This document shows positions 1-64,000 of a stretch of 64,000 nt of DNA, in pieces. The stretch's first letter is position 1; every line of letters starts with the position of its first letter. This DNA is from Gemmatimonadaceae bacterium (GTDB lineage: Bacteria > Gemmatimonadota > Gemmatimonadetes > Gemmatimonadales > Gemmatimonadaceae), in the NCBI GenBank assembly GCA_019752115.1, contig JAIEMN010000038.1, positions 1 through 64,000 on the forward strand. The letters run 5' to 3'. A program made the translations under genes and the position numbers. The notes below the pieces were generated by a model that searched no databases, was not told the DNA's origin, and saw only the letters and a program-made list of their open reading frames with translations.

Positions 1-1061
1 CGCGGCTTGGCCGGGCGCTCGGCGCGCGGCTCGGACCGCTCGGTTCGTTCCGCGCGCTCGGGCCGTGGCGCACGCTCCGGGCGTTCCGCCTTGGCCGGAC
101 GGTCCGTGCGCTCCGGGCGCTCCGGGCGCTCCCGGTCGCGCTCCCGTCCACGGCGGCCACGCGGTTTCTCCGGTTCGCCATCGATGCCGCGCGAGCCATC
201 GCGTTCGCGGATCTTCTCCCGCAGGCGATCCACCGACAGTTCCGGCGCTTCCTCGCGGCGCTTGCCACCCTGCCCACGCTGGGCGCGGCGTTCGCTCTCC
301 GGCAGCGGTTCGGCGCTCGAGCCCACCACGGCACGACGGCCACGGGCGCCCCACGCCCACTTGAGCGCGCTCAGGGCATCGCGCAGCGCCACCCGGCGCG
401 TTTCGCGCATGCGCACGCCGTAGGTGGGTTCCATCGGCACCGCTTCCACCCGGCGGGCGTGCGGGGCGAGGCGCAGGAGCAGATCGGCGTTCGTGGTCCA
501 GGTATCGCCGGTGACAAGCGGCGCATCGCCCACGGCGCGCATCGCGTCACGGAGCGCGGAGATGCGGACGAGCCGCATCGACGCGGTGGTGTCCTTCACG
601 CCTTCGACGCGCACAAACGGGCGCATGGCCCACTGGGCCGCCTTGAAGAGGCGGCGCACCGCGACCGGCGCATCGGCCACGCCCATGCGCTCGCCGACCA
701 CCAGATCGGCGCCGCCCTCGAAGCGACGCGCGAACTCCGGGACGATTCCCGGCGGATCGGTGAAGTCGCCCTGGAGCAGCAGCACCGCGTCCCGTCGGGG
801 GTAGCGGGTCTGCTGGGCCACATAGCGCAGGACCCGGTCCACGGCCCCGGCGTAGCCGAGGGGCTTGTCGCCGCGGATCACGGTGACCGGCATCGCCTGC
901 TCGTACTGGCTCGCCACATCCGCGGTCGCGTCGGTGCTGGCGTCGTCGTAGACCACGACTTCGTACTCGCGCGGGAACTCGGCGAGCACCGTCCGGATGC
1001 GCCAGAGGAGCACCCCGATGGTGGCGACCTCGTTGTGCGCGGGAATGGCCAGGTAGAGCAC
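1..1061 (-). CDS. Family 2 glycosyltransferase with Arg/Glu-rich tail (C-terminus cut by window edge)
   Basis: A GT-A fold glycosyltransferase, probably acting on a sugar nucleotide or polyprenyl-phosphate sugar at the inner membrane face. The N-terminus reads LYLAIPAHNEVATIG, followed by DDAS at residues 39-42 and QGDFTD near 97-102, the usual nucleotide- and metal-binding positions of family GT2. The catalytic region ends near residue 245. The remainder is a charged tail dominated by RPER/AERP-like repeats that runs off the window, so the true C-terminus is not seen; 353 codons are present. The GTG at 1061 is chosen because the frame has no nearby ATG and this start keeps the first beta strand. 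The sugar and acceptor cannot be told from the sequence. Confidence 0.75.
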   Translation of the reverse strand, partial: MLYLAIPAHNEVATIGVLLWRIRTVLAEFPREYEVVVYDDASTDATADVASQYEQAMPVTVIRGDKPLGYAGAVDRVLRYVAQQTRYPRRDAVLLLQGDFTDPPGIVPEFARRFEGGADLVVGERMGVADAPVAVRRLFKAAQWAMRPFVRVEGVKDTTASMRLVRISALRDAMRAVGDAPLVTGDTWTTNADLLLRLAPHARRVEAVPMEPTYGVRMRETRRVALRDALSALKWAWGARGRRAVVGSSAEPLPESERRAQRGQGGKRREEAPELSVDRLREKIRERDGSRGIDGEPEKPRGRRGRERDRERPERPERTDRPAKAERPERAPRPERAERTERSEPRAERPAKP

Positions 1062-1225
1062 GGGAACCGGTGAAGGGACGAACGCGCCGGACCCAAAAGT
1101 CTGGCGGAGCAGTGTGCGTCCGATAATAACAGATAGGGGGCTCCAAATGGGGCCCGGCGTCCGGTGGTGGGGTATCACCCCGGGCGGTAGGGAAACAGGC
1201 ACCGTTCGTCTTCGGAGATCGCTGC

Positions 1226-1939
1226 ATGATTCTCGCAAATACGCGGGCCCGGCTTGGCCGGGGAGATGCCCAGCTGGTGCTGCGCCTGGTGGCGCAGGGC
1301 TCGGCCCGGGCGCAGGAGCAGGCGGAGGGCACCTTGGCCGACCAGGGGCTCGATCCCCTGCTCGATGATCCGCGGCTGCTCGATGGGCTGCTGCATGCCC
1401 GGCAGGGGGCGCACGCCTCGCTCCCGCTCTTCAGCTACGTGGTGGTGCGGCATGCGCTGCGCCAGTCGGGGGTGGAGGAGCGGGTCATTGCCGACTACGT
1501 GGCGTCGTTGCTGCTGCACTTTGGCCAGCGGCAACGCGCCCGTCAGATCGCCGATCACGATGACGCGACCTACGACACGCTCGCGTCGCTCGGGGACGAG
1601 GTCGAGGCCTCGGATGCCACTCGCAGCTTCCTCGCGCGTGCGCACCTGGGGAACTACGCCCTCTGGCTGAGCGGCCTTTTTCCGGATCACATCGAGCAGC
1701 GGCGCTGGCGGCGCGGTGGGCCGGATCTGGGGTACTTCGAGCAGATGGGTCAGCGGGGGTTCCGCCTGGCCGCGGATCATCGCCTGGCCAATGAGCACGG
1801 CCTCGCGCCGCTGTTCGCCGTGGCGGCGGAGCGCTTTCCCACGCTGCGGGTGGCCCTGAACCGCGTCAGCGACCGGCTGCTGTTTCCGCATGTCCACACG
1901 CCGGAACGGCTCATGCGTCAGGTGCGGGACATGACCTGA
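1226..1939 (+). CDS. Hypothetical protein, 237 aa
   Basis: I do not recognise a family. The protein is soluble-looking, rich in Leu, Arg and Ala, and mostly alpha-helical in character, with no signal peptide or membrane segment. A GGAG motif about nine bases before the ATG supports this start. It is divergent from the glycosyltransferase and is followed 54 nt later by another hypothetical gene in the same direction. The C-terminal half contains several His and Trp residues (for example HIEQRRWRRGG) but no motif I can assign. Third-position GC bias and the preceding ribosome binding site argue that it is a real gene. Confidence 0.7.
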   Translation: MILANTRARLGRGDAQLVLRLVAQGSARAQEQAEGTLADQGLDPLLDDPRLLDGLLHARQGAHASLPLFSYVVVRHALRQSGVEERVIADYVASLLLHFGQRQRARQIADHDDATYDTLASLGDEVEASDATRSFLARAHLGNYALWLSGLFPDHIEQRRWRRGGPDLGYFEQMGQRGFRLAADHRLANEHGLAPLFAVAAERFPTLRVALNRVSDRLLFPHVHTPERLMRQVRDMT

Positions 1940-1993
1940 CGCGACCGGACCGGACCGGTGGCGAGCGGCGGCGGCACCACTCACCTTTCCGGC

Positions 1994-2557
1994 ATGTTCG
2001 ATGACCTTCGCGAGACGCTGCGCAACCTGTCCGGCCGATTGGATCCCGATGAACGCCGTCGCATGACGGCGGGCATGCGGGAGGCGCTCATCCACGCCAA
2101 GCTCGGCATCAAGGAGCTGCAGGCGGCGCTGGCCCTCACGGACACGCGGCTGACGGCGGAACGCACCGAGCTCGACACCGTGCGCCGTCGTCAGGGCTAC
2201 GCGGCGGATATCGGCGATACTGAGACGGTCGCGATCGCCGAGCGGTTTGCGCAGCAGCATGCGGAGCGTGTCGCCGTCCTCGAATCGAAGCGCATGGTGC
2301 AGCAGCAGGAGCTCGATCTGGCGGAGCGCGAGTACGAGTCGATGTCGGTGGAGTTGCGTCGCATCATGTCCGGCTCGGCGCCGCAGGCGTCGACGCCGGA
2401 GATGGACGCCAAACGCGAGATCGACGCGCTGCTGTCGGATGAACCACTCGACCCCGCGGGGCGCGGCGAGGAGCCGCCGGTGCGTCGCACGCGGGCGGAG
2501 CGCGAGGCGGATGCCGAGGCAAGGCTCGCCGACATGAAGCGCCGACTCGGCATGTGA
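1994..2557 (+). CDS. Hypothetical coiled-coil protein, 187 aa
   Basis: A small charged protein beginning MFDDLRETLRNLSGRLDP. The middle part (roughly residues 30-130) is a run of Glu/Arg/Leu/Ala heptad-like sequence (for example RFAQQHAERVAVLESKR) consistent with a long coiled coil. The tail is acidic then basic. There is no signal peptide or membrane segment. A GTG at 1958 would add 12 residues; ATG 1994 is preferred because the extra residues look like noncoding sequence. The stop codon overlaps the start of the outer-membrane barrel gene by one base (TGATG), suggesting translational coupling. Function is unknown; a scaffolding or envelope-linked role is only a guess. Confidence 0.65.
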   Translation: MFDDLRETLRNLSGRLDPDERRRMTAGMREALIHAKLGIKELQAALALTDTRLTAERTELDTVRRRQGYAADIGDTETVAIAERFAQQHAERVAVLESKRMVQQQELDLAEREYESMSVELRRIMSGSAPQASTPEMDAKREIDALLSDEPLDPAGRGEEPPVRRTRAEREADAEARLADMKRRLGM

Positions 2558-4362
2558 TGCGTCCCCGTCCGGAGTCGTGGTGGCGCCCGCGGTGCGTGCG
2601 CCTCGGCTGGCGTGTCGGCGGCGGTGCCGGCTGTGCGGTGGCCCTGTTGGCGGCGACGGCGACGCTCCCCGCGCAGAACGCGCCACGGCCGGCGGTGCAG
2701 TCGAGCCGCGGGCGTCTCGCCGTCACCGGCTGCGCCGGACAGCCGATCAGCGACATCGTGGTCATCACACAGCCGCCGTTCGCCGAAAAGCTGCCAGCGC
2801 GGCTCGAATTCGTGCGCAAGACGGTGCGTGACTTGCACGCGAATACGCGCGAGGAGCTGGTGCGCCGCTTTCTGCTGCTGCGGGTCGGCGACGCGTGCAA
2901 TCAGATCCAGCGCGCGGAATCGGAGCGCATTCTGCGGGCGCAGCCCTTTTTCGTGGATGCGCGCATCCGCGTGTACGATGACGAGAATGGCGGCGTACGG
3001 CTCGAGGTCGAAACCCGCGATGACGTGAGCCTGCTCTTCTCGCCGGTCATCGTGGGGAAGTCGCCGTATCTGCGCGCGATGCAGATCGGCGACGGCAACC
3101 TGGGCGGGGAGGCGCAGCGGGTCGTGGCGCGCTGGCGCGATGGCATGGGGTATCGCGATCGCGTCGGGCTCGAGTACGCGAACTATCTCTTCGGCGCCGC
3201 GCGCAATGAATTACGGGTGAATGCGCAACGCACCGAGTTCGGGTACAACTCGGAAGCGCAGGTGGTCCGCCCGTACTACACCGATCTCCAGCGCTCGGCA
3301 TGGCTGATGAGCTACGGCGCAGCGCGCGAGCCCGACTTCTTCGGCCGACAGAGTGATTCGGCGCGCGTCGTGCTCACCTCCCGTGAATACGGCCAGATCG
3401 GCGGTCTGACGCGTTTCGGCAGTGTGGGGCGCCTCAAGCTCCTCGGGCTGTCGTTCACGCGGGAGCGCGAGCGGCAGGAGCCGAACTGGCTGCGCTACAC
3501 GGATACCGCGCTGGTGCCCGATCGGTCGATAAGCGGCCCCCCGCCATTTCGTGCGCAGAATGTGGCGCGCATCAACGCCCTGTTGGGGCTGCGCGCCATT
3601 CGCTTCGTGCGCGTGCAGGGGTTCGATGCTCTCACTGGTGCGCAGGACGTTCGCGTGGGCGCCCAGTTGGGGCTGATGGCCGGCCAGTCGCTCGCGTTGT
3701 CGTCGGGACTCGATCGTGATCGGTTTGTCGCGACCGGGGTGTACCTCGGCGCCGGCAACGAGAAGTGGTTTGTGGGGGCCCAGGGCATCACTGAAGGACG
3801 CTACGATCGCAACACCGGGCGATGGCGCAACATGGTCGCGAGCGGGCGCGCTGCGTGGTACTTCCGCCCCGCCGTGCGCCAGACGACCATCGTGCAAAGT
3901 GAATGGGCCTTTGGTCGCGACATGGAGAGCCCGATGCAGCTCACGCTCGCCGATCGTGTGGGCGGTCTGCTCGGGCATCGCCGTTCGATCGACGCCGGTT
4001 CCGGGCGCCTCCTCTTCCGCGCCGATCAACGGCTGGTGGTCCCCACGCGCTTCAATATTGCGGATATCGGCTTCGCGGGGTTCGCCGAAGCCGGTCGCCT
4101 GTGGGATTCGCCCACCGTACCGTTCACGGTGAACACCGCGTGGCGCGGCGCCGTCGGCGTGTCGCTGCTCGCGGCGCTGCCGCCGAGCTCACGCCGTCTC
4201 TGGCGTGTGGACTTCGCGCTGCCGGTGAGTGGCGATCCGTACCGGCGCTTTCAGGTGCGCTTCTCCGGGATCGATCGCAGCCGCGTCTTCTGGATGGACC
4301 CGCAGGATGTGCAGTGGTCGCGCGAGCGCACGGCGCCGACCAGTCTGTTCAACTGGCCGTAA
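2557..4362 (+). CDS. BamA/TamA-like outer-membrane beta-barrel protein
   Basis: A predicted outer-membrane protein of 601 aa. Residues 1-40 form a signal peptide ending TATLPAQ. Residues about 60-160 resemble a POTRA-type module (RFLLLRVGDACNQIQ, then ERILRAQPFFVDARI, the pattern seen before Omp85 barrels). From about residue 165 onward the chain alternates aromatic and polar residues in amphipathic strands, as in a 16-strand surface-antigen barrel. It is shorter than BamA (about 800 aa) and has room for only one or two POTRA units, so it is unlikely to be the main assembly factor. It is coupled to the preceding coiled-coil gene. ATG 2557 is preferred; GTG 2554 is possible. Confidence 0.7.
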   Translation: MRPRPESWWRPRCVRLGWRVGGGAGCAVALLAATATLPAQNAPRPAVQSSRGRLAVTGCAGQPISDIVVITQPPFAEKLPARLEFVRKTVRDLHANTREELVRRFLLLRVGDACNQIQRAESERILRAQPFFVDARIRVYDDENGGVRLEVETRDDVSLLFSPVIVGKSPYLRAMQIGDGNLGGEAQRVVARWRDGMGYRDRVGLEYANYLFGAARNELRVNAQRTEFGYNSEAQVVRPYYTDLQRSAWLMSYGAAREPDFFGRQSDSARVVLTSREYGQIGGLTRFGSVGRLKLLGLSFTRERERQEPNWLRYTDTALVPDRSISGPPPFRAQNVARINALLGLRAIRFVRVQGFDALTGAQDVRVGAQLGLMAGQSLALSSGLDRDRFVATGVYLGAGNEKWFVGAQGITEGRYDRNTGRWRNMVASGRAAWYFRPAVRQTTIVQSEWAFGRDMESPMQLTLADRVGGLLGHRRSIDAGSGRLLFRADQRLVVPTRFNIADIGFAGFAEAGRLWDSPTVPFTVNTAWRGAVGVSLLAALPPSSRRLWRVDFALPVSGDPYRRFQVRFSGIDRSRVFWMDPQDVQWSRERTAPTSLFNWP

Positions 4363-4374
4363 CGCAATCAACAA

Positions 4375-4471
4375 ACGGCTCGCACAGGGCCCACAAAGAA
4401 ACACAGAGGGCGCCGTGGAGGCGTGGTCCACGGTGCCCTCTGTGTTTCCCTGTGGTCCCTGTGCGAGCCGT
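4375..4471. repeat. 97-nt imperfect palindrome between convergent genes
   Basis: The left arm starts ACGGCTCGCACAGGG (4375-4389) and is answered by its exact complement at 4457-4471. Inner pairs are CCACA/TGTGG (4391-4395 with 4451-4455), GAAACACAGAGGGC (4398-4411 with 4435-4448) and CCGTGGA (4413-4419 with 4427-4433). That gives 41 paired positions and an 7-nt loop. It lies 12 nt after the barrel gene stop and 14 nt after the POT gene stop on the other strand. It could act as a bidirectional terminator, although neither side carries a T-run. Confidence 0.85.
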
Positions 4472-4485
4472 TCGCCGTGCTCTCC

Positions 4486-6036
4486 CTACGCGGCGCCCTC
4501 GTCCTTCACGCCCGCCATCATGTTGCGGATGGGGATGATCATCGCGGCGATGATCGCCGTCGAGACGAACAGCGCGATCGCGGTGCCGTTGAAGACAATC
4601 GGGGTCTGCTCGAGCTTGGTCGGGTCCACGCGGCCGCCGACGAGGCCGGCGACGAGATTGCCGACGGAGGCGGCGAGGAACCAGATGCCCATCATCTGCC
4701 CGACGTACTGGCGTGGGGCAAGCTTGGTCATGGACGAGAGCCCGACCGGACTCACGCACAGTTCGCCCCACGTCTGGAGCAGATAGCTCGCCACGAGCCA
4801 CCACGGGGAGACGAGTGTCTTACCACCGCTGGCCACGACATCGTTGGCGGCGAACAGCATGAGCAGGAAGCCCACGCCGGCGAAGGCGAGGCCGAGGGCG
4901 AACTTGGACGGGCTGGAGATCTCGAGCCCGCGCTTCGCCATCCACACCCAGAGTGCGGCGAAGATCGGCGAGAAGATGATGATGAACAGCGAGTTGACCG
5001 ACTGGAACCACGTGGCCGGCACTTCCATGCCGAACATGTGGCGGTCGGTGAAGTCCTTGGCAAAGAGCTGCAGCGACGTCGGCGCCTGTTCGAACGCGGC
5101 CCAGAAGATCGCGGCGAACACGAACAGGACGAAGATCACGGCCGAGCGCTTCTTCTCCTGCGTGGTAAGCCCGCCGAAGGCAAAGATGAACGCGAAGAAG
5201 GCGACCGCGATGCCGACGAGAATGAACGTCATCGCGCCGCCGATCGCGAGCGGGTCGAGCGTGATGACGCCGGTGTAGGCGAGCACGAAAACGAGGGCGA
5301 GCACCGCGACACCGGCCGCCGTCACCATCTTCACGGTGCCTTCCCGCTTGGCCTGCACGGCGGGATTGGGGTCGCGCACGATGTCTTCGCCAAGCTTGCC
5401 GAGCAGCTTGGGCGCACCGATCCAGAACGACACGAGACCAAGGGCCATGCCCACGCCGGCGGCGCCAAAGCCCCAGTGCCACCCCACCTTCTCGCCAAGG
5501 TACCCGGTCACCAGCTGCCCGAAGAAGGAGCCGGTGTTGATGCCCATGTAGAAGATCGAGAAGCCGGCGTCGCGACGGGCACCGCCTTCCGGATACAGAT
5601 CACCCACGATCGCCGAGATGTTCGGCTTGAGCAGCCCCGTGCCGCACACGATCAGCACGAGCCCGAGGAAGAAAAACGTCTTGCCCAGTCCGGCGCCGGC
5701 AAAGCCGGACAAGCCGATCGCCAGGTGCCCGCTCGTGATGAGCACCGCGCCACTCAGAATGGCGCGGCGCAGTCCGAGCCAGCGATCGGCGATCCACCCG
5801 CCGGGGAGCGAGGCGAGGTAGACGCACGCGGCGTAGATGCCCACGATGGCCGAGGCCTGCGTGCGCTCGAAGCCGAACCCGCCTTCGTTGAGCGCGGCCG
5901 CCATGAACAGCACGAGCAGCGGACGCAGTCCGTAGTACGAGAACCGCTCCCACATCTCGGTCGTGAACAGCAGGCCGAGCCCTTTCGGATGGCCAAAGAA
6001 GGACCGATCGGTAGACGGTGCGTTGGGGTTGGTCAC
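4486..6036 (-). CDS. POT/PTR2-family proton-dependent oligopeptide symporter
   Basis: An inner-membrane major-facilitator transporter (516 aa) that imports di- and tripeptides with protons. The family signature [10 protein letters not shown] (the ExxERFxYY proton-coupling motif) is in the first helix, followed by [10 protein letters not shown], the MFS motif between helices 2 and 3. About 14 hydrophobic segments are visible, matching the Dtp/PepT family length. The GTG start at 6036 overlaps the stop of the upstream ABC ATPase gene as GTGA. The symporter is therefore the last gene of an ABC peptide importer operon, linking two energetically different peptide uptake systems. The long palindrome at 4375-4471 follows its stop. 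Confidence 0.93.
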
Positions 6037-7028
6037 GGGGGAGACACGGTGGTGGGAGGTTCCTTGATGCAGGCGACGAAGTGTCCCGGCGCCTTTTCAT
6101 CCAGCGGCGGAACGATCTGCGTGCACGCCGCATCCTTGCGGGGATGCGGGCACCGTGGGTGAAACACACAGCCGCTCGGCGGGTTCGCCGGTGACGGCGG
6201 ATCGCCGGGGAGCAGAATGCGCGGACGCTCGGCGCCGGGGACCGGCACCGGCACCGCACTCAGCAACGCCTGCGTGTACGGCATGCGTGGCGTCGCGAAG
6301 AGCGCCTTGCGCGGGGCCAACTCGACAATGCGCCCCAGGTACATCACCGCCACACGATCAGCCATGTGGGCGACAACGGCGAGGTCATGCGCGATGAACA
6401 GATAGGAGAGCCCGCGCTGCCGCTGCAGGTCGCGCAGGAGATTCACGACCTGCGCCTGCACGCTGACGTCGAGCGCCGACACCGGCTCGTCGCACACGAT
6501 GAAGCCGGGTTCCACGGCGAGGGCGCGCGCGATACCGACGCGCTGTCGCTGGCCGCCGGAAAATTCGTGCGGATAGCGCGCGGCATACTCCGGGCGCAGG
6601 CCGACTTCATCGAGCAACCGCGCGACGCGCCGGTCGGCCTCTGCACCTTCGGCCAGCCGATGCACCAGCAGCCCTTCCTTGATCGCCGCGCCCACGGTCA
6701 TCCGTGGATTGAGCGAGCCATAGGGATCCTGGAAGATGATCTGCAGATGCCGGCGCATCTTGCGCAGGGCTTCGCCCTTGAGCGCCATGAGATCGGTGCC
6801 GTCGTAGTGCACCGAGCCGCTGGTGGGTTCGATCAGGCGGAGCAGCGAGCGCCCGGTGGTGGTCTTGCCACATCCGGATTCGCCGACGAGCGCGAGGGTT
6901 TCCCCGCGGGCCACGTCGAAGGACACCTGGTCCACGGCCTTCACGGCGCCGGTCACGCGCTGGAGCAGTCCCGAGCGGATCGGAAAATGCTTGGTCAGGC
7001 CATGGACGGAGACGAGCGGCGTCGTCAC
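6033..7028 (-). CDS. OppF/DppF-type peptide ABC transporter ATPase
   Basis: One of two cytoplasmic ATPase subunits of the peptide importer. Walker A is GESGCGKT (residues 49-56), the signature is [14 protein letters not shown] and Walker B is [12 protein letters not shown]. The C-terminus carries the Cys-containing oligopeptide/dipeptide extension ([11 protein letters not shown] and a later Cys). At 331 aa it has the normal family length. Its GTG start overlaps the preceding OppD-like stop (GTGA), and its own stop overlaps the start of the POT symporter. The substrate is inferred from the family as short peptides; nickel or other dipeptide-family substrates remain possible. Confidence 0.93.
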
Positions 7029-8050
7029 GGGGTCGCTCCGTGCGCGGCCGCCGCTCGGCGCTGCGGTTCATCCACCAGATGGCAGCGGGCGCGATGGGCC
7101 GGACTCACCGGATACAGCGGCGGCACTTCGGTCGCGCAGCGGTCCCACGCGTGCGCGCACCGGTCGCGGAACGCGCAGCCCGAGGACAACTGGCCGAGGG
7201 GCGGCACCGATCCGCTGATGGTAGTGAGGCGCTCCTGTTCCTCACCGAGACGCGGCACGGCGGCCAGCAGCCCCTCGGTGTACGGATGCGACGGCGCGGC
7301 AAAGAGGTCGCCGACCGGCGCTTCCTCCACGATGCGACCGGCGTACATCACGATCACGCGCGACGCCATCTCGGCGACCACACCGAGGTCGTGGGTGATG
7401 AGCAGCAGCGCCATGCCGGTGCGCGCGCGCAGGTCGCGCAGGAGTTCGAGGATCTGCGCCTGAATCGTGACGTCGAGCGCCGTGGTGGGCTCATCGGCGA
7501 TCACGAGCTTGGGCGAGAGCACCAGCGCCATCGCGATCATCACGCGCTGACGCATGCCCCCCGACAGCTCATGCGGATACTGTTTGGCGCGGGTGGGGGC
7601 ATCGGCGATCCCCACCTGCTGCAGCATGCGGACGGCGCGGTCCCACGCCTCGCTCCGCGACGCCTTCGTGTGGACCCGCACGACCTCGGCGATCTGATCG
7701 CCAACGGTCAGCACGGGGTTCAGGGCCGTCATGGGCTCCTGGAAGATCATCGCCATGTGCTGGCCGCGAATCTGGCGCAGCGATTCGTCATCGAGCCCGA
7801 GCAGGTCGCGGCCGTCGAACGCGATGCGGCTCCCGGTGGCCAGCGACCCGGGCGGTGGCACGAGGCGCAGCAGCGAGAGTGCGGTGAGTGACTTGCCGCA
7901 GCCGGATTCGCCCACGAGGCAGACGGTCTCGCCGGCGTCCACGGTGAACTGCAGCGTGTCCACGGCGCGTACCGGGCCCGCCGCCCCCGGAAAGGTCACG
8001 GTCAGGGCGGCCACGCTGAGCAGTGGCGAGGAGTCGGTGGGGGTGGTCAC
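7025..8050 (-). CDS. OppD/DppD-type peptide ABC transporter ATPase
   Basis: The partner ATPase subunit (341 aa). Walker A is GESGCGKS, the Q-loop region reads [13 protein letters not shown], the signature is [15 protein letters not shown] and Walker B is [12 protein letters not shown]. The C-terminal extension contains the four-cysteine pattern [15 protein letters not shown] and RC typical of OppD/DppD. GTG 8050 overlaps the stop of the upstream permease (GTGA) and the gene end overlaps the OppF-like start. With the two permeases and the lipoprotein it makes a complete importer. Confidence 0.93.
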
Positions 8051-8889
8051 GGCTCAGCAACGTGGCCCGGCGCGAACCGGTCGCGCAAGGCATCCCCCGC
8101 CACATTGCAGGCGAGAACGGCCAGCAGGGTAGCCATCCCCGGGAAGACGGTGATCCACCAGGCCGTGTCCATGACCGGGGCGCCGTCGCCGATGATGGTC
8201 CCCCAGCTGGCGGTGGGCGGCTGCACGCCCAATCCGAGAAAACTGAGCCCCGCCTCGAGCCCGATCGTGCCGGCGATGGCGAATGTGCCGTTGATGATGA
8301 GGATCGGGAGGACGTGCGGCAGCAGGTGTCGCGCGATGAGGCGGAGGGGGCGCACCCCCGTGGCCCGGGCCGCCACCGAAAACTCGCGCTCGCGGAGCGC
8401 GTCGAGTGCGTCGGCAACCTGACGGGCCGTAGCAAACCAGCCGGTCAGCCCGAGGAGCAGGACGAGCCCCACGAGTGAGAGCTTGCCCGTCACCGCGCCC
8501 ACTGCCAGCACCATGAGCAGGCGCGGTACGGACAGCCCCACGTCGAGCAAGCGGCGCAGCAGCAGCTTCCATCCACCGCTCGCGAGGGCCGTCATGGCGC
8601 CATAGGTGGTCCCCGCCCCGAGCCCGACGAGCACCGAAGCCAGCGAGACGGCGAGTGAGATCTGCGCCCCGTGGAGCACCCGGCTCAGCACATCGCGCGA
8701 GAACGCGTCGGTGCCGAACGGATGCGCGAGCGACGGGGCCTGGCTGCGCAAGGCCAGCAGTCCCAACTGTTCGTTCGGCGGATACGGTGACAGCAGCGGT
8801 GCCGCCAAGGCGACGCCGGCGAGCAGGGAGAGCAACACGATCGCCTGTCGTTCGGCACGTCGCGTGGAGCGGAGCACGGCGGCACTCAC
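8047..8889 (-). CDS. OppC/DppC-type peptide ABC transporter permease
   Basis: An inner-membrane permease of 280 aa. It has an N-terminal membrane segment, then [20 protein letters not shown], which is the conserved FGTDxxGRDxxSR signature of DppC-type proteins, then five more membrane segments. The EAA coupling loop is [19 protein letters not shown]. The chosen start is GTG 8889, which overlaps the upstream permease stop as GTGA. An in-frame extension upstream to 9486 has the wrong codon character and lies inside the other permease, so it is rejected. Confidence 0.9.
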
Positions 8890-9881
8890 GTGGTGCCCGT
8901 GCGCGGCGCGCCGGTGGCGGTGCGCACGCGCGGATCGACGACGGCGCGCAGCAGTTCCGCCGCGGCCGCACTGGTCGCGGTGAGGGCACTGCCGACCACC
9001 ACGATGCCGCTCACCACCGGGTAATCGCGCGCCATCACGGCGTGCAGCAGCAGCGTGCCGACGCCTGGCCAGGCGAAGACCTGTTCCACGAAGACGACGC
9101 CAGCGAGCCAGGCGGGCAGGAGCAAGCCGGCGAGGGTGACGACTGGCAGTGCGGCCACGCGCCATGTGCTGAAGAGCACGCGCCGACGGGCAAGCCCCTT
9201 CGCGCGGGCGGTCTGGACGAAGGGTTGCCGGAGGGCGTCGTCCATGCTGTCGCGCTGATAGCGCGCAAACGTCGCCACGCCCACGGCGGTGAGCGCCGCG
9301 ACCGGCATCACCAGGTGCGCGAGTCGGTCCTTGAGTTGTGCGAGCGGACCGAGGTACTCGTAGGTGTCGCTGGTCACGCCGTTCGCCGGCAACAGATGCC
9401 AGTGTCGCGCAAAGAGCAGGGCCAGAGTCATCGCGAGCCAGAACTCCGGCACCGAGTACACCACCAGCAGGAGCCGATCGGTCCATCGGTCACGCCGGCG
9501 TGAACGCCACGCCGCTTGCCACACGCCGACGCCCATCCCCAGCAGCGCACTCAGGGCGAAGGCGGGGAGCACCAGCATGGCCGTTGCCGGCAGCGCCGTG
9601 GCCAGCAATGCTGTCACCGGGCGGTGTTCGCTGATCGACATCCCCAGATCACCCCGGGCCAGCGTCAGCACCCATCGCAGATACTGCGTCGGCAGGGGCT
9701 GATCGAGCCCATAGGTCTGTCGCAGCTGCTCGCGCATCGCCGGCGTCGCGGTGTCGCCAAGGGCATTGGCCGCGTCGCCCGGGGCCAGATGCAGCGCGAC
9801 GAACGCAAAGGTGGCGGCCGCCACGGTCACGGCCACCACCTGGCCCACGCGGGCCGCGAGCTGTCGCGCGAGCGTACTCAG
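8886..9881 (-). CDS. OppB/DppB-type peptide ABC transporter permease (start uncertain)
   Basis: The first membrane subunit of the importer. It has an N-terminal helix (VVAVTVAAATFAFVALHLAP, followed by GD, the usual TM1-LxPGD start), then DQPLPTQYLRWV and the EAA-like loop RARGLARRR-type segment (RAKGLARRRVLFSTWR). The start is ambiguous. GTG 9944 overlaps the lipoprotein gene by 67 nt, and GTG 9848 gives a very short N-tail. A CTG at 9881 would recreate the 4-nt stop/start overlap (CTGA) used by every other junction of this operon, and I use it here as a hypothesis. The protein identity is secure; the N-terminus is not. Confidence 0.85.
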   Translation of the reverse strand: MSTLARQLAARVGQVVAVTVAAATFAFVALHLAPGDAANALGDTATPAMREQLRQTYGLDQPLPTQYLRWVLTLARGDLGMSISEHRPVTALLATALPATAMLVLPAFALSALLGMGVGVWQAAWRSRRRDRWTDRLLLVVYSVPEFWLAMTLALLFARHWHLLPANGVTSDTYEYLGPLAQLKDRLAHLVMPVAALTAVGVATFARYQRDSMDDALRQPFVQTARAKGLARRRVLFSTWRVAALPVVTLAGLLLPAWLAGVVFVEQVFAWPGVGTLLLHAVMARDYPVVSGIVVVGSALTATSAAAAELLRAVVDPRVRTATGAPRTGTT

Positions 9882-11548
9882 CGCTTCGCTCCGAGCCCGA
9901 TGTTGTCGCGGTCCAGCCGCGGCTTGGTGGGATCGAGATGCCACTCGGCGAGATCCGTGTACCAGCCGTCGGGACGCAGCGGCGGCAGCACGAAGCGCGT
10001 GTGCACGGCGAGCGGCGTGTGCTGTTCATAGAGCCACACGGCCGGCGCATCGTCGATGATCTGCTGGAAGGCGCGGCCCCAGTACACGCGACTCTGCGTG
10101 CGGTCGAATGTGGTGAGGGCGCTGTCGAGCAGCGCGTCGAACGCCTTGCTGACGTACTTGGGGTCGTTGCCGCTCCCGGTCGACGCCCACGTCTGCCGCA
10201 TGCCGACGTTGCCCGGGATGGGGGACCAGCCGCCGAGGTAGGTGTCGAACTTCTTCTGTTCGGTGCGGGCGCCGAACTCCGGGCCCGGCAGATCCAGCGG
10301 CGTGGCTTTCACACCGATCGCGCGATACTGCTCCTGCAACAGCACCGCATACTTGCGCCGCGGTCCGCTGCTGCTCGGCGACAGCATCTCGAAGGCGAGC
10401 GGAATGCCGTCCTTGTCGCGTACGCCGTCGTTGTCGGAGTCACGCCACCCCGCCGAATCGAGCAGCGCCTTGGCGGCGGCCACATCGTAGGGGAGCGGCT
10501 TGATGGCTGTGGTATCGGGAATGAGCGCGCGCGGCGCCGGGGCCAGCGCCACTTCGCCGAGCGAGTCGAGCACGTTGCGCACCAGCGTCTGCCGATCCAC
10601 CGCCATGGACAGCGCGCGCCGCACGCGGAGGTCGGCGAAGATCGGATTGGGAGCCGCCGGGTTCTTCGGATCCCGCAGGTTGAAGCCCAGGAAGTAGTAC
10701 CGCAGATCGCGATTGTTCACGACCCGCAGCGTCGGGGTCTGCGCCACCTGCGGCAGATTCTCCGGGAGAATGTTCTCGAAGAAGTCCGCCTCTCCGGAGA
10801 ACAACTTGACAGTGGCCGCCCCGAAGTCGGGCACATATGTCCACACGACCCGATCGAGCTTGGCGCGACCGCGGTAGTTGGCGGTATCGCTGGCGATTTC
10901 GATGCGCTGCTTGGGATCCCACCGCACAAAGCGGAACCGCCCGGTCCCGACGGGGGCCCGACCAAAGGCGCTTTCGGCGAGACGGGTGAGCGGCACGCTG
11001 TCGAGCAGATGCGACGGCAGCACATACATGTGGTAGGTGGCGTCGTAGAACTGCTGCGGCATGCGGCGCTTGAACCAGAAGACCGCCGTGTGAGCGTCGC
11101 GGGTGGTGACCGAATCGATGTTGCCCAGAAACGACGCGGCTTCGGCGCCCACCGAGTCGCTGCTGTACACGCGGAAGGTGAAGCGCACATCGGCCGCGCT
11201 GACGGGTTGGCCGTCGTGCCAGCGGGCGGTGGAATCGAGTTGGAAGGCAATGGACAGCGAGTCCGGTGCCCACTGCCACGTGCGGGCGAGTCGCGGCACG
11301 AAGCCGGAGTCGCCATGGGTCTCGAGGGCCGGCCCGAGGTTGGCCAGCTTGTCGAAGAGGGCACTCACCACGGCCCCGCCTTCGCTGCCACTGACCAGCG
11401 GCGGCATCAGGGTGGCCGGCTCACGCGCCGAGACGGCGATGAGGGTGCCGCCGATATCGCTGCCACCGGCGGGCGCCCCGTCGCCACGACAGGCAGCCAG
11501 GACCGGGGCCAGAAGCAGAACGAGGGACCGGAGGGGCGACAGTCGCAT
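9878..11548 (-). CDS. Peptide-binding lipoprotein of the ABC importer (SBP family 5)
   Basis: The periplasmic solute receptor (556 aa) that delivers peptides to the importer. ATG 11548 gives a clean lipoprotein signal, MRLSPLRSLVLLLAPVLAAC, with Cys 20 as the lipidation site. ATG 11584 would lengthen it with little support. Family 5 features include TWQWAPDSLSIAFQL and WHDGQPVSAADVRFTF in the first lobe, and the region reading RRALSMAVDRQTLV, which is the conserved substrate-binding segment of OppA/DppA proteins. It is the first gene of the operon that runs to 4486. The exact ligand is unknown; nickel, opine and dipeptide binders share this fold. Confidence 0.9.
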   Translation of the reverse strand: MRLSPLRSLVLLLAPVLAACRGDGAPAGGSDIGGTLIAVSAREPATLMPPLVSGSEGGAVVSALFDKLANLGPALETHGDSGFVPRLARTWQWAPDSLSIAFQLDSTARWHDGQPVSAADVRFTFRVYSSDSVGAEAASFLGNIDSVTTRDAHTAVFWFKRRMPQQFYDATYHMYVLPSHLLDSVPLTRLAESAFGRAPVGTGRFRFVRWDPKQRIEIASDTANYRGRAKLDRVVWTYVPDFGAATVKLFSGEADFFENILPENLPQVAQTPTLRVVNNRDLRYYFLGFNLRDPKNPAAPNPIFADLRVRRALSMAVDRQTLVRNVLDSLGEVALAPAPRALIPDTTAIKPLPYDVAAAKALLDSAGWRDSDNDGVRDKDGIPLAFEMLSPSSSGPRRKYAVLLQEQYRAIGVKATPLDLPGPEFGARTEQKKFDTYLGGWSPIPGNVGMRQTWASTGSGNDPKYVSKAFDALLDSALTTFDRTQSRVYWGRAFQQIIDDAPAVWLYEQHTPLAVHTRFVLPPLRPDGWYTDLAEWHLDPTKPRLDRDNIGLGAKR

Positions 11549-11636
11549 GAGGATCGGAGCGAGAAGCGGAACGGAATCGGCCATCACCGGGCTGACAACG
11601 GGCGTGACGCCGACGAGGTACGATGCCCGCTGCGCC

Positions 11637-12431
11637 TCAGCGGCGCCAGAGCCACGACGGATCGGCGAAGTGCCCGCGCTGTGATGCGATGGCGCGCTGG
11701 ACGTCGGCAGACGGCGCAAAGGGCTGGCATGTCACATCGCGCGCGTGCGGCGCCCACGTCGGCAGCACGGCTTCGAGCGCGTCCGCCAGTGTCGCCGCGG
11801 TGACCAGGGGGGCGATCTGCGCCAGGGCCGCGGCCGGCGGCGCGAGCGGGAGGGGGTGCTGTGCCGCGTCGGCGAGGCGCGCCTGATCGTCGTGCCAGAG
11901 AATGCTGCCGTGCTGCAGATAGCCGCCGCCCTGCCGCCAGACGGCGCTCCCGACCAGCTTGCGCCCGTCCACCACGATCTCGCCTTCGGCCGGTGCTTCG
12001 AAGCACACCGGGCCATCCGGCGGGAGGGCCGGTGCCGCGCCGGCCAGCTCGGCGGGCACACCCACCGCGTGCAAGGTGGCGAGCAGCAGGCGGTTGATCG
12101 CGTCGTAGGCGGCCCGCCATCCCACGTGGGCGGGCAGCGGACCGGTGACGCTGTAGGTGACCTCGCGGGCATGCAGTAACGCGCGCCCCCCGGTGGGGCG
12201 ACGCACGGCGTCCAGACCGGCCGCCCGCACGCTCGCCGCGCTGAAGCGTCCGGACGTGGCTTCGTGACGCCCGAACGAAATGGTCGGGGTCTCCCACGCG
12301 TACCAGCGCCACACCATGCGGTCAGTCTGGACTGTGGCCAGCAGCGCGGCGTCGGTGGCCATGTTGGTCGCACCGTCGGCCGCGCCATCGCGCCAGATGG
12401 CCCAGGTGGTGGGCAGATCGGTCATCGGCAT
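11637..12431 (-). CDS. Lipoate-protein ligase A-like protein (BPL/LPL fold)
   Basis: An enzyme of the biotin/lipoate ligase fold (264 aa) expected to attach lipoate or octanoate to lipoyl domains. Visible features are [13 protein letters not shown], the central [11 protein letters not shown] (the RRxxGGGAVYHD motif of LplA/LipM) and [14 protein letters not shown], which contains the catalytic Lys of the family. It is divergent from gcvP, and gcvH lies beyond gcvP, so the lipoyl protein GcvH is its likely acceptor. A weak -10-like ATTATC (read GATAAT on the minus strand, 12450-12455) sits just upstream. ATG 12425 and 12440 are alternative starts. Whether it is a ligase (free lipoate) or an octanoyltransferase cannot be decided here. 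Confidence 0.82.
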
Positions 12432-12549
12432 GGCGTGCATCGGCGTTAAATTATCAGCCGGCCGTCGCGTGCGACGCGATCGGCCCACCGCTCCGACGCT
12501 TGCACCGACCGGCGCCTGCCCGGTCTGCTTTTCTCCCCCGAGGATGGTC

Positions 12550-15444
12550 ATGGCCACGCGCACCCCTTCGTCCGCGCCCTCCGCGGTCGATTCGTTCATT
12601 TCGCGCCACGTGGGTCCGAGCTCCGCTGAACAGCGGGAGATGCTCGCGGCGCTTGGATACGACTCGCTCGATGCGTTCATCGACGCGGTCGTGCCCGAGC
12701 AGATCCGCTTCCGCGCTACGCTGGCCACCGGGCCCGAGCGCACCGAGGCGGAGGTGCTCACGTCGCTCAAGGCGATCGCGGCGAAGAACCGCGTGTATCG
12801 CTCGTTCATCGGCATGGGGTACTACGGTACGCACACGCCGAACGTGATTCTGCGGAACGTGATGGAGAATCCGGCGTGGTACACGGCGTATACGCCGTAC
12901 CAGGCCGAGATCGCGCAGGGGCGTCTCGAGGCGCTGCTGAATTATCAGACGATGATCATCGACCTGACCGGGCTCGAGATCGCGAACGCGTCGCTGCTCG
13001 ATGAAGGCACCGCCGCCGCCGAGGCGATGGCGTTGGCCTACGGCGCCAAGGGGAGCGCCACGCGCAACGTGCTGCTCGTCGCGAACGACTGCCACCCGCA
13101 GACGATTGCGGTGGTCGAAGCGCGCGCCCACGCGCGCGGCGTCGAGGTCAAGGTGGTCGATCCGCGCACGCTCACGGCTGACGAGACGACGTTCGGCGTG
13201 CTGCTGCAGTATCCCGGCACGGATGGCGCGGTCGTGGACTATCGCGCGATTACCGAACAGGTGCATGGGGCCGGTGCGATGGTGATCGTGGCGAGCGATC
13301 TGCTCGCGCTGTGCCTGCTGACGCCGCCGGGGGAGTGGGGCGCCGACATCGTGGTCGGCAGCTCGCAGCGCTTCGGCGTGCCGATGGGCTACGGCGGCCC
13401 GCACGCGGCGTTTCTGTCCACGAAGGACGAGTTCAAGCGGCTGCTGCCGGGGCGCATCATCGGGCTCTCGCGCGATGTCGAAGGTGCGCCGGCGCTGCGC
13501 ATGGCGCTGCAGACGCGCGAGCAGCACATCCGCCGCGAGAAGGCGACCAGCAATGTCTGCACGGCGCAGGTGCTGCTGGCCGTGATGGCGAGCATGTACG
13601 CGGTCTACCATGGCCCGGCGGGACTGACGGAGATCGCCGAGCGGGTGCACACGCGTGCCGTCACGCTCGCGGCGGGGCTCGAGAAGCTCGGCTTCGCCAT
13701 CACGCACGAGCACTTCTTCGACACGATCCGCGTGGAAGTGGGGGCGCATGGCCAGGATGACATCCTCGCCGCCGCCACGCAGCACCAGCTGAATCTGCGG
13801 GTGCTCGAGCCCGGCACGCTCACGGTCGCACTCGACGAAACGACGTCCGAGCAGGACATCGTGGACCTCTGGACGGTCTTCAATTCGGGCGCGGCGGTGG
13901 ATTTCACCTACGCCGATGTGGCGGCCAGCGTGGATGCGCGCTACGACGAGCGCTTCCGCCGCGTGACGCCGTTCCTCACGCACCCGACGTTCCATCGCTA
14001 CCACAGTGAGACGGAGATGCTCCGCTATCTCTACTCGCTGCAGGCGAAGGACTTTTCGCTGGTGCACGGCATGATCCCCCTCGGGTCGTGCACGATGAAG
14101 CTCAATGCCACCGCCGAGATGATCCCGGTGACGTGGCCCGAGTTCGGGCAGCTGCATCCGTTCGCGCCGCGTGAGCAGGCGCAGGGCTATGCGCAGATGT
14201 TCGCCGAGCTCGAGCAGGACCTGGCCGAGGTGACGGGCTTTGCCGGTGTCTCGCTGCAGCCGAACGCTGGTTCGCAGGGCGAGTATGCGGGGTTGCTGGT
14301 CATTCGTGCGTATCATCAGGCGCGCGGCGAGGCGCATCGCACGGTGTGTCTCATCCCGCAGAGCGCACACGGCACCAACCCGGCGTCGGCGGTCATGGCC
14401 GGCTTCTCGGTGGTGGTCGTGAAGACCGACGCCGACGGCAACATCGATCTGGCCGATCTCAAGGCGAAGGCCGAGCAGCATTCGGCCAACCTCGGGGCGC
14501 TGATGGTCACCTATCCGAGCACGCACGGCGTGTTCGAGGCGAGCATCAAGGACATCACCGCGCTGATTCATCAGCACGGTGGGCAGGTGTACATGGACGG
14601 CGCGAACATGAACGCCATGGTCGGCGTGTCGCGCCCGGGGGATCTCGGCGCGGACGTGTGCCACCTCAACCTGCACAAGACGTTCTGCATCCCGCACGGC
14701 GGCGGTGGCCCGGGCATGGGGCCGATCGGCGTGGCGAAGCAGCTGGTGCCGTTCCTCCCTACGCATCCGGTCGTGTCGCTCGGTGACAGCACCGCCATCG
14801 GTCCGATCTCGGCGGCGCCGTGGGGGAGCGCGAGCATCCTGCCCATCTCGTACGTGTACATCAAGCTGATGGGCGGCGAAGGGCTCGCCCTCGCCACGAA
14901 GGTCGCGATCCTCAACGCCAACTACATCGCCAAGAAGCTCGAAGGGCACTACCCGGTGCTCTATCGTGGCCAGAACGGCCTGGTGGCGCACGAGTGCATT
15001 CTCGATACGCGCTCGCTCAAGACGGTCGCCGGCATCGAAGCGGAAGATCTGGCCAAGCGGCTCATGGACTACGGCTTCCACGCGCCGACGCTGTCGTTCC
15101 CGGTGGCCGGCACGCTGATGGTCGAGCCCACGGAAAGCGAGTCGAAGGCGGAGCTGGATCGCTTCATCGAAGCGATGATCGGCATGCGCGAAGAAATCGC
15201 GGCGATCGAGCGTGGCGAAGCGGATCGCGAGGACAACGTCCTCAAGAACGCGCCGCACACGGCCGCGCACTGCACGGCCGACGCGTGGACGCATCCGTAC
15301 TCGCGTTCGCAGGCGGCGTATCCGACCAAGTGGACGCGCGACCGCAAGTTCTGGCCGACGGTGCGTCGCGTCGAAAGCGCGTTTGGCGATCGCAACCTGG
15401 TGTGCGCGTGTCCGCCGGTGGAGGAGTACGCGCCGACGGTGTGA
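12550..15444 (+). CDS. gcvP: Glycine dehydrogenase (decarboxylating), P protein, single chain
   Basis: The PLP enzyme that decarboxylates glycine and passes the aminomethyl group to the lipoyl arm of GcvH. The 964-aa chain is the fused form (both halves in one protein), close to the E. coli length. Signature segments are [20 protein letters not shown], the second-half GSCTMKLNA, and [19 protein letters not shown] with the PLP lysine at residue 710. ATG 12550 is chosen because GAGG lies six bases upstream; ATG 12544 would also fit. No glycine riboswitch is evident in the 118-nt upstream gap. gcvH lies convergently downstream; gcvT and the lipoamide dehydrogenase gene are not in the window. Confidence 0.97.
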
Positions 15445-15487
15445 GTCGCGCGTGGTGAGTGGTGGGCTCGGCTTCGGCTGAGCGGGG

Positions 15488-15591
15488 GCGGGCGGCGGTA
15501 TCGCGACCGAGGGCCCTCTCCGGGGTTGGGAACCGCCTGCGGCGCTTCCCAAGCCCGGAGAGCTTCCCTCGGTCGCGACACCGCCGCCCGC
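15488..15591. repeat. 104-nt palindrome, copy 1 of a paired element
   Basis: Outer arms GCGGGCGGCGGT (15488-15499) and its complement (15580-15591) are followed by TCGCGACCGAGGG (15501-15513 with 15566-15578), CTCTCCGGG (15516-15524 with 15554-15562), TTGGGAA (15526-15532 with 15546-15552) and GCC/GGC around a TGC loop. About 44 of 52 positions pair. The core from 15516 to 15562 is shared with the second element 215 bases downstream. Confidence 0.9.
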
Positions 15592-15708
15592 TTCGCATTC
15601 CCGACCGCGCTGCACTGCGGGGCGCGGCTCCTGCGGAGCGCGCCAACTGGGCCGGAGGTGGGGAGCGCCCCCAGGTGTGCGTGTGAGGTCGGGGGCCTAG
15701 GGAGTGGC

Positions 15709-15799
15709 GGCGGTCTCGTGGACGGTCGAGCTCTCCCGGCTTGGGAATTGCCGCAGGCGATTGCCCAACCCGGGAGAGGCGATCGTCCACGAGACCGCC
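15709..15799. repeat. 91-nt palindrome, copy 2 of a paired element
   Basis: Outer arms GGCGGTCTCGTGGAC (15709-15723) pair perfectly with 15785-15799. The inner core starts CTCTCCCGG (15731-15739), pairs with 15770-15778, and encloses TTGGG/CCCAA and GCC/GGC around a GCA loop. The core matches that of the copy at 15488-15591, and the outer arms are recognisably related (both start GGCGGT then TCG). Some differences between the copies are compensatory, so pairing is kept. Confidence 0.9.
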
Positions 15800-15831
15800 G
15801 TCACGACCCACGCACGGACCGCAAGAACGCC

Positions 15832-15860
15832 AAAGGGCGCCCCGACTCGGGAGCGCCCTC
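15832..15860 (-). terminator. Rho-independent terminator-like hairpin after gcvH
   Basis: Read on the minus strand the element is AGGGCGC, T, CCCGA, a short loop, TCGGG and GCGCCCT, followed by TTTGGCGTTCTT. It begins about 25 nt after the gcvH stop, so it fits termination of the coaE-gcvH transcript. Confidence 0.65.
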
Positions 15861-15884
15861 GATGCAGCGACCGCAGCGCGCCGC

Positions 15885-16268
15885 TTATTCGCCGAGCTGC
15901 GTCTTGTAGGCGTCGGCCGACATCAGGTCGGCGTCGCCGCCCGTCACCTTCACCTTGATCATCCAGCCATCGCCGTACGGATCGGTGTTGATGAGCGCCG
16001 GCTCGCCGTCGAGGCGGCCGTTCACTTCGAGCACTTCGCCGGCGACCGGCATGAACAGCTCGGAGACCGCCTTCACCGCTTCCACCGTACCGAACACGTC
16101 GTGCGACCCGTACGTGGCGCCGACCTTCGGCAGTTCGACGTACACGATGTCGCCGAGCTCGCCCTGAGCGTAGTCGGTGATACCGATGTAGACGACGCCC
16201 GCCTCGGCGGTCGAGCGGACGTACTCGTGCTCCTTCGTATAGCGCAGGTCGCTGGGGATGTTCGACAC
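15885..16268 (-). CDS. gcvH: Glycine cleavage system H protein
   Basis: The lipoyl carrier (127 aa) of the glycine cleavage system. It accepts the aminomethyl group from GcvP and carries it to GcvT. The lipoylated lysine is K66 in GTVEAVKAVSELFMP, the canonical ESVKA region. The N-terminal YTKEHEYV and C-terminal YGDGWMIKV segments are also typical. Length matches the family. It is downstream of coaE with a 26-nt gap on the minus strand and converges on gcvP. The lipoate ligase-like gene at 11637-12431 is a likely modifying partner. Confidence 0.97.
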   Translation of the reverse strand: MSNIPSDLRYTKEHEYVRSTAEAGVVYIGITDYAQGELGDIVYVELPKVGATYGSHDVFGTVEAVKAVSELFMPVAGEVLEVNGRLDGEPALINTDPYGDGWMIKVKVTGGDADLMSADAYKTQLGE

Positions 16269-16294
16269 AGGGGCTCCAGAGGGTGGAAGAAATC

Positions 16295-16933
16295 TCAGGC
16301 CGAAGTATCCGCCACGGAGCCCGATTCCGGAAGCGGGGCGAGCGCCTGAAGCGTGCGCCAGAGCGCCTCGACCTGAGCCGTGAGTGCCTCCGGCGTCCCG
16401 TCGTTTTCAAGGATCCAGCGCGCCCCCGGCCGCTTCCGGCTGGCCGGCCATTGGGCGGCGATCATCGCCTGCGCATCGGCCGGGGTCAGGCCACGGTCGC
16501 GCACCAGCCGGGCTTCGCGCTCCGCCTCGGGCGCATCCACCAGAATGACGCCGTCGAAGGCGCGCTCGAGCCCGACCTCGAACAGCAGCGGGATGTCGGA
16601 GATCACGATCCGGTCGCCGCGTGTCCGGGCGGCGGCGAGCGCCCGCTCGCGCAGGCGGGCGACTTCGGGGTGGACGATGGCATTGACGGCGGCACGCGCC
16701 GCCGGATCCGCAAAGACAATGGCCCGCAGCGCGGCGCGGTCCAGGGCCCCATCGGCGTCGAGCACGCCGCGGCCGAAGCGCTGCACCACGGCGGCCAGCC
16801 CCGCCGTGCCCGGCGCCACGGCGTCGCGGGCCAGGACATCGGCATCGATGATCGTGGCGCCATGCGCCGCCAGCAGACGGGCCACCGTGGACTTGCCGGA
16901 GGCAATGTTGCCGGTCAGGGCGAGGCTGAGCAT
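16295..16933 (-). CDS. coaE: Dephospho-CoA kinase
   Basis: The last enzyme of coenzyme A synthesis, phosphorylating dephospho-CoA at the ribose 3' hydroxyl. The P-loop GNIASGKST is near residues 8-16, followed by IIDADVLARD, the conserved substrate-binding DAD segment, and VISDIPLLFEVGLE, the CoaE lid/core motif. At 212 aa it has the usual length. It is co-directional with gcvH (26 nt gap), which suggests one transcript. A strong hairpin at 16983-17019 separates it from the upstream regulator gene. Confidence 0.95.
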   Translation of the reverse strand: MLSLALTGNIASGKSTVARLLAAHGATIIDADVLARDAVAPGTAGLAAVVQRFGRGVLDADGALDRAALRAIVFADPAARAAVNAIVHPEVARLRERALAAARTRGDRIVISDIPLLFEVGLERAFDGVILVDAPEAEREARLVRDRGLTPADAQAMIAAQWPASRKRPGARWILENDGTPEALTAQVEALWRTLQALAPLPESGSVADTSA

Positions 16934-16982
16934 GGTCGCAAGATACTGCGTGGCGGCCGATCAGCTTCGGGCCCGGGGGGAA

Positions 16983-17019
16983 CAGCAAAGGGCCCCGGCG
17001 TTGCCGGGGCCCTTTGCTG
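16983..17019. terminator. 17-bp perfect hairpin terminator, bidirectional
   Basis: CAGCAAAGGGCCCCGGC (16983-16999) pairs perfectly with 17003-17019 around the loop GTT. It lies 22 nt beyond the stop of the AraC-type gene on the minus strand and 50 nt before the coaE start. It probably ends the regulator transcript; there is no long T-tract. Confidence 0.8.
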
Positions 17020-17041
17020 GTACCGATTCGCGGCGTCGCGC

Positions 17042-17857
17042 TCAGGCGGCCTGCGAGTCGTGCACGTCGTCTTCGTGATCGGCGACTTGCCGGCGCTTCT
17101 CGCGATTCACGAGCAGCTCCTGAATCACCCACTGCGCACCGCCGCGGAGGCGGATCTGGTGCGGTGTGCATCCCAGGTAGCGCTGGCAGGTGTTGCGGAA
17201 GGCCGAGCCCGACGGGAAGTCGAGGGCGCTGGCCACGCCGTCGGCGCTGCGGGAGCCGTCTTCGAGCATGCTGGCGGCCACGATGAGGCGCCCCCACGTC
17301 AGCAGCTGATGCGGCGGCGGCAGCTGCGCGCCTTCGAGTCGCTTCGACAGCAGGCGACGCGACACGGCGATCAGACGGGCCAGACTGTCTGGCGTCAGGC
17401 GCTCATGCGCACGCGTCACCGACAGCATGACGGCGTCGCGCACCACACTGCGCAGGCCCGCGAGGTGCGGCTTGAGCAAGCTCGAGACGCTGCGCGCCTC
17501 GGCCTGATCGAGCAGCGCCGCCAGGATCTGCGGCGTGTCGGTTTCATCGGCGACGACGAGCACGTCGATGCCGCAGCGGCCGGCGTCGAACATGTCCTTC
17601 GCGCGTTCGCGCGAGACATCGACATAGGCCACAAGCGCTGCGCGGGGAACCCGCACGCGGAGTTGGCGGACACGCTCGAAATCAGCGCGACCGTCGACAT
17701 AGAGGTCGAAGACGACCACGTTGATCGGCCCGCGCTCACAGGCGCGGGTCAACGAGGTCCAGTCTTCGCACGGCACGAAGCGATAGCGGTCACGGGCGGC
17801 CGAGCGAAGTCGGGCCAGCCGTGATTCGTGCGCGAGCAGCGTCGCGATTACGCCCAT
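17042..17857 (-). CDS. AraC-type DNA-binding regulator with degenerate receiver-like N-domain
   Basis: A 271-aa protein. The C-terminal part (about residues 165-250) looks like an AraC/XylS helix-turn-helix pair: LARLIAVSRRLLSKRLEG, then the second helix region DGVASALDFPSGSAFRNTCQ, RYLGCTPHQIR. The N-terminal 120 residues have a receiver-like pattern (NVVVFDLYVDGRADF with Asp at the phospho-site-like position, and LVAYVDVSRERAKDMFDAG), but the acidic pocket is incomplete. It may therefore be a pseudo-receiver. It is divergent from the hybrid kinase gene at 18047, and a functional link is possible but unproven. ATG 17857 is the only good start. Confidence 0.65.
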   Translation of the reverse strand: MGVIATLLAHESRLARLRSAARDRYRFVPCEDWTSLTRACERGPINVVVFDLYVDGRADFERVRQLRVRVPRAALVAYVDVSRERAKDMFDAGRCGIDVLVVADETDTPQILAALLDQAEARSVSSLLKPHLAGLRSVVRDAVMLSVTRAHERLTPDSLARLIAVSRRLLSKRLEGAQLPPPHQLLTWGRLIVAASMLEDGSRSADGVASALDFPSGSAFRNTCQRYLGCTPHQIRLRGGAQWVIQELLVNREKRRQVADHEDDVHDSQAA

Positions 17858-18046
17858 GCGACGATCCGTTCGAAGGAAGTGAGAGAAAGGGCCGATGACA
17901 TCACCCCCTTGACGAGGCGATGGGTTTCAGCGTCACAGCCCGGGTCTGGGGCGCCCCGTCACCGGGGGTGGTGATGGTGCCGCAACTCGCTGTCTCCGTT
18001 AACATTCGGGCATCCCACCCGCCCTTTCCCCGTTCCGCCGCCGCCC

Positions 18047-20665
18047 GTGGATTCTCGGCTCGCCGACCTGTTGACCGCGCATGACGCGCTGGGCGAGCCG
18101 TTGCTCGTCGTCGACGAGGGTGGCCAGATCCTCGGGATCAATCAGAGCGCCGAGCGCCTCTTCGCCGGCGGGGTCCTCCCACCGCGCCTGCTCGATCCGC
18201 CAACGGACCCCGCCGCCACCGCGTCCGAGTCAACCGAGCTGCGCGTGGGTGACGGCGCCGATGCCCGCGTCTACGCCTGCTCCTTCGTGCGCTCGCCCTT
18301 TGGCCGGGAGTGGCTCTGGCGTGCCAGCGATGTGACGGTTTGGGCCAGTCGTGCGCAACAGGCGACCTCCGAAGTCCTCGCCACCTCCGAATCCCGTCTG
18401 CGCGGCGTGCTCGACGCGGGCTTTGACGCGTTCGTGCTCGCCCGTGCCGTGCGCGCGGAGGATGGCCGGATCGCCGACTTCCGGATCCTGCACGCCAATC
18501 AGCGCGCGGCCGATATGGTCGAGGGGACGCGGGAAGCGCTGATTGGCGCCTCGCTCTTCGAGCGATTCCCGCGCAGTCTCGACTGGGGGCTGTGGGACCA
18601 GTGCTGTCGCGTGGTGATCTCGCAGCAGCCACTGGAAGCCACCCAGCTCGCCCCCACCGCGGATCAGCCGGCCCGCTGGCTCCAGCGCCAGCTGGTGCCG
18701 GTGGATACCGATTGTGTGGCCATCAGCTCGCGGGATGTCACGGCGCAGCACCTCGAGCGCCTGTCGCTGGAAGCGAGTGAAGCCCGGCATCGCCAGCTGT
18801 TCGAGAACAACGGCGCCATTCAGCTCCTGGCCGATGTTGAAACCGCCGCCATCGTCGACGCCAACCCGGCCGCCGAGGCGTTCTACGGATGGCCGCGCGC
18901 GATTCTGACCACGATGTTCGTCACCGATCTCGAGACGATCTCGTTGGAGCATTGGCGCGAGCTGACCGCGAGCATCCCGGTGGGCACCGGCCTCCGCGTA
19001 CAACGGGAGCACCGCATCGCGATCGGCGAGACGCGTCAGGTCGAAGCATTCATTGGCGTCGCCCGGATTTCGCAGCGCCGCGTGCTGCATCTCATCATTC
19101 ACGACATCTCCGACCGCGTGCGCGCCGAGCGGCAGTTGCGCGAGTCGGAAGTCCGGTTCCGCGCCGTGATTGCGGGCATGCGCGAAGGCGTGGTGCTGCA
19201 CGATGAGACCGGCGCCATTCGCATCTGCAATCCCAGTGCCGAGCGTATTCTCGGTCTGACGGCCGCGCAGCTCATGGGACAGAAGCCGGTCGATCGCGAC
19301 TGGCAGGCGGTGCGTGAAGATGGCTCCGAATGGCCGGCCGCCGAGCATCCGGCCATGGTGGCGCTCCGCAGCGGTGTGAGTCAGCCCCGGCAGATCATGG
19401 GCGTTCGGCGCGGCGATGACATCTTCGCGTGGCTCAGCGTCACGGCCGATCCGCTGACCCGACCGGGGGAGCAGCGTCCGTATGCGTCGGTGGCGGTGTT
19501 CACCGATGTCACCGATGAACGCGCGTCGGAAGAACGGTTGCGGCAGGCGCAGAAGCTGGAAGCGGTGGCGCAGTTGGCAGGCGGCATCGCGCACGACTTC
19601 AACAACCTGCTGACGGTCATTCGTGGCGCCACGATGTTCCTGCGCGACGGTCTGGGTGAGGACAATCCGCAGATCGAAGATGTTGCTGCGATCGATCGGG
19701 CCACCACGCGCGCCGAAGAGCTCACGCGTCGGCTGCTCGCGGTGGGGCGGCGCCAGCTGCTGCGCACCGAGCCGGTGGATCTGGGTGCGCTGCTCAAGGA
19801 TCAGCTGCCGATCATCCGGCAGGAGTTCCCGCTCGCGATCGCCGTCAAGCTGGATTTGAGTCCGACGCCAGTCATCGCCTCCGTTGACCGCACGCGTCTG
19901 CTCGATGCCCTGCGCGCACTCACCGACAATGCGCGCGCGGCCATGCCCACCGGTGGCACGCTCACGCTGCGGACCGCGATGACCTCCGTGCGGCATCCGC
20001 ACGAGTCGCGTGAGGATGCGCGCCCGCGTCCGTTTGCGGTGCTCACCGTTGCCGACACCGGCCTCGGGATGCGGGAAGAGATTCGGGCGCGGCTCTTCGA
20101 GCCCTTCTTCTCCACGCAGCCGTTCGGCGCGAATCGCGGGATGGGGCTCGCGTCGGTGCACGGCATGGTGCACCAGATCCGCGGTTTCATCGAGTGCGAG
20201 TCGGCCCCGAACGAAGGCACGACCGTACGCCTCCATCTGCCGGCCGCGGGGACGCCGCCGCTGGGCATGCCCATGGTGCGCACCGAACCGGCGGATACGC
20301 GTACGGGTGGCATTCTGCTCGTGGATGATGACCTGATGCTGCGCGATCTCGGGCGCCGCATGCTCGAGAAGCTGGGCGAGGTCGTCTACGTCGTGGGCTC
20401 CGGCGCCGAAGCGCTGGAATTCCTGGCGCAGCGCGCGCCCGACGTGTCCCTGATGCTCACCGACCTCACCATGCCGGGAATGTCCGGGCTCGATCTGATC
20501 GATGCGGTGAAGGTGCAGTACGCCGGGCTGCCGGTGGCCGCGATCAGCGGCTATGTGGTGAATCCGGACGCGCGCGCGCGACTGGATGCGCGCGGCGTGC
20601 CGTTTCTCCCCAAGCCCTTTGCCGTACCCGATCTCGCGCGCCTGATCGCCAACGCGCGCGGGTAA
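18047..20665 (+). CDS. PAS-rich hybrid histidine kinase with C-terminal receiver
   Basis: A soluble sensor kinase of 872 aa with no membrane segment. It has about four PAS-like modules (near residues 1-90, 115-235, 245-355 and 370-490), the third and fourth showing clear PAS motifs such as IRICNPSAERILGLTAAQL. Next come a HisKA box GGIAHDFNNLLTVI with His516, a HATPase domain (VADTGLGMREEIRARLFEPF and GMGLASVHGM), and a receiver with Asp806 in LMLTDLTMPGMSG and Lys856 in FLPKPF. The GTG start at 18047 lacks a clear Shine-Dalgarno. Signal and output are unknown; the divergent AraC-type gene is the closest candidate partner. Confidence 0.92.
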   Translation: MDSRLADLLTAHDALGEPLLVVDEGGQILGINQSAERLFAGGVLPPRLLDPPTDPAATASESTELRVGDGADARVYACSFVRSPFGREWLWRASDVTVWASRAQQATSEVLATSESRLRGVLDAGFDAFVLARAVRAEDGRIADFRILHANQRAADMVEGTREALIGASLFERFPRSLDWGLWDQCCRVVISQQPLEATQLAPTADQPARWLQRQLVPVDTDCVAISSRDVTAQHLERLSLEASEARHRQLFENNGAIQLLADVETAAIVDANPAAEAFYGWPRAILTTMFVTDLETISLEHWRELTASIPVGTGLRVQREHRIAIGETRQVEAFIGVARISQRRVLHLIIHDISDRVRAERQLRESEVRFRAVIAGMREGVVLHDETGAIRICNPSAERILGLTAAQLMGQKPVDRDWQAVREDGSEWPAAEHPAMVALRSGVSQPRQIMGVRRGDDIFAWLSVTADPLTRPGEQRPYASVAVFTDVTDERASEERLRQAQKLEAVAQLAGGIAHDFNNLLTVIRGATMFLRDGLGEDNPQIEDVAAIDRATTRAEELTRRLLAVGRRQLLRTEPVDLGALLKDQLPIIRQEFPLAIAVKLDLSPTPVIASVDRTRLLDALRALTDNARAAMPTGGTLTLRTAMTSVRHPHESREDARPRPFAVLTVADTGLGMREEIRARLFEPFFSTQPFGANRGMGLASVHGMVHQIRGFIECESAPNEGTTVRLHLPAAGTPPLGMPMVRTEPADTRTGGILLVDDDLMLRDLGRRMLEKLGEVVYVVGSGAEALEFLAQRAPDVSLMLTDLTMPGMSGLDLIDAVKVQYAGLPVAAISGYVVNPDARARLDARGVPFLPKPFAVPDLARLIANARG

Positions 20666-20712
20666 CCCGCGCGCAGAGCGTACACGCATCGCGCACGCGC
20701 ACAGCGTGCGCG
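20654..20712. repeat. Palindromes at the end of the kinase gene
   Basis: GCGCGCGGGT and its complement (20654-20674) flank a single A and span the kinase stop codon. Just beyond, CGCGCACGC (20690-20698) pairs with 20704-20712 around a 5-nt loop. This GC-only structure sits between the convergent kinase and thymidine kinase genes and may stop transcription from either side, although there is no T-tract. Confidence 0.6.
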
Positions 20713-20736
20713 CACAGCGCGCGTTAGGCGCCGTGG

Positions 20737-21348
20737 CTACAGCAGTTGCTGCTGGGCCTCGTCGCGCCGCGGCACGATATGACAGGCCCGGCAGCGGGCC
20801 TCGTATGAGTCCGCCGCGCCCACCATGATGACCGGCGAATCGTAGGGGGCGGGTTTGCCGTCGATGAGCCGCTGATTGCGGCTGGCCGGCGAGCCGCAGA
20901 GCACGCAGATCGCGTGCAGCTTGTCGACGACCTCGGCCACGGCCATGAGCTGCGGCATGGCGCCGAAGGGCTCGCCGCGGAAATCGGTGTCGGTGCCGGC
21001 GCAGATGACGCGGCGCCCGCGTTCCGCGAGCGCCGTGGCCACCTGCACCACACCGGCATCCAGGAACTGCGCTTCGTCGATGGCAATGACCTGCGCCATC
21101 GGATCGAGGCGTAGCATGATCTGCGACGACGAATCCACCGGCGTCGCATCGAACGTGCGCTTGTCGTGACTGGAGACGGCCCACAGGCCGGCGTACCGGT
21201 CATCGAGATGGGATTTGAACACCTGCACCCGCTTGCGGGCGATGTTCGCGCGGCGCACGCGACGGAGGAGCTCCTCCGTCTTGCCGCTGAACATCACGCC
21301 CGCCACCACCTCGATCCAGCCGCCCGACGCCTGGAAGCTGCCCTGCAC
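20737..21348 (-). CDS. tdk: Thymidine kinase (type II)
   Basis: Salvages thymidine to dTMP. The P-loop is [14 protein letters not shown] near residues 17-30, and the Walker B-like segment is VIAIDEAQF. The structural zinc site uses CVLCG and CRAC. At 203 aa it is the usual bacterial type II length. It begins 3 nt after the stop of the helicase-like gene, so both are probably on one transcript. A pyrimidine-nucleoside phosphorylase is elsewhere in the window (45955), giving both arms of thymidine salvage. Confidence 0.95.
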
Positions 21349-21351
21349 GAT

Positions 21352-23223
21352 TTACTCCTGGTTGTCCTGGCCAAACGGACGACGCGGCGGCCGCTTCGCA
21401 TGCTTCATGCGCTCGGCGCGCTCCGACCACTCAGCGCGATTCTCGGTGCGTTCGCGAATGGGACGATCGCCGAACGCGCGACGTTCATCGTCGGCGCGCA
21501 CCGGACGGTTCCCGCCGCGCGGCGGGCCACCAAAGCCCCGCCCACCGCGATCCCCGCGATCGTCGCCCCGATCGAAGCTGCGCGCCGGACGCTCGCCGCG
21601 CGAGCCCGACCGGTCGCCACCGCCAAAGCGCGGCCGCTCGCCGCGATCCCCGCGGTCACCGCGGTCGCTCCGATCGCCACCGAAGCGCGGGCGGTCACCA
21701 CCGCCACGCGGCCCACCGAACCCTCGGCCGCCGCGATCACCGCCACGGTCACCACCGCGCGCCCCACCACGCTCGCCGCCGCGTTCATCGATGCGGGCGC
21801 TCAAGCGACGGCCACGCAGCGTGGCACCGCTGAGTGCCTCAACCACCTTGGCGGCATCATCGGCCGCGAGTTCCACGGTCGTGTGCGATTCGTACAGCTC
21901 CACCTGGCCGATCCGCTCGCCCGGGATTCCCGCCTCGTTGGCGATGGCGCCCACGATATCACCGACGCGCACCTCGTCGCGCTTGCCGGCCGCCAGGAAC
22001 ACCTTGAGGCGTCCCGACGCTGGCGTCGCCGCGCTCTCCCCACGCGCATCGCGCGGAGCGGTGGGCTTGGCACCGGCCGCGGCGGCCCGCGCCTTGGTCG
22101 CCGCCACGTCACGCTTCGCGCCTTCGTAGAGGCGCAGGGCGGCGCAGGCGATCTCCAGGGCATCGTACGAATCGAGCAGCGGCGCGAGCAGCGCCATTTC
22201 GCTCGCCGTGGCGCCGCCGTTGAGCAGCGTGGAGCGCACCGCGGTGCGCAGCTGCTGCACACGCTCTTCGGCGTGCGCCTTCTTCGGCGCCGGCGTCCAC
22301 GCTTCGGCCAGATTGTGCGTCATGCGCCGGAACGCGGGCAGCTCGTCGGGGAGGAGCAGCGCGACGGCATCGACCGGACGCACGGCCAGCGCTTCGGCGA
22401 GGGCTTCATACGACGTGGGCGCTTCCCAGAGCACCGTCATCGCGACGTGCTGCGCGGTGGGCTGGCGCACCACCTGCACGAGCAGACCGTCCACCGTAAG
22501 CCCGAGGCGCGTCAGCGCATCCGTGGCCTGCTGGACCCCCTGATCGGTATGGGCGACCACGGCGAGCGACGGCGGGTCGGTCTCGTCGAGCACCGCGCGC
22601 AGCGCTTCCGCGCGGCCGGCGGCCGACGTGATCACGAAGCGCGGCGTGACGGCGAGCGGCGCATCGCCCACGAGGGGCGGGGCGATGCGGCGGGCGCGAT
22701 GCATCTGCGCCTCGAGGAACGCCTCGGTCTCCGGCGACTCGCTGTCGAGCGTGGCGACACGGCCGACGTCACCCGGGGCATCCCCGAGGAGCGTCTGCAG
22801 CGTGTCGGCGCCGCCGTTGGCAAGGATCTCGTCGAGGCCGATGATGACCACCGTCTGCAACTGCTCGAGGTCGAGGGCCGCATCACGGCGGAGCGCGAGC
22901 AGGTCGCTCGGCGCGCCGGTCACCACGGCCACCGGACCGGCGGCGAGAACGCGGCGGGCGCGGGTCACGCCCGAGACGGGCACGACGCGGGCGGCATCAT
23001 CACTGAGGAGGCGACGGGCCTGATCGGCCGCGGTCAGCGCCTGATCGGGCGTGGGCGTGATCACCAGGCAGGTCGGGGCGGCGTCCTGGCCACCCGCACG
23101 GCTCCGTTCAATCCCCGGCCGCATGGCAGCGGCCATCATCCGCACATCGGCGGGTCCCTGCAGCACCACGTGCTGGCTCCGCGTCGCCCCTGGCGACGTC
23201 TCTTCCCGTTCCTGCTCGCTCAC
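21352..23223 (-). CDS. Degenerate DEAD-box-like protein with DbpA RNA-binding domain and RGG tail
   Basis: A 623-aa protein laid out like a DEAD-box RNA helicase. The first RecA-like half (about 1-190) has TPTPDQALTAADQARRLL and VTGAPSDLLAL where motifs Ia and Ib would sit, but I see no Walker A GKT. The DEAD motif position reads VVIIGLDEIL, with LDEI rather than DEAD. A second half follows (about 195-350). Residues about 400-476 match the DbpA C-terminal RNA-binding domain (VGDIVGAIANEAGIPGERIG). From about 485 the tail is rich in RGG, GGDR and DRGD repeats. I infer an RNA-binding protein that has lost ATPase activity, possibly acting in ribosome assembly. It is followed at 3 nt by tdk. Confidence 0.75.
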   Translation of the reverse strand: MSEQEREETSPGATRSQHVVLQGPADVRMMAAAMRPGIERSRAGGQDAAPTCLVITPTPDQALTAADQARRLLSDDAARVVPVSGVTRARRVLAAGPVAVVTGAPSDLLALRRDAALDLEQLQTVVIIGLDEILANGGADTLQTLLGDAPGDVGRVATLDSESPETEAFLEAQMHRARRIAPPLVGDAPLAVTPRFVITSAAGRAEALRAVLDETDPPSLAVVAHTDQGVQQATDALTRLGLTVDGLLVQVVRQPTAQHVAMTVLWEAPTSYEALAEALAVRPVDAVALLLPDELPAFRRMTHNLAEAWTPAPKKAHAEERVQQLRTAVRSTLLNGGATASEMALLAPLLDSYDALEIACAALRLYEGAKRDVAATKARAAAAGAKPTAPRDARGESAATPASGRLKVFLAAGKRDEVRVGDIVGAIANEAGIPGERIGQVELYESHTTVELAADDAAKVVEALSGATLRGRRLSARIDERGGERGGARGGDRGGDRGGRGFGGPRGGGDRPRFGGDRSDRGDRGDRGERPRFGGGDRSGSRGERPARSFDRGDDRGDRGGRGFGGPPRGGNRPVRADDERRAFGDRPIRERTENRAEWSERAERMKHAKRPPRRPFGQDNQE

Positions 23224-23452
23224 GTCCCGCTCCGTCAGTTGTCAGAAAAGGCCGACCGCCCAACGGTCGGCGCTGCGCGTCCCAATGACGCCTCTCGATC
23301 GCCCGCGTTTCCCTGAGGAACCCACGCGTGGCGCCCTCCCGTGGCGCACGCTTAATTGCGGGCGACACTCGTCCGGACTGGTCCATCCACCGGCCGAACC
23401 ATGGAACCTAGCTGGTTCCGTCGGGAAAATCACCCTCGATGTCGTCCCTTTC

Positions 23453-24643
23453 ATGTCGCTGCTGTTCCAGCCGTCGGCCAACATCGCCCGCCTGAAGGAG
23501 TCAGCCACCCTGGCCGTGGCGGCCAAGGCCCGCGCGCTTCGCGCCGCCGGCCAGCCGGTCATTGACCTCGGGGCGGGGGAGCCGGACTTCGATACCCCGC
23601 AGTTCATCCGGGATGCGGCCGTGGACGCCATGAACGCCGGCCACACGCACTACACGTCCACGGAAGGGATCCCGCCCCTTCGCGAGGCGATCGCCGCCGA
23701 CGCGAACCGGCTGCAGGCCCAGGGCGCCCCGGTGACCGCCGCCGAGGTGGTGGTCTCGAATGGCTCCAAGCAGTCGCTCTACAACGCCTGCGTGTGCTGC
23801 TTTGGCCCCGGTGATGAGGTGCTGATCCCGACGCCGGCGTGGATGAGCTACTACGAGATGGTCGATCTGGCGCGCGCGACGGCGGTCCCCGTGTACGGCG
23901 ATCCGGCGAACTCGCTCAAGGTCACCGCCGACATGCTTGCCGCAGCCGCCACGCCGCGCACGAAGGGCGTGATGCTCTGCTCACCGAGCAACCCCACCGG
24001 CGCGGTGTACACCGCTGACGAGCTGCGCGCGATTCTCGCGCTCGCCGCCGAGCGGGGATGGTGGATGATCGCCGACGAGATCTACCGCCGTATCGCGTAT
24101 GAGGGTGGGGCACATTCGTCGCTCGAGCTGGCGCCGACGCGCGAGAATCTCATCGTGGTGAACGGCGTCGCGAAGGCGTACGCCATGACCGGGTGGCGGA
24201 TCGGTTGGACGATCGCGCCGGTCGCGGTGAGCAAGGCGATGACGGCGTTCCAGGGGCACACCACATCGAACGCGAGTTCGATTTCGCAGTACGCCACGCT
24301 GGCGGCCATGTCACGGGTAGAGGAAGCCGACGCGGCGGTGAACGCCATGGTCGCGAGCTTCCGTCAGCGTCGCGACGCGGTGGTGCGCGCCCTCGCGGCG
24401 TTCCCCGGCGTGCGCTACGTGCACCCGGCGGGGGCCTTCTACGTGTACATGAACGTCGAGGGCTTTCGCGGCGCCGCCGATCCCGGGGCCGCGTTCGCCG
24501 CGGCGGTGCTCGACGAGTATCAGGTCGCGTGCGTGCCGGGCAGTGCGTTTCTCACGCCTGGCTGGGTACGCGCCAGTTATGCCACGACCGAGTCGGTTGC
24601 CGTCGACGGGGTGACGCGCATGGCTCGCTGTCTCACTGCCTGA
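23453..24643 (+). CDS. Class I aminotransferase, aspartate aminotransferase-like
   Basis: A PLP-dependent aminotransferase of 396 aa, fold type I. The N-terminus has IDLGAGEPDFDTP, typical of the aspartate/aromatic aminotransferase I-gamma group. Then come SNPTGAVY and the Schiff-base lysine K241 in NGVAKAYAMTGWRIG, which carries the SxxK-like context with the conserved MTGWRIG tail. ATG 23453 is chosen because it starts at the conserved N-terminus; upstream in-frame sequence overlaps the divergent gene. Aspartate is the likely amino donor, but the substrate range cannot be read from the sequence. The following one-domain Lrp/AsnC gene 14 nt later is probably co-transcribed. Confidence 0.92.
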   Translation: MSLLFQPSANIARLKESATLAVAAKARALRAAGQPVIDLGAGEPDFDTPQFIRDAAVDAMNAGHTHYTSTEGIPPLREAIAADANRLQAQGAPVTAAEVVVSNGSKQSLYNACVCCFGPGDEVLIPTPAWMSYYEMVDLARATAVPVYGDPANSLKVTADMLAAAATPRTKGVMLCSPSNPTGAVYTADELRAILALAAERGWWMIADEIYRRIAYEGGAHSSLELAPTRENLIVVNGVAKAYAMTGWRIGWTIAPVAVSKAMTAFQGHTTSNASSISQYATLAAMSRVEEADAAVNAMVASFRQRRDAVVRALAAFPGVRYVHPAGAFYVYMNVEGFRGAADPGAAFAAAVLDEYQVACVPGSAFLTPGWVRASYATTESVAVDGVTRMARCLTA

Positions 24644-24657
24644 CCGGAGTCGGCTGC

Positions 24658-24936
24658 ATGATCACCACCATCGTTCTCATTCAGGCGGATCCCAAGCACA
24701 TCACCGCCTGCGCCACCGCGCTGGCCGGTATCGGCGGCGTGAGTGAGGTCTACTCGGTCTCAGGCGCCTGGGATCTCGTGGCCATTGTCCGCGTCCCCGA
24801 TCTCGAGCAGATCGCCACGGTCGTGACGCAGGAATTTGCCAAGGTCCCCGGGATCATCCGCACGCAGACGCTCACCGCGTTCCGCGCCTACAGCAAGCGG
24901 GATCTCGAGCAGGCATGGGACATAGGAGTAGAGTAG
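24658..24936 (+). CDS. Stand-alone Lrp/AsnC ligand-binding domain protein
   Basis: A 92-aa protein consisting only of the RAM (regulation of amino acid metabolism) domain, with no helix-turn-helix. It reads VLIQADPKHI, then IGGVSEVYSVSGAWDLVAIV and a C-terminal TQTLTAFRAYSKRDL. The GGAGT upstream and ATG 24658 give a clear start. Being 14 nt after an aminotransferase gene, it may sense an amino acid and act through a partner. Such single-domain proteins are known in archaea and bacteria, with ill-defined roles. Confidence 0.85.
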   Translation: MITTIVLIQADPKHITACATALAGIGGVSEVYSVSGAWDLVAIVRVPDLEQIATVVTQEFAKVPGIIRTQTLTAFRAYSKRDLEQAWDIGVE

Positions 24937-24953
24937 GGCTGGCATCGCAATTC

Positions 24954-25020
24954 AGGAGCCAGGGGGGAGGGCTGAGGGGGAAGTCCGATCACTCCCCCCT
25001 TAGCCCTTCCCCCTGGCTCC
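24954..25020. repeat. 67-nt purine/pyrimidine hairpin between convergent genes
   Basis: The left arm begins AGGAGCCAGGGGG (24954-24966) and continues purine-rich to 24984. The right arm (24991-25020) is its complement apart from one bulged base and three mismatches. The loop is CCGATC. It sits 17 nt after the Lrp/AsnC stop and 28 nt after the lipoprotein stop on the other strand. One strand of each arm is almost pure purine, unlike the other long palindromes here. Confidence 0.85.
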
Positions 25021-25048
25021 TAGAATGCGGACTGTCCGCCCGCTCTCC

Positions 25049-26023
25049 TCACCCGTGGCATCGCGCCCGTTCGTACTTGAACTGCTCATGCCACGCATCG
25101 ATGTCCCACTTGAGGGCATAGGTGACGAGCGTCCACTTCGGATCCTGCAGGCCGAAGAAGAGTTCCGCCTTGCCGTCATGATCGGCATCGAAGGCGCCCA
25201 GGAAGCGGCGGCGCGGCTGGTCCTTGGCGTTGCCCACGGTCTTGAACACGTAGGTGGGCTTGAAGCCGTAGACGCCCTTGTCGAGCACCACGATGAGGTG
25301 ACGCGGGCGCTGCGCGATGGGGGGGATGCTGTCGGGGAGCGCATCGGGATCGTCGTAGGTGACGACGATCGTTTCGGTGCGTGATGCGCCGGTGGGCACG
25401 ATGAAGACGTTGCGCTGGTAGCGGCCGATCATCGACGGCGCGATGCCGGCGGAGGGCGCGATGAGCGTGGCGATGGAGCTGAGAGCCACATCGCGCGCGC
25501 TCCCTTCCAGCGGCGCCACCGCGGCGGGCTTGAGATCCTTGCCGCTCGCGACCAGCTGCACATCGGCGGGCAGATCGACGAGCGCCGCCGGCGGCATCAC
25601 CTGACAGCCGGCGAGGGTGTCGAGCGCCGCGCCCTCCCACATGCCCCGGCGGATCGGCACCGGCGGCAACAGATCGCCACCGCGTACCGGGACGACCGAC
25701 TTGCTGCTGTGCATGTACTCGAGATCGAACAGCCGCCACCCGCGATCGCTCATGAGCATCGGCTCGAACCCGGTGGTGCCACCGGTCGCCACCGGGATGA
25801 TCTTGGTCCCGGCCTTGTCGCGCACGACGCGATACACGACATCCGGACGCCCCGCCACAAGCGAGCTGTCCCCCTGCCAGACCGGATCCCCGGTCTGTGG
25901 GTTGAGACGCGCCTTGAGGCTGTCGCAGGCGCTCAGCCCGGCGGACGCCAGCAGCAGCGCGGGCGTGAGGGTGATACGAAGCCAGGCGGCCACAGGGCGC
26001 CGGCGAAGGAACAGGGGAATCAT
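25049..26023 (-). CDS. Hypothetical lipoprotein, 324 aa
   Basis: A predicted secreted lipoprotein. The signal runs from ATG 26023 through WLRITLTPALLLASAGLSAC, ending in the lipobox LSAC. The mature part has no motif I can assign. It contains DADHDGKAELFFG, an EF-hand/FG-GAP-like Asp-rich calcium motif near the C-terminus. GTG 26026 is an alternative start one codon upstream. It converges on the Lrp/AsnC gene and is divergent from the NurA-like gene. Exported location is inferred from the lipobox; function is unknown. Confidence 0.7.
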   Translation of the reverse strand: MIPLFLRRRPVAAWLRITLTPALLLASAGLSACDSLKARLNPQTGDPVWQGDSSLVAGRPDVVYRVVRDKAGTKIIPVATGGTTGFEPMLMSDRGWRLFDLEYMHSSKSVVPVRGGDLLPPVPIRRGMWEGAALDTLAGCQVMPPAALVDLPADVQLVASGKDLKPAAVAPLEGSARDVALSSIATLIAPSAGIAPSMIGRYQRNVFIVPTGASRTETIVVTYDDPDALPDSIPPIAQRPRHLIVVLDKGVYGFKPTYVFKTVGNAKDQPRRRFLGAFDADHDGKAELFFGLQDPKWTLVTYALKWDIDAWHEQFKYERARCHG

Positions 26024-26128
26024 CACAGTAGGCAGTTTCGTCCGACAACGACCGGAAGTCTACGGCCGCGCCGCCGCCGGGTGTGCGCGCCGTTGTGCGC
26101 GGGGACGGGGCGCGATAGCCTCCCCCAC

Positions 26129-27157
26129 GTGACCGCTGCCCCGCCTCTTCCGTCACTGCCGGACGCCCTGCGGGCCCTTCGGCCGCTGCTCGCGGGCGGA
26201 GCGCCAGTACTCGATGGCCCGTCGCTCGAACGCCTGAGTCTGTCGGGCGGTGAGCCGCCGGTCATCGCGGCCTGTACCCCGCTCGAGCCCCCCGGCGCCC
26301 GCCGGCTCACGCCGGCCGCCGCACCGCTGGTTGGGGCGTTCCTCGATGGCGTGCAGCGGAGTCGACTGCTCGGACACGTCGGGCATGCCCCCGTCATTTT
26401 TGCGAGTGTGGCGGCCGCGATTCGCGAACGGGTGGACCGCCAGCTGCAGACGTGGCATGCGCCACGGGTGGCGCGGATGCTCCTCGTGGCGCGCGATCGC
26501 GTCGGTGAAGCCGCGTTTGCCCAGCTCGCCGAGAGTGGCCTGCCGGTGATTGATGCATCAGCCGCCGCCGGCAACGGACCGGTGCTGCTGCACCCCCATG
26601 CCCTGCGCGCCCGCGCCCTCGAACTGGTGGCACTGGAGCGCGAACGCCTGGAGCGCCAACTCGCCGCCGCCTGGGTCGCCGAGGCGGAGGGCCTGCACCC
26701 TGGCGCGGCCGCGTCACCCGACCCGTGGCTCTGGATCGACGGGGGCATCGCCGGCAATCTGGCCATCGATGCCGGCGCCCGCGCGTTTGGCGTGGTGAAG
26801 TCTCATACCACGCTCTACGGCGACGAGGCGGCCGTGTCCGCCGTGCTCTCGCTGCGGAGTGGCGAACGGTCGCCCGCGTTTCTCGTCGGGCACGCCGCGC
26901 GCCGGGCGGTCGCGAGCTGGTACCTGCGACTGCGCGATGGTGCGGCGGCCGATCCGCTCTTTGGCCTGGTGCGCGTCGAAGTGGCCCCGCCGGTGGCGGA
27001 CGCCGACTGGGAGGCCTTCACGGCGCACTGTGACCGGCTGTCAGCGGGCATTCTGCTGGAACGTGCGCCGCTCTCGCTCCCCGACGCGCGCTGGGATACG
27101 CTCAGCTACGGCGTGCACGCGGTTGAATCGTATCTGCAGGCCGTGCTCGGTGTCTGA
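26129..27157 (+). CDS. NurA-like nuclease candidate, partner of the HerA-like ATPase
   Basis: A 342-aa protein with no signal peptide. The second half has PWLWIDGGIAGNLAID with Asp204, then GVVKSH with Lys224, and a late FGLVRVEVAPP. This order (an acidic DG motif on a beta strand, a GVVK strand, and a VRVE strand near the end) resembles the RNase H-like NurA nuclease domain, whose first motif is DGS. The identification is mine and rests on these short motifs plus position: it is immediately before the HerA-like ATPase and in a cluster with SbcD and SbcC. GTG 26129 is chosen as the first start after the divergent gene. It could instead be an unrelated adaptor. Confidence 0.55.
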   Translation: MTAAPPLPSLPDALRALRPLLAGGAPVLDGPSLERLSLSGGEPPVIAACTPLEPPGARRLTPAAAPLVGAFLDGVQRSRLLGHVGHAPVIFASVAAAIRERVDRQLQTWHAPRVARMLLVARDRVGEAAFAQLAESGLPVIDASAAAGNGPVLLHPHALRARALELVALERERLERQLAAAWVAEAEGLHPGAAASPDPWLWIDGGIAGNLAIDAGARAFGVVKSHTTLYGDEAAVSAVLSLRSGERSPAFLVGHAARRAVASWYLRLRDGAAADPLFGLVRVEVAPPVADADWEAFTAHCDRLSAGILLERAPLSLPDARWDTLSYGVHAVESYLQAVLGV

Positions 27158-27196
27158 TCTGTCGTCCGCGGTTTTCCGCCTCTTCGGTAGCGCGCT

Positions 27197-29185
27197 GTGA
27201 CTGCTTCTCACGCATCCCCGACGCCCGTGAACCCCGCGCCACTGGGGCGGGTGGTTGCCACCGAGCGTCAGCCCAACACGCCGCACGCGTTTCATTTCTG
27301 GACCGCGCTCGATGCCCCCATCGGCATCGGGACGATCGTGCGGGTGGAGGGCACCATTCCGGTGGAGGCCGCCATCCCGCGCGTCTACGGCGTGGTCACC
27401 GAGGCGGTGAGCTACTCCGATGTGCAGTCGCCGCTGCATGATGTGCTGGGATACGACGGGGTGCCCGCCGATGGGCCGCCGGTGCCCACCGCGCGCACCG
27501 AGATCCGCCTCTACACCGCGCAGGTGCTGCGTCACGTGCCCGAAGAGCCGCTGCAGCCGGTGCCGATGGGTGCGGTCTATCTCGCCGACGATGCCGACGT
27601 GGCGGTGGCGCTGCGGATGGATGCCTATCTGCGCGGCGCGACGCCGACTGGTATTCCGATCGGTGTGTACAAGGCGGGGGGGATGCGCTCGCCGATCTTC
27701 GTGGATGCGGATTTTCTGGTGGGCCCCGAAGCGGCCCATCTCAACATCTCCGGTGTGTCGGGGCTCGCCACCAAGACGAGTGCCGTGGAGTGGTTGCTGC
27801 AGGCGACGTTCGCCCACTTTCCGGCCCATCGCGGCCGCATTGCGGCCGTCTGCTTCAACGTGAAGGGGCCGGACCTCTGCTTCCTCGATCAGCCAGGCCA
27901 GATCGACGATGCCGATCGCGAGTTGTACGACCTGCTGCAGGTGCCGGCCACGCCCTTCCAGCAGGTGCAGTACTTCGCCCCCTACACTGCACGCGGGCAC
28001 GCGCTCAATACGCTGCGTTCGCATCCCGATCTCGCCGAGTCGGTGACGCCGTTGACGTGGGGGCTCACCGAAGTGCTGCAGTTCGCCGAGGTGCTGCTCA
28101 ACAAGGATGATGTGGATGCCAAGGCCGACGCGCTGATCGATTTCATTCGGGAGCGCGTGGTGGGGCGCGACTTCACCGATCCGCGCTTCACCCGCACGCA
28201 CCGCGTGCAGAGCTTTGCCGATCTGGATGCGTGGTTCCGGGACGTGCTGCGCGTGCTGGAGGAATCCAATGGCGACACCTGGCGGACCCACCATGCGGCC
28301 ACGATCCGCAAGGTGCGCAACCGCCTGTCGAACCTCTCCACGCGCTGCGCCGGATTGGTGACGGACGACGGCCTGGCGTCGGATCTCCCCTTCGGGAGCT
28401 TTGCCGACCGCACGGTGTACGTGGTGGATGTCGCCAACGTGGAAGAGGACGCGCAGGATCTCGTCTTCGCGCGGGTCGTCTCCAAGTTGCGCGAGCATCT
28501 CGAGCGCCGCGATCTCGGCGTCGATCACGTCATCGTCTTTGTGGATGAGCTCAACAAGTATGCGCCGCATGACGGTCCGGACACCTACGTGCGCAAGATG
28601 CTGCTCGACATCGCGGAGCGCGGCCGCTACCTGGGCCTCGTGCTCTTCGGCGCCGAACAGTTTCGGTCGCAGGTGCATCGCCGCGTGACGGGCAATGCGG
28701 GGACCACGGTGTACGGGCGCATGGATGCCGACGAGCTCGCGCATCCCGGGTATCAGGTGCTGAGTCCCGCGGTGAAGGCGCGGCTCGCTACGCTCGACAA
28801 GGGGCAGCTGATGGTGCGGCATCCGCACTTCACGCAGCCCGTGTTCGTGCGCTTTCCGCGGCCGGCGGTGATGTCCGGGCGTACCGGTGTCGAACGCTAT
28901 CCGCAGGCCCCGGAGCCGACCGTCGCGCAGGCCGTGACCCGTGACCTGCGGCGGCTGGACGCCCGCGTGGAATTGGGGTGGGTGCAGCAGACCACGTTGC
29001 TCTACGATGAGCCGGTAGTGCTCGCGGCGCGCAATGCGGTGCTGCGGCTGCGCCCCGACGACGTGAAGGCGGCCTTCACGCGCGAGCTGGCGCGCCGCGC
29101 CCGGCCGACGGCCACGGAGGCCGAATCGGTGACGCCGCGTCCGCGCCCGCTGCGCGCCTTTACCCCCGACGAGTACGGTGGCTGA
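27197..29185 (+). CDS. HerA-like DNA translocase/ATPase (DUF87 type)
   Basis: A 662-aa FtsK/HerA-superfamily ATPase. The N-terminus is a HAS-barrel-like region (about 1-110). The P-loop is unusual, GVSGLATKTS at residues 186-195, with Thr where the last Gly of GxxGxGK normally sits, though KTS remains. Walker B is VIVFVDELNKYAP with D450 and E451, and the later region has LFGAEQFRSQVHRRVTG, which could provide the arginine finger. In archaea HerA drives DNA through NurA with Mre11-Rad50 in end resection. Here the same partners are neighbours. GTG 27197 is the start; the stop overlaps the next gene by 8 nt. Confidence 0.82.
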   Translation: MTASHASPTPVNPAPLGRVVATERQPNTPHAFHFWTALDAPIGIGTIVRVEGTIPVEAAIPRVYGVVTEAVSYSDVQSPLHDVLGYDGVPADGPPVPTARTEIRLYTAQVLRHVPEEPLQPVPMGAVYLADDADVAVALRMDAYLRGATPTGIPIGVYKAGGMRSPIFVDADFLVGPEAAHLNISGVSGLATKTSAVEWLLQATFAHFPAHRGRIAAVCFNVKGPDLCFLDQPGQIDDADRELYDLLQVPATPFQQVQYFAPYTARGHALNTLRSHPDLAESVTPLTWGLTEVLQFAEVLLNKDDVDAKADALIDFIRERVVGRDFTDPRFTRTHRVQSFADLDAWFRDVLRVLEESNGDTWRTHHAATIRKVRNRLSNLSTRCAGLVTDDGLASDLPFGSFADRTVYVVDVANVEEDAQDLVFARVVSKLREHLERRDLGVDHVIVFVDELNKYAPHDGPDTYVRKMLLDIAERGRYLGLVLFGAEQFRSQVHRRVTGNAGTTVYGRMDADELAHPGYQVLSPAVKARLATLDKGQLMVRHPHFTQPVFVRFPRPAVMSGRTGVERYPQAPEPTVAQAVTRDLRRLDARVELGWVQQTTLLYDEPVVLAARNAVLRLRPDDVKAAFTRELARRARPTATEAESVTPRPRPLRAFTPDEYGG

Positions 29186-30125
29186 ACGGCGCACGGCCAG
29201 CGCGGCTGGCGTCTGGGCCTGCCTCTGCGCAGTGCTCGTACCGGGCGCCGCCGTCTCTGCGCAGGGCGCGGCGACGGGGCCCGTCGCTCTCGTCGTGCGC
29301 CCCCGCGTGGGCGATACGCTGCGTCTGCAGGTGGAGCAGGCGGTCACGATGCGGGCGCGCCGTGGCGATGCCAGCTCGCCGGCCCTCGGCAGCCCGAGTA
29401 CGGATCGTCCGGCGCGCGGGAACGCGCCCGAGTACGGGCCACGCGCCGACCGTGCCCGCATGACGCGGGTGCAGCTGTACGCGCACTCGTTTGTGGAATC
29501 GAGTGACCTGCAGCGCACCACGCTCGTGGCGACGACCGACTCCATCGCTATGTGGGCGGGCGCGCCGCCCATTCCACCGGCCAGTGTGGACGCCGCCGAT
29601 CCGGCCTGGCAGCGCATGCCCCTCGCCGACGAGGCCCGGCGTGTGCGCGTCCAGGTGACCCCGGCGGGCGCGATGCGCATTGCCGACCCCCCGGCCGGCG
29701 CCCGGGATCTCGGTGCGACGCTGGGAAGCCTGCCGGGGCTGCTCCCCGAGGGGCCGGTTCGGACCGGCGCGACATGGCGGCGCGAGTTCCCGCTGCCGTC
29801 GCTCCCGCTCACCGGCTATCACACCGACGGCGTGGTGCAGGCAGAGCTGCGACTGGATTCGCTGACCCGGGGCGGGCGTGAGGCCTGGATCTCGATCACG
29901 GGGCGCCTGCGCCGCGACGGCGCCGCCCGGGAACTGCCGCCCGGGACGCGGGTGATCACGGCCGGCACCATTCGCGGCAGTATGCGCGTCGATCGGGTGC
30001 GTGCCTGGATCATGGACGCCACCACCGAGATGGACGTCGTCTCGGAGGTCGTGTCGGGGCCGGCCGCCCGCACCACCCCGATGCTCCTCGACCTCCGCAT
30101 CGAGCAGCGGGTGCGCGTCCGCTAA
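29178..30125 (+). CDS. Hypothetical secreted protein within the HerA/SbcCD cluster
   Basis: A 315-aa protein with an N-terminal signal peptide (ACLCAVLVPGAAVSAQG), predicted cleavage after VSA. The mature part has no recognised domain; it is rich in beta-type segments and Arg. GTG 29178 overlaps the HerA-like stop by 8 nt, suggesting translational coupling. An exported protein is odd between cytoplasmic DNA-repair genes, so its link to them may be only positional. Its stop codon TAA lies within the first, degenerate copy of a 12-bp tandem repeat. Confidence 0.7.
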   Translation: MAERRTASAAGVWACLCAVLVPGAAVSAQGAATGPVALVVRPRVGDTLRLQVEQAVTMRARRGDASSPALGSPSTDRPARGNAPEYGPRADRARMTRVQLYAHSFVESSDLQRTTLVATTDSIAMWAGAPPIPPASVDAADPAWQRMPLADEARRVRVQVTPAGAMRIADPPAGARDLGATLGSLPGLLPEGPVRTGATWRREFPLPSLPLTGYHTDGVVQAELRLDSLTRGGREAWISITGRLRRDGAARELPPGTRVITAGTIRGSMRVDRVRAWIMDATTEMDVVSEVVSGPAARTTPMLLDLRIEQRVRVR

Positions 30126-30190
30126 CGGGTCCGCGAACGCGTCCGCGAACGCGTCCGCGAACGCGTCCGCGAACGCGTCCGCGAACGCGT
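30119..30190. repeat. 12-bp tandem repeat, one degenerate plus five perfect copies
   Basis: The unit CCGCGAACGCGT occurs at 30131-30142, 30143-30154, 30155-30166, 30167-30178 and 30179-30190. A degenerate copy at 30119-30130 reads CCGCTAACGGGT and supplies the stop codon of the secreted protein gene. In the gene's frame each perfect unit would encode RERV, so a single G-to-T difference ends the protein. Confidence 0.95.
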
Positions 30191-30256
30191 CCGCGCAGGC
30201 ATTCGGCCGCATGATCAGCCCGGTGGCGCCGAGCGCCCCCCCGCTATCTTCCGGCC

Positions 30257-31453
30257 ATGCGCCTCGTGCACCTCGCCGACCTGCATCTCGGCTTCCGCCA
30301 ATACCAGCGACTCACGCCCACCGGGATCAATCAGCGTGAGGCGGATGTGGCGGCAACCGTGCAGCGGGCGGCGCAACAGATCGTGGCGCTCGCCCCCGAG
30401 CTCATCGTCATCGGCGGGGACATCTTCCACTCGGTGCGGCCGTCGAATCCGGCCATCCTGCACGCGTACCGCGTGTTCAACCTGTTGCGCGAGGCCTTGC
30501 CGGATACGCCGATCGTCATGGTCGCCGGCAACCACGATGCCCCGCGGACCGCGGAAACCGGGTGCATCCTGCGCCTCTTCCGTGAGATTGGCGTGTATGT
30601 GGCCGATGCGAAGGCGGAGCTGTTCACCTTCGCCGATCGGTCTCTGGCCGTGCTCGCGGTCCCCGACGTGCCGGGCATCGATCGCCCGCCACTGCTCCCC
30701 CCGGAGGGGTACGAGCACACGGTGCTGCTGCTGCATGGTGAAGTCGCTGGTGTGTTGCCGGCCCATGCGGCGCCGGCGGATCGTGCGGCCATCGAGATTC
30801 CGCCCGACGAACTGCACGCCGACCGCTGGAGCTACGTCGCGCTCGGGCATTACCACGTGTATCGGGAAGTCGCGCCCGGCGCTTACTACAGCGGGTCACT
30901 CGACTACACGAGCAGCAATCCGTGGGGCGAACTGCGCGAGGAGCGGGAGCACCGGGTCCCCGGCAAGGGATTCATCGAACACGATCTGGTATCGGGGGCG
31001 CATCACTTTCACCCGGTGCCGCCCGCGCGTCCGCTGCTCGACCTTGAGCCGATCGATGCCAGCGGCATGAGTGCCGCCGATCTCGACAAGGCGATTCTGG
31101 CCCGCGTGGACACGGCACCGGGGGGCATCGACGATCGCGTCGTGCGCGTCACCGTCCGCAACGTGCCGCGGCACATCGTTCGCGAACTCGATCACGCCGC
31201 GCTGCGCGACTATCGCAAGCGCGCCATGCACTTCCATCTCGATGCCCGTCGCCCCGACCCCATTGCCCGTCGCCGCTCGGGGGACGGCGGGCCGGGGCGT
31301 CGCCAGACGTTGCACGAGGTGCTCGCGGAACGGCTGCGCGAGCGCGTGCTGCCCGCGGGCGTGGAACGGGAACCGCTCGTGACGCTCGGGCTGCAGTATC
31401 TGCAGCAGGCGGAAGACGCGGCCATGGCCGCGATGCCCGTGCTGGAGGGCTGA
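30257..31453 (+). CDS. sbcD: SbcD/Mre11-type DNA exonuclease
   Basis: The nuclease subunit of the SbcCD complex, which opens hairpins and processes DNA ends with manganese. Metal-binding motifs of the calcineurin-type phosphoesterase are all present: HLADLHLG, VIGGDIFH, AGNHDAPR, LLHGEV and LGHYHVY. The length of 398 aa is normal. It is 2 nt before sbcC and downstream of the HerA/NurA-like pair. ATG 30257 follows GCCAT with no strong ribosome site; translation may depend on the upstream tandem repeat region. Confidence 0.92.
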   Translation: MRLVHLADLHLGFRQYQRLTPTGINQREADVAATVQRAAQQIVALAPELIVIGGDIFHSVRPSNPAILHAYRVFNLLREALPDTPIVMVAGNHDAPRTAETGCILRLFREIGVYVADAKAELFTFADRSLAVLAVPDVPGIDRPPLLPPEGYEHTVLLLHGEVAGVLPAHAAPADRAAIEIPPDELHADRWSYVALGHYHVYREVAPGAYYSGSLDYTSSNPWGELREEREHRVPGKGFIEHDLVSGAHHFHPVPPARPLLDLEPIDASGMSAADLDKAILARVDTAPGGIDDRVVRVTVRNVPRHIVRELDHAALRDYRKRAMHFHLDARRPDPIARRRSGDGGPGRRQTLHEVLAERLRERVLPAGVEREPLVTLGLQYLQQAEDAAMAAMPVLEG

Positions 31454-31455
31454 GC

Positions 31456-33924
31456 GTGCGTCTTCTCTCGCTCCGTCTGCAGAACTTCCGGCAGCACGCC
31501 GACACCACGCTCACCTTCGAGCGCGGCCTTACCGGCATCATCGGGCCCAACGGCTCCGGCAAGAGCACGATTCTCGAAGCCATCGCCTGGGCGCTGTATG
31601 GCAACCCGGCGGCGCGCGGTACGCGTGACTCGATTCGCTTCACCGGTGCGGCCCCCCGCGCGTCGGTGAAGGTCGAGCTGGTCTTCGAGCTGGCGAACCA
31701 TCGGTATCGCGTGGTGCGCGGCCTGACAAACGCCGAGTGCTTTCTCGATGGTGCCGACACGCCCATCGCGAACACGATCACCGGCGTGACCGAGCTGCTG
31801 CAGCGTCGGCTGGGGATGACGCGCACGGAGTTCTTTCACACGTACTTCACGGAGCAGAAAGAACTCGACGTCATGAAGACGCTCGGGCCGGCCGATCGCG
31901 CGCGCTTCCTCTCGCGCGTGCTCGGCTACGATCGCCTGAGTGGGGCGCAGGAGCTCGCGCGGGAACGGCGACGGGCACTCGTGGCCGAGATCAACGGCGT
32001 GCGCCAGGGGATGCCCGATCCCGATGCGATCTGGCGGGCCATGGCCGATGCCGAAGCGCGCGTGGCGGCCGGTCGGTTGCGGGCGGAGCAGGCCGTGCAG
32101 GCGCGTACCGTGTCCGCCGAGGCGCTCGACGCCGTGGCGCCGCAGTGGCGCGATGCGCAGGCGCAGCGGGAGCAGGCGCAGCAGCTGCTGTCGGAGCTGC
32201 GCGTGGCGGAGAACGATGCGCAAACCGCGGCGCGTGACATCGAGCGGCTGGAGCGCGATCTCGCCACGATTGCGGCGGCGCATGCCGATCTCGTGCCGGT
32301 CCGCGAACAGCTGCAGGCACTCCATCCGGTCCGCGAGGCGCTGCGCCAGCTCGATGAGCTGGCGGCCGCTGAATCGGGGCGCTTGGCCCTGCTCGAGCGC
32401 GTGAAGGGGCTGGCCGAGGAAGAGGCCAAGCTCACCGAACGCGCGAGTCGCCTCGAAAGCGCGCCCGCGCTGGAGCGGGAAACGCAGCAGCAACTGCAGG
32501 CGTTGCGGAACGCGCTCGCCGAAACCGAGCGGCAGCTCGATGAAGAACGCACCGCATGGGCGCGTGATCGGCAGGAGGCCGAAACCCGTCTCGACGCGCT
32601 CCGCACGCAGTACACCGAACTGGCCGAGCAGCGTGACACACTCGAGGGGCTCGGCGAAGACAGTCCGTGCCCGACCTGCAATCGCCCGCTCGGTGCGAGC
32701 TATCAGGGGGTGCTCGACCTCGTGCGCGAGCAGCTCGAAACCGTGCGCATCGATGGGAACTACTATCGCCAGCGCGTTGAGCAGCTGAGCGCCGTCCCGG
32801 CCACGGTCGAGGGGCTCGATGCCAGCCGACGCACGCAGCAGCAGGAGCTGGCGGCCACCGAACGACGCTACGCGAAGATCCAGGCGGCGCTGGCCGAGGC
32901 GGCCACCGTGGCGGAGCAGCGGGTGCGTGTCACGGAGCGCATGGCGGAGGCGACGCGTCAGCTGGCCGAGGTCCCGGCCGGATATGATGCCGACCGCCAC
33001 GCGGCGCTTCGCCGCGAGGTCGCCGAGCTGCAGGCGCTCGAAACGCGGTCGGCCCGATTGAGCGCGCTCCTCGAGCGTGAGCCTCAGGTGCGGGCCGAGC
33101 AGACGCGGGCGTTGGCGGCGCAGGAGGCGGCCCGCACGCGCGTGCTGGCGCTGCAGGATCAGCACGGCAGCCTCGGGATCGATGAGCCGGCCTACCTGCG
33201 GGTGCGGGAGACGTACGAAGCGGCCGCCGCGGAAGCGCGCCGCGCCGAGCTCGAAGCGGTGGCCGCGACGGCCGAAGCGGAGCGGGCCCGGATGGCGCTC
33301 GATGCCGCCGAGCACGGGCGGCGCGAACTGGCGCGACTGCAAGGCGCGCTGGATGTGCTCGAAACCGAGAAGCGCCTGCATGATGAACTCGATCGGGCGC
33401 TGACCGATCTGCGGACCGATCTCAACTTCCAGCTGCGTCCCGAGCTCGCCGAGATCGCCAGCGGCTTTCTCGCCGACCTCACCGACGGGCGGTACAATTC
33501 GTTGGAGTTCGACGAGGAATATCGCCTGCTGGTGATCGAGAACGGCGTGCCGAAGCCGGTGATCTCGGGCGGTGAGGAGGACCTGTGCAACCTGGTGCTG
33601 CGGCTGGCGATTTCGCAGATGATCGCCGAACGGGCCGGGCAGGCCTTCTCCTTGCTGATCCTCGACGAGGTCTTCGGATCGCTCGACGAAACGCGACGGG
33701 CGAATGTGGTGGAGTTGCTGCGGAGGCTCAATGATCGCTTCGAACAGGTCATCGTGATCACGCACATCGAACAGGTGCGTGAGGGGCTCGATCGTCTCGT
33801 GCAGGTGCGCTTCGACGAGGCGCGCGGGTGCAGCGTGGTCTCGACCGCCACCGGCCGGGCAGCGGCCGATGAGGCGCTCATCGAGCCGGAGCCGTTGGTC
33901 GATTCGCTCTTCGCCGGAGCCTGA
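31456..33924 (+). CDS. sbcC: SbcC/Rad50-type SMC-like ATPase
   Basis: The ATPase partner of SbcD, 822 aa and shorter than the E. coli protein (about 1050). The N-terminal Walker A is GIIGPNGSGKST, the long coiled coil runs from about 170 to 660, and the zinc hook CPTC is at residues 405-408. The ABC signature is VISGGEEDLCNLVLRLA and Walker B is LLILDEVFGSLD. GTG 31456 starts 2 nt after the sbcD stop, a typical coupled arrangement. The arms are shorter than in E. coli, which would give a shorter tether. Confidence 0.95.
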   Translation: MRLLSLRLQNFRQHADTTLTFERGLTGIIGPNGSGKSTILEAIAWALYGNPAARGTRDSIRFTGAAPRASVKVELVFELANHRYRVVRGLTNAECFLDGADTPIANTITGVTELLQRRLGMTRTEFFHTYFTEQKELDVMKTLGPADRARFLSRVLGYDRLSGAQELARERRRALVAEINGVRQGMPDPDAIWRAMADAEARVAAGRLRAEQAVQARTVSAEALDAVAPQWRDAQAQREQAQQLLSELRVAENDAQTAARDIERLERDLATIAAAHADLVPVREQLQALHPVREALRQLDELAAAESGRLALLERVKGLAEEEAKLTERASRLESAPALERETQQQLQALRNALAETERQLDEERTAWARDRQEAETRLDALRTQYTELAEQRDTLEGLGEDSPCPTCNRPLGASYQGVLDLVREQLETVRIDGNYYRQRVEQLSAVPATVEGLDASRRTQQQELAATERRYAKIQAALAEAATVAEQRVRVTERMAEATRQLAEVPAGYDADRHAALRREVAELQALETRSARLSALLEREPQVRAEQTRALAAQEAARTRVLALQDQHGSLGIDEPAYLRVRETYEAAAAEARRAELEAVAATAEAERARMALDAAEHGRRELARLQGALDVLETEKRLHDELDRALTDLRTDLNFQLRPELAEIASGFLADLTDGRYNSLEFDEEYRLLVIENGVPKPVISGGEEDLCNLVLRLAISQMIAERAGQAFSLLILDEVFGSLDETRRANVVELLRRLNDRFEQVIVITHIEQVREGLDRLVQVRFDEARGCSVVSTATGRAAADEALIEPEPLVDSLFAGA

Positions 33925-33928
33925 CCGG

Positions 33929-34906
33929 ATGGCCGTGACCTCCCGCCCGCTTCGCGCCTCGCGCCCGCTCGAGGGCCCGTTCGTCGCCACTGCCGAGGAC
34001 ATCCCGCAACTCAACGAGGTGTTCGCCGAGGCGTTCACCGAGCGCTATCGCAAGGATGGGATGACCGGCGTGCGGGTGCCGCCGCTCAACCCGAGTATCT
34101 GGCGGTACGCGCTGGCCGATGCGGGCGACGGCGCGCTCTGCTGGCGCGATGAGCGCGGGCGCATTGCGGCGTTCAACATGGCGCATCACTCCGGTACCGA
34201 AGGATGGATGGGGCCGCTGTGCGTGCGCCCGGATCATCAGGGGGCCGGGCTCGGCAAGATCGTCGTGCAGAGCGGCATGCGCTGGCTGCGTCTGCAGAAG
34301 GTGCGCGTCATTGGCCTCGAGACGATGCCGCGCACGATGGACAACATCGGCTTCTATTCGAATCTCGGCTTTGTTCCCGGCCACCTCACCGTCACGCTCA
34401 CGCTGGATGCGCAGCTCGGGGACCGGCCGGCGCCGCTGCTGTCACAGCGATCGTCTGCGGAACAGATCGCCACGGTGGAGGCCTGTCGCGCACTGACCGC
34501 GCAGGTCATGCCGGGGTACGACTTCTCGAGGGAACTCGAACTCACGGAGCAGCTGCAACTCGGCGATACGGTGCTGCTGGGTGATGCGGCCGCGCCCGCC
34601 GGTTTTGCCGTGTATCACACCGCGCCGCTGGTGGAGGGGCGCGTCCGCGACGAACTGCGCGTGCTCAAGCTCGTGTTGAGCCGGCGCGCGGAACTGCCGC
34701 GCATGCTGGGCGCCCTTACCGATACCGCGCGCCGGGCTGGGACACGTCGCGTCGCCATCCGGCTGCAGGGGGACTATCCGGAGGCGTACCGCACGCTGAT
34801 GGCGCTGGGCGCCCGTGTTCGCTGGACCGACCTGCGCATGAGTGTGCACGGGTGGAGCGAAGTCCCGCCTGCTGACGGGATGGTGTTGTCAAACTGGGAG
34901 ATCTGA
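33929..34906 (+). CDS. GNAT-family acetyltransferase, two-domain (325 aa)
   Basis: An N-acetyltransferase with a GNAT domain in the first half: MGPLCVRPDHQGAGLGKIV is the acetyl-CoA-binding motif A (V/IxxxxQxxGxG), followed by SNLGFVPGH, a typical C-terminal GNAT strand. The second half (about residues 170-325) looks like another, degenerate GNAT fold with no clear acyl-CoA motif. ATG 33929 is five nt after the sbcC stop, so it may be the last gene of that cluster. The substrate is unknown. Confidence 0.85.
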   Translation: MAVTSRPLRASRPLEGPFVATAEDIPQLNEVFAEAFTERYRKDGMTGVRVPPLNPSIWRYALADAGDGALCWRDERGRIAAFNMAHHSGTEGWMGPLCVRPDHQGAGLGKIVVQSGMRWLRLQKVRVIGLETMPRTMDNIGFYSNLGFVPGHLTVTLTLDAQLGDRPAPLLSQRSSAEQIATVEACRALTAQVMPGYDFSRELELTEQLQLGDTVLLGDAAAPAGFAVYHTAPLVEGRVRDELRVLKLVLSRRAELPRMLGALTDTARRAGTRRVAIRLQGDYPEAYRTLMALGARVRWTDLRMSVHGWSEVPPADGMVLSNWEI

Positions 34907-34925
34907 GCGGGCGGCCGCCGACGCC

Positions 34926-35093
34926 CTATTTCGCGTCCGGACCGTTCGGGGTGCCGCGCACGACAATGCGCCAGATGACCAGAAATACACCGGCCGTCAG
35001 CAACAGGTGAACGAAGCCCGGTGCTTCGGTGGTGAGCGTGAGGGTCGCCCACGCGACCAGCATCACAATTCCGGCGATCAGCGTCAGGTCCAT
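34926..35093 (-). CDS. Small lmo0937-type membrane protein, 55 aa
   Basis: A short protein with two hydrophobic segments: LIAGIVMLVAWATLTL and GFVHLLLTAGVFLVIW, followed by a basic tail RIVVRGTPNGPDAK. The spacing and the GxxHLLL centre resemble the small stress-associated lmo0937/DUF5670 membrane proteins. ATG 35093 is preferred; an upstream in-frame start at 35213 adds 40 residues that look non-native. It converges on the GNAT gene with only 19 nt between the stops. Confidence 0.6.
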   Translation of the reverse strand: MDLTLIAGIVMLVAWATLTLTTEAPGFVHLLLTAGVFLVIWRIVVRGTPNGPDAK

Positions 35094-35213
35094 CCCCCAA
35101 TCTAGTGCAATCTCGTATTGCGCGGGGTGTGACCCCGGTCTAGCTTGGGCGTCGTACTGATGAAACGCGGGTTCGGAGAGCTTTACTTCTTGAGCCGATA
35201 AGTCCTTAGACAA

Positions 35214-35285
35214 GGTGCAACAAACGGGTCAACGTCATGCCCCAGTGCGGGGAAGGCGGCAGCACGGTGAGCGCTTTATTTGTTC
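35214..35285 (+). ncRNA. Candidate small structured RNA, possibly SRP (4.5S)-like
   Basis: The 5' GGTGC (35214-35218) can pair with GCGCT (35271-35275), which is followed by the T-rich TTTATTTGTTCT. Inside are a GTCATG on one side and GGCGGCAGC on the other of a CCCC/GGGG stem, recalling the GTCAGG/AGCAGC core of bacterial SRP RNA. The apical loop is not a standard GGAA tetraloop, so the match is partial. It could also be a leader RNA of the PTPS operon. Confidence 0.35.
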
Positions 35286-35327
35286 TCTTTGGGCTTCAAG
35301 ATCACCTCTTCGTTCCCGTTTCTTCAG

Positions 35328-35363
35328 CAAAGGCTCCGTCCCAGTGGCGGGGCCTTTGTCTTT
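35328..35363 (+). terminator. Terminator-like hairpin upstream of the PTPS gene
   Basis: CAAAGGC (35328-35334) pairs with GCCTTTG (35352-35358), extended inward by CCG/CGG, and is followed by TCTTT. It could end the small RNA transcript or act as an attenuator for the downstream pterin genes. Confidence 0.6.
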
Positions 35364-35423
35364 CCCGGGCGGCCGGTTTCTAAGGGGAGGGAACTCGTCT
35401 TCTTTCTCACCGGTTGAATATCC

Positions 35424-35837
35424 ATGCCCAACGTCACGGTGACACGCCGGCTGCGCTTCAACGCGGCTCATCGCGTGCATAACCCCGCCCTTTCGGACGC
35501 CGAGAATACCCGGCTGTTCGGGAAGTGCAACAATCCCAACTGGCACGGTCACAACTATCACCTGGATGTTTCGGTGAAGGGGACGATCGATGCCACGACC
35601 GGATATGTCATCGACCTGGGACACCTGCGGGACATCGTCGAGCGCGAGGTGATCAGCCTGACCGATCACCGGAACTTCAATCTCGACGTACCCTACATGC
35701 AGGGAATCAACCCCACCACCGAGAACGTGGTGGTGCAGATGTGGCGCGTCCTCGCGCCCGCGATTGCACCGGCGACGCTGGTGCGCCTGCGCCTCTGGGA
35801 AACCGAGAACAACTATGTCGACTACGAGGGGGAGTGA
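35424..35837 (+). CDS. 6-pyruvoyl-tetrahydropterin synthase family enzyme (PTPS/QueD)
   Basis: A 137-aa zinc enzyme acting on 7,8-dihydroneopterin triphosphate. Zinc ligands are H16 (FNAAHRV), H41 and H43 (HGHNY), and the catalytic Cys35 is in GKCNNPNW. The text strongly resembles the eukaryotic PTPS: the family segment [17 protein letters not shown], then [10 protein letters not shown], then [13 protein letters not shown]. Bacterial QueD proteins usually differ here. With folE and an SDR directly downstream, a role in tetrahydrobiopterin-type pterin synthesis is plausible; queuosine synthesis is the alternative. Confidence 0.9.
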
Positions 35838-35877
35838 CGTGATCCGTGCCGCCGTGTCACCGCGGAGCGGCCTCGCG

Positions 35878-36480
35878 ATGAGTGATCCCGACGATATTGT
35901 CGTTGTGGACGATCGCCTGGTGGAGTACGAGGAGATGGTGCGCAAGCAGCTCGAGCTGCTGGGCGAAGACCCCTCGCGTGATGGGCTGCTCAAGACGCCG
36001 AGCCGCGTGGCGAAAGCCATGGCGTGGCTGACGCGCGGCTATGAGCTCACGGCCGCCGAGGTGATCGGTGACGCCCTGTTCGAGGAGCATCACGAGAACA
36101 TGGTCATGGTGCGCGACATTGAGATGTACTCGATGTGCGAGCATCACATGCTGCCCTTCTTCGGCAAGGTGCATGTCGCCTACATCCCGAATGGCAAGAT
36201 CGTCGGGCTGTCCAAGCTGCCGCGCGTCGTGGAAGTGTTTGCGCGCCGGCTGCAGGTGCAGGAGCGTCTCGGTGAGCAGATCGCCGATGCCATCGAGGAC
36301 GTGCTCCAGCCGAAGGGCGTGGGCGTGGTCATCGAGGCGGTCCATCTGTGCATGATGATGCGTGGCGTGGAGAAGCAGAGCTCGCGCACCATCACCTCGT
36401 CGCTGCGCGGACTGTTCCGCGAGGACAGCAAGACGCGCAGCGAGTTCCTCCGCCTGGCGCACGCGCCGACGGGGTACTGA
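35878..36480 (+). CDS. folE: GTP cyclohydrolase I
   Basis: Converts GTP to dihydroneopterin triphosphate, the first step of folate and biopterin synthesis. The zinc site uses the Cys and His in MCEHHMLPF and the later Cys in [27 protein letters not shown] is the family signature. ATG 35878 gives 200 aa, the usual length, with GGAG upstream; GTG 35839 would add 13 residues. It lies 40 nt after the PTPS gene and 7 nt before the SDR gene, so all three likely share a transcript. Its product is the substrate of the PTPS. Confidence 0.97.
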
Positions 36481-36487
36481 GGCCCGC

Positions 36488-37201
36488 GTGAGCCTGCGTG
36501 GTCGGACGGCACTGGTCACGGGCGCCTCGCGCGGCATCGGCCGCGCGGTCGCCCGGCGATTGGCGCAGGCCGGCGCGCAGGTCGCGCTGTGCGCACGCTC
36601 GCGCGCGGAGCTCGACGCGCTCGCAGCCGAATTGGGCGAGGCGGCGTCGGTGCACGTGGTGGACCTCACCGATGCCGAACAGGTGGCGGCGGTGATCCCG
36701 GCGGCCATCGCGGCGCTGGGGGGGCGCGTGGACGTGCTGGTGAGCAACGCCGGCATCTTTCCGCTCGCGTCCATCGAGCACACCACACCGGCCTCGTTCG
36801 AGGCCACGGTGCAGGCCAATCTGGTGGCGCCCTTCCGCGTGCTGCACGCCGTCCTGCCGGCCATGCGCGCGGCCGGGACCGGCCATGTCGTGACCATCGG
36901 CTCGGTCGCCGACCGCCGCATCTTTGGCGGCAATGGCGCGTATTCCGCCAGTAAGTTCGGGGGGCGCGCCGTGCACGAGGTGCTCCGCGAGGAGCTGACG
37001 GGGAGTGGGGTGCGCTGCACCCTGGTGTCTCCGGCGGCCACCGATACGCCGATCTGGGATCCCGTCGATCCCGACAACACGCCCGGCTTCCCGCCGCGAT
37101 CGGCGATGCTGCGCCCCGATGATGTCGCGGAGGCGGTGCTGTGGGCCGTGACGCGCCCGGCGCACGTCAATGTGGACGAACTGCGCCTGAGCCGGTCCTG
37201 A
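36488..37201 (+). CDS. Short-chain dehydrogenase/reductase
   Basis: An NAD(P)-dependent oxidoreductase of 237 aa. The Rossmann motif is TGASRGIG, then VSNAGIF (the NNAG equivalent), and the catalytic Ser, Tyr and Lys lie in TIGSVADR and AYSASKFGG. GTG 36488 starts 7 nt after folE. The substrate is not readable; the company of PTPS and GTP cyclohydrolase suggests a pterin carbonyl, as sepiapterin reductase acts on, but generic FabG/YdfG-like activities cannot be excluded. Confidence 0.9.
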   Translation: MSLRGRTALVTGASRGIGRAVARRLAQAGAQVALCARSRAELDALAAELGEAASVHVVDLTDAEQVAAVIPAAIAALGGRVDVLVSNAGIFPLASIEHTTPASFEATVQANLVAPFRVLHAVLPAMRAAGTGHVVTIGSVADRRIFGGNGAYSASKFGGRAVHEVLREELTGSGVRCTLVSPAATDTPIWDPVDPDNTPGFPPRSAMLRPDDVAEAVLWAVTRPAHVNVDELRLSRS

Positions 37202-37261
37202 CGGCTCGCGCCGACGACCACGACGGCTCGTCGCGCGCGTCACCCGGCTCTATCGTTCGGC

Positions 37262-37882
37262 ATGCACCGCGACCTGCTGGACGCCCTCCGCTGCCCCCAC
37301 CCGCACGACGAGTCGTGGCTGGTGGCGATGGTCACGCGGGCGGACGGCCCGCAGCTGGTGACCGCCGATCTGGCCTGCCCGGTGTGCGGGGCGGATGTCG
37401 CCATCCGCGACGGCATCGCCGAGTTCGCGGGGCCGGTGCCTGCCATCGGGGCCGGCGCGCCGGAGGTGGACCGGCTGGCCGCGTTGCTGGGAGTGACCGG
37501 GAGCCCGTTGCCCGTGCTGCTCACGGGCGCCTACGCGCGGGCCGGCGCGGGGCTGGCGGCTCTGATCGAGGCCCCGCAGCTGTGGCTGGACGCGCCGGCC
37601 GACGCAGCCCCAACCGTGCCGCTGCTCTCACGCCTCCGGGGGGCGCCTCGACTGCCGCTGGGGGTGGAGACGCTGGCCGCGGCGGCGGTGGATGCGGTCC
37701 ACGCCGGCGACGCCATGCTCGCCAGCATCGTGCGCGCCGTGCGGGTGGGCGGGCGCATCGTTGCCCCCGCCTCGGTCCCGCTCCCGGCCACGCTCACCCT
37801 GCTGGCCCGGGATGACCAGGAGTGGGTGGCGGAGACCACCACCCGCGCCAGCGGTCTGATCGAACTCCGCCGGCGCGCGTAA
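37262..37882 (+). CDS. Trm112-like zinc-ribbon protein, 206 aa
   Basis: The N-terminus has a Trm112/YcaR-like pattern: LLDALRCPHPHDESWLV then LACPVCGADVAIRDGIAEF, which is a single four-cysteine-like ribbon (one of the four ligands appears to be His). The rest is an alanine- and leucine-rich domain resembling a decayed methyltransferase fold, with no SAM-binding GxGxG. It follows the SDR by 60 nt and may be part of the pterin operon. Function is unknown. Confidence 0.65.
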   Translation: MHRDLLDALRCPHPHDESWLVAMVTRADGPQLVTADLACPVCGADVAIRDGIAEFAGPVPAIGAGAPEVDRLAALLGVTGSPLPVLLTGAYARAGAGLAALIEAPQLWLDAPADAAPTVPLLSRLRGAPRLPLGVETLAAAAVDAVHAGDAMLASIVRAVRVGGRIVAPASVPLPATLTLLARDDQEWVAETTTRASGLIELRRRA

Positions 37883-37887
37883 GGGCG

Positions 37888-37908
37888 ACGTCAGACGTCA
37901 GACGTCAG
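37888..37908. repeat. 7-bp tandem repeat ACGTCAG, three copies
   Basis: ACGTCAG is repeated at 37888-37894, 37895-37901 and 37902-37908. It overlaps the stop codon of the acyl-CoA synthetase gene on the minus strand and lies between two convergent genes. The ACGT centres make each unit partly self-complementary. Confidence 0.85.
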
Positions 37909-39785
37909 TCGGCGCCGGCGTACAGGCCGTCGATGACGGCCTTGTAGCGCTCGGTCACGACCTTGCGCTTCACGCTGAGCTTGGGCGTGAGCTCGCCACG
38001 CTCGATGCTGAAGTCGTGCTCGAGCAACGCGATCTTCTTGGGCGTTTCGTAGCTCGCGAGGCCGGCCAGCTGGGCCTTGACCTCCTTCTCCATCTTCGCG
38101 TTGATCGTCGGCATCTGCAGCAGCTCGGCGCGCGACGTCCACACGATGTTCTGCGACGCCGCCCACTTCTCGAGGTTGTCCCAGTTGGGCACCACGAGCA
38201 CGATCGGGAACTTCCGCTTGTCGCCGATCATCACCGCCTGCGAGACGTACTTGTTCGTCTTGAGCTGATTCTCGATCGGCTGCGGCGCGATGTTCTTGCC
38301 GCCCGCCGTCACGATGATGTCCTTCTTGCGATCAGTGATACGCAGGAAGCCATCTTCGAGGACGCCGATATCGCCCGTATGGAACCAGCCATCGGCGTCG
38401 ATCGCCTCGGCGGTGGCCTCGGGGTTGTTGTAGTACCCGCGCATGATGTGGGGACCGCGCGAGAGAATCTCGCCATCGGCGGCGATCATGACTTCCACGC
38501 CGGCGATGGGCTTGCCCACCGTGCCGATGCGAATGGCGCTCTCGGTGTTGCACGAGATCACCGGCGACGTTTCGGTGAGCCCGTAGCCTTCCAGAATGGT
38601 GAGACCGGCCGAGTAGAAGAACTTGGCGATCTCCGGCGAGAGGGGTGCCCCGCCGGACACAAAGAACTTGAGATTGCCGCCGGTCCGTTCCTGCAGCTTG
38701 GAGAAGACCAGCTTCTTCGCGAGGCCGTATTGGAAGGCGAGCAGACCGCCCGGCTCGCGCCCGGCGAGGCGCTCGTCGGCCCACCGGTCACCCACCGCCT
38801 TTGCCCAGAAGAAGATCTGCTTCTTGAGCCCGCCGCCGGCCACGGCATTCTCGAGAACGCGCGCATAGATCTTTTCGTAGAGGCGCGGCACCGACATCAT
38901 GAAGCTCGGCTTCACTTCCGACATGTTCACCGGCACCGTGTCGATCGACTCCGCGTAGGCAATGCGAACGCCCATCGAGAAGAGGAAGTAGTCGCCGGTG
39001 CGCTCGAAAATGTGGCTCAGGGGCAGGAAGCTGAGCGCGAGGTCGCTCGAACTGACATGCAGCGCATCGCGAACCGCGATGCAGTTCGAGTAGACATTGT
39101 CCTGCGTGAGCATCACCCCCTTCGGGTTGCCCGTGGTGCCCGAGGTGTAGATCAGCGTGATGAGCTGATCGGGGGACACGGCGAGCGCCGCCTGCTTGAA
39201 GGCCGTGGCGCGGTCGCTGCTGTCGTCCTGCGCCCCCAGTGCCTCGAGTTCGGCCAGCGTCATGTCGCAGCCGTCCTCCTTGGTGGCCGCGAAGCCGATC
39301 ACATACTCGAGCTTCGGGACCTGTGCGCGAATCGCGGCAATCTTGCGTGCCTGATCGGCGGTGGAGACGAAGATCGCACGCGCGCCGGAATCGTTCAGCA
39401 GATACGGGATCTGCTCGGCGGGCAGCGTCGGATAGATCGGCACATCCGTGACCGAGCTGCAGAGACAGGCGTAGTCGGCAATGAGCCACTCCGGGCGATT
39501 CTCCGACAGGATCGACACGCGGTCCTGCGCGACGATGCCGAGCCGGGCGAGCCCGAGCGCCGTTCGACGCACCCGCTCCAGAATCGTCCGGTGCGACATC
39601 GGCTCCCAGACGCCGTTCCGCTTGGCCAGGAGCGCATCCTTCCGGTCATGCCGCTCCACGGCATCGAAGAAGAGCGCGTTGATGGTGCCCGGCGCGGGGC
39701 GCTGGCCGCCACGGGCGTAGGGCAGAGGCGCCGACCCGGCCGAAGGCGCAACAGGAGTGGATGCGGGTGCCGCAACGGATGTCAT
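37905..39785 (-). CDS. Long-chain acyl-CoA synthetase (AMP-forming)
   Basis: Activates long-chain fatty acids to acyl-CoA through an acyl-adenylate. The P-loop-like motif is YTSGTTGNPKGVMLTQ, followed by the A4/A5 segment GYGLTETSPVIS and the A8 region ITDRKKDIIVTAGGKNIAP, all typical of FadD15-type enzymes. ATG 39785 gives 626 aa and is chosen because GGAG lies six bases upstream; TTG 39800 and ATG 39791 are possible. It is about 140 nt downstream of a lipoprotein gene, with a hairpin between them, so it may have its own promoter. Confidence 0.93.
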   Translation of the reverse strand: MTSVAAPASTPVAPSAGSAPLPYARGGQRPAPGTINALFFDAVERHDRKDALLAKRNGVWEPMSHRTILERVRRTALGLARLGIVAQDRVSILSENRPEWLIADYACLCSSVTDVPIYPTLPAEQIPYLLNDSGARAIFVSTADQARKIAAIRAQVPKLEYVIGFAATKEDGCDMTLAELEALGAQDDSSDRATAFKQAALAVSPDQLITLIYTSGTTGNPKGVMLTQDNVYSNCIAVRDALHVSSSDLALSFLPLSHIFERTGDYFLFSMGVRIAYAESIDTVPVNMSEVKPSFMMSVPRLYEKIYARVLENAVAGGGLKKQIFFWAKAVGDRWADERLAGREPGGLLAFQYGLAKKLVFSKLQERTGGNLKFFVSGGAPLSPEIAKFFYSAGLTILEGYGLTETSPVISCNTESAIRIGTVGKPIAGVEVMIAADGEILSRGPHIMRGYYNNPEATAEAIDADGWFHTGDIGVLEDGFLRITDRKKDIIVTAGGKNIAPQPIENQLKTNKYVSQAVMIGDKRKFPIVLVVPNWDNLEKWAASQNIVWTSRAELLQMPTINAKMEKEVKAQLAGLASYETPKKIALLEHDFSIERGELTPKLSVKRKVVTERYKAVIDGLYAGAD

Positions 39786-39836
39786 CGCCATCTCCAGCAA
39801 GGCTGAATCGATCGGACGCCGCGCCAGGATGGAGGG

Positions 39837-39899
39837 CGGGCGAAATCAGGGAAGGGCAGGGCGTCCCCGCAGGGACGCGGTCCTCCGAAACTTCGCCCG
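39837..39899 (-). terminator. Nested hairpin between the lipoprotein and acyl-CoA synthetase genes
   Basis: CGGGCGAA (39837-39844) pairs with TTCGCCCG (39892-39899), and inside it GCGTCCC (39861-39867) pairs with GGGACGC (39872-39878). It lies downstream of the lipoprotein stop on the minus strand. No T-tract follows, so termination is only likely, not certain. Confidence 0.5.
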
Positions 39900-39925
39900 A
39901 CGCGATCGGCGGCGCGAGGGCCCAG

Positions 39926-40771
39926 TTACGAGGTGCCGCGCTTCACCTGGGCGGACACCACCGCGCCCGACCCGGGCACCGCCTTGCCCTTGTACGTGAC
40001 CGTGGCCTGCACGACCACCGAATCCGTGCCGGCGGCGGGAAACTGGGCCGCGCGGATGCGGACCTTGCGGCCGGCATTGCCGCCGGAGTCGGTGGTGTCG
40101 ATCACGCTGGCCGTGCCGTTGTCATTCACGAGCCAGGCCGCCTGCGTGGTGTCGTTCGTGGGATTGGCGGGGCGCACCAGCGTGAAGCGCACGATCCATC
40201 CGTTCACGCCCGCCGGCGTCGCTGATTGCCGGTTCTGTACGAGGACCGGGAGCGCGTCGGTCGTGTTCGCCGAGGCCTTGGCGCGGCCCGTGTCCGGAAA
40301 GGCGGTCGTCAGCACCGCCGACACCTTGCCCGCGCTGACCGTGTCGGGGCGAACGGTCACGAGCAGCTTCTTGATGACCTGCAGCGAGGCGCCGGCGCGG
40401 GCGGCAATGCGGGCGTCCCCGGTGGCCGCGCGCGTCGCCACCACCAGACCGGTGAGGGAGTCAACGGCGAGCGCCGAGTCGCGATTGTAGTCGGCGTACA
40501 GGTAGCGGGTACCGGCCGCCGCCAGTGTGTCCCCGGTGGCGTTGCGCACGATGGCGCGAACGCGGGCGACCGCGCCGTTCACATCGCGCAGCGTATCGCC
40601 CACCACGACCGACGGAAACGGGAAGTCCACCATCTCGATCGACGCCGGCGACTCGGGTGACGAGCTCACATCGGCACAGGCGGCCCCCAGCGCCGCCGCC
40701 GACAGCGCCAGCAGCCAGGCGGCGGCCCGCATCGTTCGACGTCGCGTGATGGTGACCTCGCTCGGGTTCAT
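39926..40771 (-). CDS. Hypothetical lipoprotein with Ig-like character
   Basis: A 281-aa predicted lipoprotein. The signal ends AALGAACADVSSSPES, with the lipobox Cys around residue 32. The mature protein is rich in Val, Thr, Ala and Asp and looks like tandem beta-sandwich (bacterial Ig-like) modules, such as VTVRPDTVSAGKVSAVL and VVQATVTYKGKAV. ATG 40771 has AAGGGAAG upstream; ATG 40732 is a possible shorter start. It is 22 nt downstream of the ParA gene on the minus strand. Surface exposure is inferred; function is unknown. Confidence 0.7.
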   Translation of the reverse strand: MNPSEVTITRRRTMRAAAWLLALSAAALGAACADVSSSPESPASIEMVDFPFPSVVVGDTLRDVNGAVARVRAIVRNATGDTLAAAGTRYLYADYNRDSALAVDSLTGLVVATRAATGDARIAARAGASLQVIKKLLVTVRPDTVSAGKVSAVLTTAFPDTGRAKASANTTDALPVLVQNRQSATPAGVNGWIVRFTLVRPANPTNDTTQAAWLVNDNGTASVIDTTDSGGNAGRKVRIRAAQFPAAGTDSVVVQATVTYKGKAVPGSGAVVSAQVKRGTS

Positions 40772-40793
40772 ACGGCGCTTCCCTTGGCCACCG

Positions 40794-41561
40794 CTACGCG
40801 AACCGTTCGGCGAGCTGCGTGGCGATGTTGATGTACGCCTGGCTGGCCGCATCGGCCGGTGCGCGCAGGACCACGGGCTGTCCGGCGGCGAATGCGTCGG
40901 AGGTCGCCGGCGTGCGCGGAATCGGCGTATCGAACACCAGATGCTGCGGGAGATGCTCCCGGACGTAGTGTACGACCCGTTCGGTCGCCGGGTTCCCCGC
41001 CTCGTGCATCGTCAGCAGGACGCCCTCGAGCGTGAGCTCGTCGTTTTCGGCGATGACATCCTGAATGGCGCGCAGGATCTGCGGCGTCGTATGCAGCGCC
41101 AGTGGCTCGCACTGCAGCGGTACCACCACATGCTGGCTCGCCGCGAGCACGCGGCGGGTGATCACGCCGAGCCCGGGCGGAGTGTCAACCACGACGACGT
41201 GGCAGCGCTCGCGCGCGATGGCGAGCAGATCAGCCAACATGTTCGATGCGCCCACAGCCTCCTGGAACGCCGTGTGATCGGAGGCATCGCTCACGCTGCC
41301 GGCCAGAATGACGCGCAGCCACGGGAGGGCGGTTGGCAGGATGACATCGCGCAGCGTCTTCTCGCCGCGCAGGTAGTCATCGAAGCCCACGGTCGGATGG
41401 CCACGCCGCAGCCCCACCCCATAACGCACCGCGCCCTGCGGATCGGTGTCGACGAGCAGCGTCTTGAGCCCGCGCCGCGCGAACGCGACCGCAAGATTGA
41501 CGGCGGTGGTGGTCTTGCCGACACCGCCCTTCTGGCTCACCACCGACAGCACGCGTCCCAC
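40794..41561 (-). CDS. ParA/MinD-family ATPase
   Basis: A deviant-Walker ATPase of 255 aa. The signature lysine is in QKGGVGKTTTAVNLA, followed by the A' box LLVDTDPQGAV and switch II VVVVDTPPGLGVI. GTG 41561 starts one base after the TPR gene stop. No parB gene is next to it, so it is not an obvious chromosome-partition pair; positioning of another cargo is more likely. Neighbours are a TPR protein upstream and a lipoprotein downstream. Confidence 0.92.
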   Translation of the reverse strand: MGRVLSVVSQKGGVGKTTTAVNLAVAFARRGLKTLLVDTDPQGAVRYGVGLRRGHPTVGFDDYLRGEKTLRDVILPTALPWLRVILAGSVSDASDHTAFQEAVGASNMLADLLAIARERCHVVVVDTPPGLGVITRRVLAASQHVVVPLQCEPLALHTTPQILRAIQDVIAENDELTLEGVLLTMHEAGNPATERVVHYVREHLPQHLVFDTPIPRTPATSDAFAAGQPVVLRAPADAASQAYINIATQLAERFA

Positions 41562-41562
41562 G

Positions 41563-42078
41563 TCAGCCCTCGCCGTCGACGGCGTCGTGCGAGGGCGCGT
41601 CGCTGTCCGCCGTCCCGTCCGGCAGCGCATCCATCGCCGCCGTATCACCGGCGTGGGTCTGCTCCTGCAGCATGGCCAGCGTGCGCTCGGCGTGGGCGCG
41701 GAACTTCGCCGACTCGGCGTCGTTGCCGGTGTTCACCCGCAGGAAGCCTTCCAGGTGCATCGCGGCGTGCGCGGTATCGCCACGCTTGAGCAGCAGGAAG
41801 GCGAGGCCGTAGTGCGCGCCGGCGAGATCCGGATCGAGCTGCAGCGCACGACGATAGGTCCGGATGGCCTCCTCGGGCTGCCCCGTCTTGGAGAACGCAA
41901 TCGCGATGTTCTGCAGCACGCGCAGATCGTCCGGTCGCTCGCGCAGGGCGAGTCGATACGACGTCAGCGCGTTGGCGTAATCACCACGCGCTTCAAGATC
42001 GAGAGCCTCGGTCAGGAAGTCCGGCTGTCGTGCATCACGACCGGACGAGCCACCCACGAGACGCCGCAGCCAGTTCAT
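41563..42078 (-). CDS. TPR-repeat protein
   Basis: A 171-aa protein with roughly three tetratricopeptide repeats between residues 20 and 120 (for example ARGDYANALTSYRLALRERP and TGQPEEAIRTYRRALQLDP) and an acidic disordered tail. No signal peptide. Its stop is one base from the ParA start, and such TPR/ParA pairs suggest a protein-interaction adaptor for the ATPase, though this is inference. Confidence 0.85.
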   Translation of the reverse strand: MNWLRRLVGGSSGRDARQPDFLTEALDLEARGDYANALTSYRLALRERPDDLRVLQNIAIAFSKTGQPEEAIRTYRRALQLDPDLAGAHYGLAFLLLKRGDTAHAAMHLEGFLRVNTGNDAESAKFRAHAERTLAMLQEQTHAGDTAAMDALPDGTADSDAPSHDAVDGEG

Positions 42079-42273
42079 GCGCGCGCTGGATGTTGAGTGG
42101 AAATGCGAATCACCGCGACCGATGCAAGAGGATCGGAGACGAGAGGAAACTCGGGCAAGTAAGCAAACCTATCGGTGGGTCCGGTTCACTACAAGGCGCT
42201 GTCGGCGGTTCGTGCGTTGCGAGCGGGACCCTGCGGGGGCTACACTCCGCATAGCCCCTCACTGGAGTCCTCG

Positions 42274-42798
42274 ATGCCGACACCGCAGCCGTACGCCCCC
42301 GATCCGTCGAAGGGCGTCATGATCGTTGATTGGCCACTCTTTGGTGAGCTGGCGCGTGCTCTGGCGGTGCGGGTGGCGCGTGAATGGATGCCCGATCTTG
42401 TGGTCGGGGTCGCCACCGCCGGTGTTGTGCCCGGGGCCGCCGTCGCCGCGATCCTCGATGTGCCGTTCCACTCGATTCTGATCTCGCGTCGCTACAGCGC
42501 CGAGCAGGTGCGGGAGACACCGGCCGTCTTCGGGGCCGCGCCGGCCGACGTGCGCGGCAAGCGTGTGCTGATCGTCGATGAGACGTGCGATTCGGGGCAG
42601 ACGCTGCGGCTGGCAGTCGGCTCGGTGGTCAATGCCGGCGCGCGTGAAGTGCGGACGGCCGTCAGCTTCCGCACCGGGAGCTTTGCCCCCGACTACCACG
42701 CCCTCGCGACCGAGGCGATGATCGTGCTCCCCTGGGATCGGGAAGTGCTGATCGACGGGGAGCTGCAGCCCAACCCGAAGTACGAGGGGCTGCTCTGA
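42274..42798 (+). CDS. Phosphoribosyltransferase-family protein
   Basis: A 174-aa type I phosphoribosyltransferase-fold protein. The PRPP-binding loop is VLIVDETCDSGQTLRLAV, preceded by the conserved region VVGVATAGVVPGAAVA. ATG 42274 has GGAG just upstream. Length fits hypoxanthine- or xanthine-type enzymes, but the base-recognition residues do not let me choose. It is divergent from the TPR gene across 195 nt with no evident structure. Confidence 0.88.
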   Translation: MPTPQPYAPDPSKGVMIVDWPLFGELARALAVRVAREWMPDLVVGVATAGVVPGAAVAAILDVPFHSILISRRYSAEQVRETPAVFGAAPADVRGKRVLIVDETCDSGQTLRLAVGSVVNAGAREVRTAVSFRTGSFAPDYHALATEAMIVLPWDREVLIDGELQPNPKYEGLL

Positions 42799-42814
42799 AG
42801 GGGACAACGAACGA

Positions 42815-42869
42815 AAAAAGGGACAACTGACGAGGACTGACGCGCGCGTTGACCCTCGTTGTTGTCCCC
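42815..42869 (-). terminator. Rho-independent terminator of the V4R-like gene, within a longer palindrome
   Basis: On the minus strand GGGGACAAC is answered by GTTGTCCC, with ACGAGG/CCTCGT and GTCA/CGCGCG-type pairs inside, and the stem is followed by TTTTTT (42814-42819 as A-run on the plus strand). It ends the ligA operon. A second GGGGACAACGAACGA at 42800-42814 can also pair with TCGTTGTTGTCCCC at 42856-42869, giving a longer alternative structure. Confidence 0.8.
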
Positions 42870-42889
42870 GATCTCGTGCGTTGTCCTGG

Positions 42890-43492
42890 TCAGGCGGAGT
42901 GGGCGGCGCGGTCGTAGGGAATGCCGCGCTGCATGGCTTCCCAGACGTAGCCCAGCACGTCAACCGAGCCGACCAGGAAGCGGCAGCGGCCGGGCGCGGT
43001 GCTCCCCGGATCGACCTCGAGCACGCTGAGCGGCGCCCCAGCGAGCTTGCCGAGGAAGCCCGCGAAGAGTCCCGTGGAAACGAGGCAGCCCCCATCGGCA
43101 TCGGTCGCTTCGCCCCACTCCGCGGCATCGAGCATCACCACCGCATCGCTCAACGGGGTGACTTCCACGCGCCCCCAGCCATGGGCGTGGAAGAACGCTT
43201 CGAAGAGCATCGGAAAGCGGGTGTCCGCCAGCTCCGTCGGGTTCGGTTCACCCTGGCCGGCGAGCCAGTGCACGAACTGGTCGTAGAGCGCCTGACCGGC
43301 CTGATAGCCGGCGTCGCGCACGGCGTCCACGGAAATTCCCGCGGACCCGGCGTGGGCGGTCAGCACCCCCTGACGCAGCGCCGCGAGGAATTCGACGGGC
43401 ATGCTCACGGCGCGCGAGGCGCCGCCGGGGGCAGTCGGAAGCGTGGCGGAGAGGGTCATGTCCCTGTGACGCTCGCCCACTGGGGCGGTCAC
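42890..43492 (-). CDS. V4R-domain-like protein, 200 aa
   Basis: The C-terminal half resembles the 4-vinyl-reductase (V4R) sensing domain: CLVSTGLFAGFLGKLAG, then VLEVDPGSTAPGRCRFLVGS, where the family usually has a cysteine-rich site before the last strand. Several V4R cysteines are missing, so ligand binding may be altered. The first 70 residues are helical. GTG 43492 is one base after the ligA stop; ATG 43459 with AGGG just upstream is the alternative. It appears to be co-transcribed with ligA and is followed by a strong terminator. Confidence 0.6.
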   Translation of the reverse strand: MTAPVGERHRDMTLSATLPTAPGGASRAVSMPVEFLAALRQGVLTAHAGSAGISVDAVRDAGYQAGQALYDQFVHWLAGQGEPNPTELADTRFPMLFEAFFHAHGWGRVEVTPLSDAVVMLDAAEWGEATDADGGCLVSTGLFAGFLGKLAGAPLSVLEVDPGSTAPGRCRFLVGSVDVLGYVWEAMQRGIPYDRAAHSA

Positions 43493-43493
43493 G

Positions 43494-47289
<3,796 letters not shown>

Positions 47290-47416
47290 GCGGACCGCTC
47301 GGCGGAACCGTCCGGGCCCCACTCCCAGTTGAGCCCAGACCCGCATAACTTTGCTCCCGCAGCCGCCGTCGGGCGGCCTGCGCTCCACGGCGCCTGGCGC
47401 CCCCGCTTTTCCCGCG

Positions 47417-47662
47417 ATGCTTTCTCCGTCGACGAATCGCCTTCTCAGCATGGTGTGCGCGGCTGCCGTCCTGCCGCTGCTCGGCCTGTACGCCGTTCTC
47501 ATGATGGCCGCCACGCCGAAGCCGACCGGCGGCATGGAGCCCACCGTCGCGACGATCTGCTACATCGCCTTCACGGTGCTCTTCAGCGCCCTGATCACGG
47601 TGGCGCTCAATTTCTCGAGCCAGCTGAGCCGCCAGGCGAAGGGGCAGTACACGACGCCGTAA
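47417..47662 (+). CDS. Hypothetical small membrane protein, 81 aa
   Basis: Two hydrophobic segments (LLSMVCAAAVLPLLGLYAVLMM split by MAAT, and VATICYIAFTVLFSALITVAL) separated by about 15 residues, ending in a basic polar tail. ATG 47417 is the likely start; an upstream ATG at 47351 adds 22 residues rich in Pro and Gly that look noncoding. A classic terminator follows at 47688-47720. I recognise no family. Confidence 0.6.
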   Translation: MLSPSTNRLLSMVCAAAVLPLLGLYAVLMMAATPKPTGGMEPTVATICYIAFTVLFSALITVALNFSSQLSRQAKGQYTTP

Positions 47663-47687
47663 TCGCGTTCGAGTCGGGTTGGGTCAC

Positions 47688-47720
47688 GCACCGCGATTTG
47701 TTCGCGGTGCGTTCTTTTTT
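47688..47720 (+). terminator. Rho-independent terminator
   Basis: GCACCGCG (47688-47695) pairs with CGCGGTGC (47703-47710) around ATTTGTT and is followed by GTTCTTTTTT. It lies 25 nt after the small membrane protein stop, a textbook form. Confidence 0.92.
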
Positions 47721-47811
47721 GCCGGGCTGGGGTGTCGGCCGCCACTGGTGTCCTCTTCGCAAATCCGAGCACGTCCCGCAGAATCGCTTCGGAATCGATG
47801 AGGATTCGATC

Positions 47812-49284
47812 ATGGCCCTTGTTCCTGTGACCACCCGGCGCGCCCGTCCGGCGCGCGTGTTTGCCCTCGCGGTACCTCTCGTCCTCGCCGCGTGTGGCGG
47901 TGATTCGCCAACGGCGTCCGATACGAGTACCACCACGCCGACGACGCCGGTCACGCCGACCACGCCGGCGGTGAGCACGGACCCCATCGCGGTCAACACG
48001 CCGAACCCCACCCAGGCGGGGGTGGTGGGGCAACCGTTCCGCTACGACGCGAGCCGCGGCAACACGGTCTTTTCGGATCCGCGTCGGACGGGGCTCACCT
48101 ACACCGTGACGTTCAGCGGCGCGACGAACGGTCTCACGGCGGTGGGATGCGACATCACCGGCACGCCCACCACGCCGGGTGTCATCACCGCGACCGTCAC
48201 CGCCCGTGACACCACGAATCGCACCGCCTCGCAAACGTTTCGCATCGCGGTCTTCAGCGCCGATGTTGCAACGCCGACGCTCCCGGCGACGACCTTTGCC
48301 TACAGCGATGTGAGTGCCCCGCTGCCGCGTCACTTCCTGAATGACGCGGCAACGCGCGCCGCTGACAACATGCCCAGCACGAACCCCACGACCGACGCGG
48401 GGGCCACGCTCGGACGAGTGCTCTTCTACGATCGGCGGCTCTCGGCGAACGATCGCGTGGCGTGCGCGTCGTGCCACATACAGTCGCTGGCCTTCAGCGA
48501 TACCGCGCGCCTCAGCCGCGGCTTTGCCGGGGGGCTCACCGGTCGCCACAGCATGGGGCTCAGCAACGCGCGCTGGTATCAGCCCGCGCGCTTCTTCTGG
48601 GACGAGCGTGCCTCCTCACTCGAAGATCAGGTGTTGCGGCCCATCCAGGACCTGACCGAGATGGGGCTCACGCTCGATCAGCTGGTCGCCAAGGTGGAGG
48701 CCACGCCGTTCTATGCGCCCCTGTTCTCCGCGGCCTTCGGCACGAGCGAGGTGACGAGCGATCGCATCAGCCGCGCGCTGGCGCAGTTCGTCAGGAGCCT
48801 CGTGTCGGCCACCGCGAAGTTCGATCAGGCCTTCGCGAATGGCGCCGGCCCGGACTTCAGCGTGCTCACCGCGCAGGAGCAACTCGGACAGACGCTGTAT
48901 GCTGGTCGTGCCGGCTGCGCCCGTTGTCATGGTACCAGCGCGCACGTGTCCGATCAGGTCCACAACACCGGGTTGGACGCGGCCATCACCGATGCGGGTG
49001 CCGGCAACGGCCGCTTCAAGGCCCCGTCGCTCCGCAACATCGCGGTCCGCGCGCCCTACATGCACGACGGCCGCTTCCGGTCGCTCGAGGAAGTCGTGGA
49101 CTTCTACAACACGGGCGTCCAGAACAACGCCGGGCTCGATCCGCGGCTCCGCGCTCCCGGCGGTCAGCCGCTGCGGCTCAACCTGTCGCTCGACGAACGC
49201 AACGCGATCGTGGCGTTCATGAAAACCTTCACCGATACGGCGTTTCTGACGAATTCCAAGTTTTCGTCGCCGTTTGGGCGGTGA
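47812..49284 (+). CDS. MauG/di-haem cytochrome c peroxidase lipoprotein with Ig-like N-domain
   Basis: An exported di-haem c protein of 490 aa. The lipobox LAAC puts the lipid on Cys28. A Thr/Pro-rich linker and an Ig-like (He_PIG type) beta domain (about 60-155) come before the enzyme. Haem attachment motifs are CASCH at 218-222 and CARCH at 369-373. The rest matches the MauG/CcpA fold (GRHSMGLSNARWYQP, DERASSLEDQVLRPI, MHDGRF). It could reduce peroxide or act as a redox maturase. ATG 47812 is 149 nt after the previous gene, across a terminator. Confidence 0.9.
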   Translation: MALVPVTTRRARPARVFALAVPLVLAACGGDSPTASDTSTTTPTTPVTPTTPAVSTDPIAVNTPNPTQAGVVGQPFRYDASRGNTVFSDPRRTGLTYTVTFSGATNGLTAVGCDITGTPTTPGVITATVTARDTTNRTASQTFRIAVFSADVATPTLPATTFAYSDVSAPLPRHFLNDAATRAADNMPSTNPTTDAGATLGRVLFYDRRLSANDRVACASCHIQSLAFSDTARLSRGFAGGLTGRHSMGLSNARWYQPARFFWDERASSLEDQVLRPIQDLTEMGLTLDQLVAKVEATPFYAPLFSAAFGTSEVTSDRISRALAQFVRSLVSATAKFDQAFANGAGPDFSVLTAQEQLGQTLYAGRAGCARCHGTSAHVSDQVHNTGLDAAITDAGAGNGRFKAPSLRNIAVRAPYMHDGRFRSLEEVVDFYNTGVQNNAGLDPRLRAPGGQPLRLNLSLDERNAIVAFMKTFTDTAFLTNSKFSSPFGR

Positions 49285-49322
49285 GTGGTGAGGTGTGAGG
49301 AGAGTGGTGAGGGGTTGCCTTC

Positions 49323-49408
49323 GAGAAGCGAGAGGCGAGTGGGAGTTGGAGTGGGCAGACTGAGTACTCAGTCACATCACTCGAACTCCCCCTCGCCTCT
49401 CGCCTCTC
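49323..49408. repeat. 86-nt palindrome between the peroxidase and gyrB genes
   Basis: Left arm GAGAAGCGAGAGGCGAG (49323-49339) pairs with 49392-49408, followed inward by GGGAGTT/AACTCCC and GAGTG/CACTC. At the centre is the perfect 14-bp palindrome ACTGAGTACTCAGT (49359-49372). The gap lies between convergent stop codons at 49284 and 49427. It probably terminates transcription in both directions, but no long T-run follows either arm. Confidence 0.88.
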
Positions 49409-49426
49409 AAGGGCCAAAAAAACTCG

Positions 49427-51484
<2,058 letters not shown>

Positions 51485-51489
51485 TCAAT

Positions 51490-51520
51490 GTGTAAGGTAT
51501 TGAAAAACAACAACTTACAC
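51490..51520. promoter_or_regulatory. Inverted repeat upstream of gyrB
   Basis: GTGTAAG (51490-51496) and its complement CTTACAC (51514-51520) are separated by a 17-nt, AT-rich spacer in the gap between dciA and gyrB. It is about 100 nt from the gyrB start, so it may be an operator or an RNA hairpin in the leader. The surroundings have a TTGACC on the minus strand, but no convincing -10 at the right distance. Confidence 0.4.
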
Positions 51521-51539
51521 GGCGGCCGGCGGCCCCGGC

Positions 51540-51860
51540 TCAGCGGCGCAGCATCCAGCGGAGCCGGGCGATCGGCGGCCGGGCCGGATCGCGGTTCAGC
51601 GCGGCCAGCAGTTGGGGCTCCAACAGCGTGAGTTCCTGCATCCAGGCGTGCGTCGTCACCGCGACGCAGAGCGTGCCATCCTGCTGCAACAACACCGGTT
51701 CCGTGACCGACGCGATCTGCACGCCCACCAGCGCTGGCCACTCCGGAATCACGCTGGCCTGCGCGACGCGATCGGTGAGCCCGGCATGCTGCAGCACGCT
51801 GGCCACCACATCGCTCAGCTTCGTGGGCGCCCGCTTGGGGCCGTCCCCCATGCGCGTCAT
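51540..51860 (-). CDS. dciA: DciA (DUF721) helicase-loader protein
   Basis: A 106-aa protein with the DUF721 core: VVASVLQHAGLTDRVAQASV, then WPALVGVQIASVTEPV and the strand-helix TLCVAVTTHAWMQELTLLEP. DciA is the ancestral loader of the replicative helicase DnaB. ATG 51860 overlaps the recF stop (ATGA), as expected for the recF-dciA-gyrB arrangement seen in many bacteria. The C-terminal basic residues RLRWMLRR fit nucleic-acid binding. Confidence 0.88.
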   Translation of the reverse strand: MTRMGDGPKRAPTKLSDVVASVLQHAGLTDRVAQASVIPEWPALVGVQIASVTEPVLLQQDGTLCVAVTTHAWMQELTLLEPQLLAALNRDPARPPIARLRWMLRR

Positions 51861-52993
51861 GCGGCCTCCGACACGACACCGTCGCGCATGGTGCAGCGGG
51901 CCAGCCGCGTGAACGCCCCGGGGATGTCTTCCTGGCGCGGCACCGCCAGCAGGACCTGATGGGCACCCGCGTCCTCCAGCAGATGCAGCACGCGCGACGC
52001 GCGGCCGAGATCCAGCTCGGCGAACGGGTCATCGAGCAGCAGCAATGGGGCGTAGCCGAGCGCGTCGCGCAGCGTGGCCAGTTCGAGCAGGCGCAGGGCG
52101 ATCGCGGCGCTGCGCTGCTGTCCCGCGGAGCCGAAGGTCCGGAGTTCGCGCCCGCCCAGATGCAGCAGCAGTTCGTCGCGATGCGGCCCCACGAGCGTGG
52201 TGCCGCGACGGAGTTCGGTGCTCCGCTGCTGGGCATATGCCCGGGCCAGCGCGTCGCCCTGGGCCGTGGCACTCGCCGCCAGCGCGTCGCCATTCTCACC
52301 GCCCACGCTCTGATAGCGAAGCAGCGCCGCCTCCCGCTCGCCGATGGCCGTGCACAGTTGCACGTAGCGCTCGCGATGATTCCGCACAAACGCATGACGG
52401 GCGGCGACGAGAAAGCCGCCGTTCTCCGCCAGCGCCGGTTCCCAGACGCTCACCCGCGCGGCGTGGTCGCCGCGCCCGCCATCGCGCTGCGCCACGCGGA
52501 GCGCCGCGTTGCGACGGAGCAGCGCCGCGCGATACTGCTGGAGCGCCTGCAGGTACGCCGGCTGCGACAGGGCGAGCAACACATCGAGATACCGGCGGCG
52601 CTCGCCGGGACTGCCCGAAACAAGCGCCACGTCGGCCGGCGAGAATGTCACGCTGGGCAAGGCGCCAAGGGCGTTCGTGAGCCGTGGCTGCTCGACACCG
52701 TCGAGCGTGGTGCGCTTGCGACGCGTACTGCGTTCGTAGCCGATGCTCACCGCGTCGTAGGCCGACGGCGCGGCGAGTGACGCGCGCACGTGAAAGGCCG
52801 GCGCCCCAAAGCGGATGACGTCCGCGTCGCGCGCGCCGCGGAACGACCGCAGCAGCGCGAGATACGCCACCGCCTCGAGCAGATTGGTCTTGCCGTGGCC
52901 GTTCTCGCCGATGATCACGAGCCCGCTCGCCGGAATGGCGAGGTCGAGCGCCGCGAAGTTGCGATACTCCCGGGCGATGAGGCGAACGAGCAC
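51857..52993 (-). CDS. recF: DNA replication/repair protein RecF
   Basis: An SMC-like ATPase (378 aa) that loads RecA at gaps. Walker A is GENGHGKTNLLEAV, the ABC signature region is FGSAGQQRSAAIALRL and Walker B is LLLLDDPFAELD. GTG 52993 is the start, 28 nt after the enoyl-CoA hydratase stop. It overlaps dciA by 4 nt. The order recF-dciA-gyrB is the conserved one around the replication origin, but no dnaN or dnaA precedes it here. Confidence 0.97.
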   Translation of the reverse strand: MLVRLIAREYRNFAALDLAIPASGLVIIGENGHGKTNLLEAVAYLALLRSFRGARDADVIRFGAPAFHVRASLAAPSAYDAVSIGYERSTRRKRTTLDGVEQPRLTNALGALPSVTFSPADVALVSGSPGERRRYLDVLLALSQPAYLQALQQYRAALLRRNAALRVAQRDGGRGDHAARVSVWEPALAENGGFLVAARHAFVRNHRERYVQLCTAIGEREAALLRYQSVGGENGDALAASATAQGDALARAYAQQRSTELRRGTTLVGPHRDELLLHLGGRELRTFGSAGQQRSAAIALRLLELATLRDALGYAPLLLLDDPFAELDLGRASRVLHLLEDAGAHQVLLAVPRQEDIPGAFTRLARCTMRDGVVSEAA

Positions 52994-53021
52994 GTGGGGC
53001 GGGCCGGCGGCGTCGCTTGCC

Positions 53022-53801
53022 TCAGCGGCCGGTGAACGTCGGGGCGCGCTTCTCCAGGAACGCGCGCATCCCTTCCTTCATGTCCGCCGTGGACGACAGC
53101 AAGCCGAAGAAATCGGACTCGATCGTGCACCCCGCGTCGAGGTCGGTATCGAGCCCGCGGTCGAGTGCTTCGATGCATCCGGCGAGCGCCAGCGGTGCGT
53201 TGGCAATCATGGTCTGCAACAGCGCCCGCGCCGTGTCGAGCAACGCCTCCGGCGCCGTCACCTGATCCACCAGCCCCAGCCGATACGCTTCGGCCGCATC
53301 GATCATCTCGCCGGTGAGCAGCAGCTTGAGTGCCGCCCCGCGCCCCACGAGGCGCGGCAGGCGCTGCGTCCCGCCGTAGCCCGGCACGATCCCCAGCTTC
53401 ACCTCCGGCTGGCCGAGCTTGGCCTTCTCACTGGCGATGCGCAAGTGACACGCCATCGCCAGTTCACAGCCGCCACCCAGCGTGAAGCCATTCAGCGCGG
53501 CGACGGTGGGCTTGGGGCTCGTTTCGAAACGCCGGAAGATCACCTGGCCAGCCCGCGCACGACGCTGCGCCTCGAGCGGCGACTGCGACTCGAGCTCCGA
53601 AATGTCCGCCCCGGCCACAAACGCCCGGCCGGCGCCCGTCAGCAGAATGCCGGCGACATCGGTACGGGCGATGGCCTCGTCGATGGCGCGCCCGAGTTCG
53701 GCGATCGTCGCATCGTTGAGCGCGTTCAGCTTGTCGGGGCGGTTCACCGTGATCGTGGCAAGACGATCGGCGACATCAAAGAGCAGGAACTGGTAGGACA
53801 T
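53022..53801 (-). CDS. Enoyl-CoA hydratase/isomerase family protein
   Basis: A crotonase-fold enzyme of 259 aa. The oxyanion-hole segments are AFVAGADISEL and LNGFTLGGGCELAMACHLRIAS, and PEVKLGIVPGYGGTQRL is the family signature with the catalytic Glu residues in the C and P positions typical of hydratases. ATG 53801 is chosen from conservation of MSYQFLLFDVADRLATI. It is the first gene of a run into recF, but functional coupling to DNA repair is unlikely. It is divergent from mtnA with only 73 nt between starts. Confidence 0.93.
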   Translation of the reverse strand: MSYQFLLFDVADRLATITVNRPDKLNALNDATIAELGRAIDEAIARTDVAGILLTGAGRAFVAGADISELESQSPLEAQRRARAGQVIFRRFETSPKPTVAALNGFTLGGGCELAMACHLRIASEKAKLGQPEVKLGIVPGYGGTQRLPRLVGRGAALKLLLTGEMIDAAEAYRLGLVDQVTAPEALLDTARALLQTMIANAPLALAGCIEALDRGLDTDLDAGCTIESDFFGLLSSTADMKEGMRAFLEKRAPTFTGR

Positions 53802-53874
53802 GGCTCGGCGTCGGCGGGAATGGGGAGGCGGAAATCTACCCACGCCGGCATGGTCCCGGCGCTACCTTCCAGCC

Positions 53875-54888
53875 GTGCTTCCGGTTCCTGCCGTCGGGTG
53901 GTCCCCCGACCAGCGCGCCCTGCGCATCCTTGACCAGCGCCGCCTCCCCTCGGAGGAGGTGGTGCGCGATTTGGTGGCGCTCGAGGAGACCATCGACGCC
54001 ATCGTCACCCTCGCCATTCGCGGCGCGCCGGCCATTGGGGTGGGCGCCGCCATCGGCCTCACGGTGGCGCTCACCCGCGACAGTGACGGCGATGGCGCCC
54101 GGGCGCGGGCACTGCTGGAGGGCTACGCCGAGCGGCTGATCGCGGCCCGCCCGACGGCGGTGAATCTCGCCTGGGCGGTGCGTCGGCTGGTGGCGCACGC
54201 GGCGGCGCACCCCGACACCGCGTTGCTTACCGCGCTGGCCCTGGAAGCCGAGGCGATCCGCGCCGAGGATGCGGCCATGTGTGCCGCGATCGGTGCCCAC
54301 GGGCTGGCCATCGTCCCCGACGGCGCGCAGGTGCTGACGCACTGCAATGCCGGCGCGCTCGCTACGGCGGGCACCGGTACCGCCCTCGCGCCCGTGTACG
54401 CCGCCAAGGCTGCCGGCCGATCGGTGCATGTCTACGCCGACGAAACGCGCCCGTTGCGGCAGGGGGCACGCCTCACGGCGTGGGAGCTGAGCCGGGCCGG
54501 CATTCCCGTGCAGGTCCTGCCGGATGGCGCGGCGGCCTCGCTGCTCGCCTCCGGCGCAGTGGATCTGGTCATCGTCGGTGCCGACCGTATCGCCGCGAAT
54601 GGCGATGTCGCCAACAAGGTGGGGACATACGGCGTCGCCCTCGCGGCGCACGCGCATCACGTCCCCTTCTATGTGGCGGCGCCCTGGAGCACGATCGATC
54701 CGGCCACGCCCACCGGCAGCGCCATCGTCATCGAGCATCGCGCGAGCGCCGAGCTCGGCGAACTCCCCGCTGGTGCGGGGGTCTGGAATCCCGCCTTCGA
54801 CGTCACCCCCCGCGCGCTCGTGACCGGCTATCTCACCGATCGCGGCTTCGTCACGCCTCCCTTCACCGACATGCGGACCCCGTCATGA
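53875..54888 (+). CDS. mtnA: S-methyl-5-thioribose-1-phosphate isomerase
   Basis: Methionine-salvage isomerase of 337 aa, converting methylthioribose-1-phosphate to methylthioribulose-1-phosphate. The catalytic Cys157 is in THCNAGALATAGTGTALA and the catalytic Asp237 in VIVGADRIAANGD. The segment YADETRPLRQGARLTAWEL is also conserved. GTG 53875 is chosen over the longer ATG 53800, whose extra residues would overlap the divergent gene. Its stop overlaps the glpK start (ATGA). Close paralogues include eIF2B-type subunits, but the motifs fit MtnA. Confidence 0.94.
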   Translation: MLPVPAVGWSPDQRALRILDQRRLPSEEVVRDLVALEETIDAIVTLAIRGAPAIGVGAAIGLTVALTRDSDGDGARARALLEGYAERLIAARPTAVNLAWAVRRLVAHAAAHPDTALLTALALEAEAIRAEDAAMCAAIGAHGLAIVPDGAQVLTHCNAGALATAGTGTALAPVYAAKAAGRSVHVYADETRPLRQGARLTAWELSRAGIPVQVLPDGAAASLLASGAVDLVIVGADRIAANGDVANKVGTYGVALAAHAHHVPFYVAAPWSTIDPATPTGSAIVIEHRASAELGELPAGAGVWNPAFDVTPRALVTGYLTDRGFVTPPFTDMRTPS

Positions 54889-56381
54889 CCTGCGTCCTCG
54901 CCATCGATCAGGGTACCACCGGCACCACGTGCCTCGTCATCGCGCGCGACGGCGCCGTCATTGGCCGGGCCTATCGCGAGATCACGCAGCATTACCCGCA
55001 GCCGGGGTGGGTGGAGCACAACGCGCACGAGATTCTCGAACGCTCGCTCGACGCCGCGCGCGAGGCCATGGCGCACGCCAAGGCAGCGACCGGCGACGTG
55101 CCGTCGGCCATCGGCATCACGAATCAGCGCGAAACGATCGTGCTCTGGGAACGCGCGACCGGCCGTGCGGTGCATCACGCCATCGTATGGCAGGATCGCC
55201 GGACCGCCGCGCGCTGCGCCGAGCTCGCGCCCCACGCCGCGATGATCGCCGCGCGCACGGGGTTGGTGACCGATCCGTACTTCAGCGGCACGAAGCTCGA
55301 GTGGTTGCTGGCGCAGGGCGATCATCGCGCGCGTGCGGAACGCGGCGAACTGTGTGCGGGCACGATCGACAGCTGGCTCATCTGGCATCTCACCGGCGGG
55401 CAGGCGCACGTCACCGATCACACGAATGCCTCGCGGACGATGCTGTACGATCTCGATACCCGCGCGTGGTCACCGGAGCTGTGCGCGCTGTTCGGGATCC
55501 CCATGGAAGTGCTGCCGCGGATCGTGGCGTCGAGTGGCGAATGCGGGCGCTCCACGGCGGCAACGCTGGGTTCGACGATCCCCATCACCGGGATCGCCGG
55601 TGATCAGCAGGCGGCGCTGTTCGGACAGGGGGGATGGGCGCCCGGGGCGGGGAAGAACACCTATGGCACCGGGGCGTTTCTGCTGCTGAACACGGGCGCG
55701 CAGCGGCCCGCGCCCGGCGGCGGATTGCTCACCACGATCGCCTGCGATGAGCAGGGGGCGCCCGTCTTCGCGCTCGAGGCATCGATCTTCATTGCCGGGG
55801 CGGCTGTGCAATGGCTCCGCGATGGCTTGGGGCTCATTCACGCGAGCGCCGAAACCGAAGCGCTCGCGCGCTCGGTCGCGTCGAACGACGGGGTGTACTT
55901 CGTGCCCGCACTGGTGGGTCTGGGCGCGCCCGACTGGGAACCGAACGCCCGTGGCACCATCGTGGGGCTGACGCGGGGCACGACGCGGGCGCATCTGGCC
56001 CGCGCCGCCCTCGAAGCGATGGCCTACGCCACCCGCGATGTGCTCGGTGACATGCGCTCGCATGGCGGGGTGGCGTTCGAGCGGTTGCGCGTCGATGGTG
56101 GTGCGTCGGCCAACGACTGGCTCATGCAGTTCCAGAGCGACGTGCTTGGCGTGCCCGTGGAACGTCCCGATCTCGTCGAGACAACGGCGCTGGGGGCGGC
56201 GGGGCTCGCTGGATTGGCCGTCGGCGTCTGGGCGAACGGCGCGGAATTTCAGGCGAGTCGCCACTTCGCGCGTTTTGCGCCAACGGCGTCGGGTGCCGCG
56301 GCGGCGACGGCAAGCTACGGCGGATGGCGCCGTGCCGTGCGCGCCGCGCTGAGTTGGGCCCGCGACACCGATACCGCATGA
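54885..56381 (+). CDS. glpK: Glycerol kinase
   Basis: Phosphorylates glycerol to glycerol-3-phosphate. It is 498 aa, the usual FGGY length. The N-terminal phosphate-binding motif is AIDQGTTGTTCLVI, the glycerol-binding region reads GITNQRETIVLWERATG, and the FGGY signature segment is GTGAFLLLNTG. ATG 54885 overlaps the mtnA stop (ATGA), and its own stop overlaps the next gene the same way. No glpF or glpD is next to it. The coupling to mtnA is unusual and its meaning is not clear. Confidence 0.96.
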   Translation: MTCVLAIDQGTTGTTCLVIARDGAVIGRAYREITQHYPQPGWVEHNAHEILERSLDAAREAMAHAKAATGDVPSAIGITNQRETIVLWERATGRAVHHAIVWQDRRTAARCAELAPHAAMIAARTGLVTDPYFSGTKLEWLLAQGDHRARAERGELCAGTIDSWLIWHLTGGQAHVTDHTNASRTMLYDLDTRAWSPELCALFGIPMEVLPRIVASSGECGRSTAATLGSTIPITGIAGDQQAALFGQGGWAPGAGKNTYGTGAFLLLNTGAQRPAPGGGLLTTIACDEQGAPVFALEASIFIAGAAVQWLRDGLGLIHASAETEALARSVASNDGVYFVPALVGLGAPDWEPNARGTIVGLTRGTTRAHLARAALEAMAYATRDVLGDMRSHGGVAFERLRVDGGASANDWLMQFQSDVLGVPVERPDLVETTALGAAGLAGLAVGVWANGAEFQASRHFARFAPTASGAAAATASYGGWRRAVRAALSWARDTDTA

Positions 56382-58060
56382 TGGCGGTGGGCGCTGCAGC
56401 GCTCTGGTTTGCGCTGTTGATGATGGTGGCCTCGGCCGCGCTGCTCGTGGTGGGGCCGCGGCGGGCGGGACCGGCAGGGTTGGTGGGCTATGTGGCCGGC
56501 GCCGGTGCCTCGGTGCTGGCGGTGCTGGCGCTGGGGCAGGCACTGGTGCAGCACGACTTCACGCTGCGCTACGTGGCGCAGTTCACGAGTCTGATGCTCG
56601 ATACCCAACCCGCTATCACCGCGCTCTGGGCCGGGCAGGCGGGGATGCTGCTGCTCTTCACTGCGCTCGTTGGCGTGTGCGGCGCCGCGGCGGTGGCGCT
56701 GCATCGCGGACGCCCGCTGCTTCCGATCGGCACCGCGACGGTGGCGGCGGTGAGTGTGGCCGGCCTCGCGGCCCTCTGTTTCGGTGTGTCGCCCTTCGCG
56801 CGGTTGGCGTCGGCGCCGCAGGAAGGTCGCGGGCTCGATCCGCAGCTGCTGCATCAGGCCATGCTGTGGCAGCCCCCGCTCATGCTGCTCGGCCTCGCCC
56901 TCACGAGCGTGCCGTTCGGATTCACCGTGGCGCACTGGTTTCGTTCCGCCTCGCCGCCGGTGGACGCTGACGCGGAGGCGGAACACGAGGTGTGGCGCGG
57001 CCTGGTGCAGCGCTGGGTGCTGGTCGCGTGGAGTGCGCTCACGATCGCCATCACGATCGGGTGTTGGTGGGCGCAGCAGCAACTCGGCTGGTTCGGCTAC
57101 TTCTTCACCTGGGAGCCGTACGCGAGTGCGCCGGTGCTCCCGTGGGTGGCGTTGTCGGCGCTGTTGTTTCTGCTGGTGAGTGGTGCCGATCGTGTACGCG
57201 CCGCGGTGTGGTTGGCCGCATTGGTGGCGTTCACGTTTCTGCTGGCGGTGTTTGCGGTCGTGCGGGCGCGCAGTGGCATTGCCGCGAGCATCCGTGCCGT
57301 GGCGGCGTCGCCGTCGCTGTTCGTTCTCGTGCTCACCGGCGCTGGGCTGGTGCTGCTGGCGCTCACGGGCTGGCTGGCGTCTCGGCAGGGGACGGCGACG
57401 CGAGCCGCCTCGCGCGCCGGCGTTGGCGGCCTGCTGACGTTGGTCGGCGTGGCGGTGACCGCGGTGGCGCTCATCGCCACGCCATGGCGGCGCGAACTCA
57501 CCACGGGGCTCGACATCGGGCAGGTGGCCGAGGTGCGTGACCCATTCGGTGCGGCGTGGCGCTTTACCAGCCAGGGGCTGTCGTCGTATCAGGAGCCGGC
57601 CTACACCGTGGTCGCGGTGGCGCTCAACGCCACGCGCAACGGGCGGCGCATCGGTTTGCTCAACAGTCAGCAGCGGCAGTACTTCGATGCGCAGGACAAT
57701 GAGATCTTCGAGCCGGTCACGCGCGTGGGCTCACGCCACTTGCCGCACGAGACAGTCACGCTGGCGTTTCTGGGGCCCATCGATCGGACCAGTGCGGCGG
57801 TGCGCGTCAGTTTTGTGCCGCTGGTGAATGCGCTCTGGATGGGTGTCGCGCTCACCGTGCTCGGCGTGGTGCTGGCGGCGTGGCCGCTGGTGCCGCTTCC
57901 CGCGCCCGTGTCATCGCGGTCCGCGCCCCGGCTCAGGCCGCTGCTCACGCCGCTGCCGCCTTCGCCCGATGGGGTGCGCGCCTTTTGCACCGCGTGTGGC
58001 GCACGACTCGTCACCGTGGACGCGCGGTTCTGTGCGGAGTGTGGTGAACCGGTGGGCTAG
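56378..58060 (+). CDS. CcmF/CcsA-like cytochrome c assembly membrane protein with C-terminal zinc ribbon
   Basis: A 560-aa protein with about ten or more membrane segments. The region near residues 228-250 reads CWWAQQQLGWFGYFFTWEPY, which lines up with the CcmF tryptophan-rich haem-handling motif (WWD domain) but with Glu for the usual Asp. The C-terminal 35 residues form a double CxxC ribbon, FCTACGARL and FCAECGEPVG, not normally part of CcmF. Total length is less than CcmF (about 650). It begins as an ATGA overlap with glpK and ends overlapping mutY. Haem delivery is plausible; a decayed or repurposed paralogue is equally possible. Confidence 0.6.
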   Translation: MMAVGAAALWFALLMMVASAALLVVGPRRAGPAGLVGYVAGAGASVLAVLALGQALVQHDFTLRYVAQFTSLMLDTQPAITALWAGQAGMLLLFTALVGVCGAAAVALHRGRPLLPIGTATVAAVSVAGLAALCFGVSPFARLASAPQEGRGLDPQLLHQAMLWQPPLMLLGLALTSVPFGFTVAHWFRSASPPVDADAEAEHEVWRGLVQRWVLVAWSALTIAITIGCWWAQQQLGWFGYFFTWEPYASAPVLPWVALSALLFLLVSGADRVRAAVWLAALVAFTFLLAVFAVVRARSGIAASIRAVAASPSLFVLVLTGAGLVLLALTGWLASRQGTATRAASRAGVGGLLTLVGVAVTAVALIATPWRRELTTGLDIGQVAEVRDPFGAAWRFTSQGLSSYQEPAYTVVAVALNATRNGRRIGLLNSQQRQYFDAQDNEIFEPVTRVGSRHLPHETVTLAFLGPIDRTSAAVRVSFVPLVNALWMGVALTVLGVVLAAWPLVPLPAPVSSRSAPRLRPLLTPLPPSPDGVRAFCTACGARLVTVDARFCAECGEPVG

Positions 58061-58752
58061 TCGCCGTCGAGGGGGTAGCTCGCACACACGGTCTTCACCG
58101 GACACTGACGGCACTTGGGCGCGCGCGCGGAGCAGACGAGCGCGCCCAGTTCCATCAGCGCCTGATTGTGCGTCCAGGTCAGTTTCCCGGTGCGGGGGAG
58201 CAGCTGCTCCGCCAGTTGCCACAAGACCTTGAGCCCCTTGCCGCTCTTGGGCGCGATCTCCGGCACGAAGACGCGGTGCAGCACGCGCGCGACGTTGGTA
58301 TCCACCAGCGCCGCGCGCTTTTCGTAGGCGAAGCTCGCCACCGCGCCCGCGGTGTAGGCACCGACCCCGGGTAGCGCGCGCAGCTCCTCCGGCTCACTCG
58401 GAATGACCCCGTCGCGTGTGTCGGTGACATGCCGCGCGAGGGCGTGCAGGTTGCGCGCCCGTGCGTAGTACCCGAGCCCGGCCCACGCCTCCATCACGCG
58501 CTTGGGGCGGGACTGCGCGAGCGTCTCCAGGTCCGGGAAGCGATCGAGAAAGCGCCGGTAGAAATCGAGCACGCGCGAGACCTGCGTCTGCTGGAGCATC
58601 AGCTCCGAGATCAGGATGCGGTACGGATCGCGCGTCTTGCGCCACGGCAGATCGCGCGAGTGGCGGCGGAACCACGCGTGCAGCTTGCGGCGAAAGGCCG
58701 AGGCGCGCGTCGGGTCGAGCGTGGGTGGCGGAGAGGGCGTTCGCGGCGACAT
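58057..58752 (-). CDS. mutY: Short A/G-specific adenine glycosylase (MutY-like, no NUDIX domain)
   Basis: Removes adenine mispaired with 8-oxoguanine or guanine. The catalytic region is SELMLQQTQVSRVLDFY, then the helix-hairpin-helix PGVGAYTAGAVASFAY with the catalytic Asp in VDTNVARV, and the iron-sulfur cysteines CSARAPKCRQCPVKTVC at the C-terminus. At 231 aa it lacks the C-terminal MutT-like domain of E. coli MutY (about 350 aa). ATG 58752 is preferred to GTG 58785. It converges with the CcmF-like gene, and the two stop codons overlap. Endonuclease III-like alternatives are less likely because of the CxxC spacing and active site. Confidence 0.85.
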   Translation of the reverse strand: MSPRTPSPPPTLDPTRASAFRRKLHAWFRRHSRDLPWRKTRDPYRILISELMLQQTQVSRVLDFYRRFLDRFPDLETLAQSRPKRVMEAWAGLGYYARARNLHALARHVTDTRDGVIPSEPEELRALPGVGAYTAGAVASFAYEKRAALVDTNVARVLHRVFVPEIAPKSGKGLKVLWQLAEQLLPRTGKLTWTHNQALMELGALVCSARAPKCRQCPVKTVCASYPLDGD

Positions 58753-58827
58753 GATCGCGGCGGAAGCTAGTCGAGCCCCCGCCACGCTGTCACGTCACCC
58801 CGCGCCACCGCCAGCGCGGGCGCCCGG

Positions 58828-60525
58828 TCAGGCGCGCTCCAGCCCTTCCAGCTTCTGGCGCGCCAGGCGCAGGGGCACCACGGTGCCGGCGATACACAGC
58901 GTCAGCGCCACCGCAAACGGGAGCACGAGGGAACTCGCGGTGTGCTCCCAGCCGAAGTGCTCGGCCACCACGAACCGGGCGGCCGGCCGCCCGGTGAGGA
59001 ACGCGACCGCGCCGATCAGCGTGACCGCCGACATCATGAACAGCAGTCCGCCGAATGACGTGGGAATCTGGGCGGCGTTCTCGCTGTCAAAGCGCGGGTA
59101 GAACGTGCCGAACCCCAGCGCGATGGCCGCCAGCGGCGGGACAAGCCCCACGATCGCGGCGAGCGAGACCACGTGCACGAAGGGCTGCACGCCGAGCATG
59201 AGATTGGTGCATCCCACCAGAATGAGAGCCAGCAGCAACAGCGGCACGGCCCCGACCCAGAACTTGGCCCACAGCAGCTCGCGCACCGGCAGTGGACTCG
59301 ACTTGAGCAGCCAGAGGGCGCGCCCTTCGAGGCTGACACTGGGAAACACGAAGCGCGCGGCGATCGACGCCAGCACGAAGCCGGCGAGCGCGAGGTTCAG
59401 GAAGGGAATCAGGTTGCGCAGCAGTGTGGTCATGCCGTCGCCATTGAGCGGCAGGTAGCGCACGTTGGCGACGTACACCACCAGCAGGACCATGAGCAGC
59501 ACGAGCTGGGACCACTGCGTGCTGTCGCGCACGAAGACGCGCAGCTCCTTGAGCACGAGTTCACGGCGCAGCGGCCCCAGAAAGGCGAGGCGCCGGTCGA
59601 GCCAGGGGCGGCCGGCCCGCGCATGGCTGCGCTGATTGGCGCCTTCCTGGGCCATGCTGTACGCGCGCCGCCACCCGCGCACATAGAGCAGCTGGCCGAT
59701 CGCCGTGAGCGCCAACGCGGCCCCCCACAACGCGAGCAGCGGCTGCCAGGCCGCCTTGCCCGAGAGATAGTGCATCGTGGCCTGGCTGACCCACTCGCTG
59801 GGAAGCCAGGGCGACGACGGCGTATCCAGCGCCGCCACGAACTGCATGAAGTTCGCAAAGCCCTCCGGGCGGGCGAGCTGCTCGGGGCGCGCGGCGCGAA
59901 AGAGCAGAACCAGCCCGGCAATGGCCAACGCACTGATCACGCTCAACAGGTCCCGCGTGCGACGCGCCGGAAACACGTTCACCAGCAGCAGTGTGACCGA
60001 CGCGCCGGTGGCGGCCGGAATCAACAGGAACGGGAGAAACACACCGATCGCGAAGGGGAGGAACCCCCATCCGCCGCGATAGGCCACACCGTACGCGGCC
60101 ACGAGGGGCACGAGCAGGAGGGCCACCATCCAGCTCGAATGCAGCAGCGTCTCCAGGAGCCGCGCGCGATAGAGCGCCGCCGGGCGAACGGGGGATGCCG
60201 CCAACTGATCGAGATCGCGCGCGAGAAAGAAGTTGGAGAGGGCGGCAATCGTATTCGACAACAGCAGAATCGAGCCGAACGACAGCAGGATCATCGCCAG
60301 CAGCTTCGCCGCCAGCAGCGCGCCGATGTCTTCGGCGCTGCGGAAGTAGCGCAGCAGCTTGAGCGCGAGCGCGAAGACGCCGCCCCAGAACGCGACGCCC
60401 ACCACGCCGAGGACGACGGCGCGACGGCCGTCACCCGCCTGCGTCTTGCGGGCGCGGTGCCGCGCCATTTGCCACTTCGGACGGAGCAGATGCCAGGCCG
60501 AGGCCTCGGCCGTTGCCTCAGGCAT
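58828..60525 (-). CDS. ABC exporter permease subunit
   Basis: A membrane protein of 565 aa with about twelve hydrophobic segments, resembling an ABC-2 type permease made of two halves. It sits with its ATPase, whose stop overlaps this start by 8 nt (ATG CCTGA), so the pair is probably translationally coupled. Long polar N-terminus and the KELRVFVRDSTQW linker between halves are typical of putative ABC exporters with a fused dimer. Substrate unknown. ATG 60525 is chosen because a longer start at 60546 would run into the ATPase gene. Confidence 0.82.
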   Translation of the reverse strand: MPEATAEASAWHLLRPKWQMARHRARKTQAGDGRRAVVLGVVGVAFWGGVFALALKLLRYFRSAEDIGALLAAKLLAMILLSFGSILLLSNTIAALSNFFLARDLDQLAASPVRPAALYRARLLETLLHSSWMVALLLVPLVAAYGVAYRGGWGFLPFAIGVFLPFLLIPAATGASVTLLLVNVFPARRTRDLLSVISALAIAGLVLLFRAARPEQLARPEGFANFMQFVAALDTPSSPWLPSEWVSQATMHYLSGKAAWQPLLALWGAALALTAIGQLLYVRGWRRAYSMAQEGANQRSHARAGRPWLDRRLAFLGPLRRELVLKELRVFVRDSTQWSQLVLLMVLLVVYVANVRYLPLNGDGMTTLLRNLIPFLNLALAGFVLASIAARFVFPSVSLEGRALWLLKSSPLPVRELLWAKFWVGAVPLLLLALILVGCTNLMLGVQPFVHVVSLAAIVGLVPPLAAIALGFGTFYPRFDSENAAQIPTSFGGLLFMMSAVTLIGAVAFLTGRPAARFVVAEHFGWEHTASSLVLPFAVALTLCIAGTVVPLRLARQKLEGLERA

Positions 60526-61291
60526 CGAGGACCTCGACGAGTTCACGCGCCACCTGATCGCCCGTCAGGCGGAGGAAAATCTGCTCCAGATCCTCGTCAG
60601 TGCCGGTGGTGGCACGGATCTCATCCATGGTGCCGCAGGCGACCAGTTCGCCGCGCTGCATGATGCCGATGCGGTCGCACATTCCTTCGGCGATCTCCAG
60701 CGTGTGCGTGGACATCATGACGGTATGTCCACGCCGCGTGTACTCGCGGAACAGGTCCTTGAGAATCTTGGCGGACTTGGGGTCGAGCCCCACCATCGGC
60801 TCGTCCACCACGATCACGGCCGGGCGGTGCACGAACGCGCTGGCAATGATCAGTTTCTGCCGCATGCCGTGGCTGTAGCTCTCCACCAGTTCGTCGCGCC
60901 ACGGATCGAGATCAAAGAGCGCCAGCAATTCGTGCGCGCGTCGCTCGACCTCTGGTCCCGCCTCGCCATAGAGCCCGGCGCTGAAGCGCAGAAACTCGAT
61001 GCCGGTCAGCTTTTCGTAGATGAACGGCCGGTCGGGAATGAAACCGAGCGCCTTCTTGGCGCGTTGCGGGTCGACCAGCAGGTCATGCCCCGCGATGCGG
61101 ATCGATCCGGCTGTCGGCTGCAGGATGCCGGCAATCATCCGCATGGTCGTGGTCTTGCCGGCGCCGTTGGGGCCCAGAAAGCCGAACAGTTCGCCGGCGG
61201 GCACCACCAGATCGAGGGAGCGTACGGCCGTGAACGTGCCGTATCGCTTCGTAAGCGAGGCGATGTCAATCATGCCATCCAGACGACCCAT
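60518..61291 (-). CDS. ABC exporter ATPase subunit
   Basis: The ATPase of the exporter pair, 257 aa. Walker A is GPNGAGKTTTMRMI, the signature is SYSHGMRQKLIIASAF and Walker B is IVVDEPMVGLDPKS. This SHGMRQK variant of the signature is common in gliding or antibiotic-type exporters of the ABC-2 class. ATG 61291 is preferred with GGGGG upstream; ATG 61273 is close behind. It is followed by the permease with an 8-nt overlap. Confidence 0.93.
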   Translation of the reverse strand: MGRLDGMIDIASLTKRYGTFTAVRSLDLVVPAGELFGFLGPNGAGKTTTMRMIAGILQPTAGSIRIAGHDLLVDPQRAKKALGFIPDRPFIYEKLTGIEFLRFSAGLYGEAGPEVERRAHELLALFDLDPWRDELVESYSHGMRQKLIIASAFVHRPAVIVVDEPMVGLDPKSAKILKDLFREYTRRGHTVMMSTHTLEIAEGMCDRIGIMQRGELVACGTMDEIRATTGTDEDLEQIFLRLTGDQVARELVEVLDA

Positions 61292-61351
61292 GGCACCCCC
61301 GGCGCAACGGCGGTGCGCCCAAACTGTCACACTGCTCGTCTGGCGCGGCTG

Positions 61352-61386
61352 ACCCGAAGGGGTTGTCTCCCTTTCGGGTTTCCTTC
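61352..61386 (+). terminator. Hairpin with T-rich tail in the uvrA leader
   Basis: ACCCGAAGGGG (61352-61362) pairs with 61369-61379 around a 6-nt loop and is followed by TTTCCTTC. It lies 14 nt before the uvrA ATG on the same strand. Such a structure could attenuate uvrA transcription; it could also end a small transcript that starts further upstream, though no gene is seen there. Confidence 0.6.
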
Positions 61387-61399
61387 AGTTTCCGTGGTT

Positions 61400-64000
61400 A
61401 TGGCCGATCCCATTACGCCGTCCGATGCCCTCGTCGTCCGGGGCGCCCGCGAGCACAATCTGCGCAACGTCAGTGTCACCATTCCCCGTGACAAGCTGAC
61501 GGTCATCACCGGGCTCTCCGGCTCCGGCAAGTCCTCGCTGGCCTTCGACACGATCTACGCCGAAGGGCAGCGCCGCTACGTGGAATCGCTGTCGGCCTAC
61601 GCGCGGCAGTTCCTCGGCCTCATGGAAAAGCCCGACGTCGACGCCATCGACGGCCTCTCGCCGGCGATTTCCATCGAGCAGAAGTCGGCCGGACACAACC
61701 CGCGGTCCACCGTCGGTACGGTGACCGAGATCTACGATTATCTGCGTCTGCTCTACGCGCGCGCCGGTACACCGCATTGCCCGAACTGCGGGCGCGCCGT
61801 GCAGCGTCAGAGCCCGGCGCAGATCGCCGAGCAGGTGCTGGCCTGGCCCGAGGGGACGCGCATCGAGATCCGCTCCCCGCTCGTGCAGGAGCGGAAGGGC
61901 GAGTTCCGCGAGCTGTTCGAAGGGGCCCGCAAGCAGGGCTTTGTTCGCGCCGTGGTCGATGGCGAGCTCATTGAACTCGCAAACCCGCCCAAGCTCAATC
62001 GTCGGCTGAATCACTCCATCTCGGTCATCGTGGACCGCCTCGTGGTCCGAGCCGACGATCGGGGGCGCATCACCGATTCCGTCGAGACGGCGCTGCGTCT
62101 GGCCGAGGGGCTCGCCGAGATCGTCCGGCACGATGGGGCGTCGCCCACCACCGAGATGTTTTCGGAGCGGTACGGCTGCCCGAATTGCGGCATCTCCATG
62201 CCCGAGCTCGAGCCGCGCCACTTCTCCTTCAATTCGCCCTTCGGCGCCTGCGAGACGTGCAGTGGCCTCGGTACCACCCGCAGCGTGAGCGAAGAGCTGG
62301 TGCTCGGTGATCCGAGCATCTCGATCCTCGAAGGCGTCGTCCTCCCGTGGGGTGAGCCCGACGGCTATCTCCGCAAGGTGATTCTGCCGGGGCTCGCCAA
62401 GCAGCTGGGCTTTGACTTGAACACCGCGTGGGGCAAGCTGCCGGCCAAGGTGCGCCAGCAGTTGCTCTACGGCGTCGGGGACGCGGCGCCCCGCGCGCGG
62501 ACGGGAGTGAAGAAGGCCGTGAAGGGCGCCAAGACCGCGGCCAAGACGAGCGCGAAGGCGGAGAGCACGTGGGAAGGGATCGTGACCCATGTGCAGCGCC
62601 GCTACGACGAGTCGAGCAGTGATGGAGTCCGGCTCGAGCTCGAGCAGTACATGGTCGCGGCCCCCTGTCCCACCTGTCAGGGGCGCCGTCTGCGCGCCGA
62701 ATCGCTCGCGGTCACGATTCACGGGCGCAACGTTGGCGAAGTGGTCGAGCAGAGCGTCGTCGATGCGCTCGCCTTCTTCGAGGAGGTACCGGTGCGCAGC
62801 GCCGGTCACCCGGGGCTCGATCCCGGCATCGCCGGACCGATTCTCAAGGAAGTGCGCGAGCGGCTGCGCTTCCTGGTGGATGTCGGGCTCGACTATCTCA
62901 CGCTCAATCGCAGCGCCGAATCGCTGTCGGGTGGCGAAGCGCAGCGTATTCGGCTGGCCACCCAGATCGGTTCACGACTCGTTGGCGTGCTCTACATCCT
63001 CGATGAACCGAGCATCGGGCTGCACCAGCGTGACAACGGGCGGCTGCTCTCCACGCTCAAGCAGCTGCGCGATCTCGGCAATACGGTGATCGTGGTCGAG
63101 CACGATGAAGAAACGATTCGTGAGGCCGATCACCTCATCGACCTTGGACCGGGCGCCGGCAAGCACGGCGGTGAGGTCATCGCCGCCGGCACGGTGAAGC
63201 AGGTGATGAACACCGCGGCGTCCATCACCGGACAGTATCTCAAGGGCAAGCGCCGGATCGATGTCCCCGTGCGCCGCCGCCCCAAGGATGCGTCGCGCAT
63301 GATCACGGTGGCAGGCGCCCGCGAACACAACCTCAAGGACGTCACGGCGGAGTTCCCGCTGGGGCTGTTCGTGGCCGTCACGGGCGTGTCGGGCTCGGGC
63401 AAGAGCACGCTGGTCACCGATATTCTGCAGAAGGCGCTGTCGCGGCACTTCTATCGGGCGCGGGTGCTGCCGGGGGCGCATGCGCGCATCACCGGCCTCG
63501 ACCATCTCGACAAGATCATCGACATCGACCAGAGTCCCATCGGGCGCACCCCGCGCTCCAACCCGGCGACGTATACCGGCGTGTTCACGCCGGTGCGCGA
63601 ACTGTTCGCCGAACTGCCGGAGTCCAAGATCCGAGGCTATGGGCCGGGCCGTTTCTCCTTCAACGTGAAGGGTGGCCGGTGTGAGGCGTGTCAGGGCGAT
63701 GGGCTGGTGAAGATCGAGATGCACTTCCTCCCCGACGTGTTCGTGCCGTGCGACGTCTGCAAGGGGAAGCGCTTCAATCGCGAAACGCTCGAGGTGCGAT
63801 TCCGCGGCCTCAGCATTGCCGAAGTGCTCGACCTCACTGTGGAAGATGCCTGCGGTGTGTTCGAGAACCAGCCGCGCATTGTGCAGAAGCTGGAGACGCT
63901 GCGCGACGTTGGGCTCGGCTACATCCATCTCGGGCAGAGCGCCACCACGCTCAGCGGGGGCGAGGCGCAGCGCGTGAAGCTCGCCACCGAGCTGGCCAAG
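61400..64000 (+). CDS. uvrA: Excinuclease ABC subunit A (C-terminus cut by window edge)
   Basis: The damage-sensing ATPase of nucleotide excision repair; 867 codons are present. Both ATPase halves are seen: Walker [10 protein letters not shown] near residue 38 and GVSGSGKST in the second half, with signatures [16 protein letters not shown] and [17 protein letters not shown]. Zinc modules include CPNCG near 130, [16 protein letters not shown] and CEACQGDG with CDVCKGKR. A Lys/Ala-rich insertion ([18 protein letters not shown]) sits near residues 370-388, which E. coli UvrA lacks. ATG 61400 gives the conserved N-terminus. SOS control is not evident. Confidence 0.97.

Follow-up and report, generated by a model that had tools for sequence, protein, structure and literature searches.

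Does a bacterial chromosome that carries the genes for NurA, HerA, Mre11 and Rad50 side by side encode a joint machine for the processing of broken DNA ends, or separate functions that share a locus? The four genes are found in a window of 64,000 nucleotides (the whole stretch of DNA analyzed) from contig JAIEMN010000038.1 of a Gemmatimonadaceae bacterium. In Deinococcus radiodurans the NurA-HerA pair carries out end resection, and its key residues are D53, K201 and R309 of NurA, and K175, T176, D487 and E488 of HerA (PMC9960219). According to the published view, the few bacteria that have NurA-HerA, e.g. those of Deinococcus-Thermus, lack RecBCD (PMC9960219). Whether HerA-NurA acts in resection or in defence is disputed; an antiviral role has been argued for the archaeal proteins, and HerA-NurA of T. 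kodakarensis, which cuts both strands, has been argued not to resect (PMC12977600). From the analyses presented here we conclude that the four-gene set for broken-DNA-end processing in the chromosome of this soil-type bacterium is real and deeply conserved.

Results

Architecture of the locus

A sequence-only reading of the window had proposed four open reading frames encoding NurA, HerA, Mre11 and Rad50, all of which were found on the plus strand where it had placed them; these are conserved genes rather than chance reading frames. The features of the locus are the following:

26129-27157, plus strand, nurA (342 aa, GTG start)
27197-29185, plus strand, herA (662 aa, GTG start)
29178-30125, plus strand, gene of the DUF6263 family (315 aa)
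30114-30195, no strand, 12-bp tandem repeat CGCGTCCGCGAA (6.8 copies, TRF)
30257-31453, plus strand, mre11/sbcD (398 aa, ATG start)
31456-33924, plus strand, rad50/sbcC (822 aa, GTG start)

The common direction of the genes had been read correctly, but the overlaps of a few bases described among the four named genes are not present: nurA and herA are separated by 39 bp, herA and mre11 by 1,071 bp, and mre11 and rad50 by 2 bp. The list of four was also incomplete, given that it overlooked the DUF6263 gene placed between herA and mre11; this gene shares 8 bp with herA, and a gap of 131 bp separates it from mre11. The 12-bp repeat covers the last bases of the DUF6263 gene and extends into this gap. 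Scans of this GC-rich stretch for promoters and terminators gave no informative signal, and no sigma-70-like site was found.

The family PF19777 (DUF6263) was matched by 20 of the 31 members of the protein family encoded by the intervening gene. The protein has a signal-like N-terminus, and its AlphaFold2 model (pLDDT 81) shows a beta-sheet fold for which the best Foldseek match is a beta-sheet of the ApoB/vitellogenin type; it is thus predicted to be an exported beta-sheet protein, without evident link to DNA or repair. A role as a repair protein was considered and ruled out, because the fold resembles lipid-binding beta-sheets. The gene lies between herA and mre11 across Gemmatimonadales, with two tandem copies in some loci (L125, L132).

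The 26129-27157 product is a predicted bacterial-type NurA nuclease

As a single sequence, the NurA candidate showed no match in Pfam even at E=10, and none in NCBIfam, PADLOC or PHROGs; likewise, PF09376 had no match in a scan of the window's own genome. The direct comparison with PF09376 that had been suggested for this protein was in consequence negative, and its identity as NurA was established by profiles and structure. PF09376 reached 20.0 bits, just below the cut-off of 21, with more distant relatives encoded in the same gene cluster, and these were matched by D. radiodurans NurA (drNurA) with E=7e-21. A profile built from 61 relatives of the window type (A3) gave drNurA (E=3e-4) and the Thermotoga NurA TM1739 (E=0.0018) as its top two PDB matches, and a broader profile (A1) gave E=1.8e-25 and E=5.9e-16, respectively. 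The structural modelling that had also been suggested returned a nuclease fold (AlphaFold2, pLDDT 90.8), and the alternative outcome, a non-nuclease fold, did not occur. Foldseek paired the model with drNurA (7f6d_G, E=8e-13) and TM1739 (E=2e-9), and VIA-align gave Z=20.3 over 280 residues for drNurA, 19.2 for TM1739 and 14.3 for NurA of S. solfataricus, whereas other RNase H folds (Argonaute, endonuclease V) did not exceed Z=9.8, with the exception of the defence complex TdpAB (Z=13.9). In these comparisons the RNase H-like fold of NurA covers most of the chain.

The putative catalytic residues are D73, E175, D204, K224 and R321, and the alignment places D53, K201 and R309 of drNurA at D73, K224 and R321. 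Each of the five was kept in at least 59 of the 61 relatives, and the Asp204/Lys224 site singled out from the sequence corresponds exactly to invariant residues of the NurA alignments. It could be argued that the protein is a nuclease-dead structural partner of HerA, given that N replaces D at position 73 in 2 of the 61 relatives and that Pfam does not match the window protein directly; the presence of the five residues in the window protein and in nearly all of its relatives makes this very improbable. Profiles, predicted fold and active-site residues together bear out the NurA identity, and nuclease activity is predicted.

HerA and Mre11-Rad50

The 27197-29185 product is a bacterial-type HerA, predicted to act as a hexameric ATPase/translocase. 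The protein showed nothing above the cut-off in Pfam and a weak HerA match in NCBIfam. In a phmmer search of the PDB the sole match was D. radiodurans HerA (7f6d_B, E=2.1e-45), aligned to residues 16-293 and 338-565 and spanning the N-terminal HAS-barrel region and the RecA-like core; this match and the motifs bear out the HerA assignment. The P-loop had been described as atypical, but it is normal for a bacterial-type HerA: the segment NISGVSGLATKTS of the window protein (P-loop, SGVSGLATKTS) has the same form as NISGISGVATKTS of D. radiodurans HerA (P-loop, SGISGVATKTS), in which the lysine and the threonine are the functional K175 and T176 (PMC9960219), and since its own lysine and threonine correspond to these, the window P-loop represents the family norm. 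The Walker A residues K193-T194, the catalytic acid D226 and the Walker B residues D450-E451 were invariant in 16 diverse relatives (alignment A2). The PADLOC matches to mad8 and mad3 were read as generic ATPase similarity.

The products of the genes at 30257 and 31456 are intact Mre11 and Rad50 (SbcCD). Mre11 was recognized by Metallophos (Pfam, E=1.4e-9), by Mre11/SbcD models and by PDB Mre11 matches, and all its phosphoesterase motifs were found (HLADLHLG, GGDIFH, GNHD, LLHG and GHYH). In Rad50 the Walker A, the zinc hook CPTC, the signature and the Walker B were all found. The window's own genome contains one Mre11 match; therefore, this pair appears to be the only SbcCD of the cell. Among the distant members of the class that have the order herA-mre11-rad50-nurA (see below), at least G017 encodes a second, separate SbcD at another place in its genome.

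Distribution and gene order

HerA was present in 102 of the 150 genomes sampled in the phylum (about two thirds), after the removal of one spurious match (G019, 22.7 bits, with an internal stop), a genome in which the absence of herA was confirmed by profile. A genome-wide scan yielded 80 loci, mostly from Gemmatimonadota, with some from Armatimonadota and Cyanobacteria/Gastranaerophilales. Among the 45 informative loci, i.e. those with enough flank, the order nurA-herA-mre11-rad50 was observed in 40, mostly from Gemmatimonadota and also from Armatimonadota. The four genes are thus adjacent on one strand in relatives, with a fifth gene intervening in the window, and different orders of Gemmatimonadota share this arrangement. 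The conservation of neighbours in related genomes, on which the earlier reading depended, was therefore confirmed. In more distant relatives, either nurA comes first or the order is the archaeal-like herA-mre11-rad50-nurA, the latter in distant members of the class (loci L063, L064, L065). Upstream of the locus a thymidine kinase, a DEAD-box protein and an aminotransferase recur, and downstream an acetyltransferase, a pterin synthase and FolE (names read from the window reading frames). Since the same flanking genes recur, this is a vertically inherited core locus and not a defence island.

In five loci from Cyanobacteria and Gastranaerophilales (L148, L154, L155, L157, L158) a HerA of the window type is encoded with no recognizable nurA, mre11 or rad50 alongside.

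The nurA-herA pair has been cleanly lost

Profile searches detected neither nurA nor herA in several genomes of the window's genus and family, whereas mre11, rad50, the DUF6263 gene (where present) and all the flanks were still in place. In nucleotide alignments approximately 3.0-3.2 kb were missing, which is the length of nurA plus herA, and one of these genomes is a single 4.6-Mb contig, which excludes an assembly gap as the explanation. No genome tested with both profiles had kept nurA in the absence of herA; six genomes keep herA-mre11-rad50 with no detectable nurA. The clean absence of the pair from congeners that keep DUF6263-mre11-rad50 indicates that nurA-herA is a separable module. 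The joint machine proposed from gene order and coupling is hence sustained as regards the conserved neighbours, but its unity was overstated: nurA-herA has disappeared as a unit from loci that keep mre11-rad50, nurA alone is lost in the six genomes mentioned, and the gene of an unrelated, putatively exported protein stands in the middle.

In the small genome G028 (1.8 Mb; locus L234), which carries RecC, nurA-herA has been lost and rad50 is broken into two reading frames that overlap; G246 and G253, small genomes of a similar kind, likewise have RecC and no herA.

Loss of the pair is associated with RecBCD

Besides NurA-HerA-SbcCD, the window genome encodes a complete RecC-RecB-RecD at another site (L171:2440-10001). 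This coexistence contradicts the published rule that bacteria with NurA-HerA lack RecBCD, and many genomes, that of the window included, retain both machines.

One other nuclease family was tested before RecC was chosen. PF12705, a general nuclease domain of RecB/AddAB, showed a strong negative association with HerA in the phylum as a whole (p=2e-9), a signal confounded by phylogeny; within the window's family the association was not significant (p=0.09), and strong PF12705 matches alone, which are mostly AddAB, showed no association with HerA. For these reasons it was replaced by the RecC-specific PF17946. In a first sample of the window's family, RecC was present in 6/6 genomes without herA and in 8/48 with it. 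On the Mre11-Rad50 tree, a model in which the loss of herA depends on RecC, and which assumes that herA is lost and never regained, was better than the independent model (p=1.5e-4, or p=7e-4 when the counterexample G013 was included). By parsimony herA changes state six times, with G013 accounting for one of these changes, and a conservative independent-pairs test pointed in the same direction with too few pairs for significance. Among the high-quality genomes of the family (179 in all), RecC was present in 14 of the 18 without herA and in 16 of the 87 with herA (RecC+/RecC-, 14/4 and 16/71; Fisher, 2.3e-6). The four high-quality exceptions, herA-less and RecC-negative, comprise two with an AddAB-like pair and two with neither; neither RecC nor a full AddAB was detected in the herA-less genomes G013, G038, G043, G222 and G241. 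The repeated loss of nurA-herA, mostly in relatives that have RecBCD (or AddAB), suggests that both machines do the same job.

Discussion

The best explanation for the locus, which we consider likely, is a DNA-end resection machine composed of NurA-HerA and Mre11-Rad50, in which the NurA-HerA half is replaceable by RecBCD. It is supported by the families to which the proteins belong, the predicted fold, the catalytic residues, the conservation of gene order, the clean disappearance of the pair from some genomes and the statistical association of this loss with RecBCD. By homology, Mre11-Rad50 would recognize and open broken or blocked DNA ends, the HerA hexamer would then pump the duplex into the NurA dimer, and this dimer would degrade it, trimming the 5' strand and leaving a 3' single strand for RecA. 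The driving of duplex into the NurA dimer by HerA, and the 3' tail formed after end opening by Mre11-Rad50, are taken from the work on D. radiodurans (PMC9960219) and Sulfolobus (PMC4351679); from these systems we infer the NurA-HerA complex, its activity and strand polarity, the joint action with Mre11-Rad50 and a single transcript. The NurA-HerA half would do work that RecBCD can also do in this lineage, and the pair would thus be dispensable where RecBCD is present. In its evolutionary form, plausible if not quite probable, the proposal is that Gemmatimonadales ancestrally resected the ends of double-strand breaks with NurA-HerA coupled to Mre11-Rad50, that RecBCD, where gained, took over this work and nurA-herA was repeatedly and cleanly deleted with mre11-rad50 left behind, and that the window genome has been caught with both.

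The same data could be explained by two independent modules sharing a locus, with SbcCD cleaving hairpins and blocked ends and NurA-HerA acting separately, without physical or sequential cooperation. The loss of nurA-herA as a block without mre11-rad50 agrees with this, as do the unrelated DUF6263 gene, which stays beside mre11-rad50 where the pair is lost, and the Thermus nurA-herA pair, which has no DNA-metabolism neighbours (PMC5448004). However, the four genes stand together across families and in Armatimonadota, and distant Gemmatimonadota have all four in the archaeal-like order, which means that the grouping outlives rearrangement; we give independent modules a modest chance. Alternatively, NurA-HerA could degrade invading DNA ends and the cluster could be a defence system. 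HerA has known partners in defence, the T. kodakarensis enzyme cuts both strands (PMC12977600), and TdpAB is among the structural neighbours of NurA (Z=13.9). RecBCD, linked here to the loss of the pair, also destroys phage DNA (PMC5218532), and an antiviral role has been argued for archaeal HerA-NurA; the RecBCD link therefore supports overlapping function and does not separate repair from defence. Against an antiviral nuclease, the locus is core, syntenic and vertically inherited, a location that argues for housekeeping, it is present in about two thirds of the sampled genomes of the phylum, the PADLOC matches are weak or of generic ATPase type, and there are no phage-family matches in PHROGs. 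An antiviral role is on this basis improbable.

The resection machine proposed here is closest to NurA-HerA of D. radiodurans (PDB 7F6D, 7WRW, 7WRX): both proteins are homologous over nearly their full length (with approximately 20% identity for NurA), the pair is the same, and the P-loop form and the key residues match. In contrast with that system, the window pair is joined to mre11-rad50, and it occurs in a genome with RecBCD, a machine reported to be missing from the Deinococcus-Thermus phylum (PMC9960219). The archaeal operon herA-mre11-rad50-nurA (Sulfolobus islandicus, Thermococcus) comprises the same four functions on one strand, and D58, E116 and D133 of S. islandicus NurA correspond in kind to D73, E175 and D204; it differs in that nurA is last there and first in the window, which has the extra DUF6263 gene and sequences of bacterial type. 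Each of the four genes is essential in S. islandicus (PMC4351679), while some of the species studied here lack the pair. A bacterial precedent exists in Oceanithermus profundus, where sbcD-sbcC lie downstream of a herA homologue (PMC5448004), so that the association of SbcCD with HerA/NurA to which the earlier reading drew attention is real but not unique; that case concerns a single genus of Thermales, while the arrangement of the window extends across orders of Gemmatimonadota and to Armatimonadota.

A literature search for HerA in Gemmatimonadota returned only unrelated papers, and as far as the literature searched shows, the phylum-scale conservation, the coexistence with RecBCD and the repeated RecBCD-linked loss are new. 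A phylum-wide core locus with such losses widens the known range of bacterial NurA-HerA, and the question of resection versus defence (PMC12977600) could be tested in close relatives that differ in the presence of the pair. In two of the loci without nurA, a small open reading frame of 169-194 aa was observed upstream of herA (L072:2766-3350, L073:3566-4075), whose product is a possible replacement partner for NurA.
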